64,000 nucleotides of DNA from Morinoia aosen (Eukaryota; Arthropoda; Malacostraca; Amphipoda; Talitridae). Every line of letters starts with the position of its first letter. The first letter of the stretch is position 1. Where the stretch lies: positions 22,269,038-22,333,037 of the forward strand of contig CM059577.1 in the NCBI GenBank assembly GCA_030386875.1. The letters are read 5' to 3'. A program made the position numbers and the translations under genes. The notes under the pieces were generated by a model. The model was not told where the DNA came from. It made no database searches and saw nothing but the letters and a program-made list of their open reading frames with translations. This document shows positions 1-64,000 of this stretch, one piece after another.

Positions 1-39
1 TGGAGCACCTGATGCAAGTGTTATAACAGCATAGAGAAC
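1..39. repeat. 31-bp minisatellite, left part
   Basis: One unit of the tandem repeat that resumes at 1127. The array is split by the Penelope-like element that follows. The last 12 bases (28-39) are repeated at 1127-1138 and form the target site duplication. Confidence 0.85.
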
Positions 40-85
40 GATTTAATTCAATGTTTTGCCGTTTGCAAAGTCTAACTACAAATAA

Positions 86-931
86 AATAGCAAGGAACTT
101 GAAAAAGAAAACTGTCTCCCGTTTCTGGATTCTATGATTACTCGTCGAAATAACAAATTTCACAGTTCCGTCTATCGCAAGCAAACATTCACTGGGTTGG
201 GTTTGAGTTTCTATAGTCTTTGTAATTTTCGTTTCAAATTAAATAGTATCAGAACTCTGTTATGTAGAGCGTATAATGTATGTTCAAGTTTTCAGTCGTT
301 TCATGGTGAAGTTGAATTTTTGAATAACTTTTTCCGTAATAATGGTTTCCCCGCTTGGCTGATACATTCCTCAATCAAAAAGTTTTTAAATTCAAAATTT
401 TGTGACCGCCCACCTATGACAACCGTACGGAAAAAAGATTTTTATTTTGTTATACCATATTTTGGCTACCAATCTGAAAAATTGAAAAAAGGTTTGCTGA
501 CGCTTTTATCAAAACATTTTATGCATATTAATTTTCGGATAATTTTAGTGAACGCATACAAATTCAATTCTTTTTTCAATTACAAAGATAAGCTTCCGAA
601 GGCTTTGCTCTCTTCAGTCGTCTACAAGTATCGTTGCGCACTGTGTGCGTCTGAGTACGTGGGGTCCACAAAAAGGGCCTTGCGTACTCGTGTAGCAGAG
701 CATGCTGGACGAAGCTTTCGAACAAATAGGCCTCTTGCTTCTCCCTCTCAATCCTCTGTGCGTGCACATGCAGAAAAGTGTGACTTGCCTGTTCGCTTAG
801 ATGATTTCCAGATAATTGCAACATCTTCTAGTCAAACAGATCTTCGAATTTTAGAGTCTCTTTTTATCATGAAAGACAAACCGGTTTTAAATGATGCCCA
901 ATCTTCCTTCCCCTTGCAAATTTCCTGTTAG
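86..931 (+). CDS. PLE polyprotein C-terminus (RT end plus GIY-YIG endonuclease), partial
   Basis: The frame is open from 86; the first Met is at 134, but the homologous reading begins upstream of it with LPFLDSMITR, a reverse transcriptase palm/thumb motif. Residues about 1-90 from the Met match the RT end (VYRKQTFTGLGL, then the RAYN segment). Residues about 160-255 form the GIY-YIG nuclease: VVYKYRCALC, YVGSTKRALRTRVAEH with the conserved Arg and His, and a late ILESLFIMKDKPVLND motif with the conserved Glu. The usual N-terminal RT motifs, including the catalytic Asp pair, are absent. In PLEs the nuclease nicks the target for target-primed reverse transcription. The nuclease half looks intact, so truncation is recent or the copy is young. 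No host function is implied. Confidence 0.88.
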   Translation, partial: NSKELEKENCLPFLDSMITRRNNKFHSSVYRKQTFTGLGLSFYSLCNFRFKLNSIRTLLCRAYNVCSSFQSFHGEVEFLNNFFRNNGFPAWLIHSSIKKFLNSKFCDRPPMTTVRKKDFYFVIPYFGYQSEKLKKGLLTLLSKHFMHINFRIILVNAYKFNSFFNYKDKLPKALLSSVVYKYRCALCASEYVGSTKRALRTRVAEHAGRSFRTNRPLASPSQSSVRAHAEKCDLPVRLDDFQIIATSSSQTDLRILESLFIMKDKPVLNDAQSSFPLQISC

Positions 932-1004
932 CAATTACAAATGTTATTCATATGTGTGTATATTTTTTTTTGTCTGTAAAAAATCTCTTGTATTTTCCCA
1001 GATG

Positions 1005-1031
1005 CTGAAGATGACCCTTGTGGTCGAAACG
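1005..1031 (+). ncRNA. Hammerhead-ribozyme-like motif of the PLE
   Basis: The sequence reads CTGAAGA, one T, stem GACC, loop CTTGT, stem GGTC, then GAAACG. This fits the hammerhead core CUGANGA - stem II - GAAA, with one extra base before the stem. PLEs are known to carry small hammerhead ribozymes in their terminal repeats. Similar motifs with different but still paired stems occur at 6371-6397 and 34345-34371. I cannot tell whether stems I and III form, so activity is unproven. Confidence 0.6.
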
Positions 1032-1126
1032 TTCATTTTCTCATTTATGTTTTTAGTGCTGACCTATTAAACTCTCTAAGAAATAATGTCTATTTTAAAA
1101 GTGACTATCCTTGCTATTTTATTTGT

Positions 1127-1653
1127 AGCATAGAGAACCTGATGCAAGTGTTATAACAGCATAGAGCACCTGGTGCAAGTGTTATAACAGCATAGAGCAC
1201 CTGGTGCAAGTGTTATAACAGCATAGAGCACCTGATGCAAGTGTTATAACAGCATAGGGCACCTGATGCAAGTGCTATAACAGAATGGAGCACCTGATGC
1301 AAGTGTTATAACAGCATAGAGCACCTGATGCAAGTGTTATAACAGCAAAGAGCACCTGATGCAAGTGTTATAACAGCATAGAGCACCTGGTGCAAGTGTT
1401 ATAACAGCTAAGAGCACCTGATGAAAGTGTTATAACAGCATAGAGCACCTGATGTAAGTGTTATAACAGCCTAAAGCACCTGATGTAAGTGTTATAACAG
1501 CAAAGAGCCCCTGATGAAAGTGTTATAACAGCATAGAGCACCTGGTGCAAGTGTTATAACAGCATAGAGCACCTGATGCAAGTGTTATAACAGCATAGAG
1601 CACCTGATGCAAGTGTTATAACAGCAAAGAGCACCTAATGAAAGTGTGTTATA
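1127..1653. repeat. Minisatellite, 31-bp unit, about 17 copies
   Basis: The unit contains AGAGCACCTGATGCAAGTG followed by TTATAACAGC. Copies differ by single substitutions, such as CTGATGC versus CTGGTGC. The array also received the PLE insertion to its left. Confidence 0.95.
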
Positions 1654-1994
1654 ATATTCATCCCTCAGCGCAGAGTTGGTAACTGCTCACATGCATTACT
1701 TAGCGCAGATGTGACACCAGGTTAGATCACTCAATGCTGATATTATAAGAGCGCAACAAAAGCTGGTGGCGGTGGAGCGATATGTAAGTGGCTTATTGCC
1801 CGTCTCTTGAGCCCCACCTGCCCCTGCTGCAGCCCTGCAGAGCCTGCGGGGCTGCAGCCGCTGAGTAACCATGTATTTCATCGCCAGCTCAACAAAGCTT
1901 AGGCTATGACCATATGACTGTATTTATGAAAAAGATGATCTGGCCAAATGTTTATTTCTAGGTAACCAGGTGCTGTCTTACAAAGTGATATTAC
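1654..1994. other. Unique sequence, downstream of DDR exon (intron)
   Basis: No gene is recognised. On the minus strand a GC-rich patch, about 1797-1880, has AG before and GT after a short open stretch and could be a small exon. The upstream pyrimidine tract is poor and the translation shows no DDR similarity that I can recognise. Confidence 0.4.
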
Positions 1995-2192
1995 CTCTTA
2001 GTAGCTCTATATATTCATCACCCACATCAGGCACCATCACCCCCAGCAGCACCACACACCCATCACCCACCGTGGCCTTGGCAGCGAGGGGAGTGGCGTA
2101 GAGGGTGATGGACTCAAATGCCCTCATCTGCAGGAAGGTGAAGTTGATGTGCAGAGGGTAGCGGGAGCTTAGCAGCTCGCCCTCGCACGGCA
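1995..2192 (-). CDS. Probable DDR exon (discoidin-like domain part)
   Basis: The exon is bounded by acceptor CCCTCAG before 2192 and donor GTAATATCAC after 1995. It is 198 bp with phase 1 at both ends, so it joins the 11302-11520 exon without a shift. The translation includes PLHINFTFLQMRAFESITLY. Its spacing of hydrophobic residues and the FxF..xRAF pattern resemble the second, discoidin-like beta-sandwich of DDR receptors (family pattern VEMEFEFDRLRAF). Conserved residues that should precede it (a GQL.DG...WVGW stretch) are missing here, so an exon may be unseen in the preceding intron, or the protein is divergent. A Tyr kinase would follow, off the left edge. Confidence is lower than for the two upstream exons. 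Confidence 0.55.
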
Positions 2193-2254
2193 CTGAGGGC
2201 ACACACGCCACCTTTGTTAGCACGCACATATGTGTGTGTATAAGCATGTACCGA

Positions 2255-2624
2255 TATTGAAGGACATGCCTACATACATATATATGTAAAAGACATGACC
2301 GTGTTGAAGGACATACCTACATATATATGTAAAAGACATGACCGTATAGAAGGACATACCTACATATATGTGTAAAAGACATGACCGTATAGAAGGACAT
2401 ACCTACATATATATGTAAAAGACATGACCGTATTGAAGGACATACCTACATGTATGTGTAAAAGACATGACCGTATTGAAGGGCATACCTACTCATATGT
2501 GTAAAAGACATGATCGTATTGAATGACATACCTACATGTATGTGTAAAAGACATGACCGTATTGGAGGACATATCTACTCATATATGTAAAAGACATGAC
2601 CGTATTTAAGGACGTACCTACATA
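2255..2624. repeat. Minisatellite, about 43-bp unit, left part
   Basis: Repeats of AAAAGACATGACCGTATTG, AAGGACATACC and a TACATATATGT stretch, eight or nine units. The mariner at 2627 interrupts this array, which continues at 8233. Confidence 0.92.
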
Positions 2625-2626
2625 TA

Positions 2627-2746
2627 CAGGGTGTTGGTGGAACTCTTGGTACAAACTTCGGCTACTAGTAGAAAATACAAATTTAAACACTTTTTCATCA
2701 CTGAAAAACTATCGAAAAACGCTTAGTTTTTCAATTATTGGGCTTA
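2627..2746. repeat. Mariner left terminal inverted repeat
   Basis: Nearly perfect inverse of 8111-8230, beginning CAGGGTGTTGGTGG at a TA target. A 120-bp inverted repeat is long for a mariner, whose repeats are often near 30 bp. Confidence 0.9.
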
Positions 2747-2885
2747 GCAGTTTATAATGCTGCGCTTCAAGAACTCACGGCGATCCTAGTTAGCCACATG
2801 CACTAATGTTCAATAATAACACACGAGAGTAATGGAAAACGTTAAATAACATAAGGTACTTTAATAAATAATAGAAAGTAACGCA

Positions 2886-3146
2886 TCAAAGTAGGTGTTC
2901 AAAATTTCGACCATTAACATCAATACACGCACGACACCTTCGTCGAAGCGAGTTGCGTACGTTGCTAAACATTCCTGGGTTGTCAGCGATATCTCCAGCA
3001 GAGACTGCAATTCGAGCGACAAGGTCTTCTTGCGACTCCACAGGTGTCGCATAAATCAGAGATTTCAAGTGCCCCCATAAGAAAAAATCTAACGGAGTCA
3101 AATCAGGTAATCTCGGTGGCCAGGACACAGCCCCACCACGACTAAC
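2886..3146 (-). pseudogene. Mariner transposase, C-terminal block
   Basis: In frame with the N-terminal block when the 3147-7046 insertion and one target repeat are ignored. It starts inside the segment RWVSRGGAVSWPP and continues with RLPDLTPLDFFLWGHLKS. The last Asp of that motif is the third catalytic acid. It ends with NGRNFEHLL and a stop at 2886. With the N-terminal block, the protein would be about 355 residues, normal for mariner. As it stands it is a fragment without a start of its own. Confidence 0.85.
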
Positions 3147-3284
3147 TAGTGATGCAAAAAAAAAACGGTTTTATTTGATTGCGTTTTTTTTTGCAAAAAA
3201 AACGTGTTTTTTATGTGTTTTTTGTTTTTTTTTTGTTTTTTTTTGCACACCTAAATTTTGTTAAGCATATGTCTGGGTTTTGTT

Positions 3285-4245
3285 TGGACACCTGAAATAT
3301 ATTAATATCCATGTTTTTTAGTCATTTCATTGTTATAAAAACATCAAAAAGAAACCATACAGTGAAAGTGGTGGCAGATAACCCACAATTACCTAGAGGC
3401 GTCTAAGAGGAACAGCAGGAGCCACAGAACTTATATTGATGGAGTCAAAATTCAGAGCTTACTATCTCTACTATGCCTGCTTTTATTTTTATGTGACCAA
3501 AAAAATCAGACTTTGCAGAGATAATAAGGGTAAATCTGAAGGATTTGTCAGTTATCGATTTTGTAAATTTTGATGCCTAACCTCAGCGTAGTTAATTAGA
3601 TCGAAATAAACAAGTTTTCTTCTATGCACTTTCCGTCTCAAATGAGTATTTTATTAGTTATAACGGTAAATGACTTACCGCAACTCCTGTGTTTGAAGCG
3701 GCAAGTAATTCAAGGAGCACGTCGGACAGCAACATTGCAATGCGCACTCGCTTCCAGCGCAATCGTCATCAAAGACGAAACCAAACCTACCGCTAAACTT
3801 CGTTAAATACTCTTTTGAAGAGAAAAGTGTATAGAAGAAAAGTTGTTCATTTCGATGTTATTACCATGATTCAAGCAACAAAAATTCGAAAATCGATGAG
3901 TAGCTGTTTATTCGAACGGATTCGTCATCAAAGACGAAACTAAACTTATCGCTATAAATCGTAAAATACTCATTTGAGACGAAAGGTGCGTAGAAGAAAA
4001 CTTGTTTATTTTGATTCAATTAATTAGGTTCAGGCACCAAAAAGTGGAAAATCGATAACTGACATATCCTTCAGATTTACCATAAGCTCTGAATTTTGAC
4101 TCCATCAATATAAGTTCTGTGGCTCCTGCTGTACCTCTTAGACTCTAGGTAATTGTGGGTTATCTGCCACCACTTTTACTGTATGGTTTCTTTTTCATGT
4201 TTTCATTACAAAACAATGACTAAAAACCATAGATATGAATATATT
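3285..4245. repeat. Long imperfect inverted repeat (foldback A)
   Basis: The left arm, about 3285-3665, and the right arm, about 3945-4245, match in inverse orientation over some 300 bp. Examples are GTGGTGGCAGATAACCCAC at left and its inverse near 4155, and the TGGAGTCAAAATTCAGAGC block. The left arm holds an extra stretch of about 65 bp. The spacer contains a partial direct repeat around CGTCATCAAAGACGAAAC (3764 and 3930). No coding content is recognised. Confidence 0.8.
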
Positions 4246-4297
4246 TAAGGTGACCAAAAAATATGCTGTTTTTTAAAAACATGTTTTTTTTTACAAA

Positions 4298-4986
4298 AAA
4301 TTCTGGGTCAATGTGAAGTTTAATGCAATCAGAAAATAATAATTAGCGATCCCAGGAATCACTAAAGGAACCCATTTAAGAACGTTTTACACGAATGACA
4401 TTCTGCTCGCTGATGCGTTATTTTCGAATAATTGAACTTTGAAGTTGGCCTTTGCGCCAAAGGAAGCGAGCGCGTGAAACGGAATTTAATTAATAACGGA
4501 AGCTATTACAAACGTAAAGAGGTTGGGTTGGGAGGGGGAGGCACAGTTCTTCTAATGAAAATTATAAATAAAGCTTCTAACCAACCCATTTGGGTGATGA
4601 CCGCAATCTTGTTGACATCGGCTCTAAGATGGCAGCGCCCTTGGTGGTCGCCATCTTAGAGCCGATGTAAACAAGATTGTGGTCGTCACGTTAATGGGTG
4701 GGTTAGAAGCTTTATTTATAATTTTCGCTAGAAGAACTGTGCCTCCCCCTCACGACCCAACCTCTTTACGTTTGTAACAGGGGGTTAGCTTCCGTTTTTA
4801 ATTAAATTACGCTCGCTTCCTTTGGCTCGGGAAGTCCACCTTCAAAGTTCAATGATTCGAAAATAAAGCATCAGTGAGCAGAATTTCGTTCTTGTAAAAT
4901 GTTCTTAAATGGGTTCCTTTAGTGATTGTTTGGAATATAATTAACAATTTCCATGATTGCATTAAACTTCACATTGACCGAATTCT
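4298..4986. repeat. Near-perfect 689-bp palindrome (foldback B)
   Basis: Arms 4298-4633 and 4650-4986 are inverse copies of about 336 bp with a 16-base loop. The centre reads CTAAGATGGC - loop - GCCATCTTAG. Divergence between arms is low near the centre and higher at the ends. A transcript would fold into a hairpin of about 330 bp. The short open frame at 4432-4659 is part of the arm and not a gene. Confidence 0.9.
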
Positions 4987-5494
4987 GACTAATAAAAATG
5001 AATATCAATATATTCTCTGGTACCAAATATAACCATGCTGTTTTTTTTACAAAGAATCATGACTAAAAAACAATATATTTTATGTGACCTAAAAAGTCCC
5101 ATGCAGTTTTTAAAAAAACATGTTTTTTACTAAAAAATCATGACTGAAAAAACATGAATAATATATATGAGACCAAAAAAATGTTTTTGTACTAAAAAAT
5201 CATGACTAAAAAAACATGAATATATTTATGAGACCTAAAAAACCCCATGCTGTTTTTTAAAAAATGTTTTTTTACAAACAATGATGTATAAGAAAACCTG
5301 GATATGAATATATTTTATGCGACCAAAAAACCATGCTGTTTTATTTTATGTATTTTTCATAAAAAATCGTGTCTTAAAATCATGGATATTAACATATTTT
5401 ATGTTACCAAAAAATCCTTGCATTTTTAAACATGTTTTTTTATTAAAAAGTTAATATTATTCATTTTTTGGTCACGAATTCTTTGTAAAAAAAC

Positions 5495-5770
5495 ACCCCT
5501 CAGGGGGATACAATTATTGTATCTATGGGAACTAGCGCTCCCAGGGGGACAATGTAAGGGCCCAAGCTGAGAGTTAGGTAGGCCTTCTTTTTGTTGAAAT
5601 GAAATGTTTTTGTGATGATAAGGACCACCTTTTTTCGGTTCACTGCTGTCCTGTTTTTCAGCACCTACTACTGTCTTCTTCAACTTTGATCTTGTTTCAT
5701 AATCTTCCTTCCTCTCTTTGGATCGCATTCGTTGCTGGGTAGGGAGGCTAAAACTAATGACTAATGTAAT
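5495..5770 (-). repeat. Dispersed repeat family, copy 1 (inverse)
   Basis: It matches, on the minus strand, the family present at 13448, 15855, 19555, 29881, 35015, 36736 and 40425. Shared landmarks are GTAGGTGCTGAAAAACAGGA, TTCAACAAAAAGAAGGCC, CTGGGAGCGCTAGTTCCC and a terminal hairpin CCCCTGAGGGG. The open frame on this strand (5426-5785) comes from the repeat and is not a gene. Confidence 0.75.
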
Positions 5771-6268
5771 CTGTAAAAAAAACATGGATATTAATTTATT
5801 TTATGTGACCAAAAAACCATGTTTTTTTAAGAAATTTTTTTTTTACAAAAAACATGAGTGTTATTAAATTTTATCTGACCAAAAAACCATGACATTTCAA
5901 AAACCATGTTTTTTTCACCAAAAGTCATTAATTTCCATGTTTTTTAGTCATGATTTTTTTTTTGGTTAAGAAAACATGATTTAAAAAAACCAGCATGTTT
6001 TTTTGGCACATAAAATATATTAGTATCCACATTTTTTAATCATGATTTTTTTGTAAAAAAGATGTTTATTTTAAAAAATACAGCATGGTTGTTTATGGTA
6101 AAATAAAGTATATTAATATCCGTGTTTTTTAGTCATCGAGTTTTTTGTAACAAAAACATTCAAAAAACAGCATGGATTTTTTGGTCACATAAGATATATT
6201 AATATCCATTAGAACCGTACCAGGTCTTAGAATAAAATATCCACAAAGAATCTATTCACTCTATAAAA

Positions 6269-6295
6269 CCTTTTGGAGACTAGCTCCATCCTCAG
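6269..6295 (-). ncRNA. Hammerhead-like motif, left arm
   Basis: On the minus strand: CTGAGGA, T, stem GGAG, loop CTAGT, stem CTCC, then AAAAGG. The GAAA core is changed to AAAA, so this copy is probably inactive. Confidence 0.4.
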
Positions 6296-6370
6296 TAAGT
6301 CATTCAGTCAAATGTTTTTCAAAGGAACAGTGAAAATTCATTGTCCATTTCACCAAATTTTACAGAATGA

Positions 6371-6397
6371 CTGAGGATGGAGCTGGTCTCCGAAAGG
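6371..6397 (+). ncRNA. Hammerhead-like motif, right arm
   Basis: CTGAGGA, T, stem GGAG, loop CTGGT, stem CTCC, GAAAGG. It keeps CUGANGA and GAAA but ends AAAG rather than AAAC. Its stem has a different sequence from the motif at 1005 but pairs equally well. Confidence 0.5.
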
Positions 6398-7047
6398 TTT
6401 TATGGAGTGAATAGATTCTATGTAGATATTTTATTCTAGGACCTAGTACAGTTCTAATAAACATGATTTCAATATTAACAGCATTCTTTGTTTATAAGTT
6501 TCTGAAGACAATTCGACTAAAGAAAACTAACTTTCCTGATATTTACATCCGTGTTTTTTTGTCATGATTTTTTTTAAATGTTAATAAAAAATGATTTTTT
6601 TGGTGCAATGAACTATAATAGCCATGTTTTTTAGTCATAATTTTTGTATAAATAACATGTTTTTTTAAAAAAAAACAGCATGGTTTTTTAGTTACATCTC
6701 TATCAATGACCATAAGTAAAGATATGTTATTATAACACACCATTTTGGGAGTTTAAGGTCATTCACATGTATTGTAAAATAAATGAAATATCAAAGCATG
6801 AAACCGCAGAAAATGAAAAAGTTCATAAAACCATAGAAAACCATCAATTAAGAAGTATGCTGTTTTATTTTGTAATTTGACATGAAAACAAATAATGTAA
6901 TGTGGTTCTTTTTCTTGCTGAGTTATTTTCAGACAAAATATTAAAAAAAAAACAAAATATCCACGTTTTTTTTGGCCACGGTTTTTTTTGTAAAAAAACG
7001 TGTTTTTTAAAAAAAAACGGCGTGGTTTTTTTTTAGTCACATCTCTA

Positions 7048-7868
7048 CGACTAACCCATCGATTTGTAAATTTTTGGGCAAGAAACCGTCGCACATTTAG
7101 AGCATAATGTGCCGGAGCTCCATTGTGTTGAAACCAAAGTCGTTTACGTATACATAATGGCACATTTTCCAATAAACCAGGAAGGACTTCTTCAAGAAAG
7201 ATTTTGTACACATCTCCAGTAAGACGCTCTGGCAGAATGTATGGACCAATAAGTTGATTGTGCACGATACCTGCCCAAACATTGACAGTGTAGCGATGTT
7301 GGCGATGACGTTCATGCATGACATGAGGATTGTTGTTCTGCTGCCATGAGTGAAAGTTATGATAATCAAAAATTCCATCTCGGCTGAAGGTTGCTTTATC
7401 CGTAAACAACACAAACTCTGCAAAATTGGCATCTTCTACCCCCCGATCTAGAAACCACTGCGCGAATCGCTCACGAGGACCATGATCAACGGGAAGGAGA
7501 CCCTGGACTCTCTGGAAGTGATACGGATGATAATTATTCCGGTTCAATACATGCCACACTGTACTATGGTCACGAATACCCAAAAACGCTGCTGCGGCAC
7601 GGGTGCTCGTACGCGGGTTTCTACGGAAATAATCCAACGCTTCTTGCTCTCGATGATAATTTATTGGGCGACCAACGTCTACTCTGTTTACACTAAAACT
7701 GCCGGTTTCCGTCAATCTTCGGTGCAATGCAGTGAATAATCGATGATCAGGGACTCCTCGATTAAGGTAACGTTCGTGATAGATTCTCGCGGCACGTCTT
7801 GCATTACCATTAGCAGCACCATAAGTGAAATGCATGTCTGCCATTTGTGCATTTGTAAGGCGATACAT
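7048..7868 (-). pseudogene. Mariner transposase, N-terminal and catalytic block
   Basis: The likely start is the Met at 7868 (MYRLTNAQMADMH), 15 codons inside the longer open frame. A helix-turn-helix region (about residues 1-60) like the Pfam DUF4817 domain of arthropod transposases comes first, then GRPINYH as linker. The first catalytic Asp is in LFTDKATFSRDG. The second catalytic position reads FQHNGAPAHY, with Asn where this family normally has Asp. The block ends in RWVSR, where the insertion begins. Spacing from this Asn to the third Asp is 41 intervening residues, the DD41D pattern of rosa-type mariners. Confidence 0.9.
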
Positions 7869-8110
7869 CTTACCACTTCGGTGCCACGGTGCTAACTGAC
7901 AAAAGATACACATACGCTTCTCACCAGGGGACGCTAACGTTGACTAGGAATTTCTAGAAATTTCCTGAATCTGTGAATTAATGTTTCAAACTGTAAATAA
8001 AACATGTTCGATTCTGCCAACACTTTTTCATTCTAATTCCCCATATTGCCCTTATTCCTGTCTGTTGCGAAATGGCTGTTGTGTTCTTGTAGCGTAGTAT
8101 TAAAAACTTC

Positions 8111-8230
8111 TAAGCCCAATAATTAAAAAACTAAGCGTTTTTCGATATTTTTTCACTGATGAAAAAGTGTTTAAATTTGTATTTTCTACTAGTAGCCGAA
8201 GTTTGTACCAAGAGTTCCGCCAACACCCTG
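8111..8230. repeat. Mariner right terminal inverted repeat
   Basis: Inverse of 2627-2746, ending CCAACACCCTG before the TA at 8231-8232. Confidence 0.9.
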
Positions 8231-8232
8231 TA

Positions 8233-8520
8233 TATGTAAAAGACATGACCATATTGAAGGACATACCTACTCATATATGCAAAAGACATGACCGTATTTT
8301 AAGAACACACCTAAAATATAAATTTACAAGAAAGTACCTATATTTAAAGAAATTCCTATTATGTTTAAGGACATATCTGTATATGTATATAGACATACCT
8401 GTAAGAAAGAACATACCCGTTACATTTAGGGATGTACCTATATATGCATAAGGACACACCTATGTATGTATAAGAACATACCTATGTATGTAAGAATATA
8501 TATGTATAAGGACACACTTT
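8233..8520. repeat. Minisatellite, about 43-bp unit, right part
   Basis: Continues the array at 2255-2624 after the mariner. The first two units are well preserved; beyond about 8320 they decay to AAGGACATACCTAT-like pieces. Confidence 0.8.
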
Positions 8521-8706
8521 TATTCATCGCTACATTATTAAAATTATGCTGCACAAACGTTTATTCAGCCTGATCCTATGGAGAAGAAATGAGCGAAGCG
8601 CAGTCAATGAGCACAAGAGTTCCCTGTATCTTTTTCTGATTGTATTTTTCAATTGATATGTATGAACACCAGAGGAGCTGCACACTTTTCGGTGAAAAGA
8701 ATGCTA

Positions 8707-8775
8707 TTGCCGGACTGGGATTGATCCAAGGTTTCATCCGTACCAAAATGTTTTGCTCAACCGTCGCGCCATGGC
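8707..8775 (-). pseudogene. tRNA-like relic (possible SINE head)
   Basis: Read on the minus strand it begins CCATGGCGCGACGGTTGAGC, like an acceptor and D arm. It ends GGATCAATCCCAGTCCGG, like a T arm followed by the acceptor strand. The T loop is altered (GATCAATC rather than GTTCGAATC) and the anticodon arm does not fold well. A tRNA-derived SINE head or dead tRNA is the best guess. Confidence 0.35.
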
Positions 8776-8839
8776 ACAGAAGTTAAATTGAGGGGATACC
8801 TTTACACATTTTCCGAATTTTGAGGGTACACCTACAACG

Positions 8840-9125
8840 CTAATGGCGTACTCTTAGTTATGAGGGCATCCTACTAGTTTTGAGGGCATACTCCTAGTTC
8901 TGAGGGCATACTCTTAGTTCTGAGGGTATACCCCTATTTCTGAAGGCATACTCCTAGTTCTGAGGCATACTCCTAGTTTTGAAAGTATACTCCTAGTTCT
9001 AAGGGCATCCTCCTAGTTCTGAGGGTATACCTCATGTTCTGAGGGTATACCTCATGTTCTGAGGGTATACCACAAGTTTTGAGGGTAGACCTCATGTTCT
9101 GAGGGTATACCTCAAGCTCTGAGAA
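8840..9125. repeat. Minisatellite, 20-bp unit, about 14 copies
   Basis: Units are of the type GAGGGCATACTCCTAGTTCT at left and GAGGGTATACCTCATGTTCT at right, a gradient of variants along the array. Confidence 0.92.
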
Positions 9126-11301
9126 TGAACTTCAATTTATGGAACACCTAAGAACTTCTAGCGACACATTTTAATTTTCGAGGGTTATTCAATTCTTTTC
9201 AATATCCTTGAATTCGAACCACTGTCACCCATCTAGTTTTTGCATTAGGTGACTAAAGAAGCACATTCACTTCAATGCATGAAGATTTTCACAAGGTGAT
9301 TCTATATTTTCAGCAGACGATATTTCAAGCAGGTCTTGACGTATTACTCCGACAATTCCAGTCATGTTACTGCACAGAATGAGGCTGCGAATGTGCTTTT
9401 TGCTCGGTCCTTATGTTGGGCGCAGTGAGTCTCTTCCTTAATTGAACGGAAGCTCATAGATATGACGGAAGCCAAGATGATTGGGTAGTATTCCATGCTC
9501 TATAATCTTCGTTGGGCAGATTTTCATCTTATATGCAGTCCAACTTCACGTCAATGCCAGTAAAAAAGAGAGAACTAATCAAGAGCGCTCCGTATGCAAT
9601 ATTTGCCAGCACAAATGGTGGTGGGAAGTTAAAGCGCATGCAGCAGCAGCTCGTCGTGTGCACAGAAGCAAGGAACTGAACACATGAGACTAAAGATCCA
9701 CTACGCTTCTGTCTGCTCACTAACAGCGATGAACAACTAAAAAGTTAGTTCATAATATCTTCGTCAAAGTTTAAAAGAAAACGTTTGCTAATATATCAAA
9801 ATAAAAAAACTTATATTTCGTCCTATTTTTTTTTACTGACCGTTAACGATTGGTTAATTTGTAGATTTCGACATGATATACTAGAAAAATATTCGGAAAA
9901 CGAATTTTTATAATCCCTGCTACGTGTCAGTAGTTAGCTGCATAAGTTTCTGCTTCAATAAAATTATTCAAAAAAATCAACTGATATTCACCACGGCATT
10001 TTTCTATTTTGTTGACGATGCGCGAGTTCTTCCTATTATAATAATAAGCTTAAGATGCACAGCTCGCAACAAAGGCGATCCCAAGAGAACAAAGAGAAGG
10101 AACCATTTGATGGACTGTAAAAATGTGGAATCTAAACACAAGGTATATTCCCACTCAGGATACTGTGCTTATAGAAGCAGCAAGGGAAGAAAGCAGCAAA
10201 AAAACGACAAATAAGACATAAGAGAAAAGAAAACAAGTAATCACAAAAATAATAGGAGTTTTGAAAGCCTCCCTACAACCGAGACCATTTAACTCCCCCT
10301 CCCTTTGGAGCGCCCGTCCCCACAGCAGAAGTGAGTAACTGAGCTAACCCAAGCCTGTGGGCTCTCCTCTGACTCCTCAGGGTGATGAGAGAATGTTAGG
10401 AAGGTTAGTAATTTTTCTTTGATGTAAGCAAACAAATGTTCTATTTTTCTTTATTTATTTATTAAGCTATCTTGCAGTTTTCATGAAAACCTGAGGGTAA
10501 GCATGTATAAGATTTTATATTTTGAAACCAGTGGAAATAGAAATGTCATTTTCCATTTCCTAATTTATTTGATATTAAATCAAATTCCACCAAAATCTGC
10601 GGTAAAACAATTGTAGGAGGAGATTTGCGGTAAAATAACTGAAGAGCGTGCGTGCAATGGGCCGCCATCTTTGTTACGTGGGCAGAGTCACTCGAGGGAC
10701 ACTTTCTGGTCACAATTCTTAAGTTCGAACCTGTCATAACAATTACCCTCAAAATAATTCAGTATCTGGTAGGCGCATACCGAATAATTGTAAAATGAAA
10801 AATTATTTGGCAGAGGTAAATGTGATTTTTTTAAATTTTGATAAAGAGAAGCGAAGCGATCCCCGCAGTAAAGTTCATCAGAACGCAAATTTCGAAATTT
10901 AGCAAAATACGCTTTGAAAATCAGACGTCGTCTCCAGCCCGCACCCACGAATGGTGAAATAGAAAGAGAGAGAATGAGGTGATTTTCAGTCCCATTCTTT
11001 TTTCAAAAAATTTCATGTATTCGAAAAATTTATTAGGAATTTATTTGTTACTTATACTAAAAATATAATTATCAGTAGCAGAAATACATATTTTGCTGAT
11101 GTAAAGTACGACTGAATTCAGATTATTTTAACTAAGAATAGTTGTTAACGCCTTACTAACGTACACACTTCATAAATACTTGGAACGTTTTATTAAAACA
11201 TTTTAGACGTTTAATTATAAAGCTTTAGACGTTTAATTAATGTCGAAAATGGCACACACGGTGCAGCATCTTCATTAAGGCTAATTTTAAGTGACATTTA
11301 C
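9126..11301. other. AT-rich unique DNA, DDR intron
   Basis: Inferred to be part of the intron between the exons at 11302 and 1995. Short open frames (for example 9924-10214 on plus and 10688-10948 on minus) show no recognisable domain and no exon-like borders. A DDR exon carrying the GQL.DG and WVGW stretch could be expected here, but I did not find it. Confidence 0.5.
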
Positions 11302-11520
11302 CCTCTAATTGCGCATCGTCCTCGTTCCTCCCCTCGAATTCCCCGTCCTCGAAGTCGCGGTCGTTGACTGCACGCTCCCCTGAGGCAGGCTTCCCCTCCG
11401 GCTGGGGATCTGGGACGATGGCGTCGTACAGCGGTCCCTCCCCAACCCCGTAGGTCCTCAGCAGGGGAGCGGATGGGGAGGAGGACGAGCGCTTCTCGAT
11501 GGAGTAAGCCTTTACGCCGT
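11302..11520 (-). CDS. Ddr: DDR receptor exon after the discoidin domain
   Basis: Acceptor CCTTCCCCAG precedes 11520 and donor GTAAATG follows 11302. The 219-bp exon is phase 1 at both ends. Joined to the exon at 12593-12743 it gives LELYGCYTH then DGVKAYSIEK. This is the arrangement known from DDR receptors, where the discoidin domain ends LxLYGC and is followed by a DGLVSY-like segment. A later LYDAIVPD segment parallels the VYDG motif of DDRs. The second half (many Asp, Glu and Gly) is an acidic linker that I cannot align. The product would be a collagen-binding receptor Tyr kinase at the plasma membrane, and this part is extracellular. Confidence 0.78.
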
Positions 11521-12177
11521 CTGGGGAAGGGTGGAAATTTTCATGTTTCGGTCACAACGGTCTGCCAAGAATTCATTCCTAAAGAAATGTCGACCTGACC
11601 TAGGCAACTTAACGAGGGAGAGCGCAGTAAATTGTTAGCGTAATTTTTCATCCGGTGCCGGGTGGGAACGACTTAACTCGTTTTTGTTCAATTTGTCGCT
11701 TTTAGGGAACAAGTGAACTCATCCACAGCGCGAGGTATCAAAAGTTGTCTCAGGGGAGTTATATGTCAGCGACTCACCGACTCTCAGCGGCCAACGAGAT
11801 CAGCGCTAAAAACACCCCGGAAAAATTACAAAACTAACTTGAAACGAGAAATTTCTTCAAATAAGTCACCGGGAAGGGGATAATAAAACATAATTGCAAA
11901 AAAATAAATGAGCCCAAAAACGAACAAGCAAACAAATCACAGACACTCACGACAGACCTACATAAGTTCAGCGCGTCACTCAGGACGGAGACGCGCACAC
12001 GGCGGCAGGTCATACGATCAGGCGAGGCACAGGGCTGCTCAGGAGAGACACGGCCACAAGGAGAGAAAAATGGAATTTCAGACCGGAAATGAGAGGTTGC
12101 CATGCTGACCGTGCGTGACTCTGGTGGCTGTGCGTAATTGCAGGCCTCATAGCCGTATTTACTGAGCTGAGACTTAC
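11521..12177. other. Unique DNA, DDR intron
   Basis: Intron between the two DDR exons. At its upstream end on the minus strand (12172-12177) there is a perfect GTAAGT preceded by CAGG, a stronger donor than the one inferred for the exon. It lies at the far side of the 20-bp array. Confidence 0.55.
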
Positions 12178-12592
12178 CCTGACCGTACCGTGAGTGAACT
12201 GAAAAGCCTTACTGTGAAAGAAACGGCCCTACCGTGAGTGTAACAGCCGTATCGTGAATGTAACAGCCGTACTGTGAGTGTAGCACCCGTACCATGAGTG
12301 AAGCAGCCGTACTGTGAGTGTAGCAACCATACCATGAGTGTAGCAACCATACCATGAGTGAAGCAGCCGTACTGTGAGTGCAGCAACCATACCATGAGTG
12401 AAGCAGCCGTACTGTGAGTGTAGCAGCCGTACCATGAGTGTAGCAGCCGTACCGTGAGTGTAGCAGCCGTACTGTGAGTGTAGCAGCCGTACTGTGAGTG
12501 TAGCAACCATACCATGAGTGTAGCAGCCGTACTGTGAGTGTAGCAACCATTCTATGAGTGAAGCAGCCGTACTGTGAGTGTAGCAGCCGTAC
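12178..12592. repeat. 20-bp minisatellite grown from the DDR exon/donor junction
   Basis: About 20 units, minus-strand form GTACGGCTGCTACACTCAC plus A or G. The last 20 coding bases of the adjoining exon (12593-12612), encoding YGCYTH, are the same sequence. Since LxLYGC is conserved across discoidin domains, the array most likely spread from the exon into the intron. Every unit with GT at its start is a copy of the inferred splice donor. Confidence 0.9.
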
Positions 12593-12743
12593 CGTGAGTG
12601 TAGCAGCCGTACAGCTCCAGTCGTAGACACACAACACGCGGCTGCACGCTGTACGGCACGATGCGCAGGCGTCGGGCCGACAGCGGCCGTACCAGCCGGT
12701 TCCTGACCGTACTGAAGGTGTCCTTGTTGGCTGGGAACAGCGT
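12593..12743 (-). CDS. Ddr: DDR receptor exon, C-terminal half of discoidin domain
   Basis: Acceptor CTCCTCCTCCAG precedes 12743. The exon encodes 50 residues in phase 0 and ends in phase 1 at CACG|GTACGG. The translation begins TLFPANKDTFSTVRN and includes ARRLRIVPYSVQPRVVCLRL and ELYGC. This is the F5/8 type C (discoidin) ending: a GN.D-like turn, the ARRLRI strand, then LRLELYGC with the domain-closing Cys. The junction with the next exon restores a DDR-like sequence, which separates it from other discoidin proteins such as neurexin IV, neuropilin or clotting factors. In the exon's frame, reading on into the array meets a stop near 12552, so splicing at the first donor is needed. Confidence 0.85.
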
Positions 12744-13447
12744 CTGGAGGAGGAGGGGGAGTGAGGAGATAGGAGTGAGGGGAGTGAGGGGAGTGAGGGG
12801 AGTGTGGGGGAGTGTGGGGGAAGTGACGGCAGTTGTACTCATACAAATTCTCTCTGGGATCTTTTTGGTGAAACAAAAGTAGTAAAAATATGTTCTAAAA
12901 AATAAGGGACCAATAATAATTAATCACGAAATAAGTAATCATAATCCTCAGTGTGACATGAATAATTCTACTTTCTCATACTATTTTTTTTAGTTTAAAT
13001 GAATCAAAATCTACCTTGTTTAACATGAGGTTAAATATTCAATATACATAATAATAATAATACTCAATACTTAATGTTTAATCCTTAATTAATATATTTA
13101 CCTGTCCTACATGTGTGCAGATAGCTTCTAGAGATAAATTTTGGTATTGCGTTTAAAGTCGTCCGGCGCCCGGTGTGCCTAAACACCGGAACTGGCGAGC
13201 GGTAGACTTAGCGCGGGAAATTTTGGCGTTACAAATGTTTCCACCAGGAGGTGCGGAAATTAATTGATAAATATTATCATCGGATGCTTACAATAATTAT
13301 TTCTAATTTTTATCAACGTTATTCAATTTATTTTCTTGGTATCAATACCGTACAACCATCCACAAACATCGTCATTATAACTATGATTATTAAAGCCAGT
13401 ACAAAATTTCTTAGCCACACATTAGAATGAGTCATAAGTTCGTTTAA
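12744..13447. other. DDR intron or upstream DNA
   Basis: Contains a G-rich stretch (12750-12825, GTGAGGGGA units). On the minus strand this gives the pyrimidine tract before the DDR exon. The rest is AT-rich with no recognised gene. Confidence 0.5.
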
Positions 13448-13730
13448 TCCTGACAAACCAAGACAAAGGTGTTCCAATGCGATGAAGAATAAAAGTGTCA
13501 CTTAGTATCGAGAAGGGAACTCAGAATCCATGTCCAAGGGGTGTTCCCACGAAAAATTCTCTGCGCATAGAAACAGTGAGCCAAGAACTAAGTTAATGAA
13601 ACTACATAAGAGACGACGAAGAAAGTGAAAGGTGCTGAAAAATCGAAAAGCAGTGAACTGGAGAAGATGGTTCGTGACACACATGACTAACTTAAACCTT
13701 TTGTTGCCTATCGCATTCCCTTTGAGGGGA
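13448..13730 (+). repeat. Dispersed repeat family, copy 2
   Basis: Landmarks ACAAAGGTGTTCCAATG, GGGGTGTTCCCACG, TCTGCGCATAGAAACAGTG, GTGCTGAAAAATCG, AAGATGGTTCGTGAC and a terminal CCCTTTGAGGGG. The middle-right part is shortened relative to the other copies. Confidence 0.72.
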
Positions 13731-13904
13731 CCACACGCAACCTTGTTTTACCTTAAACAACACGAATTTTAGTTAGACCATCTACTTTGACTGAATTTCT
13801 TCACGCTAAGATTATGAAGAATAAGTATTTTTTACATTAATTATTCAACTAAGTAAGGACAAACTAATCCAAATTAAATCTAACAATACCTAACCTATCC
13901 CATC

Positions 13905-14057
13905 CTGACCTAATTCAATTTTCCCCTAATTTCCATTCCTCTAACCTTGGAAATTTAATTTAATTTTATTTTCCCCTAATTTCCGTTCCTCTAACCTTGG
14001 AAATTTTATTTAATTTAATCTTCCCCTAATTTCCATTCCTCTAACCTTGGAAATTGT
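13905..14057. repeat. Short tandem repeat, about 57-59 bp unit, 2.5 copies
   Basis: Each unit contains TTTTCCCCTAATTTCC and TTCCTCTAACCTTGGAAA. Confidence 0.88.
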
Positions 14058-15221
14058 CCAAAAATCCTGCAAGAATCCCGGCTTTCATGCCCGACACAAA
14101 TTTCCTCAAGAGTTCCACGCCACCCAAGCGCGTGCGGTTATTGTATACGACCCTGGAATTTTGTGTCAATGGATATCTTAAATACGAAGACTATCTTTAT
14201 GGAGATTAAATGATTGTTGTTATCAAAATCATTCCATGTAATACGATTGTGAAGTATGTACGCTGATTTGTTATGGGTAAAATTTAGTTTCTGCGAAATT
14301 TATGTCGGAGGCGGAATTTATCGTACAAATTTGTTCGATGGGTAAATTTGGAACGCTTATAATTTACATTTGATCTTTCAAAAATGAAACATCGTTTGTA
14401 CCTTCATTTCCTTGCTTACTGGAGTAACTTATTTCCTGTTTTCCAATTCTTCATTAGTGTAAAATATTTATGTATTATTTTGGAATATCGCACGCCACTC
14501 GATCCTTCACCACACAGTATCATTTCGTGTAAATTTCAATTTATACGGATCGAACATCGTATTAATGAAGTAAAATGAACGTATTTTTGTCCACAAAAAG
14601 TGTAGTCTGCAAGAGATGACACGCAGGGCGGCCCATAAGTTCCTCACCCTTATTGAGAATCGTTGTCAAGAGGACAATTACGCATGAATAATTTTTGAAA
14701 CTCTTTCAAATCATAGAAGAAGTTTGAAATTTACTGGTGCGTTTTATCTAATCTGCAAACAATCAGAACGCTTGGCTCTCATAGGGCACAAATTATACCC
14801 CTTACGATAGAGCGTTACATTTAAAGGCACGTAAGAAAAACAGCAAAGTCTTACTACCAAAATAATGGAGATATTATCCCAATCGTAAAGAAACACGACG
14901 TCAATTGACTAAAAATCCGACTCGGGATAGACAGAAGACGCAAAACTGAACGTCCGAGTTCAGTTTATCGGACTGCACGACCTACGGCACGAGATGGATG
15001 TTACTATTAAATGTTTCCTCTGAATGCATAACAATTTCACCCGAATTCCTCTAATTGGAGTCGGTGACAAAGGATTTAGTGCTCTGTACAGCAGCACCTT
15101 GGATTGACAGTCTGCGAGCCTCGCAGGTGAATTATTGTAACAATAATTCACCGAGTAAAAAATCACCAAAGTATTCTAGGGATCAGAAAAGTCCTGATAA
15201 AAGCAGCATAGTAGTTTAGTA
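14058..15221. other. AT-rich DNA with possible transposon end
   Basis: No gene recognised. At 14624-14650 the sequence AGGGCGGCCCATAAGTTCCT resembles mariner-type terminal repeats. It may be the left end of the element whose transposase relic starts near 15222. I did not find a matching right end. Confidence 0.35.
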
Positions 15222-15515
15222 GTTATGGTGTCTAAATTTAAAGAATCCGGATCCACAACAGACTAACAAAGCTGATGCAGACCTGGAACCGTGCGCAATA
15301 ACGCGGCAACCGAGCGGGCTGCAAGCAGTGTTGCTTCTCATTGAAGCCTGCAACTTTGACGAGGAAACGCTCAGCGCGGCTAGGGATGACTCGAACGTCA
15401 CTGCAACGTATTTACAAAAAAGATTTGAAACATCTTCATGAAAATTCAGATGAACCGAGAAATCCAGCTTGTAAGCCATCAAAAGTGGAAAAGTTTGACA
15501 AGTACATTTTTGTGG
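15222..15515 (+). pseudogene. Mariner-like transposase relic (helix-turn-helix part)
   Basis: Broken frames with recognisable pieces in order: VMVSKFKESGSTTD, then RPGTVRNNAATERAASSVAS with a stop between, then after a frame change RLGMTRTSLQRIYKKDLKHL. This is the order in mariner-like DNA-binding domains (KFRETGS, GRPRTVRT, ISRTSLQRILKKDL). Catalytic motifs are not seen. The copy is ancient and carries several stops and a shift. Confidence 0.6.
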
Positions 15516-15854
15516 CCTACATTAAAATGGTTTCAACATAATCTTAACTTTTTTTATTTAATACTATACATATTATCGATTTTGAAGAAGCTGAACTGCA
15601 TATAGGACGAGGGTAGATTGTTCTGCAAAATTTGACTGACTGCTGAAGAAGGACATATCCAATTCTGACGTCAGAAAAGGATCGCCTGATCATTTGGATG
15701 CAATTCCAGAATTCCAGGAATTTGAGCATCTGTTTCATCGGCAACTTGAATAGGTTTTAGCTCCATTCAAATTTTTGAAAAATATTATACTTCGCAGGTT
15801 AATTTGCGTACTCACCTCACAAAGCTACAGATTATGAGTATATAGACAAGTTTG
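15516..15854. other. No recognised feature
   Basis: AT-rich DNA, possibly the decayed rest of the preceding transposon. Nothing else can be supported. Confidence 0.4.
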
Positions 15855-16212
15855 AGCTAACCTATTCACAACAAAGGTGTTCCATGGGGAAGTGGAAGGC
15901 ACCATTAGCATGGAGTTAAGGAAATAAGGAACTTAGGCACAAGGCGTGTTCCCACACAAGACCCCTTACGAGTCGTAGTGCCAAGTTTAGAAGGAAGGTC
16001 ATGAAACAAGATAAAAACTGAATAAGAAAGTAGTTGATACTGAAAAAAAATTACAACAGTGATCCAATAAAAAGAAGGTAAGTAAAATTGCAAAAACTCT
16101 ATTCTATTTAAAAAAATTAGGATTACCTAACATTCAGCTCGGAACCTCACATCTTTCTCTTGGGAGCGCTAATTCACATAGATACAATAGATGAATCCCT
16201 TGAAGGGTCATG
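15855..16212 (+). repeat. Dispersed repeat family, copy 3
   Basis: Full-length copy. Landmarks are CACAACAAAGGTGTTCC, GGAAGGCACCATTAGC, GGCGTGTTCCCACACAAGA, ATGAAACAAGATAAAAACTG, CAGCTCGGAACCTCACATC, GGGAGCGCTAATTCAC, ATAGATACAATAG and the terminal CCCTTGAAGGG. Confidence 0.8.
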
Positions 16213-16454
16213 AAACTACACAGAGGTCGGATAGTAAAAACCTTTTGTGAACTTATACGCAACGAAATTCATTGTTGAGAAGGAAATTTTTGTTCTCGCA
16301 ACTCAAATTGGATTTGGGACAGATTTAATTTCGTGTTTGTCAATGAAATTCCTTTGTGCCAAATAAACTCGAAAATCCTGTAGTGTGTTTGTTAATACTT
16401 TCGAAGTAACTGAACTTCAATGTCAACAGGAAATAAAATTTTATTTGCATTCCC

Positions 16455-17215
16455 AGCCGACACTGCCGTCCCAGCCGACACTGCCTTCCCAGCCCATACT
16501 GCCTTCCCAGCCCATACTGCCTTCCCAGCCCCCACTGCCTTCCCAGCCCCCACTGCCTTCCCAGCCCCACTGCCTTCCCAGCCCCCACTGCCTTCCCAGC
16601 CCCCACTGCCTTCCCAGCCCCACTGCCTTCTCAGCCCCCACTGGCTACCCAGCCCCCACTGCCTTCCCAGCCCCACTGCCTTCTCAGCCCGAACTGCCTT
16701 CCCAGCCCCCACTGCCTTCCCAGCCCCCACTGCCCTCCCAGCCCCCACTGCCTTCCCAGCCTCCACTGCCTTCCCAGCCCCCACTGCCTTCCCAGCCAAC
16801 ATTGCCTTCCCAGCTATACTGCCTTCCCATCCCCCCCTGCCTTCCCAGCCCCCACTGCCTTCCCAGCCTCCACTGCCTTCCCAGCCAACATTGCCTTCCC
16901 AGCTATACTGCCTTCCCAGCCCCCCCTGCCTTCCCAGCCCCCACTGCCTTCCCAGCCCCCACTACCTTTCCAGCCCCCAATGCCTTCCCAGCCTCCACTG
17001 CCTTCCCAGTCAACATTGCCTTCCCAGCCATACTGCCTTCCCAGCCCCCCTGCCTTCCAAGCCCCCACTGCCTTCCCAGCCAGCACTGCCTTCCCAGCCC
17101 CCACTGCCTTCCCAGCCCCCACTGCCTTCCCAGCCCACTGCCTTCCCAGCCCACACTGCCTTCCCAGCCCACTGCCTTCCCAGCCCACACTGCCTTCCCA
17201 GCCGGCCCTTGCCTT
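16455..17215. repeat. Minisatellite, 18-bp unit, about 42 copies
   Basis: Unit CCCACTGCCTTCCCAGCC with 17- and 18-bp variants. The mix of lengths shifts frame, and every frame is open, giving false Pro/Ala-rich (plus) and Gly-Lys-Ala (minus) proteins of up to 363 residues. Confidence 0.95.
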
Positions 17216-17647
17216 CCATTCCGCCGTTCCCAGCGCTCCCGATGCTCCCACAATTCCCAGCCAACGGGAATGCGGGGAAAATGTCTAATTCGATTCCTGG
17301 GAAGCGTGGGAATTTTGCCAGAATCACTCGAGAGGCCATTTACTATTTTTCAATTCCACGAACTGCCGAGTTGGGAACTTCAAAAAATAAGGAACAGTCT
17401 GCAATGGCGGACTGGAGAGAGTGCAGCCACGGCACCGCGTATTGAGGTCTTACGCATTTCTTGGTGGTGGGAATGAACGCAGGAATCTTTTCGAAAATTG
17501 TATGAAACTTCTTTCTTATGAAGATTATTGTGGTTGGTTTTAACTTTTTTTGCTTGGATGATCGAGACAATTGTTTTGAATCTGCTGAAAATCTAAGGGC
17601 CACTGATGAATGATTGAATAATTTTGCTATATACCAGCATAAAAGTA

Positions 17648-17690
<43 letters not shown>

Positions 17691-19554
17691 ATATTTTGTG
17701 TTGAGAAAAGCAAGAAAACTTTCACAAGCACATCATTACTAGTATATTTATTAACATACGTACGATGCGTAGGCATAATTGATAAAACATTCATGTGTAA
17801 GAATTATCGCTCAAATTCGGAAAAAAATGTTATCACCGTAACCATCGTTATTACCGCTTATTCAAATGATTTTAAATTGTCAGTATAGCACCTCAGAAAA
17901 TTATTACCGCAACTGATACGATTTTAAGAAAGCGTTTAAATAAATTCGTAGCACTTTTGCGTCATGAAAAATGACAATTTTTGAAAAATTCTACTGTCGT
18001 TGCAGAAAATATTCGCTGTTTTTTTAAATGAATTAACCCCTTCCTCAGTAAGGATGGGTAACTCGTTTCCACCTAATTTGTCGTGCTCAGAATGCGATGA
18101 GTAAGCTCGTGCAAATAGACACGTTTAGATGTCGACTCAGTGTCTGCTTAGCTCTCATCGAGTCCTGCAGTAAAAGTACTATGAAGATTAAAAAAATTCA
18201 CGTGAACGTGAAACATCTCATCCAGAAAAATGTGCTGGAAGAGGTTATGTAACATAGCCTGGCGTTCTATCCTACCCAATGCTACCTCTCTTCCCTAATC
18301 CTGCCTAATTTATTTGCTGGAACAGGTTAAATAACTTAACGTGGCATTCTATTCTACTCAATCGAAGTTCAACCTAACCTATCCTCTACAACATGTCCTG
18401 TCTTTGTCTAACGCCACCCAATCTAGCCTAACCTAACCCTGATTTTTTCCTCATCTGATGATAGTTGACAAGATAGGAACTGAGGAGTACAATTGTTTCT
18501 TTTGTGGCACGGAGAGCAAGACTCGGAGGGGAAATGCTCGACACACTGCGAGTGATCTTTGAGTGTCGAGCGCCAAGCTATTTATCGTCACGTCATGTGG
18601 CGAGACACTGAAAATTGGCAGTTTTAGCAAAAGGTTCGCGTATCTCCCAAAATTCCACACATCAGGAGGATTTTCTATAGTCCTGCGATGCACGCAGACT
18701 GACATTCCAAGCTGCTGCAGCACAGGGCACTAAATCCTGATGTGTTCGACTCAAACTGGACAGAATTCGCTTGAATTTGTTGTACATTCAAAGGAAATAA
18801 CAAAAAGTAACATTTATCTTGTGCCGTGAGTCGTGCAGTCCAACAAATTCCAACAAGTCTTGCGTCTTTTGTTTATCACGAATCAGGATTTTAGTCAGTT
18901 GACGTCGTCGTAGCGGGAAAGTTCTTCTGTCGACTTGTCTACTCCTAGGGTTTTTTTAGGCCAAAGTATTAAAATTTTGCGGAAATAATACAACTTGAAG
19001 ATTTTAGCCAGAAAAATACACGCAGTGAATTGAAATTGACAAAAGAACTTGCGCCACGACGACAGGAGTTGTTCACCGCACATTATTGCGACGGATGGGT
19101 CGCACCGAGTGTCACCGCACAGGTGACGCTCGAACGCTCAGCAACTAGCGGGAAGTCTGACAGCTCGATGACTCGGCAATAATGCCTAATTTCTCTTAAT
19201 TCGGACTACTTCTTCTTCCAATTCAGGGCACAGACATGAAGTTTTACGTGAATATTGGTATTTCTTAGTTAAAAATTAATTTTTGCGTACTCGGGTTCAG
19301 CCCGCACTGAGTGTGTACGCTTATATCTCTCCAGAACTATGGATTAGATGAAAAACCGAAAAATTATCTTCTGGATATTTTTTGTTTGTCAAAATTTGTT
19401 CTGCTGAAACCTTACGACGTCAAATATTTTTCCCTTTAATTGAACATTTCTGCTTTTCTGAGTCCGGATGCATCTTATACGCAAGGCTAGCACCTGACGT
19501 ATTAAATTCCTCCCCACTCTTCATGGTGAATCTCAGATAAGGCTTTAAGTTAGC
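17216..19554. other. Unique AT-rich DNA, with an ATAA microsatellite
   Basis: A pure ATAA tetranucleotide run lies at about 17647-17692. A loose two-copy repeat of about 85 bp lies near 18235-18370 (GAAGAGGTTATGTAACATAG and GAACAGGTTAAATAACTTAA). No gene is recognised. Confidence 0.55.
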
Positions 19555-19883
19555 TTAAAGCTCCTTAACCACAAAAAAGGTGTCCCCAAAAGAGGAAGGA
19601 TGAAGGTACTATTTAGGATGGAGTTAAGGAATCAGGGAATCTACACAAGGTGTGTTCCCACACAAAATCCCGAGCGCAAAGGAACATTAGGTTGGGAAGT
19701 AAGTTAATAAAATAAGGTGAAAGTCGGAGAAGAAAATGATTGATGCTGAAAAACATGGAAAATATATTCCTTATTAAAACAAAACAAAACTAATTCTGTT
19801 TGAACAAAAAGGAAGCCTACTTAACCCTCGGCTCGGAATATCACAGTTTTCCTCAGGAAGCTCTTATCCCCTCGTGAAGATAC
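19555..19883 (+). repeat. Dispersed repeat family, copy 4
   Basis: Landmarks CCTTAACCACAAAAAAGGTG, TTAGGATGGAGTTAAGGAA, AAGGTGTGTTCCCACACAAA, GATGCTGAAAAAC, GGAAGCCTACTTAACCC, CGGCTCGGAATATCACAG and a decayed terminal hairpin. Confidence 0.78.
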
Positions 19884-21940
19884 ACCATCCACATGGTGGC
19901 AGATACATCACCCCAATGGTGGCTGATGCATCACCCCGATGGTGGCAGATACATCACCCAATGGTGGCTGATGCATCATCCCGATGGTGGTAGATACATC
20001 ACCCCGATGGTGGCAGATACATCACCCAATGGTGGCTGATGCATCATCCCGATGGTGGTAGATACATCACCCCGATGGTGGCAGATACATCACCCAATGG
20101 TGGCTGATGCATCATCCCGATGGTGGCAGATACTTCACTCCAATGGTGGCTGATGCATCATCCCGATGGTGGCAGATACATCACCCAATGGTGGCTGATG
20201 CATCACCCCGATGGTGGCAGATACATCACCCCAATGGTGGCTGATGCATCACCCCGATGGTGGCAGATACATCACCCAATGGTGGCTGATGCATCATCCC
20301 GATGGTGGTAGATACATCACCCCGATGGTGGCAGATACATCACCCAATGGTGGCTGATGCATCATCCCGATGGTGGTAGATACATCACCCCGATGGTGGC
20401 AGATACATCACCCCAATGGTGGCTGATGCATCATCCCGATGGTGGCAGATACTTCACTCCAATGGTGGCTGATGCATCATCCCGATGGTGGCAGATACTT
20501 CCCTCCAATGGTGGCTGATGCATCATCCCGATGGTGGCAGATACATCACCCCAATGGTGGCTGATTCATCATCCCGATGGGGGCAGATACATCTCCCCAA
20601 TGGTGGCAGATACATCACCCCAATGGTAGCAGACACATCACCCCAATGATAGCAGACACATCACCCCAATCGTAGCAGATACACATCACCCCAATGGTGG
20701 CAGATACATCACCCCAATGGGAGCAGATACATCACCCCAATGGTGGCAGATACATCACCCCAATGGTAGCAGATACATCACCCAAATGGTGGCAGATACA
20801 TCACCCCAATGTTGGCAGATACATCACCCCAATGGTAGCAGACACATCACTCCAATTGTGGCAGATGCATCACACCAATGGTGGCAGATGCACCATCCCG
20901 ATGGTGGCAGATACACCATCCCGATGGTGGCAGATACATCACCCCAAGGCAGATACACCATCCCGATGGTGGCAGATACACCCTCCCGATGGTGGCAGAT
21001 ACATCACCCCAAGGCAGATGCACCATCCCGATGGTGGCAGATACACCATCCCGATGGTGGCAGATACATCACCCCAAGGCAGATGCACCATCCCGATGGT
21101 GGCAGATACACCATCCCGATGGTGGCAGATACATCACCCCAAGGCAGATACACCATCCCGATGGTGGCAGATACACCACCCCAAGGCAGATACACCATCC
21201 CGATGGTGGCAGATTCATCACCCCAAGGCAGATACACCATCCCGATGGTGGCAGATACATCACCCCAAGGCAGATACACCATCCCGATGGTGGCAGATAC
21301 ACCATCCCGATGGTGGCAGATACACCATCCCGATGGTGGCAGATACATCACCCCAAGGCAGATACACCATCCCGATGGTGGCAGATACACCACCCCAAGG
21401 CAGATACACCATCCCGATGGTGGCAGATTCATCACCCCAAGGCAGATACACCATCCCGATGGTGGCAGATACATCACCCCAAGGCAGATGCACCATCCCG
21501 ATGGTGGCAGATACACCATCCCGATGGTGGCAGATACACCATCCCGATGGTGGCAGATACATCACCCCAAGGCAGATACACCATCCCGATGGTGGCAGAT
21601 ACACCACCCCAAGGCAGATACACCATCCCGATGGTGGCAGATTCATCACCCCAAGGCAGATACACCATCCCGATGGTGGCAGATACATCACCCCATGGCA
21701 GATGCACCATCCCGATGGTGGCGGATACACCATATCCCGATGGTGGCAGATACATCGCCCAAGGCAGATGCACCATCCCGATGGTGGCAGATACACCATC
21801 CCGATGGTGGCAGATACACCACCCCAAGGCAGATACACCATCCCGATGGTGGCAGATTCATCACCCCAAGGCAGATACACCATCCCGATGGTGGCAGATG
21901 CATCACCCCAAGGCAGATACACCACTCCGATGGTGGAGGA
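19884..21940. repeat. Minisatellite, about 23-bp unit, with higher-order structure
   Basis: Unit GATGGTGGCAGATACATCAC plus CCC. On the left, units alternate GATGGTGGCAGATAC and AATGGTGGCTGATGC. On the right a compound unit with CCAAGGCAGATACACCATCC takes over. A marker variant AGATTCATC recurs at 21211, 21425, 21639 and 21854, so a block of about 214 bp is itself tandemly repeated. All three plus frames and the minus frames are open over 250-420 codons; none is a gene. Confidence 0.95.
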
Positions 21941-23864
21941 GAGGCCATGAGCGAACTTTGCCCTTCACTAAAATGTTGATCCCCTCACAAGTAAATAAAC
22001 TCAAAGCTGCATTAGACTACGTCAGAATTCAATTGTTTAGACTTTGATAAACTAAAGAGCGATGAAAGCCTCGCCTGCTGCGGATGCACGTGCAGTTCAC
22101 GCGCAGGAAGGTTACATTTCGCGCTCGCACGGCCGGGTTAGACGTGATGAACCTGCGTGCTTTCAATATTCCACGATCCACTGAACCGCCTCTCCATTAG
22201 TGAGAGTTGAAATATTCCCTTTAACTGAGAGCGCTCAACAAGCTCAATTAACATTCAACAGTTGAGATGCACTTGAATTAATCCATCACCGGTTTTTCCC
22301 AATGCTGCTTGGTGAGGATTCGATGATGCAGAGGGGATCGAAGCAAATTGAACGTGATAGAATAGTACGCTCTCTGAGTGTGATGGGACTGGACACACGT
22401 ATTGGCACAGTGATGCTTTAGCCATTTCTGGAAGTTCCACGATTCCGTTTAAAGAAAGGAGCGGGTATAAAGAAAGTATGTAAGCATGGATTTTATGCCA
22501 TCGTGTTCGCGGTTGTCATATTTCTTTGAGTGAGGTCATGAAATAAAAACCAACAGAAAAAATTACACATGTTTTCATTACCTTCACATAGGACACATTT
22601 TTGCTTCTCGAGACACTTTTAAATTAGGATATCCTGCAGGAAATGTAAACTTTGAATCATTGGTACTCTCCTTACGCATCCAAATTTCGTAGAAGAATTA
22701 ACGCGCTAACTCCAGCAGGTTGGTCTGAAATTTCCGATTCATCTCCTTTTAAAGGAAACTTCAACACTTAACCTTTAAGTGGACAAACATTTGAGACCAC
22801 CACCGTTTGGCTGTGGAATAAATGTAAATAACAACAATTTGTGAACACCATTAATAATATGGTGAATTAATATAGAAATAAATCAACATTGAATTCGGTG
22901 TCAACAAGCGCGTCACCAAACAAGAAACCTGCCGAGAACACTACCGCCGCGAGTCTGCACGACAAGGTCACGACAAACTCCCGTAAAGCATTCGGTCCTA
23001 TAGCTCTGCGGCCAAGAATTGACGGACAGGCAAATTACTAAGCGTGTGAAGCTACCTTAAACAACTTAACACTTTGACCGCGACGTGAGCCGCCGGTGGT
23101 CGCGCAGGGGATCATCCTAATGCTGCTGACCGACCTGCAGTCACCAACTCAATTTTTCTATATACTTGATAAAGCTAAATGAAGGCCCGATCTAGTTAAT
23201 GTTTGGTATTTCCAATATTGCTTACAACAATTGTCTTTAAATTCGAGTAGAATATTGAAATTCAGCTTAACCCATCGCAGCTAACGTGTTAAAACTTGGT
23301 GGGAACCGCTCTACTCGCACGATCACGGACTGGTCTCACCTGCAGTGGCCAGGTTGGTCTTTATTGGATGAAACCTCCAAGTTTGGGCATTTCTTCTCGC
23401 TAAATTTACCCACATAGACCTCCCCCCCCCCATAAACACTACAAGTTACCATATGCTGTGAAGTCTTCATGGGTAAATTAAATTCGGAATGACTAAATAT
23501 GATTGCGCCCGGAAAATGACCTACCTGGAAAGCCTGACCCACATATTTTGCCCAGGAAATGACCTACCTGGCAAACTTAAACCAGATATTTTGCCCGGAA
23601 AAATGACCAACCTAACCAACCTGCACCAAACATGCAATGTAACGTAAATCAGGCTATGGCCACCAGCACGGACCTACACCAAGTTTTAGAGTGAACGGAG
23701 TTCAAGAGAATAAAAACTTGAGATAGAACAGGACCGAAGTGGTGCTTGTGTTCTACGTTGAACTGCCAACCAAATAATCGGATGAGATGTAAAAACTGAG
23801 GGTCCATTCACAGCCCAGTCAAACCTCGTGCAGCAAACTCAATGGGAATCTGCGGCAGTTATTG
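21941..23864. other. Unique DNA, no gene recognised
   Basis: Short CpG-containing stretches lie at 22060-22160 and 22910-23110, but no exon could be defined on either strand. A short homopolymer C run lies near 23423. At 23505-23625 a loose repeat of about 60 bp occurs (AAATGACCTACCTGG, ATTTTGCCCGGAAAA). Confidence 0.5.
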
Positions 23865-24120
23865 AAAGTTGTTGTTATTGAAAGTTGTTGTTATTGAAAG
23901 TTGTCGTTCTTGAAAGTTGTTGTTATTGAAAGTTGTTGTTATTGAAAGTTGTCGTTCTTGAAAGTTGTTGTTATTGAAAGTTGCCGTTATTGGAAGTTGC
24001 CGTTATTGGAAGTTGTTCTTATTGGAAGTTGCTGTTAATGAAAGTTGCCGTTATTGGAAGTTGCTGTTATTGAAAGTTGCTGTAATTGAAAGTTACGGTT
24101 ATTGAAGGTTGCTGTATGTG
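23865..24120. repeat. Minisatellite, 18-bp unit, about 14 copies
   Basis: Unit TTGAAAGTTGTTGTTATT, degrading to TTGGAAGTTGCCGTTATT toward the right. Confidence 0.93.
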
Positions 24121-24474
24121 AAAGGAACCTCAGAATCTAACATGAGGGAGAACAATTCACGTGGAGGAGAGAGATAAATAGCTTTAAATGGAAGAGAGAT
24201 AATTATTTTCACACAGAAAGGGGAGACGGATGATTGCCATTATTGACATAGGAGAGATAAAGCAAGCTTTGACTCGTAATAACTGTCTCCATGATGTTAG
24301 AGCTAACACCAAACACTGAAAAGCTCGTCCCAATTCGCAGACATGAGCTTAATGGCAAGCGAGCCATAATTATCCTTTTGATTTGATGACTGGAATTACA
24401 TCAACGAATGGCTTCTGGATCTACGACGGAGGTTATAAATAGTGAAATGCGACGAAATTTGTCTCTTCCCCGTT
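24121..24474. other. No recognised feature
   Basis: Unique DNA, GA-rich in part (24140-24260). Confidence 0.45.
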
Positions 24475-24580
24475 TTGCTTCCAATACCTCCCCACTACCC
24501 CACCCTCCCCACACCTCCCCACTACCCCCACCCTCTCCACACTTCCCCACTACCCCACCCCTCCCCGCAGTCGCTCTCCC
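24475..24580. repeat. C-rich low-complexity tract
   Basis: Irregular CCACTACCCCACCCTCCCCA units. The matching G-rich tract at 24770-24865 (GTGAGGGGAA units) is an inverted partner of sorts. Confidence 0.8.
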
Positions 24581-24769
24581 TCACATTCATTCGACCCATT
24601 TATGAGTCGAGGCAAAATGAGGTAAAGTTCCCGAAATTCCCTTATCGCTACGTCGTTTTGGGTTCCCAGGATGGATTCAATGAGCGCCCAAGGAGAAGAC
24701 GGGACTTTTTTGAGAGCCTTTGAGTCCTTTATCGTGTTTGAGTAGTGATGCTTAAATACGCTTTGAGGG

Positions 24770-24865
24770 GAGGCGGCGAGGGGCGCCTGCTTTGAGGGCA
24801 AGTGAGGGGCAGTGAGGGGGAGTGAGGGAAAGTGAGGGGAAGAGTAGGGGAAGTATGGGGGAAGG
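24770..24865. repeat. G-rich low-complexity tract
   Basis: Units of GTGAGGGGCA and GTGAGGGGAA about 10 bp long, with closely spaced runs of four G. Confidence 0.8.
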
Positions 24866-24954
24866 AAATTTGTGGTTGGGGGCTGTGTATGGGGTTTTGG
24901 AGCCCCAGTAACACAACTCTTCTGTCATCGCCAGCCTACGAAGTTGAAAATAAT

Positions 24955-25190
24955 GGACAGCAGTAAAGTAGAGCAGCAATAATAGCGGCAGTAAAAACAA
25001 CAGCTAGCACCAGTAGCACCAGCATCAATACCAGCAGCAACATCAACAGTAGTAGTAAAATCAACTGCGTTATAAGTGTTAACAATGGTAGCATTATCAT
25101 CAGTAACAACAACATCAATGTAATAGTGATTAAAATCGCAGCAGAAGAAGGAGTGGTAGTAAGAGTAGCAGTAGGAGTAGAGCCAATGTG
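24955..25190. repeat. Degenerate trinucleotide tract
   Basis: Imperfect AGC, AGT, ATC and ACC triplets (for example CAGCAACATCAACAGTAGTA). It gives false Leu-rich minus-strand frames. Confidence 0.75.
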
Positions 25191-25329
25191 CAACAGATAG
25201 GAAATTCATATTTACTGACATAGGATGCAATTTCTGACACAAGAATTGGCAGTTCAAGCAGCACAACACGACTCCATTCCATGGTAGCCTCTCCATGCCA
25301 CAACTCGACCACATCTATCTACAAACAAC

Positions 25330-25550
25330 AAAACCGTACAAATACCTAATCACATTCATCTACCTATACATCCATCCACCTAACCATGTTCATCTACCTA
25401 TGCATCCATCCACCTAACCACATTCATCTACCTATACATCCATCCACCTAACCACATTCATCTCCCTTAAAATCCATCCACCTAACCACATTCATCTACC
25501 TATACATCCATCCATCCACCTAACCACATAAATCTACCTAACATCAGAAA
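25330..25550. repeat. Minisatellite, about 35-bp unit, 6 copies
   Basis: Unit holds CATTCATCTACCTATACATC and CATCCACCTAACCA. Confidence 0.92.
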
Positions 25551-25594
25551 TTTCATTGTGCGTTTCAAAGTTGTGTCAGTTAACCAACATACGG

Positions 25595-25832
25595 AGGTAG
25601 TTGTGGTGGTGGCAGTGGCAGTGACAATGGTAGTAGCAGTGACCCTGATAGTGCCAGAGACAATGGTAATACAGAAGGAGATGCGGCGGTAGTGAAGATG
25701 GTGATGTTGGTGAAGATGGTGATATTGGTGGAGTAGGTGATGTGGTGGTAATAGAGATGGTGATGTGGTGGTAGTGGAGAGGGTGATGCGGTGGTAATAG
25801 AGATGGTGATGTGGTGGTAGAGGAGATCGTAC
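25595..25832. repeat. GTG/GAT-rich degenerate repeat
   Basis: Two overlapping degenerate patterns: GTAGTGGCAGTGACAATGG at left, then GTGATGTGGTGGTAATAGAG at right. Confidence 0.8.
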
Positions 25833-26385
25833 AGCAGTGAGGCAGCAGGCGGCTCAGCTGTGAGGCATCAGTCGGCTCAGCTGCAGGGCAGCAGGCGGCT
25901 CAGCTGTGAGGCAACAGGCGTCTCAGCTGTGAGGCAACAGGCGGCTCAGCTGTGAGGCAGCAGGCGGCTCAGCTGTGAGGCAGCGGGCGGCTCAGCTGTG
26001 AGGCAGCAAGCTGCTCAGTTGCAGGGCAGCAGGCGGCTCAGCTGTGAGGCAGCAGGCGGCTCAGCTGTGAGGCAGCGGGCGGCTCAGCTGTGAGGCAGCA
26101 AGCTGCTCAGTTGCAGGGCAGCAGGCGGCTCAGCTGTGAGGCAACAGGCGTCTCAGCTGTGAGGCAACAGGCGGCTCAGCTGTGAGGCAGCAGGCGGCTC
26201 AGCTGTGAGGCAGCGGGCGGCTCAGCTGTGAGGCAGCAGGCGGCTCAGTTGCAGGGCAGCAGGCGGCTCAGCTGTGAGGCAGCGGGCGGCTCAGCTGTGA
26301 GGCAGCAGGCGGCTCAGTTGCAGGGCAGATGGCGGCTCAGCTGTGAGGCAGCAGGCGGTTAGCTGTGAGGCAGCCGGTGGCTAAG
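25833..26385. repeat. Minisatellite, 23-bp unit, about 24 copies
   Basis: Unit GCGGCTCAGCTGTGAGGCAG plus CAG. A block of variants (GCTGCTCAGTTGCAGGG followed by GGCAACAGGCGTCTC) recurs, showing multi-unit duplication. Confidence 0.94.
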
Positions 26386-26507
26386 CTGCAGTACACAAAA
26401 TGGAGGCTATCTCGCTAGCTACACGAGAACAACAGAGCTGTCGCCGCCTCACGCACACAAAACTGCACTGAGTGACGCGCTCGACTTTAATTGATGCTTG
26501 CGTCTGC

Positions 26508-28616
26508 TGTATAATCTGCCCCGTAACGGCACCTGCTCAGTGTGAGCGGCTGTACAACCTGCCCCGTAACGGCACCTGCTCAGTGTGAGCGGCTGAACAA
26601 CCTGCCCCAGTAACGGGCCCTGCTCAGTGTGAGCGGCTGTACAACCTGCCCCGTAACGGCACCTGCTCAGTGTGAGCGGCTGAACAACCTGCCCCAGTAA
26701 CGGGCCCTGCTCAGTGTGAGCGGCTGTACAACCTGCCCCGTAACGGCACCTGCTCAGTGTGAGCGGCTGTACAACCTGCCCCGTAACGGCACCTGCTCAG
26801 TGTGAGCGGCTGTACAACCTGCCCCGTAACGGCACCTGCTCAGTGTGAGCGGCTGTACAACCTGCCCCGTAACGGCACCTGCTCAGTGTGAGCGGCTGAA
26901 CAACCTGCCCCGTAACGGCACCTGCTCAGTGTGAGCGGCTGAACAACCTGCCCCAGTAACGGGCCCTGCTCAGTGTGAGCGGCTGTACAACCTGCCCCGT
27001 AACGGCACCTGCTCAGTGTGAGCGGCTGTACAACCTGCCCCGTAACGGCACCTGCTCAGTGTGAGCGGCTGAACAACCTGCCCCAGTAACGGGCCCTGCT
27101 CAGTGTGAGCGGCTGTACAACTTGCACCGTAACGGCACCTGCTCAGTGTGAGCGGCTGTACAACTTGCCCCGTAACGGCACCTGCTCAGTGTGAGAGGCT
27201 GTACAACCTGCCCCGTAACGGCACCTGCTCAGTGTGAGCGGCTGTACAACCTGCCCCGTAACGGCACCTGCTCAGTGTGAGCGGCTGTACAACCTGACCC
27301 GTGACGATACCTGCTCAGTGTGAGCGGCTGTACAACCTGACCCGTGACGATACCTGCTCAGTGTGAGCAGCTGTACAACCTGACCCGTGACGATACCTGC
27401 TCAGTGTGAGCGGCTGTACAACCTGACCCGTGACGATACCTGCTCAGTGTGAGCGGCTGTACAACCTGACCCGTGACGATACCTGCTCAGTGTGAGCGGC
27501 TGTACAACCTGCCCCGGAACGGCACCTGCTCAGTGTGAGCGGCTGTACAACCTGCCCCGGAACGGCACCTGCTCAGTGTGAGCGGCTGTACAACCTGCTC
27601 CGTAACGGCACCTGCTCTGTGTTAGCGGTTGTACAACCTGCCCCGGAACGGCACCTGCTCAGTGTGAGCGGCTGTACAACTTGCCCAGTAACGGCACCTG
27701 CTCAGTGTGAGCGGCTGTACAACCTGCCCCGGAACGGCACCTGCTCAGTGTGAGCGGCTGTACAACCTGCCCCGTAACGGCACCTGCTCAGTGTTAGCGG
27801 CTGTACAACCTGCCCCGGAACGGCACCTGCTCACTGTGAGCGGCTGTACAACCTGCCCCGTAATGGCACCTGCTCAGTGTGAGCGGCTGTACAACCTGCC
27901 CCGTAACGGCACCTGCTCAGTGTGAGCGGCTGTACAACCTGCCCCGTAACGGCACCTGCTCAGTGTGAGCGGCTGTACAACCTGCCCCGGAACGGCACCT
28001 GCTCAGTGTGAGCGGCTGTACAACCTGCTCCGTAACGGCACCTGCTCTGTGTTAGCGGTTGTACAACCTGCCCCGGAACGGCACCTGCTCAGTGTGAGCG
28101 GCTGTACAACTTGCCCAGTAACGGCACCTGCTCAGTGTGAGCGGCTGTACAACCTGCCCCGGAACGGCACCTGCTCAGTGTGAGCGGCTGTACAACCTGC
28201 CCCGTAACGGCACCTGCTCAGTGTTAGCGGCTGTACAACCTGCCCCGGAACGGCACCTGCTCACTGTGAGCGGCTGTACAACCTGCCCCGTAATGGCACC
28301 TGCTCAGTGTGAGCGGCTGTACAACCTGCCCCGTAACGGCACCTGCTCAGTGTGAGCGGCTGTACAACCTGCCCCGTAACGGCACCTGCTCAGTGTGAGC
28401 GGCTGTACAACCTGCCCCGTAACGGCACCTGCTCAGTGTGAGCGGCTGTACAACCTGCCCCGTAACGGCACCTGCTCAGTGTGAGCGGCTGTACAACCTG
28501 CCCCGTAACGGCACCTGCTCAGTGTGAGCGGCTGTACAACCTGCCCCGTAACGGCACCTGCTCAGTGTGAGCGGCTGTACAACCTGCCCCGTAACGGCAC
28601 CTGCTCAGTGTGAGCG
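26508..28616. repeat. Minisatellite, 43-bp unit, about 49 copies
   Basis: Unit holds TGTACAACCTGCCCCGTAAC, GGCACCTGCT and CAGTGTGAGCGGC. Variants occur in blocks: GACCCGTGACGATACC five times in a row at 27295-27485, and GCCCCAGTAACGGGCCC at intervals in the left half. A 430-bp segment (10 units) at about 27541-27970 is repeated without visible change at 27971-28400. Confidence 0.96.
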
Positions 28617-28791
28617 GCACCGAGTTTGGAGTGCCGCTCTGTGTGACGACTGAGTGCGAGACTGCGGCGACCGTGTCGTGGTGTTCTTAGGAGACAAACA
28701 TTCCCACGTGAGATTTGTGTCGAATGCTTAGCAAGAATCTGTTTTGCACCATTGTGGTAAAAACGAACTTTTCTCTGCTCGAACCATTTTT

Positions 28792-29499
28792 ATGGGGAGT
28801 TACTACTGTATAATTTACTTCATTTTTCAAATTTCACTTTCCACATTCCTATTGCAACTAGGTTAACGAAAATGCAAACAGATATGTAATGTTGAATTTT
28901 GAACACATTTTCTTCTATGAAAATTTTCGATTTTCGCTATAGAAAACAAGTTATTGTGTGAACACAAGAAAAAATAAATATACCTGCGCAAAACTTTTCT
29001 CCCTGTACAATTTTGTACGTAAAAGCGTGATTTTGGTCTCGTTCGATGCGCTACGACGATTAAAACAGCGTAGCGAATTGGAATTCTATTTAAATTCCAA
29101 AATGAATTTTATTGTGAGAAAACTGAAACTTTTCGATTTTTTGTTACACATGTTGCAAATGTGTAACAATAATTCTCTTTCTAATTCGAAATTCAAAAAA
29201 ATACTTCGTTACGAGGCACCTAAAGTCCTTCCGCGTCAAATCAGTTCAAAATTACGCTTCTACGTAAAAAACTGTAAAGGAAGAAAAGTTTTGCGTAAGC
29301 ATATATATATTTTTTATGTTCGTACAATAACTTTTTTCTGTGGCAAAAATCGAAAATTTTTATTGATGACAATGGGTTCAGAATTCAATTATACAGTTCT
29401 GTATCCATTTTCGTTAACCTAGTTGCAATAGAAATGTGATAAGTAAAATTTGAAAAATTAGGTAAGTAATGTGAATTTCAGAGGTAGTAACACCCCTTA
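28792..29499. mobile_element. 708-bp foldback element (hairpin MITE-like)
   Basis: The whole length is an imperfect palindrome centred near 29150 (GTTACACATG-TTGCA-AATGTGTAAC region). The ends are GGGGAGTTACTACTG and, inverted, GGGGTGTTACTACCT. Matching segments include TTCTATTGCAACTAGG with GTTAACGAAAATG on both arms. The flanks share TTAT, a possible short target duplication. An open frame at 28958-29422 lies across the palindrome and shows no protein-like pattern, so I do not call a gene. Confidence 0.82.
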
Positions 29500-29880
29500 T
29501 GTTGAAAAGAAGTCAGGTATAGGCAGGCATGGTGAAAAGAACTCTTGTTTGTGAGATTGATTTTGAGAGTTGAATGCATATTTGTTTGATGCTAATATGC
29601 CAGGCAAACAAACGTTCGCTGTTTCAGGGACTGAAGCAGTACTTCGGGAATATCTTTTCTAAGGGAAACGATTTCGCTTCCTCACAGAAGTTAGTGTTTG
29701 GTGGAGTGAATTCATTCCTGCGCTACGTGAGTGAATATTTTGGTTGAAATGATAATCAATTGCATTTTTTTATTCTTGCGTTGTGCTTTTAAAGTTTTAA
29801 CGGAAAGCGAAATTCATCGAAATTCTTCGGATTCCAGTCCCTACTCCGTTCACTGTTTCGCATTGGATAGAAGTTAGTTT
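29500..29880. other. No recognised feature
   Basis: Unique AT-rich DNA between the foldback element and a dispersed repeat copy. Confidence 0.45.
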
Positions 29881-30240
29881 GGAACTCAGTAACCCCGAAA
29901 AAGGTGTTCTAAAGGTAGCAAGGAGGAAAGCACCTGTTAGTATGGAACTCAGTGACCGGTGAATCTATGCACAAGATAGGGTTCCACTCCACATCAGCTG
30001 CGCTGAGAAACAGTTAGTCAAGAAATAACTTTACGAAACGAAATAAAAGTTCAAGAAAGAATGGGTAATGAGGAACATGACTACAGTGAACCGAAACAGA
30101 TGGTCTTAATTGAAATAAAAAGATTTATTCTATTCCAAAATGTCATTATAACTCAAGCTATTCTATTCGAACCTTACATGTTCCTCCCTTGGAGTGTTAA
30201 TTCTCATCGATACAATAATTGTAGCCCCTTGAGGAGTTAG
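29881..30240 (+). repeat. Dispersed repeat family, copy 5
   Basis: Landmarks AAAAAGGTGTTCTAAAGG, GGAAAGCACCTGTTAGTATG, CTGCGCTGAGAAACAGTTAG, CAGTGAACCGAAACAGATGG, TTGGAGTGTTAATTCTCATC, GATACAATAATTGTA (a palindrome) and the terminal CCCCTTGAGG. The start of a further partial copy may follow (TTAAGGAAACGGGAATTC). Confidence 0.78.
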
Positions 30241-30764
30241 AATTAAGGAAACGGGAATTCTATGCAGAGAGTGTGACTGCACAACCTACGCCTGGAGACA
30301 GCAAGATTGAAAAAAGTTTACGACACGAGACAAAAATTATAATTTAGTTTGCATAGCATGTAATTAACCATTAACAAACCGATTTGTCGTTTTCTGTTCT
30401 TGGGAAGTGTACAAATGAGAGGGTGGCATGTGAGTAAAGCTTGCCAAATGGGTTGCTGTCATTGAAAATTCCTCTAATTCCATTTGAAGAGTATTCTAGC
30501 ATACTAAAATGTAATAGAGTGCTTGTATCTTCATATGCGACCGATTTACAAAAACGTTGTGTATAATTCTCCATTAAGCCCATAAATTTTCGTAATTTTG
30601 TGAATATACAGGCTGATTATTTTACACTGCGAGCATTCCCTGAAATTAGACATTTTACAAATTTCGTTTGTTGCGCATAACGTTTTCATCCTAAAATAAG
30701 TTTAGATTTGCTACAGCAATCTTTGACAACAAAATTTTGCTAACACTGTCAAATATTGTGGTTA
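30241..30764. other. No recognised gene
   Basis: AT-rich. ATATACAGGCTGATTATTTT at 30605-30624 looks like a mariner or other TIR start, but no partner was found. Confidence 0.4.
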
Positions 30765-30910
30765 GGTTAATGAACTTTTGCCAAATATCGTTCTCATGTG
30801 AATGAGCCTTTGCCAATATTGATCTCAGGCGAATGAACCTTTGCCAAATAATGTTCTGAAGTGGACGAATATTTGCCAAATATTGTGCTCAGTTAACTAA
30901 ACCTTTGCTT
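30765..30910. repeat. Minisatellite, about 34-36 bp unit, 4 copies
   Basis: Units contain GAACCTTTGCCAAATATTG and TTCTCA(T/G)GTG(A)ATGA variants. Confidence 0.85.
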
Positions 30911-31109
30911 GAGAGGTCTGCGTGTCGCATAAATCCAAAGGAGATCCATGGCTCTACCGAGCGATGTCAAAGAACATTGTGAACAAAGCGGGCTTCACGG
31001 CTGTCGTGAACACGAATTAGTAACCAAAAATATAAAATAATTAAAGCACGGTGAATGTGAGCCTTGAGAGACCGGATAATTTACTTACGCGTACCATGGA
31101 TACTTTCTA

Positions 31110-31495
31110 GTAGAAGGTATCGCTCAGCATCGAGACTTCTAAGTAGAAAGTAGCACTCAGCATCGATACTTCAAAGTAGAAATTATCATGTAGCATAGAT
31201 ATTTTCAAGTCTAGAAAGTATTACGTACCATCGAAACTTCTAAGTAGAAAGTATCACTCAGCATCGAAACTTCTAAGTAGAAAGTATCACTCAGCATCGA
31301 AACTTCTAAGTAGAAAGTATCACTCAGCGTCGAAACTTTTAAGTAGAAAGAATCACTCAGCATCGAAACTTCTAAGTAGAAAGTATCACTCAGCCTCGAA
31401 ACTTCTAAGTAGAAAGTATCACTCAGCGTCGATACTTTTTAGTAACAAATAACACTCTGCATCGATACTTCTAAGTATAAAGTATCACGCGGCAC
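31110..31495. repeat. Minisatellite, 33-bp unit, about 11 copies
   Basis: Unit holds CTTCTAAGTAGAAAGTATCA and CTCAGCATCGAAA. CTTCTAAGTAGAAAG contains a CTTCTA/TAGAAAG dyad, so each unit is partly self-complementary. Confidence 0.93.
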
Positions 31496-31694
31496 CAACA
31501 CTCGGTATTGCAACCTTGTGTGGCATTACCGAGTCAATAAAATGCGAGGACTTCTCAACATGGAATCAATGCGGAAACAGTATACCAAAGTCCCCATGTT
31601 TTCTCACTCAGGGTGATACACGTGCAGGGTTTTTGGCAGCAACAGGAAGTTTCCCATCTGGTTGTAGGAAATTTACGGACGATTTTCAACGAGG

Positions 31695-33745
31695 TGGGTG
31701 TTTTAGTGGGCGTGAGGTGCCGGTCTGGTGGGCGTGAGGTGCCGGTCTGGTGGGCGTGAGGTGCTGGTCTGGTGAGCGTGAGGTGACGGTTTGATGGGCG
31801 TGAGGTGCCGGTCTGGTGGGCGTGAGGTGACGGTTTGATGGGCGTGAGGTGCCGGTCTGGTGGGCGTGAGGTGCCGGTCTGGTGGGCGTGAGGTGCCGGT
31901 CTGGTGGGCGTGAGGTGCCGGTCTGGTGGGCGTGAGGTGCCGGTCTGGTGGGCGTGAGGTGCCGGTCTGGTGGGCGTGAGGTGCCGGTCTGGTGGGCGTG
32001 AGGTGACGGTTTGATGGGCGTGAGGTGCCGGTCTGGTGGGCGTGAGGTGCCGGTCTGGTGGGCGTGAGGTGCCGGTCTGGTGGGCGTGAGGTGACGGTTT
32101 GATGGGCGTGAGGTGCCGGTCTGGTGGGCGTGAGGTGCCGGTCTGGTGGGCGTGAGGTGCCGGTCTGGTGGGCGTGAGGTGACGGTTTGATGGGCGTGAG
32201 GTGCCGGTCTGGTGGGCGTGAGGTGCCGGTCTGGTGGGCGTGAGGTGCCGGTCTGGTGGGCGTGAGGTGCCGGTCTGGTGGGCGTGAGGTGCCGGTCTGG
32301 TGGGCGTGAGGTGCCGGTCTGGTGGGCGTGAGGTGACGGTTTGATGGGCGTGAGGTGCCGGTCTGGTGGGCGTGAGGTGCCGGTCTGGTGGGCGAGAGGG
32401 GCCGGTCTGGTGGGCGTGAGGTGCCGGTCTGGTGGGCGTGAGGTGACGGTTTGATGGGCGTGAGGTGCCGGTCTGGTGGGCGTGAGGTGCCGGTCTGGTG
32501 GGCGAGAGGGGCCGGTCTGGTGGGCGTGAGGTGCCGGTCTGGTGGGCGTGAGGTGCCGGTCTGGTGGGCGTGAGGTGCCGGTCTGGTGGGCGTGAGGTGC
32601 CGGTCTGGTGGGCGAGAGGGGCCGGTCTGGTGGGCGTGAGGTGCCGGTCTGGTGGGCGTGAGGTGCCGGTCTGGTGGGCGTGAGGTGACGGTCTGGTGGG
32701 CGTGAGGTGCCGGTCTGGTGGGCGTGAGGTGCCGGTCTGGTGGGCGTGAGGTGCCGGTCTGGTGGGCGTGAGGTGCCGGTCTGGTGGGCGTGAGGTGCCG
32801 GTCTGGTGGGCGTGAGGTGCCGGTCTGGTGGGCGTGAGGTGCCGGTCTGGTGGGCGTGAGGTGCCGGTCTGGTGGGCGTGAGGTGCCGGTCTGGTGGGCG
32901 TGAGGTGCCGGTCTGGTGGGCGTGAGGTGCCGGTCTGGTGGGCGTGAGGTGACGGTTTGATGGGCGTGAGGTGCCGGTCTGGTGGGCGTGAGGTGCCGGT
33001 CTGGTGGGCGTGAGGTGACGGTTTGATGGGCGTGAGGTGCCGGTCTGGTGGGCGTGAGGTGACGGTTTGATGGGCGTGAGGTGCCGGTCTGGTGGGCGTG
33101 AGGTGCCGGTCTGGTGGGCGTGAGGTGCCGGTCTGGTGGGCGTGAGGTGACGGTTTGATGGGCGTGAGGTGCCGGTCTGGTGGGCGTGAGGTGCCGGTCT
33201 GGTGGGCGTGAGGTGCCGGTCTGGTGGGCGTGAGGTGCCGGTTGGTGGGCGTGAGGTGCCGGTTGGTGGGCGTGAGGTGCCAGTCTGGTGGGCTTAAAGG
33301 GGCCGGTTTGGTGGGCGTGAGGTGCCGGTCTGGTGGGCGTGAGGTGCCGGTTGGTGGGCGTGAGGTGCCAGTCTGGTGGGCTTAAAGGGGCCGGTTTGGT
33401 GGGCGTGAGGTGACGGTTTGGTGGGCGTGAGGTGCCAGTCTGGTGGGCGTGAGGTGACGGTTTGATGGGCGTGAGGTGACGGTTTGATGGGCGTGAGGTG
33501 CCGGTCTGGTGGGCGTGAGGTGCCGGTCTGGTGGGCGTGAGGTGCCGGTCTGGTGGGCGTGAGGTGCCGGTCTGGTGAGCGTGAGGTGACGGTTTGATGG
33601 GCGTGAGGTGCCGGTCTGGTGGGCGTGAGGTGCCGGTCTGGTGAGCGTGAGGTGACGGTTTGATGGGCGTGAGGTGCCGGTCTGGTGGGCGTGAGGTGCC
33701 GGTCTGGTGGGCGTGAGGTGCCGGTCTGGTGGGCGAGAGGGGCCG
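31695..33745. repeat. Minisatellite, 22-bp unit, about 93 copies
   Basis: Unit GTGAGGTGCCGGTCTGGTGG plus GC. A common variant replaces GCCGGTCTGG with GACGGTTTGA. A block with GGGCTTAAAGGGGCC occurs twice near 33290 and 33380, another sign of multi-unit duplication. Confidence 0.96.
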
Positions 33746-34339
33746 TTCAGCTTCACATTATCCCTCCAGAGACGAGGGACCGGCAAATATTGTTCCTTCT
33801 TATGAATTTCACTTTTGCTTGTGTCTCCTTCATCACTATCTTGCTATTCGACATAATTTTGAATTGCAAAGTGCAAATTTCCAATAAACAGTTGGCGCGA
33901 TCGAGTACTGCAATATGGAGTAAATTTCCGCTGTTATTTTGATCACTAAGAACCAGTGCTTTGGTGCCTGTCTGGTTAAGAACAACTAATTATATTTCCA
34001 AGCTGGTAATAAACCAATTCAGGGACACGTTCTCAGTTGGTTGGAAATCAGCAGTTCATACTCCGTGCCTTCTTGGCTTATGACAAAGTAACGTGTGTTT
34101 AGATCTCTCATTCATCCATCATGAAAGTCAGTCACAGCTGCGCGTCCGTAGTCCTTGTCTGTTATTCTGCAACGGTGAAAGCAGTATTTTCCCCTATTAT
34201 TTGGTATTTCCCCGTCAAGGGCTTGGGTCCTATGTATTTAAACCAGTCAGTAGTTTGTTTGAGCCGCAAATTCAGAAATTTTGGCAAATTCAAAAATTTA
34301 AAAACGAAAAAAATCAAGGAAATTATTCATATTTACTAG
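33746..34339. other. Unique AT-rich DNA before the second PLE
   Basis: No gene recognised. The stretch next to 34340 may belong to the PLE. Confidence 0.45.
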
Positions 34340-34344
34340 GAGAA

Positions 34345-34371
34345 CGTTTCGGAGTCCAGCTCCATCATCAG
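34345..34371 (-). ncRNA. Hammerhead-like motif of PLE copy 2
   Basis: On the minus strand: CTGATGA, T, stem GGAG, loop CTGGA, stem CTCC, GAAACG. This is the best match to the hammerhead core in the window. The one extra T before stem II is shared with the other copies. Confidence 0.62.
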
Positions 34372-34447
34372 TTTATAAACAACAATCATTCTGTCTCTGA
34401 AGTAAAAAGATCAAAGCACAGAGAATGACAGGAATCACGAAAAGAAA

Positions 34448-34834
34448 ATGAAGAAAAAAATTGAAAAAAATGGGGTACAGTGCACAACGTCGTACGTCGT
34501 ACGCATGAGGTCACGAAATTTTTACATCAGGGTAGCAGAGCATCGGTCTAGAAGCTTCCGTACTGGGATTCAATTAGCACACCAATCGCACCCTGCAGTG
34601 CACGATCATGCTGAAAAATGCAATGTAGTCGAATTTGCTGCCGATTTCAAAATTTTACCCACAGCTTCGACCCCAGATGACCCCAAGATTTTAGAATCTT
34701 TACATATTTTTAAGCGAAATCGTGACCTAAACAATACGGACAGTTTATACCCTTTCCCAATAATGAATAGTTGCAAAATCTTTATTTACCTTCTCAATTT
34801 TACATTTATTTTTATTTGTCATATTTTTTCGTGA
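34448..34834 (+). pseudogene. PLE GIY-YIG endonuclease remnant
   Basis: Recognisable parts are SRNFYIRVAEHRSRSFRTG (the Arg and His helix of the GIY-YIG fold), then HDHAEKCN and ILESLHIFKRNRDLNN with the late Glu. The core YVG motif reads YVVRM, so the nuclease is damaged. Upstream RT motifs are absent. The C-terminal 25 residues are hydrophobic read-through into the inverted repeat. Confidence 0.78.
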
Positions 34835-35014
34835 TATCTTTTCATGCCTGCCATTCACCGTATTTTGATCTTTGATTTAAGAGACAGAATGGTTGGTGTT
34901 TATTAACTGGGTTAAGTTCCTCCTTAGCCTAGGTATAGTTCCGTACCGCCACACCGGACCCGCGGCCAACGTCACTGTTGTTCAGGGGTAGATTAGATTC
35001 GGTGGTGTAAGTCT

Positions 35015-35345
35015 CCCTGACCACAACAGCGTTTCAAAGCGTTTCAACGAAAGGAAGAAGGAAGGCACCATTTAGTAGGGAGTTGAGAGAACAAGTAATC
35101 TATAGGCAAGGTTTATTCCCTCACAAGATCCCCTGCGCAAAAAAATAGCAAGTTACGAAGTTGATTTTTGAAACAATCTAAGTGAAAGTCTAAGAATGAA
35201 GTTTCTAGGAACTTAAAAACAGGACAGCACTGAACTGAAACAAAAGGTGGTCCGTAACAAAAACTTATTCTATTTTAACAGAGCATACGCTAACCGGAAA
35301 TTAGCTCAGAACCTTACATTTTCTCCCATGGGAGTGTTAATTAGA
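35015..35345 (+). repeat. Dispersed repeat family, copy 6
   Basis: Landmarks CCTGACCACAACAGCG, GAAGGAAGGCACCATTTAGT, AAGATCCCCTGCGC, CAGCACTGAACTGAAAC, AAGGTGGTCCGTAACAAAAA and CATGGGAGTGTTAATTAG. It lacks the terminal hairpin. Confidence 0.76.
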
Positions 35346-35756
35346 TGTTCATTATTACATTAGCAGGTGTTAGATCTGTCCTTTTTTTTTTAACTGAGTG
35401 AACACTGCACTGACTTCAGGAAAGCGTTTCTCAGTGCACACAACTTTAAAACGAATTTTTATGCCTCATACTTGGGAGAAATGCAACCAAACAAATTTAT
35501 AAAAAAAATGCACGCCCTAAAATGCACCATTCAACTCAAAAAAGAAGGTCACACTAAAACGGAGTTTTTCGACCTTGCCAAATGCAAGCGAGCCTTACAC
35601 TATTTACACAACCACCCAGAGTGAGGGGAAAAGCTGGAATTCGGAAGTTGTCCGAGGATCACAAAGAGCTTGAGACCGAGATTTGGTGCAGCTGTGCACA
35701 CAGGCCGTGCTCAGCGGCGCTGTAATCTCCTTGTGGAGCCTGCGTCGTGTTGTGTC
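35346..35756. other. No recognised feature
   Basis: Unique DNA; nothing supported. Confidence 0.4.
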
Positions 35757-36285
35757 TCTCGTGGGGCTGTGTGGGGCTGCATGGGGCTGTGTAGGGTGGT
35801 GTGGGGCTGTGTGGGGCTGTGTGGGGCTGCACGGGGCTTCGTGGGGCTGCGTGGGGCTGCGTGGGGTTGCGTGGGGTTGCGTGGGGTTGGGTGGGCTGCG
35901 TAGGGCTGCGTGGGGCTGTGTGTGGTGGCGTGGGGCTGCGTGGGGCTACGTGGGGCTGTGTGGGGCGGCGTGGGGCTGCATGGGGTTGCGTGGGCTGTGT
36001 GGGGCTGCGTGGGGCTTCGTGGGGCTTTGTGGGGCTGCGTGGGGTTGCGTGGGGTTGCGTGGGGCTGCGTGGGGCTGTGTGGGGCTGTGTGGGGCTGCGT
36101 GGGGCTGCGTGGGGCTGTGTGGGGCGGCGTGGGGTGGCGTGGGGCTGTGTAGGGCTGCGTGGGGCTGCGTGGGGTGGCGTGGAGCGGCGTGGGGCGGCGT
36201 GGGGTGGCGTGGGGCTGCGTGGGGCTGCGTGGGGCTGCGTGGGTCTGCGTTGGGCTGTGTGGGGCTGTGTGGGGCGGCGTGAGGG
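35757..36285. repeat. Minisatellite, 10-bp GTGGGGCTGC unit, about 53 copies
   Basis: Runs of four G every ten bases on the plus strand. Variants are GTGGGGCTGT, GTGGGGCGGC and GTGGGGTTGC. The false frames are Trp/Gly/Cys-rich on plus and Pro/His-rich on minus. Confidence 0.96.
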
Positions 36286-36735
36286 CTGCTCCAAGTCCAT
36301 CTTAGCAAAACTACTGTCACACTGCCACCGCATGCACGAACGGTAGTGCATGACGGTGCAAGTTGAGCCCATTGAAGTTCGTGGCCACAATTCAATTTTC
36401 CCATAGTTATAGAAGCGGCAAACATCGACTCATCGCATACCGCATGACTCTCTCCAGTCTTCCTTCTCCTGGACCGGGAAACATTATTTTTGCAGCAATG
36501 AGCGGACGCTGAAGACATATCTTGTGAATCTGCGACTACGTAGAGCGCTTTCTTCCGCTCACGATGCAGTCTTCATAGATGTCATTATAACCCCCAGAAT
36601 GTGCTAGTTAAATGATGGGGCGGTGAATTTTCACTTTGCATCAAAACCTCTCCAACAAACGTCAGTCTTTCGCATCAAAAATTTTTTGCCTTCCATCTTG
36701 GTCATGACATTAATTAGATAACATTTGATAACTTG
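36286..36735. other. No recognised feature
   Basis: Unique DNA. No exon or RNA gene could be defined on either strand. Confidence 0.4.
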
Positions 36736-37152
36736 GCCTGAACCTCCCTAGCCACAACAAAAATGCTCCAAAGGCGGAAGGAGGAAGATACCACTCAGTA
36801 TGGAGTTAAGGAACGAGAAATCAATGCACAAGGTGTTATCTAGTAAACCATTCTTACGCGTAGAAACAATTGTTTTTATGTAGAAATAATTTTCACAATT
36901 GTTTCTTCTTTCATAAACTTCCTCCATGGTCATGAAGGAAGTTTATGAAACAAAATACAAGTTGAACATGATTGTGGTAAGAGCTGAAAAACGAAACAGG
37001 TGTGAACTGAAAAAAGATGGTCCGGAACAAAACTATGAAACATTTATTTCAGCTAATAATAGATCTACCTAACTTTCTGATCAGGACCTCACACTGTCCC
37101 CCTGAGAGCGCTAATTCTCACGTATACAATAGTAGCATCTCCTGAGGGGATA
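36736..37152 (+). repeat. Dispersed repeat family, copy 7
   Basis: The longest copy. Landmarks CTCCCTAGCCACAACAAAAA, GGAGGAAGATACCACTC, AGTATGGAGTTAAGGAAC, AAAAAGATGGTCCGGAACAA, CAGGACCTCACACTGTCC, GAGAGCGCTAATTCTCACG and the terminal CTCCTGAGGGG. The middle carries an extra 60 bp that forms two nested palindromes (36863-36905 and 36909-36950). Confidence 0.8.
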
Positions 37153-37242
37153 GGTGACGAGGTGAACCAGCTTCGCCATGTTGTTACCAACGAACAACTC
37201 TCCCCAGCACGGCTGATGCTGCACCAGCTGCTGTGCGGACAC

Positions 37243-37514
37243 CACGGTAGAGGAAACAAGGTAGGGTCATTTCTATGGGAGAAAATACACCTCCTCTTGT
37301 TCGGCTAGCCAATAGAGAGGTTTTATTTCAAACAAACTTTGTGACGTCACCAAAACGCCTTGTCGTTAGGCTAATAGTGAAGCCAGATTTAGGTGTGGTA
37401 GTGCTACAAGATGCAATATGAGCGCTTCTATTGGTTCGTTGCCGTGATGTCAGCAAAACCACGCCGTCAACGAAAGACAAACTGGTTTGAACCTACTTTG
37501 TTTCCTCTACCGTG
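37243..37514. mobile_element. hAT-like MITE, 272 bp
   Basis: Terminal inverted repeats of about 23 bp start CACGGTAGAGGAAACAAGG and are flanked by GCGGACAC (37235-37242) and ACGGACAC (37515-37522), an 8-bp target duplication with one mismatch. No coding capacity. The element splits a frame that is open on both sides (see findings). Confidence 0.78.
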
Positions 37515-38504
37515 ACGGACACCTCGAGCAGATGTCCTCCTCGATGGAAGCCACAAATGCATTTTCATGTAACGGGAACACAGCTGTTGCGTGCATGCCT
37601 AGCTTTCGTATTTAAAGAAGTCTAGAAGCAGACCTGCCCTTAAAATAGGCCGTCGCTACTATACAACCTGCATGTCGAGTGATCTCAAGTTTGTGTTAAA
37701 GTGCATATAGAAATGACGCGCGGGGAGGTTGATAGAACACGTAAAAATCGCGTGTTGCTTGCAGATCACCTTTAGGTTTTGGTCAATTGAAAACGTGGTA
37801 AATTTATTGTTGCACTCGTAGCTGCAGTGAAAAAATCCGCGAGGAAGTGCTACCAACATGCGCACCACCAGCACCACCAACTGCGCACCACTAACACTGC
37901 CAACATGCGCACCACCAGCACCAGCGTGCGCACCAACACACACGTCACAACAAAGCGAACAAACACAACGCTCAATAAAGCAATTACCGAGGACTCGAAA
38001 TAATCACCACTAAAGAAGGCGTATTTACAGAGGGGCCTGACTCGGTCCCCCACCTCGCCTGCCCCCCACGCCCCCTCCCTCCCCCCCTCTGGCCCCTCCC
38101 GAAAGCCGGCGGCGAACATCCGTAGACTTGCACGGCCGGCACGGACAGTTCGCATTACTGCGTGTGTAAACTCAGGCCTAGAGGGGAACAGGCAGGGGAA
38201 GGAGGGAAGAGAGGAGAGGAAGGGGCAGGGGAAGGAGGGAAGAGGGGAGGAGAAAGGGCAGGTGAAGGGAGAAAAGAGGGGAAGAAGGATATGAGGGTTT
38301 GACGTGGGGACAAGTGTAAAAGAACAATGTCATGGGGTACGAGAGGAAGAATGTTCGAGTGAGGTTATGGAAAGGGTTTGGTCCTCGGGTTACGCACCTA
38401 CAGAGACATGCGAGAGAGGTGACTTAAAGGTAGACTCGTGGGCAAGGAATGATTGAAAGAAATTTGAGCAGCAAGAGACTGAAGGGAATTTCGAGGGTTG
38501 GAGA
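37515..38504. other. Unique DNA with GC-rich part
   Basis: A short repeat of CAACATGCGCACCACCAGCA type lies at 37855-37940. A CpG- and C-rich stretch at 38035-38160 and G-rich purine tract at 38170-38290 follow. It could be a promoter or first exon region, but I see no defined gene. Confidence 0.45.
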
Positions 38505-39535
38505 TATGGTGCATTAGGGAATTGTGGCATGAGGGAATTGTGGCATGAGGGATTTGTGTCATGAGGGAATTGTGTCATGAGGGAATTGTGGCATGACGGA
38601 ATTGTGGCATGAGGGAATTGTGGCATCAGGGAATTGTGGCATGAGGGATTTGTGTCATGAGGGAATTGTGGCATGAGGGAATTGTGGCATGAGGGAATTG
38701 TGTCATGAGGGAATGGTGTCATGAGGGAATGGTGTCATGAGGGAATTGTGGCATGAGGGAATTGTGGCATGAGGGAATTGTGTCATGAGGGAATGGTGTC
38801 ATGAGGGAATTGTGGCATGAGGGAATTGTGTCATGAGGGAATTGTGGCATGAGGGAATTGTGGCATGAGGGAAATGTGGCATGAGGGAATTGTTTCATGA
38901 GGGAATTGTGGCATGAGGGAATTCTGTCATGAGGGAATTGTGTCATGTGGTAATTGTGTCATGAGGGAATTGTGTCATGGGGGAATTGCGGCATGAGGGA
39001 ATTGCGTCATGAGGGAATTGTTGCTTGAGGGAATTGTGGCATGAGGGAATTGTGTCATGAGGAAATTGTGCCAGGAGGGAATTGCGGCATGAGGGAATTG
39101 TGGCATGAGGGAATTCTGGCATGAGGGAATTCAGGTGTGAGAGAATTCAGGTGTGAGGGAATTCAAGTGGGAGGGAATTCAGGTGAGAGGGAATTCAGGT
39201 ATGAGGGAATTCAGGTGTAAGGGAATTCAGATGTGAGGGAATTCAGGTATGAGGGAATTCAGGTGTGAGGGAATTCAGGTGTGAGGGAATTCAGGTGTGA
39301 GGGAATTCAGGTGTGAGGGAATTCAAGTGTGAGGGAATTCAAGTGTGAGGGAATTCAGGTGAGAGGGAATTCAGGTATGAGGGAATTCAGGTGTGAGGGA
39401 ATTCAGATGTGAGGGAATTCAGGTATGAGGGAATTCAGGTATGAGGGAATTCAGGCGTGAGGGAATTCAGGTATGAGGAAATTCAGGTATGAGGGAATTC
39501 ATGTATGAGGTAATTCAGGCATGAGGGAATCCAGG
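38505..39535. repeat. Two adjoining 16-bp minisatellites
   Basis: From 38505 to about 39115 the unit is GAGGGAATTGTGGCAT. From 39115 to 39535 it is GAGGGAATTCAGGTGT. The shared GAGGGAATT half suggests one array derived from the other. Confidence 0.95.
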
Positions 39536-39754
39536 CTAGGGGGGCTAGTGTGAGAGAACTGTATGAGGGGCAGATGTGAGGGGAAGAACAGAGGGACCTG
39601 TGAGAGGAGAATGTACTAGCTTACTGAGAGGGCTTTGTAAAGACGAATTCATGTAATAAAATACACAGCAATCACATAAACGAGAATGTGGCAGTGCAAC
39701 GAAACTAGAAACTCTTATAGTCTCACTCATCACAAGGTATGGTAGTGACAGTTC

Positions 39755-40318
39755 CTTGTCACCACAACCGCACCCTCACCTCACCACATCACCACAGTCA
39801 CACCCTCACCTCACCACATCACCACAGTCACACCCTCACCTCACCACATCACCACAGTCACACCCTCACCTCACCACAGCCGCACCCTCACCTAACCACA
39901 TCACCACAGCCACACCCTCACATCACCACAGTCACACCCTCACCTCACCACAGCCTCACCCTCACCTCAACACATCACCACAGCCACACCCTCACCTCAC
40001 CACATCACCACAGTCACACCCTCACCTCATCACATCACCACAGCCGCACCCTCACCTCACCACATCACCACAGCCGCACCCTCACCTCACCACATCACCA
40101 CAGCCACACCCTCACCTCACCACATCACCACAGTCACACCCTCACCTCACCACATCACCACAGCCGCACCCTCACCTCACCACATCACCACAGTCACTAC
40201 CTCACCTCACCACATCACACAGTCACACCCTCACCTCACCACATCACAACAGCCACACCTTCACTTCAGCACATCACCACAGCCGCACCCTCACCTCACC
40301 ACATCACCACAGCCACAA
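39755..40318. repeat. Minisatellite, 30-bp unit, about 18 copies
   Basis: Unit CACAGTCACACCCTCACCTC plus ACCACATCAC. A few units lack the ACCACATCAC part. Confidence 0.95.
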
Positions 40319-40424
40319 TAATTTCCCTGTAAATTGGAATGCCTTGACAGATTTTTCTACTTACGATAACGAAAGAATGCTAATTACTCGAAAGAGTGGA
40401 CACAATTTTTCGGGCCACCGTGTA

Positions 40425-40545
40425 TTTCAACAAAATGGAGGTCAACGTAACCTTATGCTGAGGACCTCACGTTTTCCCCATATGAGAGCGCTAATTCCCG
40501 CCAACACAATAGCTGTATTCCCTCGAAAGGATGATTCCCCGAGTA
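40425..40545 (+). repeat. Dispersed repeat family, copy 8 (3' part)
   Basis: Only the right half is clear: TTTCAACAAAATGGAGGTC, GAGGACCTCACGTTTTCCCC, GAGAGCGCTAATTCCCG, CACAATAG and CCCTCGAAAGG. Confidence 0.65.
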
Positions 40546-40647
40546 CTCGGTCTTTCTTCATCATGTAAACTGTCATTCAGGCCGCCGAACAGGCCTCTCG
40601 GGTGGGGTAAACTGGTGAGCAAATGAGCGACCGTGATTCTTCTTTGT

Positions 40648-40795
40648 CGGTGCGTGTCATGTGCGGTGCGTGTCATGTGCGGTGCGTGCCATGTGCGGTG
40701 CGTGTCATGTGCGATGCGTGTCATGTGCGGCGCGTGTCATGCGCGGCGAGTGTCCTGTGCGGTACGTATCATGTTCGGTGCGTGTCGAATGAGGG
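40648..40795. repeat. Minisatellite, about 15-16 bp unit
   Basis: Unit GTGCGTGTCATGTGCG, about nine copies. Confidence 0.88.
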
Positions 40796-40887
40796 TTTGT
40801 AGACTGAGGGATTGACCTTACACCTCAACACTGCACCACAACCCCACATCACTGTGTATCACAACATCATCAAATATCATATGCCCA

Positions 40888-41222
40888 ACACCAACACAAC
40901 ACCAACACAACACCAACACAACACCAACACAACACCAACACAACACCAACACAACACCAACACAACACCAACACAACACCAACACAACACCAACACAACA
41001 CCAACACAACACCAACACAACACCAACACAACACAACACAACACCAACACAACACCAACACAACACCAACACGACACACACACAACACAACACAACACCA
41101 ACACAACACCAACACAACACCTACATAACACCAACACAACACAACACCAACACAACACCAACACAACACCAACATAACACCAACACAACACAAAACCAAC
41201 ACAACACCAACACGACACACAC
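40888..41222. repeat. Minisatellite, 11-bp AACACAACACC unit, about 30 copies
   Basis: Strand-biased A/C tract with no G or T for most of its length. The false minus-strand frames are Cys/Val/Leu-rich. Confidence 0.95.
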
Positions 41223-42299
41223 ACCCAGCACAAAACCCCCCCGGTAACGACACAAGAAAGCACCGCCACCAAATCAAGGCACAAAACTAGAGGGCGCCAC
41301 AATTAGGCAGCAGAGACCGACTGCTCGCACCTCCATGTAAATGTTGCATACAAAAATAGCGTAAATGAAGGGGACTCTACGCTGCTCCTTGTCTCGCATT
41401 CAGGCACGCCTAATGAGGGGGGCGTTGTTTCCTAAATGATTTGTGAGGGTACTCTTAATTAGGCGCCTCGCAGCTAATGAGATGAACGCGCCTTCTCTAA
41501 TGAGATGAAGGTGTTGCGAGTCATCGCGGAGATGCTGCGTGGTGTGAGAGGGGGGAGCGGGAGCTGGCTACCAAGTTCTTAGCTGTATCTTAAAGAGTGT
41601 ACAAAATGCATGTTTTTCGTGTTCCCATGTATTCGTTTTTTTTTGCCTGTGCTTAATGTTCTTTCCCAGTGTTAAATTTTCTTTAGCTGTATTAAGTGTT
41701 CCTAAATGTATTAAATAATCTTTGTTCGAAATTAGTTCGCTGTGATCTTTGTCAAGTTTAATAGAATAGTTGTCGGCAAACATTGAGAGCTCCATCCACA
41801 TTTCTTAGATGCGAGCAAGTTTAAGTAAGCCTGACTCGCCCCTTTTTCTGGACGGCTTTTTTCACGCTGCGCCGCGCAAGCGAGCAGTGTCTCCGTCACT
41901 ATTTCTTGAACTCGCTAGTATTAGCTGAGTCGACCACTCTACAGTGGGATATATCTCATCAAGTGGACAGTTTTTCATCTATTTATTTATCGCTGCTTCA
42001 TTAGTTCATCATCAACTTAAGATGATAGTGTGAAGAGTTAGGTGGCGGCAACTTGCGACACTCTGGCCGGCTTGCGTCCGTTGAGCGGAGGGATGCTTCG
42101 ATGGCTGCGCCCCTCGCTTCACGTCGTCGAGCTCAATGAGCCTGGCCTAAGGTGAGATGGACTCTCCAATGTTTGCCGACTGTCCTTAGCTTAGGTTTAG
42201 TATCGTTTCGATATGTGGCTCGCAGCTCAATCTGTACCGATGAACCCTGAAACCTAATTCAATTCTTGTTATCGTGTTCTTTATCTTTAATCTCGTGGC
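41223..42299. other. Unique DNA
   Basis: A loose repeat of about 30 bp with TTAA(A/T)T(G/T)TTC lies at 41575-41740. From about 42029 (TGTGAAGAGTTAGG) the DNA is GC-richer and leads into the 46-bp array. It may be the start of an LTR-like unit ending near 44040. No gene is recognised. Confidence 0.45.
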
Positions 42300-43700
42300 T
42301 TCGCGCCCAACTTAGGAGTCTGTGTAATCTATGTAATCTTGTGGCCTCGTGCCCAGCTTAGGAGTCTGTGTAATCTATGTAATCTCGTGGCCTCGTGCCC
42401 AGCTTAGGAGTCTGTGTAATCTATGTAATCTCGTGGCCTCGTGCCCAGCTTAGGAGTCTGTGTAATCTATGTAATCTTGTGGCCTCGTGCCCAGCTTAGG
42501 AGTCTGTGTAATCTATGTAATCTTGTGGCCTCGTGCCCAGCTTAGGAGTCTGTGTAGTCTATGTAATCTTGTGGCCTCGTGCCCAGCTTAGGAGTCTGTG
42601 TAATCTATGTAATCTTGTGGCCTCGTGCCCAGCTTAGGAGTCTGTGTAATCTGTGTAATCTTGTGGCCTCGTGCCCAGCTTAGGAGTCTGTGTAATCTAT
42701 GTAATCTTGTGGCCTCGCGCCCAGCTTAGGAGTCTGTGTAATCTATGTAATCTCGTGGCCTCGTGCCCAGCTTAGGAGTCTGTGTAATCTATGTAATCTC
42801 GTGGCCTCGTGCCCAGCTTAGGAGTCTGTGTAATCTATGTAATCTTGTGGCCTCGCGCCCAGCTTAGGAGTCTGTGTAATCTATGTAATCTTGTGGCCTC
42901 GTGCCCAGCTTAGGAGTCTGTGTAATCTATGTAATCTTGTGGCCTCGTGCCCAGCTTAGGAGTCTGTGTAATCTATGTAATCTCGTGGCCTCGTGCCCAG
43001 CTTAGGAGTCTGTGTAATCTATGTAATCTCGTGGCCTCGTGCCCAGCTTAGGAGTCTGTGTAATCTATGTAATCTTGTGGCCTCGCGCCCAGCTTAGGAG
43101 TCTGTGTAATCTATGTAATCTTGTGGCCTCGTGCCCAGCTTAGGAGTCTGTGTAATCTATGTAATCTTGTGGCCTCGTGCCCAGCTTAGGAGTCTGTGTA
43201 ATCTATGTAATCTTGTGGCCTCGTGCCCAGCTTAGGAGTCTGTGTAATCTATGTAATCTTGTGGCCTCGTGCCCAGCTTAGGAGTCTGTGTAATCTATGT
43301 AATCTCGTGGCCTCGCGCCCAGCTTAGGAGTCTGTGTAATCTATGTAATCTCGTGGCCTCGTGCCCAGCTTAGGAGTCTGTGTAATCTATGTAATCTCGT
43401 GGCCTCGCGCCCAGCTTAGGAGTCTGTGTAATCTATGTAATCTTGTGGCCTCGTGCCCAGCTTAGGAGTCTGTGTAATCTATGTAATCTCGTGGCCTCGT
43501 GCCCAGCTTAGGAGTCTGTGTAATCTATGTAATCTCGTGGCCTCGCGCCCAGCTTAGGAGTCTGTGTAATCTATGTAATCTTATGGCCTCGCGCCCAGCT
43601 TAGGAGTCTGTATAATCTGTGTAATCTCGTGGCCTCGCGCCCAGCTTAGGAGTCTGTATAATCTGTGTAATCTCGTGGCCTCGCGCCCAACTTAGTAATC
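42300..43700. repeat. Minisatellite, 46-bp unit, about 30 copies
   Basis: Unit holds TGTGTAATCTATGTAATCT, (T/C)GTGGCCTCG, (T/C)GCCCAGCTTAGGAGTC. Most variation is C/T at three positions. Degenerate half units extend to about 43800. Confidence 0.96.
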
Positions 43701-44116
43701 TTTAATCTGTAATCTCATGGCTTCGCGCCTTGTGTAAGAATCTGTCATCTGTAAGCTTTAATCTTTAATCTGTAATCTCGTGGCCTCGCGCTCAACTATT
43801 AGTCTGTAACAATCTTCTGGGCTTGGCTCGTATTTACCTATACTGGAAGGGCATCAGCTCCATAATACGAAAGTGTGCTTAGCTCGGTTTTTTCTTGCAG
43901 CCTATGAGACGTCGCCTGCCGCTTCACTGCTTACTGTGCTGCCGTGGTTGACGCAGCTGCTGCTGAGGCCCACTCGTCATGCTGCAGTGCATGACAATTC
44001 TTGACAGTTCTTTATTTGTGAATAAAGCTCATTATTAAATAATGGAATCCCCTTTCTGGGAGCAGTTCATCTTTTTCCCCATGGTTCAGGAAGTTTTAAC
44101 TAAAATTTTGTATAAA
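43701..44116. other. Array edge and unique DNA
   Basis: Decayed repeat to 43800, then unique DNA with AATAAA at 44021-44026, which could be a polyadenylation signal of an LTR or transcript. No gene is recognised. Confidence 0.4.
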
Positions 44117-45343
44117 GAGTGAGAGAAGTAGAGTCGTATTTCCAAGAGTGAGAGAAGCAGAGTCGTATTTCCAAGAGTGAGAGAAGCAGAGTCGTATTTC
44201 CAAGAGTGAGAGAAGCAGAGTCGTATTTCCAAGAGTGAGAGAAGCAGAGTCGTATTTCCAAGAGTGAGAGAAGCAGAGTCGTATTTCCAAGAGTGAGAGA
44301 AGCAGAGTCGTATTTCCAAGAGTGAGAGAAGTAGAGTCGTATTTCCAAGAGTGAGAGAAGTAGAGTCGTTTTTCCAAGAGTGAGAGAAGCAGAGTCGTAT
44401 TTCCAAGAGTGAGAGAAGCAGAGTCGTATTTCCAAGAGTGAGAGAAGCAGAGTCGTATTTCCAAGAGTGAGAGAAGCAGAGCCGTATTTCCAAGAGTGAG
44501 AGAAGCAGAGCCGTATTTCCAAGAGTGAGAGAAGCAGAGCCGTATTTCCAAGAGTGAGAGAAGCAGAGCCGTATTTCCAAGAGTGAGAGAAGCAGAGCCG
44601 TATTTCCAAGAGTGAGAGAAGCAGAGTCGTATTTCCAAGAGTGACAGAAGTAGAGTCGTATTTCCAAGAGTGAGAAAGCAGAGCCGTATTTCCAAGAGTG
44701 AGAGAAGCAGAGCCGTATTTCCAAGAGTGAGAGAAGCAGAGTCGTATTTCCAAGAGTGAGAGAAGCAGAGCCGTATTTCCAAGAGTGAGAGAAGCAGAGC
44801 CGTATTTCCAAGAGTGAGAGAAGCAGAGTCGTATTTCCAAGAGTGAGAGAAGCAGAGCCGTATTTCCAAGAGTGAGAGAAGCAGAGCCGTATTTCCAAGA
44901 GTGAGAGAAGCAGAGCCGTATTTCCAAGAGTGAGAGAAGCAGAGTCGTATTTCCAAGAGTGAGAGAAGCAGAGCCGTATTTCCAAGAGTGAGAGAAGCAG
45001 AGTCGTATTTCCAAGAGTGAGAGAAGCAGAGCCGTATTTCCAAGAGTGAGAGAAGCAGAGCCGTATTTCCAAGAGTGAGAGAAGCAGAGCCGTATTTCCA
45101 AGAGTGAGAGAAGCAGAGTCGTATTTCCAAGAGTGACAGAAGTAGAGTCGTATTTCCAAGAGTGAGAAAGCAGAGCCGTATTTCCAAGAGTGAGAGAAGC
45201 AGAGCCGTATTTCCAAGAGTGAGAGAAGCAGAGCCGTATTTCCAAGAGTGAGAGAAGCAGAGCCGTATTTCCAAGAGTGAGAGAAGCAGAGCCGTATTTC
45301 CAAGAGTGAGAGAAGCAGAGCCGTATTTCCAAGAATGAAAGGA
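44117..45343. repeat. Minisatellite, 29-bp unit, about 42 copies
   Basis: Unit AGAGTGAGAGAAGCAGAGCC plus GTATTTCCA. The variant pair GTGACAGAAGTAG then GTGAGAAAGCAG occurs at 44641 and 45133, marking a duplicated segment of about 492 bp. All three minus frames stay open for more than 410 codons; none is a gene. Confidence 0.96.
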
Positions 45344-45507
45344 GCACACCTTCTCCCAGTAATATTCATTAAGAGCGCTGTTCAATTGTTCGATCATTTT
45401 TCAGTGACTGCAACGAGAACCAAAAAATAAGCTCACGAGATTTAAGTCTCAACCAATTCAGGTGGTCGTGGCGGGTCAGCCAGCACCGGAAGTTACTTAG
45501 AAGCCTT

Positions 45508-45930
45508 ACGACGGCAGCTGCACCGCTACAACGACGTATGTTAGGCAAATATTCAGCCTTACGACGGCAGCTGCACCGCTACAACGACGTATGTTAGGCA
45601 AATATTCAGCCTTACGACGGCAGCTGCATCGCTACAACGACGTATGTTAGGCAAATATTCAGCCTTACGACGGCAGCTGCATCGCTACAACGACGTATGT
45701 TAGGCAAATATTCAGCCTTACGACGGCAGCTGCATCGCTACAACGACGTATGTTAGGCAAATATTCAGCCTTACGACGGCAGCTGCATCGCTACAACGAC
45801 GTATGTTAGGCAAATATTCAGCCTTACGACGGCAGCTGCATCGCTACAACGACGTATGTTAGGCAAATATTCAGCCTTACGACGGCAGCTGCACCGCTAC
45901 AACGACGTATGTTAGGCAAATATTCAGCCT
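45508..45930. repeat. Minisatellite, 53-bp unit, 8 copies
   Basis: Unit holds CCTTACGACGGCAGCTGCA, (T/C)CGCTACAACGACGTATG and TTAGGCAAATATTCAG. Copies are nearly identical; the outer ones carry C and the inner ones T at one site. Confidence 0.96.
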
Positions 45931-46269
45931 TTGAATGTTGCAACAAAGGAAAAAACAGTAATAAAGGCAGAAAATCCAGTGGACGAGTGAGAACATTGCA
46001 ACTCTTGGTGTAACGCAAAATAGAAGTGCGGACAGTTGCAAGTCAGGGTGCTGTGGCTCAGCGGTGCGAACTTGAGGCATCAACAGTACTCCTGACAACC
46101 GAAGGCCATAAATAGTGTATATGAGCCTGTTTTCTAAGGTTATACCCAACGAGGTGGTATAGACACTCGGTACACACTGCATGCTGGAGTTGTACAAAGT
46201 TAGAAACGTTGCAAGGGGTAGGGTAGTGGGAGGAGGTATTTGATTGAGGTTCAGTACGGATTTACGCAC
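45931..46269. other. Unique DNA, weak tRNA-like start
   Basis: GCTGTGGCTCAGCGGTGCGA at about 46049 resembles an A box, but no B box follows at tRNA distance. No gene is recognised. Confidence 0.35.
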
Positions 46270-47070
46270 ACGGTAATACAGGAGTTACGCACACGGTATC
46301 ATGATTATGCACACGGTATGAGAAGAGTTGCTCACGCGGTGTCAGAAGAATTACGCATACTGTATCAGAAGAATTACGCACACGGTATGAGAAGAGTTAC
46401 GCACACGGTATGAGAAGAGTTACGCACACGGTATGAGAAGAATTACGCCCACGGTATCAGAAGAGTTACGGTCACGGTATCACAAGAATTACGCACACGG
46501 TATCAGAAGAATTACGCACACGGTATCAGACAAGGTTACGCACACGGTATCAAAAAAATTACGCACACGATATGAGAAGAATTACGCACACGGTATGAGA
46601 AAAGTTACGCACATGGCATCAGAAGAATTACGCACAAGGTATCAGAAGAGTGACGCACACGGTATCAGAAGAGTGACGCACACGGTATGAGAAGAGTTAC
46701 GCTCACGGTATGAGAAAAGTTACGCACATGGCATCAGAAGAATTACGCACAAGGTATCAGAAGAGTGACGCACACGGTATCAGAAGAGTGACGCACAAGG
46801 TATGAGAAGAGTTACGCACACGGTATCAGAAGAGTGACGCACAAGGTATGAGAAGAATTACGCACACGTTATCAAAAGAATTACGCACACGGTATGAGAA
46901 AAGTTACGCACATGGCATCAGAAGAATTACGCACAAGGTATCAGAAGAGTGACGCACACGGTATCAGAAGAGTGACGCACAAGGTATGAGAAGAGTTACG
47001 CACACGGTATCAGAAGAATTACGCACACGTTATCAAAAGAATAACGCACACGGTATGAGAAGAATCACGC
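46270..47070. repeat. Minisatellite, 23-bp unit, about 34 copies
   Basis: Unit TTACGCACACGGTATCAGAA plus GAA. The marker TATGAGAAAAGTTACGCACA occurs at 46594, 46709 and 46893, that is 5 and 8 units apart. Confidence 0.95.
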
Positions 47071-47574
47071 ATACGTCGCGAGGGGAATTTTCTACAACTA
47101 CAACAAGCAACATACCTGTTCATTTTAGAACCTGTGCCATTTAATACAAAAATTACCCGATGCTTACCGAACTTTCCCTGTTTTCCGTTAACCAGAACCC
47201 AAAAATTCCCGTTACACCAATTACTGCAAAAAAAAGCGCCCCAGGATCAGGGAGGCACGACATGAAGTGCGCGAACATCAAAATTTGGCAGCAGCTCCAC
47301 AAACAGGCGCAGCAGGACACGCGGCTCACACTTCAATATTCCATAACAAAATATTCCCTCTTTTTCCCGGGCCTGACACTGCGGGATCAGCTCCTGCGAT
47401 AGCGGCAGCGGTCGATAGCTTCCTGTATCGCAGCGATAGCTCATTTTATCGGCCGCTGCGGCAGGTATCGACAGCGCGCAGGTCCGGTAATAAAACTCGG
47501 CTGTGCAACATTTGGCTTTTGTTTGTGTGGGCAGTGGTGGCCAGCTGGCTTGTGTTCTGGAGATTGTGGGGGCC
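47071..47574. other. Unique DNA, possible coding fragment and a hairpin
   Basis: On the minus strand 47247-47400 encodes a protein-like stretch including VLLRLFVELLPNFDVRAL; I cannot assign it. At 47403-47461 GCGGCAGCGGTCGATA and TATCGGCCGCTGCGGC form a hairpin with two mismatches. Confidence 0.4.
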
Positions 47575-47832
47575 ATCACGTGTGTGTTGTGTGGCTGTGC
47601 GTGTGTTGTGTGGCTGTGTGTGTGTGTTGTGTGGCTGTGCGAGCATGTGTTGTGTAACTGTGCGTGTGTGTGTTGTGTGGCTGTGCGTGTGTTGTGTGGC
47701 TGTGTGTGTGTGTTGTGTGGCTGTGCGAGCATGTGTTGTGTAACTGTGCGTGTGTGTGTGTTGTGTGGCTGTGCATGTGTTCTGTGGGTAAGTGTTTTGT
47801 TGTGTGGCTGTGTGTGTGTTGTGTGCACTGCC
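47575..47832. repeat. GTGTGTTGTGTGGCTGTGC repeat
   Basis: Irregular units of 16-25 bp. A block with GAGCATGTGTTGTGTAACTG occurs twice, about 90 bp apart (47640 and 47727). Confidence 0.9.
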
Positions 47833-48659
47833 GTTGTTCGCTGTGTAGGTTCGCTGTTTCGGAGAGAATAGCTCGTACATCAGCGCATCATTTTTGTCTC
47901 GGCATTTCCGTATATATTTTGATCAGATTAGATAGTGAGTCAGTGGAAGCGAAGTTTATGAGCATAATAACTCGGTATTGTAACTTTGTTGTACTATAGT
48001 ATAAGGGTGGTGTTAATGTCGGCATAGTGATCAGTATTACTGGGGCTCAGTGATTAATTTTGTTTTAAGATTTGTGAAGTGAAATTGTTGTATCGTGGTA
48101 CAGTATGAGTTAGTGTAGTGATTAATAAGGTGACTTTAATGTTGTATTGTGATTAATATGGTGATGGTTAAATATAGTACATTGCTTAATATGGCAACGG
48201 TTTTATATAGTATTATGGTTAATACGGAGACTGTTTAGAATAGCATTGTGATTAATATGGTGAAGGTTTAATACAGTATAGTGATAAATATGGTGATGTA
48301 TAGATTTTTCATGGACATGCATGACTAATATCGCGTAACATTACTTCCTGTAACATTACTCGAGTACCTAAAGTTGTCCTAGGAAGCAGAGCTATGATGC
48401 ATCAAAGACAGTCTGCCGTTCTCAGATGCCTCGCGTCAGTCTCCAGTTATACCGAATCAATATTTCTAAAATAATTTTTCTGCCTCTTAAATCTCACACG
48501 CTTTCTGCTGCTTGGGGTTTCATTTTCGAATCAAACTAAGTGAAGGGAAAGTATTCGAATATGCGTAAAATTCACCAGAGAGACGCAGAAAATAAGCACC
48601 GAATATAGGCTCACCTGAGACCCTTCTCTGATCCACGGCAGTGTTCCAAGTCCCAACCT
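47833..48659. other. AT-rich DNA
   Basis: A loose repeat of about 40 bp with GTGATTAATATGGTGA(T/A)GG covers 48020-48300. No gene is recognised. Confidence 0.5.
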
Positions 48660-48818
48660 AAAGTCTTGAATATACTACAACGGAAACTGTATCTTTAAGT
48701 ACACTGCAAATACTGATAAAATGTAAAGAATTTATGTCTCTAAGTACACCGCAAATACTGATAAAATGTAAAGAATTTATGTCTCTAAGTACACTGCAAA
48801 TACTGATAAACTGCAACG
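48660..48818. repeat. Minisatellite, about 53-55 bp unit, 3 copies
   Basis: Unit contains CTAAGTACAC(C/T)GCAAATACT, GATAAAATGTAAAGAATTTA and TGTCT. Confidence 0.88.
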
Positions 48819-49391
48819 AATAAGGCAAAAGTGAATAAGTTTCTTCATGCTCTAGGGTAACTTCACGAAAATCTCCATCACGAACATCATCAGGGAGCTT
48901 TAATTATTGTCCAGAATTTGAGGAAAAATAGAACCGGTCGAGGGCGAGGATTTTGGGCGGCCGCGACGGGACGCAAAGCTGCTTAAGGAAGGCGGATTTT
49001 GTCTCGAATCCAAAAGTAAAAGAACATCAAAACTTGCGTTCGCTCGGTCATTTCTTGGCTATATTTGGCCGCGAGCAGATGTTGCTAAGGTGGGAGAGGG
49101 ACCGAATGATGAATGTTGACTTTTGCAAGAGCTCCGACTTGATGTGTAGGGGCTGCTCTCTTATTCTGAGCATATTTATTTGGTTTCAATAGAGTAGAGG
49201 GTGCATATTTGTTTGTATGGGGTGTATATTTATTTATATGGGATGTATTTATTTCCAATGCACATTTTCTATTTCAGTAGTGTAGGGGGAGCGTTTTATA
49301 TTTCCAATAGGGCGATTCGTCGAAAATCTTACTCGAAGAATAAAAAGAAGATCCAGTGTAAAAATGTCCATCACATTAACTTTGTTGCAAA
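48819..49391. other. Unique DNA
   Basis: No gene recognised. From about 49310 the sequence may belong to a PLE terminal segment (next entries). Confidence 0.4.
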
Positions 49392-49422
49392 CGTTTCGGG
49401 ATTATTAAAACTCCATCATTAG
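49392..49422 (-). ncRNA. Degenerate hammerhead-like motif
   Basis: On the minus strand CTAATGA, T, GGA, a longer loop, TCC, CGAAACG. The first A differs from the CTGATGA core, so the copy is decayed. A related motif lies at 49656. Confidence 0.38.
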
Positions 49423-49655
49423 TGCTGAACAGGAGCAAAGTGAAAAATTTTAAAAATCACAATAAAACATATCTATATCCTATATATATTCCACAAAGTT
49501 CTCTGAATTTCTAAGAACCCTAATTTGTATTCATTCATACACAAACAGTTGAAGTTCATCACGTGACAAATTACGGAGAAATTCACTCTACATTTCCTTA
49601 TTGGAAGACTGTCAATCGTTTAAAATTTAATTCCTCGGAAGTCTATAAAACGCCA

Positions 49656-49683
49656 CGTTTTAATGTACAAACATCGTCATCAG
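49656..49683 (-). ncRNA. Degenerate hammerhead-like motif
   Basis: On the minus strand CTGATGA, CG, stem ATGT, loop TTGT, stem ACAT, then TAAAACG. The core CTGATGA is intact but GAAAC has become AAAAC. Together with 49392-49422 it suggests a PLE terminal pair just left of the satellite. Confidence 0.38.
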
Positions 49684-49746
49684 GCCGAAAATATACAGAA
49701 AAATTGTTCAGTCGCATTGGTAAAATGCAAATCTTATTCTTAAGCT

Positions 49747-52700
49747 ATATTCAGTATATGCGTGGCTGTAACACGCTGTGTTACATTCAGTATATGCGTG
49801 GCTGTAACACGGTGTGTTACATTCAGTATATGCGTGGCTGTAACACGCTGTGTTACATTCAGTATATGCGTGGCTGTAACACGGTGTGTTACATTCAGTA
49901 TATGCGTGGCTGTAACACGCTGTGTTACATTCAGTATATGCGTGGCTGTAACACGCTGTGTTACATTCAGTATATGCGTGGCTGTAACACGCTGTGTTAC
50001 ATTCAGTATATGCGTGGCTGTAACACGGTGTGTTACATTCAGTATATGCGTGGCTGTAACACGCTGTGTTACATTCAGTATATGCGTGGCTGTAACACGG
50101 TGTGTTACATTCAGTATATGCGTGGCTGTAACACGCTGTGTTACATTCAGTATATGCGTGGCTGTAACACGGTGTGTTACATTCAGTATATGCGTGGCTG
50201 TAACACGCTGTGTTACATTCAGTATATGCGTGGCTGTAACACGCTGTGTTACATTCAGTATATGCGTGGCTGTAACACGCTGTGTTACATTCAGTATATG
50301 CGTGGCTGTAACACGGTGTGTTACATTCAGTATATGCGTGGCTGTAACACGCTGTGTTACATTCAGTATATGCGTGGCTGTAACACGGTGTGTTACATTC
50401 AGTATATGCGTGGCTGTAACACGCTGTGTTACATTCAGTATATGCGTGGCTGTAACACGGTGTGTTACATTCAGTATATGCGTGGCTGTAACACGCTGTG
50501 TTACATTCAGTATATGCGTGGCTGTAACACGCTGTGTTACATTCAGTATATGCGTGGCTGTAACACGCTGTGTTACATTCAGTATATGCGTGGCTGTAAC
50601 ACGGTGTGTTACATTCAGTATATGCGTGGCTGTAACACGGTGTGTTACATTCAGTATATGCGTGGCTGTAACACGGTGTGTTACATTCAGAATATGCGTG
50701 GCTGTAACACGGTGTGTTACATTCAGTATATGCGTGGCTGTAACACGGTGTGTTACATTCAGTATATGCGTGGCTGTAACACGGTGTGTTACATTCAGTT
50801 TATGCATTGCTGTAACACGGTGTGTTACATTCAGTATATGCGTGGCTGTAACACGCTGTGTTACATTCAGTATATGCGTGGCTGTAACACGCTGTGTTAC
50901 TTTCAGTATATGCGTGGCTGTAACACGGTGTGTAACATTCAGTATATGCGTGGCTGTAACACGCTGTGTTACATTCAGTATATGCGTGGCTGTAACACGC
51001 TGTGTTACATTCAGTATATGCGTGGCTGTAACACGGTGTGTTACATTCAGTATATGCGTGGCTGCAACACGCTGTGTTACATTCAGTATATGCGTGGCTG
51101 TAACACGGTGTGTTACATTCAGTATATGCGTGGCTGTAACACGGTGTGTTACAATCAGTATATGCGTGTCTGTAACACGCTGTGTTACATTCAGTATATG
51201 CGTGGCTGTAACACGGTGTGTTACATTCAGTATATGCGTGGCTGTAACACGGTGTGTTACATTCAGTATATGCGTGGCTGTAACACGGTGTGTTACATTC
51301 AGTATATGCGTGGCTGTATCACGCTGTGTTACATTCAGTATATGCGTGGCTGCAACACGGTGTGTTACATTCAGTATAAGCGTGGCTGCAACACGGTGTG
51401 TTACATTCAGTATATGCGTGGCTGCAACACGGTGTGTTAAATTCAGTATATGCGTGGCTGCAACACGGTGTGTTACATTCAGTATATGCGTGGCTGTATC
51501 ACGCTGTGTTACATTCAGTATATGCGTGGCTGCAACACGGTGTGTTACATTCAGTATAAGCGTGGCTGCAACACGGTGTGTTACATTCAGTATATGCGTG
51601 GTTGCAACACGGTGTGTTACATTCAGTATATGCGTGGCTGTATCACGCTGTGTTACATTCAGTATATGCGTGGCTGTAACACGGTGTGTTAAATTCAGTA
51701 TATGCGTGGCTGTAACACGGTGTGTTACATTCAGTATATGCGTGGCTGTATCACGCTGTGTTACATTCAGTATATGCGTGGCTGTAACACGGTGTGTTAA
51801 ATTCAGTATATGCGTGGCTAAAACACGGTGTGTTACATTCAGTATATGCGTTGCTGTAACACGGTGTGTTACATTCAGTATATGCGTTGCTGTAACACGG
51901 TGTGTTACATTCAGTATATGCGTTGCTGTAACACGGTGTGTTAAATTCAGTATATGCGTGGCTGCAACACGGTGTGTTACATTCAGTATATGCGTGGCTG
52001 TATCACGCTGTGTTACATTCAGTATATGCGTGGCTGTAACACGGTGTGTTACATTCAGTATATGCGTTGCTGTAACACGGTGTGTTAAATTCAGTATATG
52101 CGTGGCTGCAACACGGTGTGTTACATTCAGTATATGCGTGGCTGTATCACGCTGTGTTACATTCAGTATATGCGTGGCTGTAACACGGTGTGTTACATTC
52201 AGTATATGCGTTGCTGTAACACGGTGTGTTACATTCAGTTTATGCGTGGCTGCAACACGGTGTGTTACATTCAGTTTATGCATTGCTGTAACACGGTGTG
52301 TTACATTCAGTATATGCGTCGCTGTAACACGCGGTGTTACATTCAGTATATGCATTGCTGTAACACGCTGTGTTACATTCAGTATATGCGTGGCTGTAAC
52401 ACGGTGTGTTACATTCAGTATATGCGTGGCTGTAACACGTTGTGTTACATTCAGTTTATGCGTGGCTGTAACACGTTGTGTTACATTCAGTATATGCGTG
52501 GCTGTATCACGGTGTGTTACATTCAGTATATGCGTGGCTGTAACACGTTGTGTTACATTCAGTTTATGCATTGCTGTAACACGTTGTGTTACATTCAGTA
52601 TATGCGTGGCTGCAACACGGTGTGTTACATTCAGTTTATGCGTGGCTGTATCACGGTGTGTTACATTCAGTATATGCATTGCTGTAACACGTTGTGTTAC

Positions 52701-55700
52701 ATTCAGTATAGGCGTGGCTGTTTCACGGTGTGTTACATTCAGTATATGCGTGGCTGTAACACGTTGTGTTACATTCAGTTTATGCATTGCTGTAACACGT
52801 TGTGTTACATTCAGTTTATGCATTGCTGTAACACGTTGTGTTACATTCAGTTTATGCATTGCTGTAACACGTTGTGTTACATTCAGTTTATGCATTGCTG
52901 TAACACGTTGTGTTACATTCAGTATATGCGTGGCTGTAACACGATGTGTTACATTCAGTATATGCGTGGCTGTATCACGGTGTGTTACATTCAGTATATG
53001 CGTGGCTGTAACACGTTGTGTTAAATTCAGTTTATGCGTGGCTGTAACACGGTGTGTTACATTCAGTATATGCGTGGCTGTAACACGTTGTGTTACATTC
53101 AGTATATGCGTGGCTGTATCACGGTGTGTTACATTCAGTATATGCGTGGCTGTAACACGGTGTGTTACAGTCAGTTTATGCGTGGCTGTAACACGCTGTG
53201 TTAAATTCAGTTTATGCATTGCTGTAACACGGTGTGTTACATTCAGTATATGCGTGGCTGTAACACGGTGTGTTATATTCAGTTTATGCATTGCTGTAAC
53301 ACGGTGTGTTACATTCAGTATATGCGTGGCTGTAACACGCTGTGTTACATTCAGTTTATGCGTGGCTGTAACACGTTGTGTTACATTCAGTTTATGCATT
53401 GCTGTAACACGTTGTGTTACATTCAGTATATGCGTGGCTGTAACACGTTGTGTTACATTCAGTATATGCGTGGCTGTAACACGGTGTGTTACATTCAGTT
53501 TATGCATTGCTGTAACACGCTGTGTTACATTCAGTATATGCGTGGCTGTAACACGTCGTGTTACATTCAGTTTATGCGTGGCTGTAACACGTTGTGTTAC
53601 ATTCAGCATATGCGTGGCTGTATCACGTTGTGTTACATTCAGTTTATGCATTGCTGTAACACGTTGTGTTACATTCAGTATATGCGTGGCTGCAACACGG
53701 TGTGTTACATTCAGTTTATGCGTGGCTGTATCACGGTGTGTTACATTCAGTATATGCGTGGCTGCAACACGTTGTGTTACATTCAGTATATGCGTGGCTG
53801 TATCACGGTGTGTTACATTCAGTATATGCGTGGCTGCAACACGTTGTGTTACATTCAGTATATGCGTGGCTGCAACACGTTGTGTTACATTCAGTATATG
53901 CGTGGCTGTATCACGGTGTGTTACATTCAGTATATGCGTGGCTGCAACACGTTGTGTTACATTCAGTATATGCGTGGCTGTATCACGGTGTGTTACATTC
54001 AGTATATGCGTGGCTGCAACACGTTGTGTTACATTCAGTATATGCGTGGCTGCAACACGTTGTGTTACATTCAGTATATGCGTGGCTGTATCACGGTGTG
54101 TTACATTCAGTATATGCGTGGCTGCAACACGTTGTGTTACATTCAGTATATGCGTGGCTGTATCACGGTGTGTTACATTCAGTATATGCGTGGCTGTAAC
54201 ACGTTGTGTTACATTCAGTATATGCGTGGCTGTATCACGGTGTGTTACATTCAGTTTATGCATTGCTGTAACACGTTGTGTTACATTCAGTATATGCGTG
54301 GCTGCAACACGTTGTGTTACATTCAGTTTATGCGTGGCTGTATCACGGTGTGTTACATTCAGTATATGCGTGGCTGCAACACGTTGTGTTACATTCAGTA
54401 TATGCGTGGCTGTATCACGGTGTGTTACATTCAGTATATGCGTGGCTGTAACACGTTGTGTTACATTCAGTATATGCGTGGCTGTAACACGTTGTGTTAC
54501 ATTCAGTATATGCGTGGCTGTATCACGTTGTGTTACATTCATTATATGCGTGGCTGTAACACGGTGTGTTACATTCAGTTTATGCATTGCTGTAACACGC
54601 TGTGTTACATTCAGTATATGCATGGCTGTAACACGTTGTGTTACATTCAGTTTATGCGTGGCTGTAACACGTTGTGTTACATTCAGTATATGCGTGGCTG
54701 TATCACGTTGTGTTACATTCAGTATATGCGTGGCTGTAACACGGTGTGTTACATTCAGTTTATGCATTGCTGTAACACGTTGTGTTACATTCAGTATATG
54801 CGTGGCTGTAACACGGTGTGTTACATTCAGTATATGCGTGGCTGCAACACGTTGTGTTACATTCAGTATATGCGTGGCTGTAACACGGTGTGTTACATTC
54901 AGTATATGCGTGGCTGCAACACGTTGTGTTACATTCAGTATATGCGTGGCTGCATCACGTTGTGTTACATTCAGTATATGCGTGGCTGTAACACGTTGTG
55001 TTACATTCAGTATATGCGTGGCTGTAACACGGTGTGTTACATTCAGTTTATGCATTGCTGTAACACGTTGTGTTACATTCAGTATATGCGTGGCTGTAAC
55101 ACGGTGGGTTACATTCAGTTTATGCATTGCTGTAACACGTTGTGTTACATTCAGTATATGCGTGGCTGTAACACGGTGTGTTACATTCAGTTTATGCATT
55201 GCTGTAACACGTTGTGTTACATTCAGTATAAGCGTGGCTGTAACACGGTGTGTTACATTCAGTTTATGCATTGCTGTAACACGTTGTGTTACATTCAGTA
55301 TTTGCGTGGCTGCAACACGGTGTGTTACATTCAGTTTATGCATTGCTGTAACACGTTGTGTTACATTCAGTTTATGCGTGGCTGTAACACGGTGTGTTAC
55401 ATTCAGTATATGCGTGGCTGTAACACGGTGTGTAACATTCAGTATATGCGTGGCTGTAACACGGTGTGTTACATTCAGTATATGCGTGGCTGTAACACGC
55501 TGTGTTACATTCAGTAAATGCGTGGCTGTAACACGCTGTGTTACATTCAGTATATGCGTGGCTGTAACACGTTGTGTTACATTCAGTTTATGCATTGCTG
55601 TAACACGTTGTGTTACATTCAGTATATGCGTGGCTGTAACACGGTGTGTTACATTCAGTTTATTCATTGCTGTAACACGTTGTGTTACATTCAGTATATG

Positions 55701-56818
55701 CGTGGCTGCAACACGGTGTGTTACATTCAGTTTATGCATTGCTGTAACACGTTGTGTTACATTCAGTATATGCGTGGCTGTAACACGGTGTGTTACATTC
55801 AGTTTATGCATTGCTGTAACACGTTGTGTTACATTCAGTTTATGCATTGCTGTAACGCGGTGTGTTACATTCAGTTTATGCATTGCTGTAACACGTTGTG
55901 TTACATTCAGTTTATGCATTGCTGTAACACAGTGTGTTACATTCAGTTTATGCATTGCTGTAACACGTTGTGTTACATTCAGTATATGCGTGGCTGTAAC
56001 ACGATGTGTTTCATTCAGTTTATGCATTGCTGTAACACGGTGTGTTACATTCAGTATATGCGTGGCTGTAACACGCGGTGTTACATTCAGTTTATGCATT
56101 GCTGTAACACGCTGTGTTACATTCAGTATATGCGTGGCTGTAACACGCTGTGTTACATTCAGTATGTGCGTGGCTGTAACACGTTGTGTTACATTCAGTT
56201 TATGCATTGCTGTAACACGTTGTGTTACATTCAGTTCATGCATTGCTGTAACACGGTGTGTTACATTCAGTATATGCGTGGCTGTAACACGGTGCGTTAC
56301 ATTCAGTATATGCGTGGCTGTAACACGCTGTGTTACATTCAGTATATGCGTGGCTGTAACACGCTGTGTTACATTCTGTATATGCGTGGCAGTAACACGT
56401 TGTGTTACATTCAGTATATGCGTTGCTGTAACACGGTGTGTTACATTCAGTATATGCGTGGCTGTAACACGGTGTGTTACATTCAGTATATGCGTTGCTG
56501 TAACACGCGGTGGTACATTCAGTATATGCGTTGCTGTAACGCGGTGTTACATTCAGTTTATGCGTTGCTGTAACACGGTGTGTTACATTCAGAATATGCG
56601 TGGCTGCAACACGTCGTGTTTCATGCAGTAAATGCATTGCTGTAACACGTTGTGTTACATTCAGTATATGCGTTGCTGTAACACGGTGTGTTACATTCAG
56701 TATATGCGTTGCTGTAACACGGTGTGTTACATTCAGTATATGCGTGGCTGTAACACGGTGTGTTACATTCAGTATATGCGTGGCTGTAACACGGTGTGTT
56801 ACATGCAGTAAATGCATT
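49747..56818. repeat. 36-bp satellite array, about 196 units
   Basis: Each unit holds ATTCAGTATATGCGTGGC and TGTAACACGGTGTGTTAC. The second half is a dyad: TGTAACAC, three-base loop, GTGTTACA. Common variants are GCATTGC for GCGTGGC, GTTTATG for GTATATG, TGCAACAC or TGTATCAC for TGTAACAC, and G, C or T in the loop. The left 0.9 kb shows an 8-unit (288-bp) period, and 53.75-54.19 kb a 5-unit (180-bp) period. Since 36 is a multiple of three, frames of over 2000 codons stay open on both strands; they are artefacts. No spacers are present, so it is not a CRISPR array. Confidence 0.97.
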
Positions 56819-57162
56819 GCTCTACTACACAGCATACGCTCATACACACCGCACAAAATCAGTGCAAATGTTGAGTTTCCTATTTTCAGAAGCTGTATGA
56901 ATTTTACAAAAGCACTGAACTGTGCAAAATTCACATATATTTTCTATGAAAATGTCCATGTATGAAGAGTTTCGAACGACACAGAAATTTTTATGAATTT
57001 TACGCTAAGATTCAGTAAAAAACTCATATGAAATGAAATTAGCTTCCTGCCATGTTGGAAATGTGGAATTGCATCGAGTAGAGTGTGAAAATAAAGGTCA
57101 TCACTATCATCATCTGCTGTAATAGCATTACTTCCGTCAACGCTGTCACCACAAAATCACAA
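56819..57162. other. No recognised feature
   Basis: Unique AT-rich DNA between two arrays. Confidence 0.45.
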
Positions 57163-57590
57163 CCCCAGCAACCTCACCACTAGCCACCTCACCACTAGCA
57201 ACCTCACCACTAGCCACCTCACCACTAGCAACCTCACCACTAGCCACCTCACCACTAGCCACCTCACCACTAGCCACCTCACCACCAGCCACCTCACCAC
57301 TAGCCACCTCACCACTAGCCACCTCACCACTAGTCACCTCACCACTAGCCACCTCACAACTAGTCACCTCACCACTAGCCACCTCACCACTAGCCACCTC
57401 ACCACTAGCCACCTCACCACTAGCCACCTCACCACTAGTCACCTCACCACTAGCCACCTCACCACTAGCCACCTCACCACTAACCACCTCACCACTAGCC
57501 ACCTCACCACTAGCCACCTCACCACAAGCCACCTCACCACTAGCCACCTCACCACTAGCCACCTCACCACTAGCCACCTCACCACCACTA
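57163..57590. repeat. Minisatellite, 15-bp unit, about 28 copies
   Basis: Unit ACTAGCCACCTCACC. The minus frame reads as repeated ASGEV and is not a gene. A CCACCA triplet tract follows to 57695. Confidence 0.96.
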
Positions 57591-57700
57591 CCACAGTAAC
57601 ATCACCACCACCACCAACATCACCACCACCAGCAACATCACCACCACCAGCAACGCCACCAGCAACACCACCACCACCACCACCACCATCACCTCATCTC
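57591..57700. repeat. CCA/CAC-rich tract
   Basis: Units of ACATCACCACCACCAGCA and plain CCA triplets. Confidence 0.85.
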
Positions 57701-57789
57701 CAGCTCATCACTAAGTCAGACCAGTTCACAAATGGGCAGATGAAGACCTGAAATATTACACAGGACCGGGCCCTCAGTGCTACGGTACT

Positions 57790-58775
57790 GCCCTTCTTGC
57801 CTTTCTTGCCCTTCTTGCCCTTCTTGCCTTTCTTGCCCGTCTCGCCCTTCTTGCTCTTTTTGCCCTTCTTGCCCTTCTTGCACTTCTTGCCCTTCTTGCC
57901 CTTCTTGCTCTTCTTGCCCTTCTTGCTCTTCTTGCTCTTCTTGCCCTTCTTACCCTTCCTGCACTTCTTGCACTTCTTGCCCTTCTGGCCCTTCTTGCTA
58001 TTCTTGCCCTTCTTGCACTTCTTGCCCTTCTTGCCCTTCTTGCCCTTCTTGCTCTTCTTGCCCTTCATGCCCTTCATGCCCTTCTTGTCCTTCTTGCCCT
58101 TCTTGCCCTTCTTGCCGTTCTTGCCCTTCTTGCCCTTCTTGCCCTTCTTGCCCTTCTTGCCCATCTTGCTCTTCTTGCCGTTCTTGCCCTTCTTGCCCTT
58201 CTTGCCCTTCTTGCCCTTTTTGCTCTTCTTGCCCTTCTTGCTCTTCTTGCCCTTCTTGCTCTTCTTGCTCTTCTTGCCCTTCTTGCCCTTCTTGCCATTC
58301 ATGCCCTTCTTGCCATTCTTGCCCTTCTTGCCCTTCTTGCCCTTCTTGCCCTTCTTGCTCTTCTTGCCCTTCTTGCCCTTCTTGCCCTTCTTGCCCTTTT
58401 TGCTCTTCTTGCCCTTCTTGCCCTTTTTGCTCTTCTTGCCCTTCTTGCCCTTCTTGCCCTTCTTGCCCTTCTTGCCCTTCTTGCCCTTCTTGCCCTTTTT
58501 GCTCTTCTTGCCCTTCTTGCCCTTCTTGCCCTTCTTGCTCTTCTTGCCCTTCTTGCCCTTCTTGCCCTTTTTGCTCTTCTTGCCCTTCTTGCCCTTCTTG
58601 CCCTTCTTGCCCTTCTTGCCCTTCTTGCTCCTCTTGCCCTTCTTGCCCTTCTTGCCCTTCTTGCTTTTCTTGCCCTTCTTGCTCTTCTTGCCCTTCTTGC
58701 TTTTCTTGCCCTTCTTGCTCTTCTTGCCCTTCTTGCTTTTCTTGCCCTTCTTGCTCTTCTTCCTCCCCTTCTTTT
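57790..58775. repeat. Minisatellite, 9-bp TTCTTGCCC unit, about 110 copies
   Basis: Variants TTCTTGCTC and TTTTTGCTC. The minus frames read GKK and ARR repeats, the plus frames LPF and SCP repeats; all are artefacts of a unit divisible by three. Confidence 0.96.
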
Positions 58776-59164
58776 CCTCATTCCTCCCCTTCCCCTTCAC
58801 CCCAGCACCCTTTCCTGATTCAGTTCCATCGCCACATGTGTTGAGCAGCCTCCGCCTCCTTCAGTTAATTACGGTTTGCTTAGATGATTTGTTGACTCTT
58901 GATGAGGGGTCATTTAGCATTTTTATTTAAATCCCAACATTCGGAATCATCATTTCCTTCTTATCTGAAAAATTGTGGTCATCAGTTTTCTTCAATTTGA
59001 ACGATTAGGCTCATCAATTCCTTTCAATATGAACAATTGAAATCATCGATTTCATTCTATATGAACGATTGAGATCATCAATTCACTTCTATCCAAACAA
59101 CAGGGATCATTAAGTCGGATAAATAGCAGCCAGAGAAAAATAAAATTTTTCAGAGCTTCAACAC
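58776..59164. other. Spacer between the two 9-bp arrays
   Basis: A loose repeat of about 42 bp with GAACGATT(G/A) and ATCATCAATTC covers 58940-59110. No gene is recognised. Confidence 0.6.
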
Positions 59165-59856
59165 TCTTTTTGCCCTTCTTGCTCTTCTTGCTCTTCTTGC
59201 CCTTCTTGCCCTTCTTGCCCTTCTTGCTCTTCTTGCTCTTCTTGCCCTTCTTGCTCTTCTTGCCCTTCTTGCCCTTCTTGCCCTTCTTGCCCTTCTTGCT
59301 CTTCTTGCCCTTCTTGCCCTTCTTGCCCTTCTTGCTCTTCTTGCTCTTCTTGCCCTTCTTGCCCTTCTTGCCCTTCTTGCTCTTCTTGCCCTTCTTGCCC
59401 TTCTTGCCCTTCTTGCTCTTCTTGCTCTTCTTGCCCTTCTTGCTCTTCTTGCCCTTCTTGCCCTTCTTGCCCTTCTTGCCCTTCTTGCTCTTCTTGCCCT
59501 TCTTGCCCTTCTTGCCCTTCTTGCCCTTCTTGCTCTTCTTGCCCTTCTTGCTCTTCTTGCTCTTCTTGCCCTTCTTCCCCTTCTTGCCCTTCTTGCCCTT
59601 CTTGCCCTTCTTGCCCTTCTTGCTCTTCTTGCCCTTCTTGCCCTTCTTGCCCTTCTTGCTCTTCTTGCCCTTCTTGCTCTTCTTGCCCTTCTTGCCCTTC
59701 TTGCCCTTCTTGCCCTTCTTGCTCTTCTTGCCCTTCTTGCTCTTCTTGCTCTTCTTGCCCTTCTTGCCCTTCTTGCCCTTCTTGCTCTTCTTGCCCTTCT
59801 TGCCCTTCTTGCCCTTCTTGCCCTTCTTGCCCTTCTTGCCCTTCTTGCCATTCTGC
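59165..59856. repeat. Second 9-bp TTCTTGCCC array, about 77 copies
   Basis: Same unit and orientation as 57790-58775, but the only frequent variant is TTCTTGCTC. It lacks the TTTTTGCTC, TTCATGCCC and TTCTTGCAC variants of the first array. Confidence 0.96.
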
Positions 59857-60419
59857 ACTCATTTTTGGCGACGTTCGCACTGAAGCTCTGACTTCTGGTG
59901 CAGGCTTGTTGTGTCTGTCTTCCTCAACCCCAACTCTGCCACCATCAACTCCTCCAACCCTGCTCTCCATCATCTATTTACTTTAACCTGCTTTGTGTAA
60001 CCTCATTAACTTCGCAGCACATTATTTTATCCAGGTTCTCTAACCTTCTCAAATCCTCAACTCTTTTTCATCTTCAATCCCCTCCGAACCTCAACCCTTT
60101 CCCATTTTCAACCTTTACCGAACTTCAACCTCCTCAGAACATCAACCCCTTCCCAGCCTCAACTCCTCCTAACCACATCATCCCTCCCAACCTGACCGTC
60201 CCTCCTTGCTCAACCCCAACCTCTTCCTAGCTCCCCCATAGCTCCCCCCCCCCCGCCTGGGCAGTAAACACCAGGGCAGGTGCGGCAGTAAGCGACTGGC
60301 ATAGTGGGGGGGGGGGGGGGGAGGGGCGGGAGGGGGGGGGGTGGACACGGCTTGCTTAGGTCCCGTGTCCCAGTAAATATTAATCGCAGGCTCCGTCAAA
60401 ACATGTCTAATGAAATGAT
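59857..60419. other. Low-complexity DNA with C and G runs
   Basis: Loose CCTCAACCCCTTCCCA units at 60055-60230. A run of C lies at 60245-60255. A G-rich stretch with two long G runs lies at 60305-60342. No gene is recognised. Confidence 0.6.
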
Positions 60420-60680
60420 AGTGAATATGAAAACATGAGTATCTTTCAGTAAAAGAGTGATAAAACTATTCAATTATAGCGCTAAAAATACTCCATTATA
60501 GATTTGAAAATATTCAATAAGACCGCTAAAACTATTTTATTATAGTGTTAATCATAATTAATTGCAGTGTCGAGAATATGCAATAAGAACGTTAAAACTC
60601 TCCAATATGAGCGTTGAGACAATCCGATAATGGCGGTAAACCTATCCAATTATAGTTTAGAAAAAATCCGATGATAATAT
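60420..60680. repeat. Degenerate repeat, about 45-bp unit
   Basis: Units share (G/C)GCTAAAACTATTC(A/C)ATTATAG; about six degenerate copies. Confidence 0.7.
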
Positions 60681-63360
60681 GATAAGTATCGAATGAACGC
60701 AGAATGCAATATTTTACCGTGATCACAAAAGCGGACGGCGGCAAACAAGCGCGAGAGCTGAACAAAGAGCCGCTAATGACTGAGGAACACAACAAACAGG
60801 GGAGCAGCTTGCAGCAAACGCGCTGTCGCTGCGGTGCGAAAGCGATATCTTGTTGACAGGGAGTGAAGAAAAGAGGGTGCGCTTAACTCAAGAGGATAAC
60901 CTTATTATATCTGGGGAAATTAAATCGTTCAGGGAGGGTATTGATTTCCTCAGGGAAATGTTTCGTTTTAATGAAAGCGGTGGAAAGACTTGGGATAAAC
61001 TGAGGATAAATATTGTGATCATAATGCAGCAAGTCTGCATGTTGCAAATGAAGGAGTACACACAGATTATGTGTTCGTAGTGAATGCATGTATGAGGACA
61101 TTGAGAGTAACGATCAGATTTCGAATTGTAATGATAATTGACTCCAGGAAAATAGAGAAATGGCGCATCAGTGCAACAAAACAAGTGCAAAATTCATTGT
61201 GATACGCACAGTCCGCTGCAGCTTGTAAGTTATGCAGCGTGAGCGACCCAGAGAAACGAAACTACGGAGTGAGAAAAAAGACAAATTCGTAGTTTCCTAG
61301 CAAAGTGAAAATACGAAGCAAAGAAAGAATTTCAAGACCTGACTCCCTATGCATCTGGTACACAACAAATGCATTATTTGCCGACAATTTCCGTGCGAGA
61401 AGTTGTGCGTAAGTTCTTAGCAGAGACTTGCGCTGTTACTTGTGCCACTACAACGGCGTAAATTGATCGTAAAGTAGTCGCTCTGGCTGCACGTGTTGGT
61501 GAGCCTGCACTGGGTATCTAGGTGTACACAGATAATTTTCACATCAGGAGACTGATAACAAAAAACATTTTCTTTCTGGGAAGAACATCTACACCATTTC
61601 GGCGGAGTACCAAGTCCTGCTCGGGGTGGAAGACGACTCTGTTGTGTTCTTTTCTTGTGGGCTGGCGCAGGAACGGAAAGAATTAATGATATCGTAAATC
61701 ATCCGAAAGCTAAAACAATTGTGAGAATGCAACAAAGAAACATTGAACACTATACAGCAAGAAGCATTAGAGTAGACTAGCAGTGAAGTCACCACCTCGT
61801 GCGATTGCAGCACCGTGACTTGGGCAAGTATTGAGGTGGTGCGGGCAAATTTGACGAGGGAAACTTTACAAATTTTAACACTTGTATAAAATTTTAAGCT
61901 CTGAAAGCCTTGTTTGTTCACATGGCTGCTTGGTTGTCACCATCTGCACGCTACTCTGTGCAATTAATGAGGTAGGATTCTGCAACCTGATTAGAGCGAT
62001 AGATTGGATATAATGCTACACCTTTCGGTAATGAATAGGGTAACATTCAATATTTCGTTTTTAGCAATAAATAGGCTAATATTCAACTCATCATAAAATA
62101 AGTAGAATAAAATTCAACACCTAGCTTTATGATATAAATCGTAGGAAAATTAAACGTGGTTTAAATGTTGCAGATAATTTAAGTCTTTCACTAATGAAAG
62201 AGAAATTCACGTTTTTAGTCCAACTGATATAATTGAGACAGTGCACCGTATATACGAACTGCTGCAAAAACATTTTCATGGACGATTCTTTTCCGTCGAC
62301 TCCTCAGCAGAATATAAACATAACTCTTAAGAAATAACTCTTGAATACCTTAAAAATATAACTCTTTTTCCTAACTGAAAAAGAGGTATTAGAGTATCAT
62401 ATTCAGAGAAAATCTGCAATTGCTTTAAAATTACTGTACCCGCAGGAAAACTACGATTAACAAGACTTCAAGAGTAGAATTTTTTCGGTAAATTGCTCTA
62501 TCCAAAGGCTCAAGGCGTTCTTGGGTCAGTTAAATTCAATGTGTTTTCATGAAGTAAGGAATTGTAAACATTTATACTGTATATTTCAAACTCTACGGAG
62601 TTATAAATCCATATTTTTTATTGAAATCTACAAAAGAGTTTCAACGGCTTGAATTTTAGAAGCAAAAAGCCAGAAATATAAATGAAACGCAATAAAAAGA
62701 ATGAAGTATACGAAAAAAGTACAGGAGAAAGGGGGTAGAGCGAGGGCAGAGGGAAAGAGAGGGGAGTGTAGGGGAGAATATGAGGGTAGGGTGAAGGGGA
62801 TAAGCTATAAAGAGCCTCAGCTGTGCACTGAACTGAACTGATGAGTCTGGTGATTTTGGGGAGGTGCGTGAGGAGCTGGGAGGTAGAGGGGAAAATGAGG
62901 GCAGCATGAGGAATACATCACGGATGGAGAGGAGCAATGTTCTGAACTGAAGTGTTAAGTTAAGAGAAAAATGTTCGCAATGGTTGAAAATTGGGAAGGA
63001 AGCTTAGAATGAGGAAAGGAAGTTCATTTACTGGAGTCAGGGATTCTAATGTGCCACATGTGTAGAGGATAAAAGGATAGCAAAGGGAGGATACAGAATT
63101 GAAAATACTGAAAAAGTAAAAAAAATGATCAAGGGGACCAGCAGAAGAAATAAATCTCAAAAACGTACTATAAGTGGTTACACTGGGGAACACGTTTTCA
63201 GTAATTTTAAATTGCATTTAACGGATTCTGAAGGATTTTTAGGCGCTATTTTAAAATCTGAAACTAATTTTATCTACAAGCTATAGTTTTTATACCATTT
63301 GAGGTTAATGAAATTGTACAACTGTGAACTTCCGTGAACCATGTATATACATTTTCACGT

Positions 63361-63364
<4 letters not shown>
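60681..63364. other. Unique AT-rich DNA, no gene recognised
   Basis: Short open frames (60850-61080 plus, 61589-61921 minus) show no domain, signal peptide or clear splice borders. A purine-rich GAGGG stretch lies at 62725-62800. The segment could be intron or intergenic. Confidence 0.5.

Positions 63365-63396
<32 letters not shown>
63365..63396. repeat. TA dinucleotide microsatellite
   Basis: About 15 uninterrupted AT repeats, just upstream of the Cys-rich family fragment. Confidence 0.95.
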
Positions 63397-63398
<2 letters not shown>

Positions 63399-63434
63399 AG
63401 CTTCTAATATTTTGATTGTTCTTCTTTTTTTACA

Positions 63435-63888
63435 GTTCAAACGTGGCTTCCAAAAAGAGACATCATTTCAGAAACAAGCCTAATGCCTTCTGCTACATGT
63501 GTGGATGCCACACACTCAATCTTCAGAGACGTAACATATCCTCGTTCGTCAAGCGTCCCTACAAAGCATGTTTTGAAGTTCATCTCGGTGATCAAGGCAA
63601 GAAATGGGCTCCTCGTGTTGTTTGCCACAATAATTGTGAGGAAATGCTTCGAGACTGGACCAAAGAAAACGCAAAGGTCTGCCTTTTGGAGTTCCAATGA
63701 TTTCGCGCGGACACACTAACAATGTAACTGTTATTTCTGCATGGTAAACACAACGGATGTTGGGAAGAAGAACCGACATAAGATTACGTACCCGAACATT
63801 CCCTCAGCTATTCGACCTGCTCCGCACTCTGAAGAAGTTCCTGTTCCAGTTTTCAAAGGCTTTCCTTCATTGGACTATGAAGACATTG
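63435..63888 (+). pseudogene. Cys-rich repeated arthropod protein family, frameshifted copy
   Basis: A good splice acceptor (TTCTTCTTTTTTTACAG) ends at 63435. The open frame then reads RNKPNAFCYMCGCHTLNLQ, VKRPYKACFEVHLGDQGKKW and APRVVCHNNCEEMLRDW. Near 63680 the frame shifts (the expected LPFGVPM continues one base off). Small gaps follow around 63705-63725, after which CYFCMVNTTDVGKKNRHKI and TYPNIPSAIRPAPHSEEVPV continue in a third frame to a stop near 63888. The CxxC pairs suggest a zinc-binding fold. I know this family from memory as a many-copy, probably transposon-linked family in arthropods; its function is unknown. The frame breaks mark this copy as dead. Confidence 0.65.
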
Positions 63889-64000
63889 GACATGATACGA
63901 GCGAATGACAGCTGTGAAAGTGAATTGTCAGGAAAGTGTTCACAATCGGAGAACAGTTATTCAGACACTGAACCTTTCTCCGTCTCCAAGCCTCTTTCCA

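Follow-up and report, generated by a model that had tools for sequence, protein, structure and literature searches.

A minisatellite at the end of a discoidin exon in Morinoia aosen appears to be built from the exon's own last coding bases and may have displaced the original splice donor

How does an intron come to begin with about twenty copies of the end of the exon that precedes it, and which of the many donor-like sites that result would serve the gene? This question is raised by a discoidin exon and the 20-bp minisatellite next to it in a stretch of 64,000 nucleotides from the amphipod Morinoia aosen, hereafter called the window (Table 1). Tandem arrays make up at least 29,246 of the 64,000 bases of the window, in 47 intervals that were hand-picked and merged from 89 TRF rows, with several short rows omitted. 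An array beside an exon is thus unsurprising here, while an array made of the exon's own end is surprising. With moderate confidence, we favor a joint reading in which the exon tail gave rise to the array, the first junction between copies became the donor, a strong GTAAGT at the far end is the displaced original donor, and exon ends have repeatedly acted as seeds of arrays in this genome.

Table 1. Positions of the features discussed, counted from the first base of the window; a slash marks an exon-intron boundary
Feature	Position	Strand	Remarks
Discoidin exon, 151 nt	12743-12593	-	Encodes the C-terminal half of a DDR-like discoidin (F5/8 type C) domain; phase 1 at its end
Unit 0, GTACGGCTGCTACACTCACG	12612-12593	-	Last 20 coding bases; putative source copy of the array
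First donor GTACGG (ACG/GTACGG)	12592-12587	-	Same bases as coding Leu-Tyr-Gly
Stop codon TAG	12554-12552	-	In frame when the exon reads on into the array
20-bp minisatellite in the intron, from unit 1 to about unit 20	12178-12592	-	Far end degenerate
Strong donor AGG/GTAAGT	12177-12172	-	At the array's far end; putatively the original donor, moved by 415 nt
Next exon, 219 nt	11520-11302	-	DGVKAYSIEK...QLEG; entered in phase 1; donor GTAAAT after it
9-bp pyrimidine-rich array	12772-12819		CCCCTCACT type on the minus strand; 28 nt upstream of the discoidin exon acceptor
Paralogous discoidin exons L031, L032, L033, L034	on C11		L031 and L032 nearly identical
Paralogous discoidin exon L035	on C13		

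The exon that precedes the array translates as TLFPANKDTFSTVRNRLVRPLSARRLRIVPYSVQPRVVCLRLELYGCYTH. When it is joined to the next exon (12593 to 11520), the alignment with DDR1 continues without a gap across the splice, over VCLRLELYGCYTHDGVKAYSI, and DDR-type sequence thus carries on after the Tyr-Gly-Cys of the discoidin domain. DDR1 was the best match of this short joined query, although a weak one (E 0.044), and a longer joined query matched 31 distinct PDB sequences at E <= 0.001, headed by neuropilin-2 (1.3e-6), with DDR1 at 2.6e-5. In Pfam, PF00754 (F5_F8_type_C) stayed below threshold for the discoidin exon alone (14 bits versus a cut-off of 28.2), and no match was found for the joined protein or for the second exon. 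A protein search of the animal's own genome (1.99 Gb in 29 contigs) recovered both exons of the window along with five further discoidin exons, and in all five the intron lies at the identical place and phase, that is, after Tyr-Gly-Cys, three codons and one base (with Met for Tyr in L035). The exon end and its partner proposed by an earlier, sequence-only reading of this DNA are therefore upheld by both the DDR1 alignment and the paralogues. Based on these similarities we call the gene DDR-like. A motif scan of the window and the 200 kb downstream found no kinase motif and no convincing further exons of the gene, and the nearest of the PF07714 matches listed on this contig lies 1.47 Mb away. 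The small array close to the acceptor means that arrays flank the discoidin exon on both sides.

Other parts of the window hold further open frames and a much longer array. An open frame on the minus strand (6759-7943), which we take to be transposase-like, matches the DUF4817 helix-turn-helix family at 27 bits against a cut-off of 22.6. Two open frames on the plus strand (86-931 and 34406-34834) had no counterpart in Pfam at an E value of 0.01 or below and are presumably the ends of Penelope-like elements. A 7-kb array at 49749-56815 consists of 196 copies of a 36-bp unit and is open on both strands for more than 2200 codons; these frames need not be coding, since the unit is a multiple of three.

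The edges of the 20-bp array reveal where it starts. TRF calls a 20-bp period with 20.4 copies over 12205-12612, and wrap-around alignment places the exon-side edge at 12612, within the exon. It had been claimed that the last 20 coding bases and the array unit are the same sequence, and this is borne out, as unit 7 is identical to them and the consensus of units 1-18 differs at a single base. A continuation of the array beyond its far end and the GTAAGT was not detected, the best unit match there being reached by 20 of 60 shuffles. The idea that the discoidin exon is itself an older, degenerate array was also rejected; beyond 12612 on the upstream side, even the best match is of marginal strength, being equalled by 4 of 60 shuffles, and falls in conserved codons. 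As separate observations, the minus strand of the window holds two copies of GTACGGTCAGG, one within the exon (12702-12712) and the other at the array's far end (12178-12188), and GTACGG is present in the exon at 12712, 12692, and 12612, in a 20-nt register.

Two lines of evidence bear on which copy came first. Units 1-18, which share variants through array turnover so that counts among them do not represent independent events, carry 37 changes relative to the exon copy, and transitions at the two CpGs of that copy account for 21 of them. The last dinucleotide of these 18 units is CA in eight, TG in six, CG in three, and TA in one; as CA and TG are each one step away from CG, the ancestral unit would have had CG, like the exon. 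This pattern points to the exon copy as the ancestral node of the CpG-decay variants. Moreover, the unit holds, in frame, the Tyr-Gly-Cys codons that are conserved in discoidin domains. CpG polarity and conserved codons together support the coding copy as the source of the array, which is what the sequence-only reading had claimed.

The opposite direction was considered as well, namely that an array from elsewhere, or one born in the intron, overwrote the exon end by conversion at its edge. Similar units on other contigs, L006 being the best, would fit this explanation, as would the residues after the Cys (Tyr-Thr-His), which show no conservation in the paralogue alignment. We nevertheless regard conversion as highly improbable, since it would have to account for the conserved codons standing in frame in the unit and for an exon copy that appears to be ancestral. 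In addition, a DNA search of the genome with 12178-12743 (18 matches, seven candidates scored) covered the exon part at no other place, all matches but the locus itself being confined to the array part. The units of the similar arrays on other contigs differ in length (20, 19, and 22 bp), and the closest, the 22-bp unit of L006, agrees with the window unit at 15 of 17 bases over part of its length. None of 4000 random units reached the L006 score, and the two arrays may be akin. Matches of this type are expected at about 3 per million random units, and the genome may contain on the order of a million arrays, as extrapolated from the window, so that chance suffices to explain the likeness. No relatives were found in prokaryote contigs.

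If the unit is exon sequence, the intron presents the splicing machinery with a row of similar donors, which we scored with a donor matrix. The first donor scores 6.03, a value reached by 4.6% of the window's 8435 GT sites. The GTAAGT that had been noticed at the far end is indeed present and scores 10.4, and its U1 pairing is correspondingly stronger (-9.7 versus -4.5 kcal/mol). Only four minus-strand sites in the window, itself included, score as high, and positions at most 15 nt from one of these make up 0.19% of the minus strand. Downstream of the first donor there are 17 in-register GTs, the GT having been lost in two units, which corrects an earlier figure of about 20 donor-like copies. 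Eight of the 17 equal or surpass the first donor in score, another eight (ACA/GTACGG) score 2.88, and one scores 6.01.

Reading frames separate these sites more clearly than scores do. It had been stated that only the first donor keeps phase 1, and this does not hold as worded, because phase 1 is also kept at in-register offsets of 60, 120, 180, 240, 300, and 360. What holds is that the first donor alone, among the donors tested, is predicted to leave the receptor frame open; every downstream GT listed leads to a premature stop, mostly the TAG that had been expected two units into the array and is found there, and otherwise the reading frame is shifted. The reading frame thus suggests that the first donor is most likely the one used.

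This first donor is an outlier among its relatives. Four of the five paralogous exons (two of these loci being nearly identical) have CTG/GTGAGT, which scores 9.94, and one has CAT/GTGAGC, which scores 7.25, whereas the window gene has GTACGG, matching the exon's own bases; the comparison is one with paralogues, which are not orthologues. The paralogues on C11 are likely true DDR genes, as tyrosine-kinase matches lie 4.5 to 18 kb away from them on the same strand. The donors of the paralogues and the strong GTAAGT that ends the array make it probable that the window gene's first-used donor was displaced and not amplified, and the GTAAGT is probably this old donor, moved by 415 nt, an explanation that we favor although it is unproven. 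The notion of an amplified splice donor, as put forward by the sequence-only reading, therefore has to be divided: coding bases suffice to account for the unit in the window, whose GTACGG is unlike the GTGAGY of the paralogues, while the mechanism as such exists at two other loci described below (L033 and L052). Displacement comes at a cost. The last unit has to be aligned as GTACGG, a gap of 9 nt, and then TCAGG/GTAAGT, which implies a 9-nt deletion and one substitution, and the preceding unit needs a 4-nt insertion; without these changes, the start of the old intron would be GTACGGTCAGGGTAAGT.

Alternatively, the intron may originally have begun with GTACGG, in which case the unit spanned the junction, a true donor was amplified, and the GTAAGT is a chance neighbor. 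No deletion is required here, as the far end simply reads CACTCACG/GTACGGTCAGGGTAAGT, and true donors were amplified at L033 and L052. The same explanation has to assume that the GTACGG of the intron equalled that of the exon by chance, that this gene departed from a donor that is GTGAGT or GTGAGC in all five paralogues and GTACGG in none, and that a strong donor came to lie at the array end by chance, despite the rarity of such positions given above. We consider it somewhat unlikely.

Our results lead us to propose the following course of events for the displacement of the donor. The last 20 coding bases of the exon would have been duplicated in tandem and then expanded into an intronic minisatellite. 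Because the Leu-Tyr codons are CTG TAC, the duplicated stretch would start with GT, and each junction between copies would remake CACG/GTACGG. Only the first junction, which coincides with the former end of the exon, would keep the protein intact; splicing most likely came to rely on it, and the strong GTAAGT used before would have been pushed 415 nt off to become a decoy.

Similar arrays were found at other exon ends. Besides the given exon, 12 donor ends were examined (L031-L035, L048-L053, and the second exon of the window), a small sample in which L031 and L032 are near-copies and the donor of L050 is unclear, and exon-tail arrays are present at two of them, L033 and L052. Two of 12 is more than the array density in 264 kb would lead one to expect, with P values between about 0.005 (outward-running arrays, 20-nt tail) and 0.04 (any edge, 30-nt tail). 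The L033 exon ends in TACGGCTGTCCCTATACTG/GTGAGTG, and its intron repeats the exon tail, the donor, and the intron start at a spacing of 48 or 52 nt (TRF, 52 bp and 8.0 copies; at least 17 of 26 bases matched at 14 places). L052, one of six kinase exons picked from a list by position with the letters unseen, ends in GCTGCTACTACCACTACCAGCTGG/GTGAGTGG, and its intron is a 32-bp array of precisely this sequence, with 9.7 copies in the stretch examined, so that the unit comprises the exon tail and the true donor GTGAGT. L052 resembles receptor tyrosine kinases (top matches, EGFR and MET) and has HID in place of HRD in the catalytic loop, which would fit a pseudokinase or a decayed copy. The L033 array (52 bp, from 1627) and the window array (20 bp, 12612-12611) both start at the homologous Tyr codon of Tyr-Gly-Cys, which may reflect chance or a shared cause.

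Arrays were also seen near exons in other arrangements. Among the 12 best kinase loci, which mostly end in stop codons, L046, presumably a PAK-like kinase, has a 129-bp array whose start lies 24 nt ahead of the stop codon, and L041 has a short repeat of 2.1 copies inside the frame. On the minus strand of L046 (reversed coordinates 1-1528 and 2251-2799), a 40-bp array extends up to the acceptor in addition to the 129-bp array near the stop, and in L049 a 28-bp array (35-292) stops about 10 nt short of the kinase exon acceptor. Two candidates were set aside: the 33-bp array of L034 lies 5' of the exon without contact with it and was dismissed by eye as an exon-tail case, and 37 copies of an apparently coding 20-mer in L046 proved to be intron into which the kinase match had run.

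Arrays in general do not appear to be seeded by donors, an idea that is unsupported in the 264 kb. The units of the 121 arrays found there are not significantly enriched in donors (10 versus 6.8 expected at a score of >=7.5; at >=9.5, 3 versus 1.2 expected), and most of these arrays were thus probably not born from donors. Exon ends may often seed arrays, yet most arrays would be of other origin. Taken together with the window, the two further cases, in which the true donor was amplified with the exon tail, would mean that exon ends in this array-rich genome repeatedly seed minisatellites. We tentatively suggest that they are recurrent seeds, and that growth of the tail either copies the true donor, as at L033 and L052, or, when the tail contains a GT, replaces it, as in the window, in both cases leaving rows of decoys that vary with array length; this general form of the proposal is, in our view, plausible but rather less secure than the account of the locus itself.

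Could such an array serve the gene that carries it? Its length might tune the use of decoy donors, with destruction of the resulting stop-bearing transcripts, and several facts would suit a regulatory switch of this kind: nearly half of the downstream in-register GTs (8 of 17) equal or exceed the first donor, the far-end donor is much stronger still, all listed downstream GTs give a stop, and a VNTR in TERT intron 6 influences splicing and nonsense-mediated decay (PMC11830802). At the same time, 8 of the 17 array donors are weakened to ACA/GTACGG, the array strand folds less stably than 100 of 100 shuffles (z 2.48), and the data examined hold no sign of selection for a switch. The folding result likewise led us to reject the array as a structured RNA. 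We therefore judge a regulatory role to be improbable, a length-dependent splicing switch being possible but unsupported; the observations are consistent with a mere side effect of the way in which minisatellites arise, while selection preserves the first junction.

The minisatellite of human IFI6 (6-16, G1P3) was reportedly described by Turri, Cuin, and Porter in 1995 (Nucleic Acids Res 23:1854). According to a later account, two downstream repeat units of IFI6 act as donors, giving rise to three mRNAs (PMC4526556), and this gene is clearly an earlier example of a minisatellite that supplies more than one donor. The window array likewise adjoins an exon-intron boundary, has its edge inside the exon, and is composed of units with donor-like GTs. 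The window gene differs in that a later donor would give a stop, in that its unit apparently consists of nothing but exon sequence, the old donor probably having been moved away, and in that the same genome holds further cases. In Drosophila, Lehmann et al. (2010) attribute intron changes to tandem duplication of exonic sequence or to intron sliding, and there, as here, tandemly duplicated coding sequence yields splice signals and the duplicates are located in introns that contain premature stops (PMC2891723). The Drosophila duplication creates a new intron (PMC2891723), whereas the intron of the window was already in place, shared by five paralogues, and its start was filled with exon copies. 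A new intron would be bounded by duplicated copies, and the acceptor side of this one, CCTTCCCCAG/ACGGCG, is no copy of the unit. TERT VNTR6-1, in intron 6, is an intronic tandem repeat like the window array, and its length alters splicing and decay; the effect is described there in terms of a G-quadruplex and not of copies of an exon end or donor as in the window (PMC11830802). Within the open-licence literature, we found no report of donor replacement and of its recurrence in one genome, and no paper that deals with a discoidin domain receptor together with a minisatellite. The likely replacement of a donor and the recurrence within one genome thus seem to be the new aspects of this case.

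A single sequence seldom reveals how minisatellites originate or how genes put up with them at splice junctions, and three exon ends in one genome here display the seed, the copies, and the donors. Should the tendency hold in a larger sample, it would offer a way to multiply, weaken, or exchange donors while the protein stays unchanged. In such genes, decoy donors that lead to stops would stand in rows and vary in number with the length of the array, and the splicing of many genes could be sensitive to that length. Repeats born from splice junctions may then be a recurring hazard in this animal genome, rich as it is in short tandem repeats.
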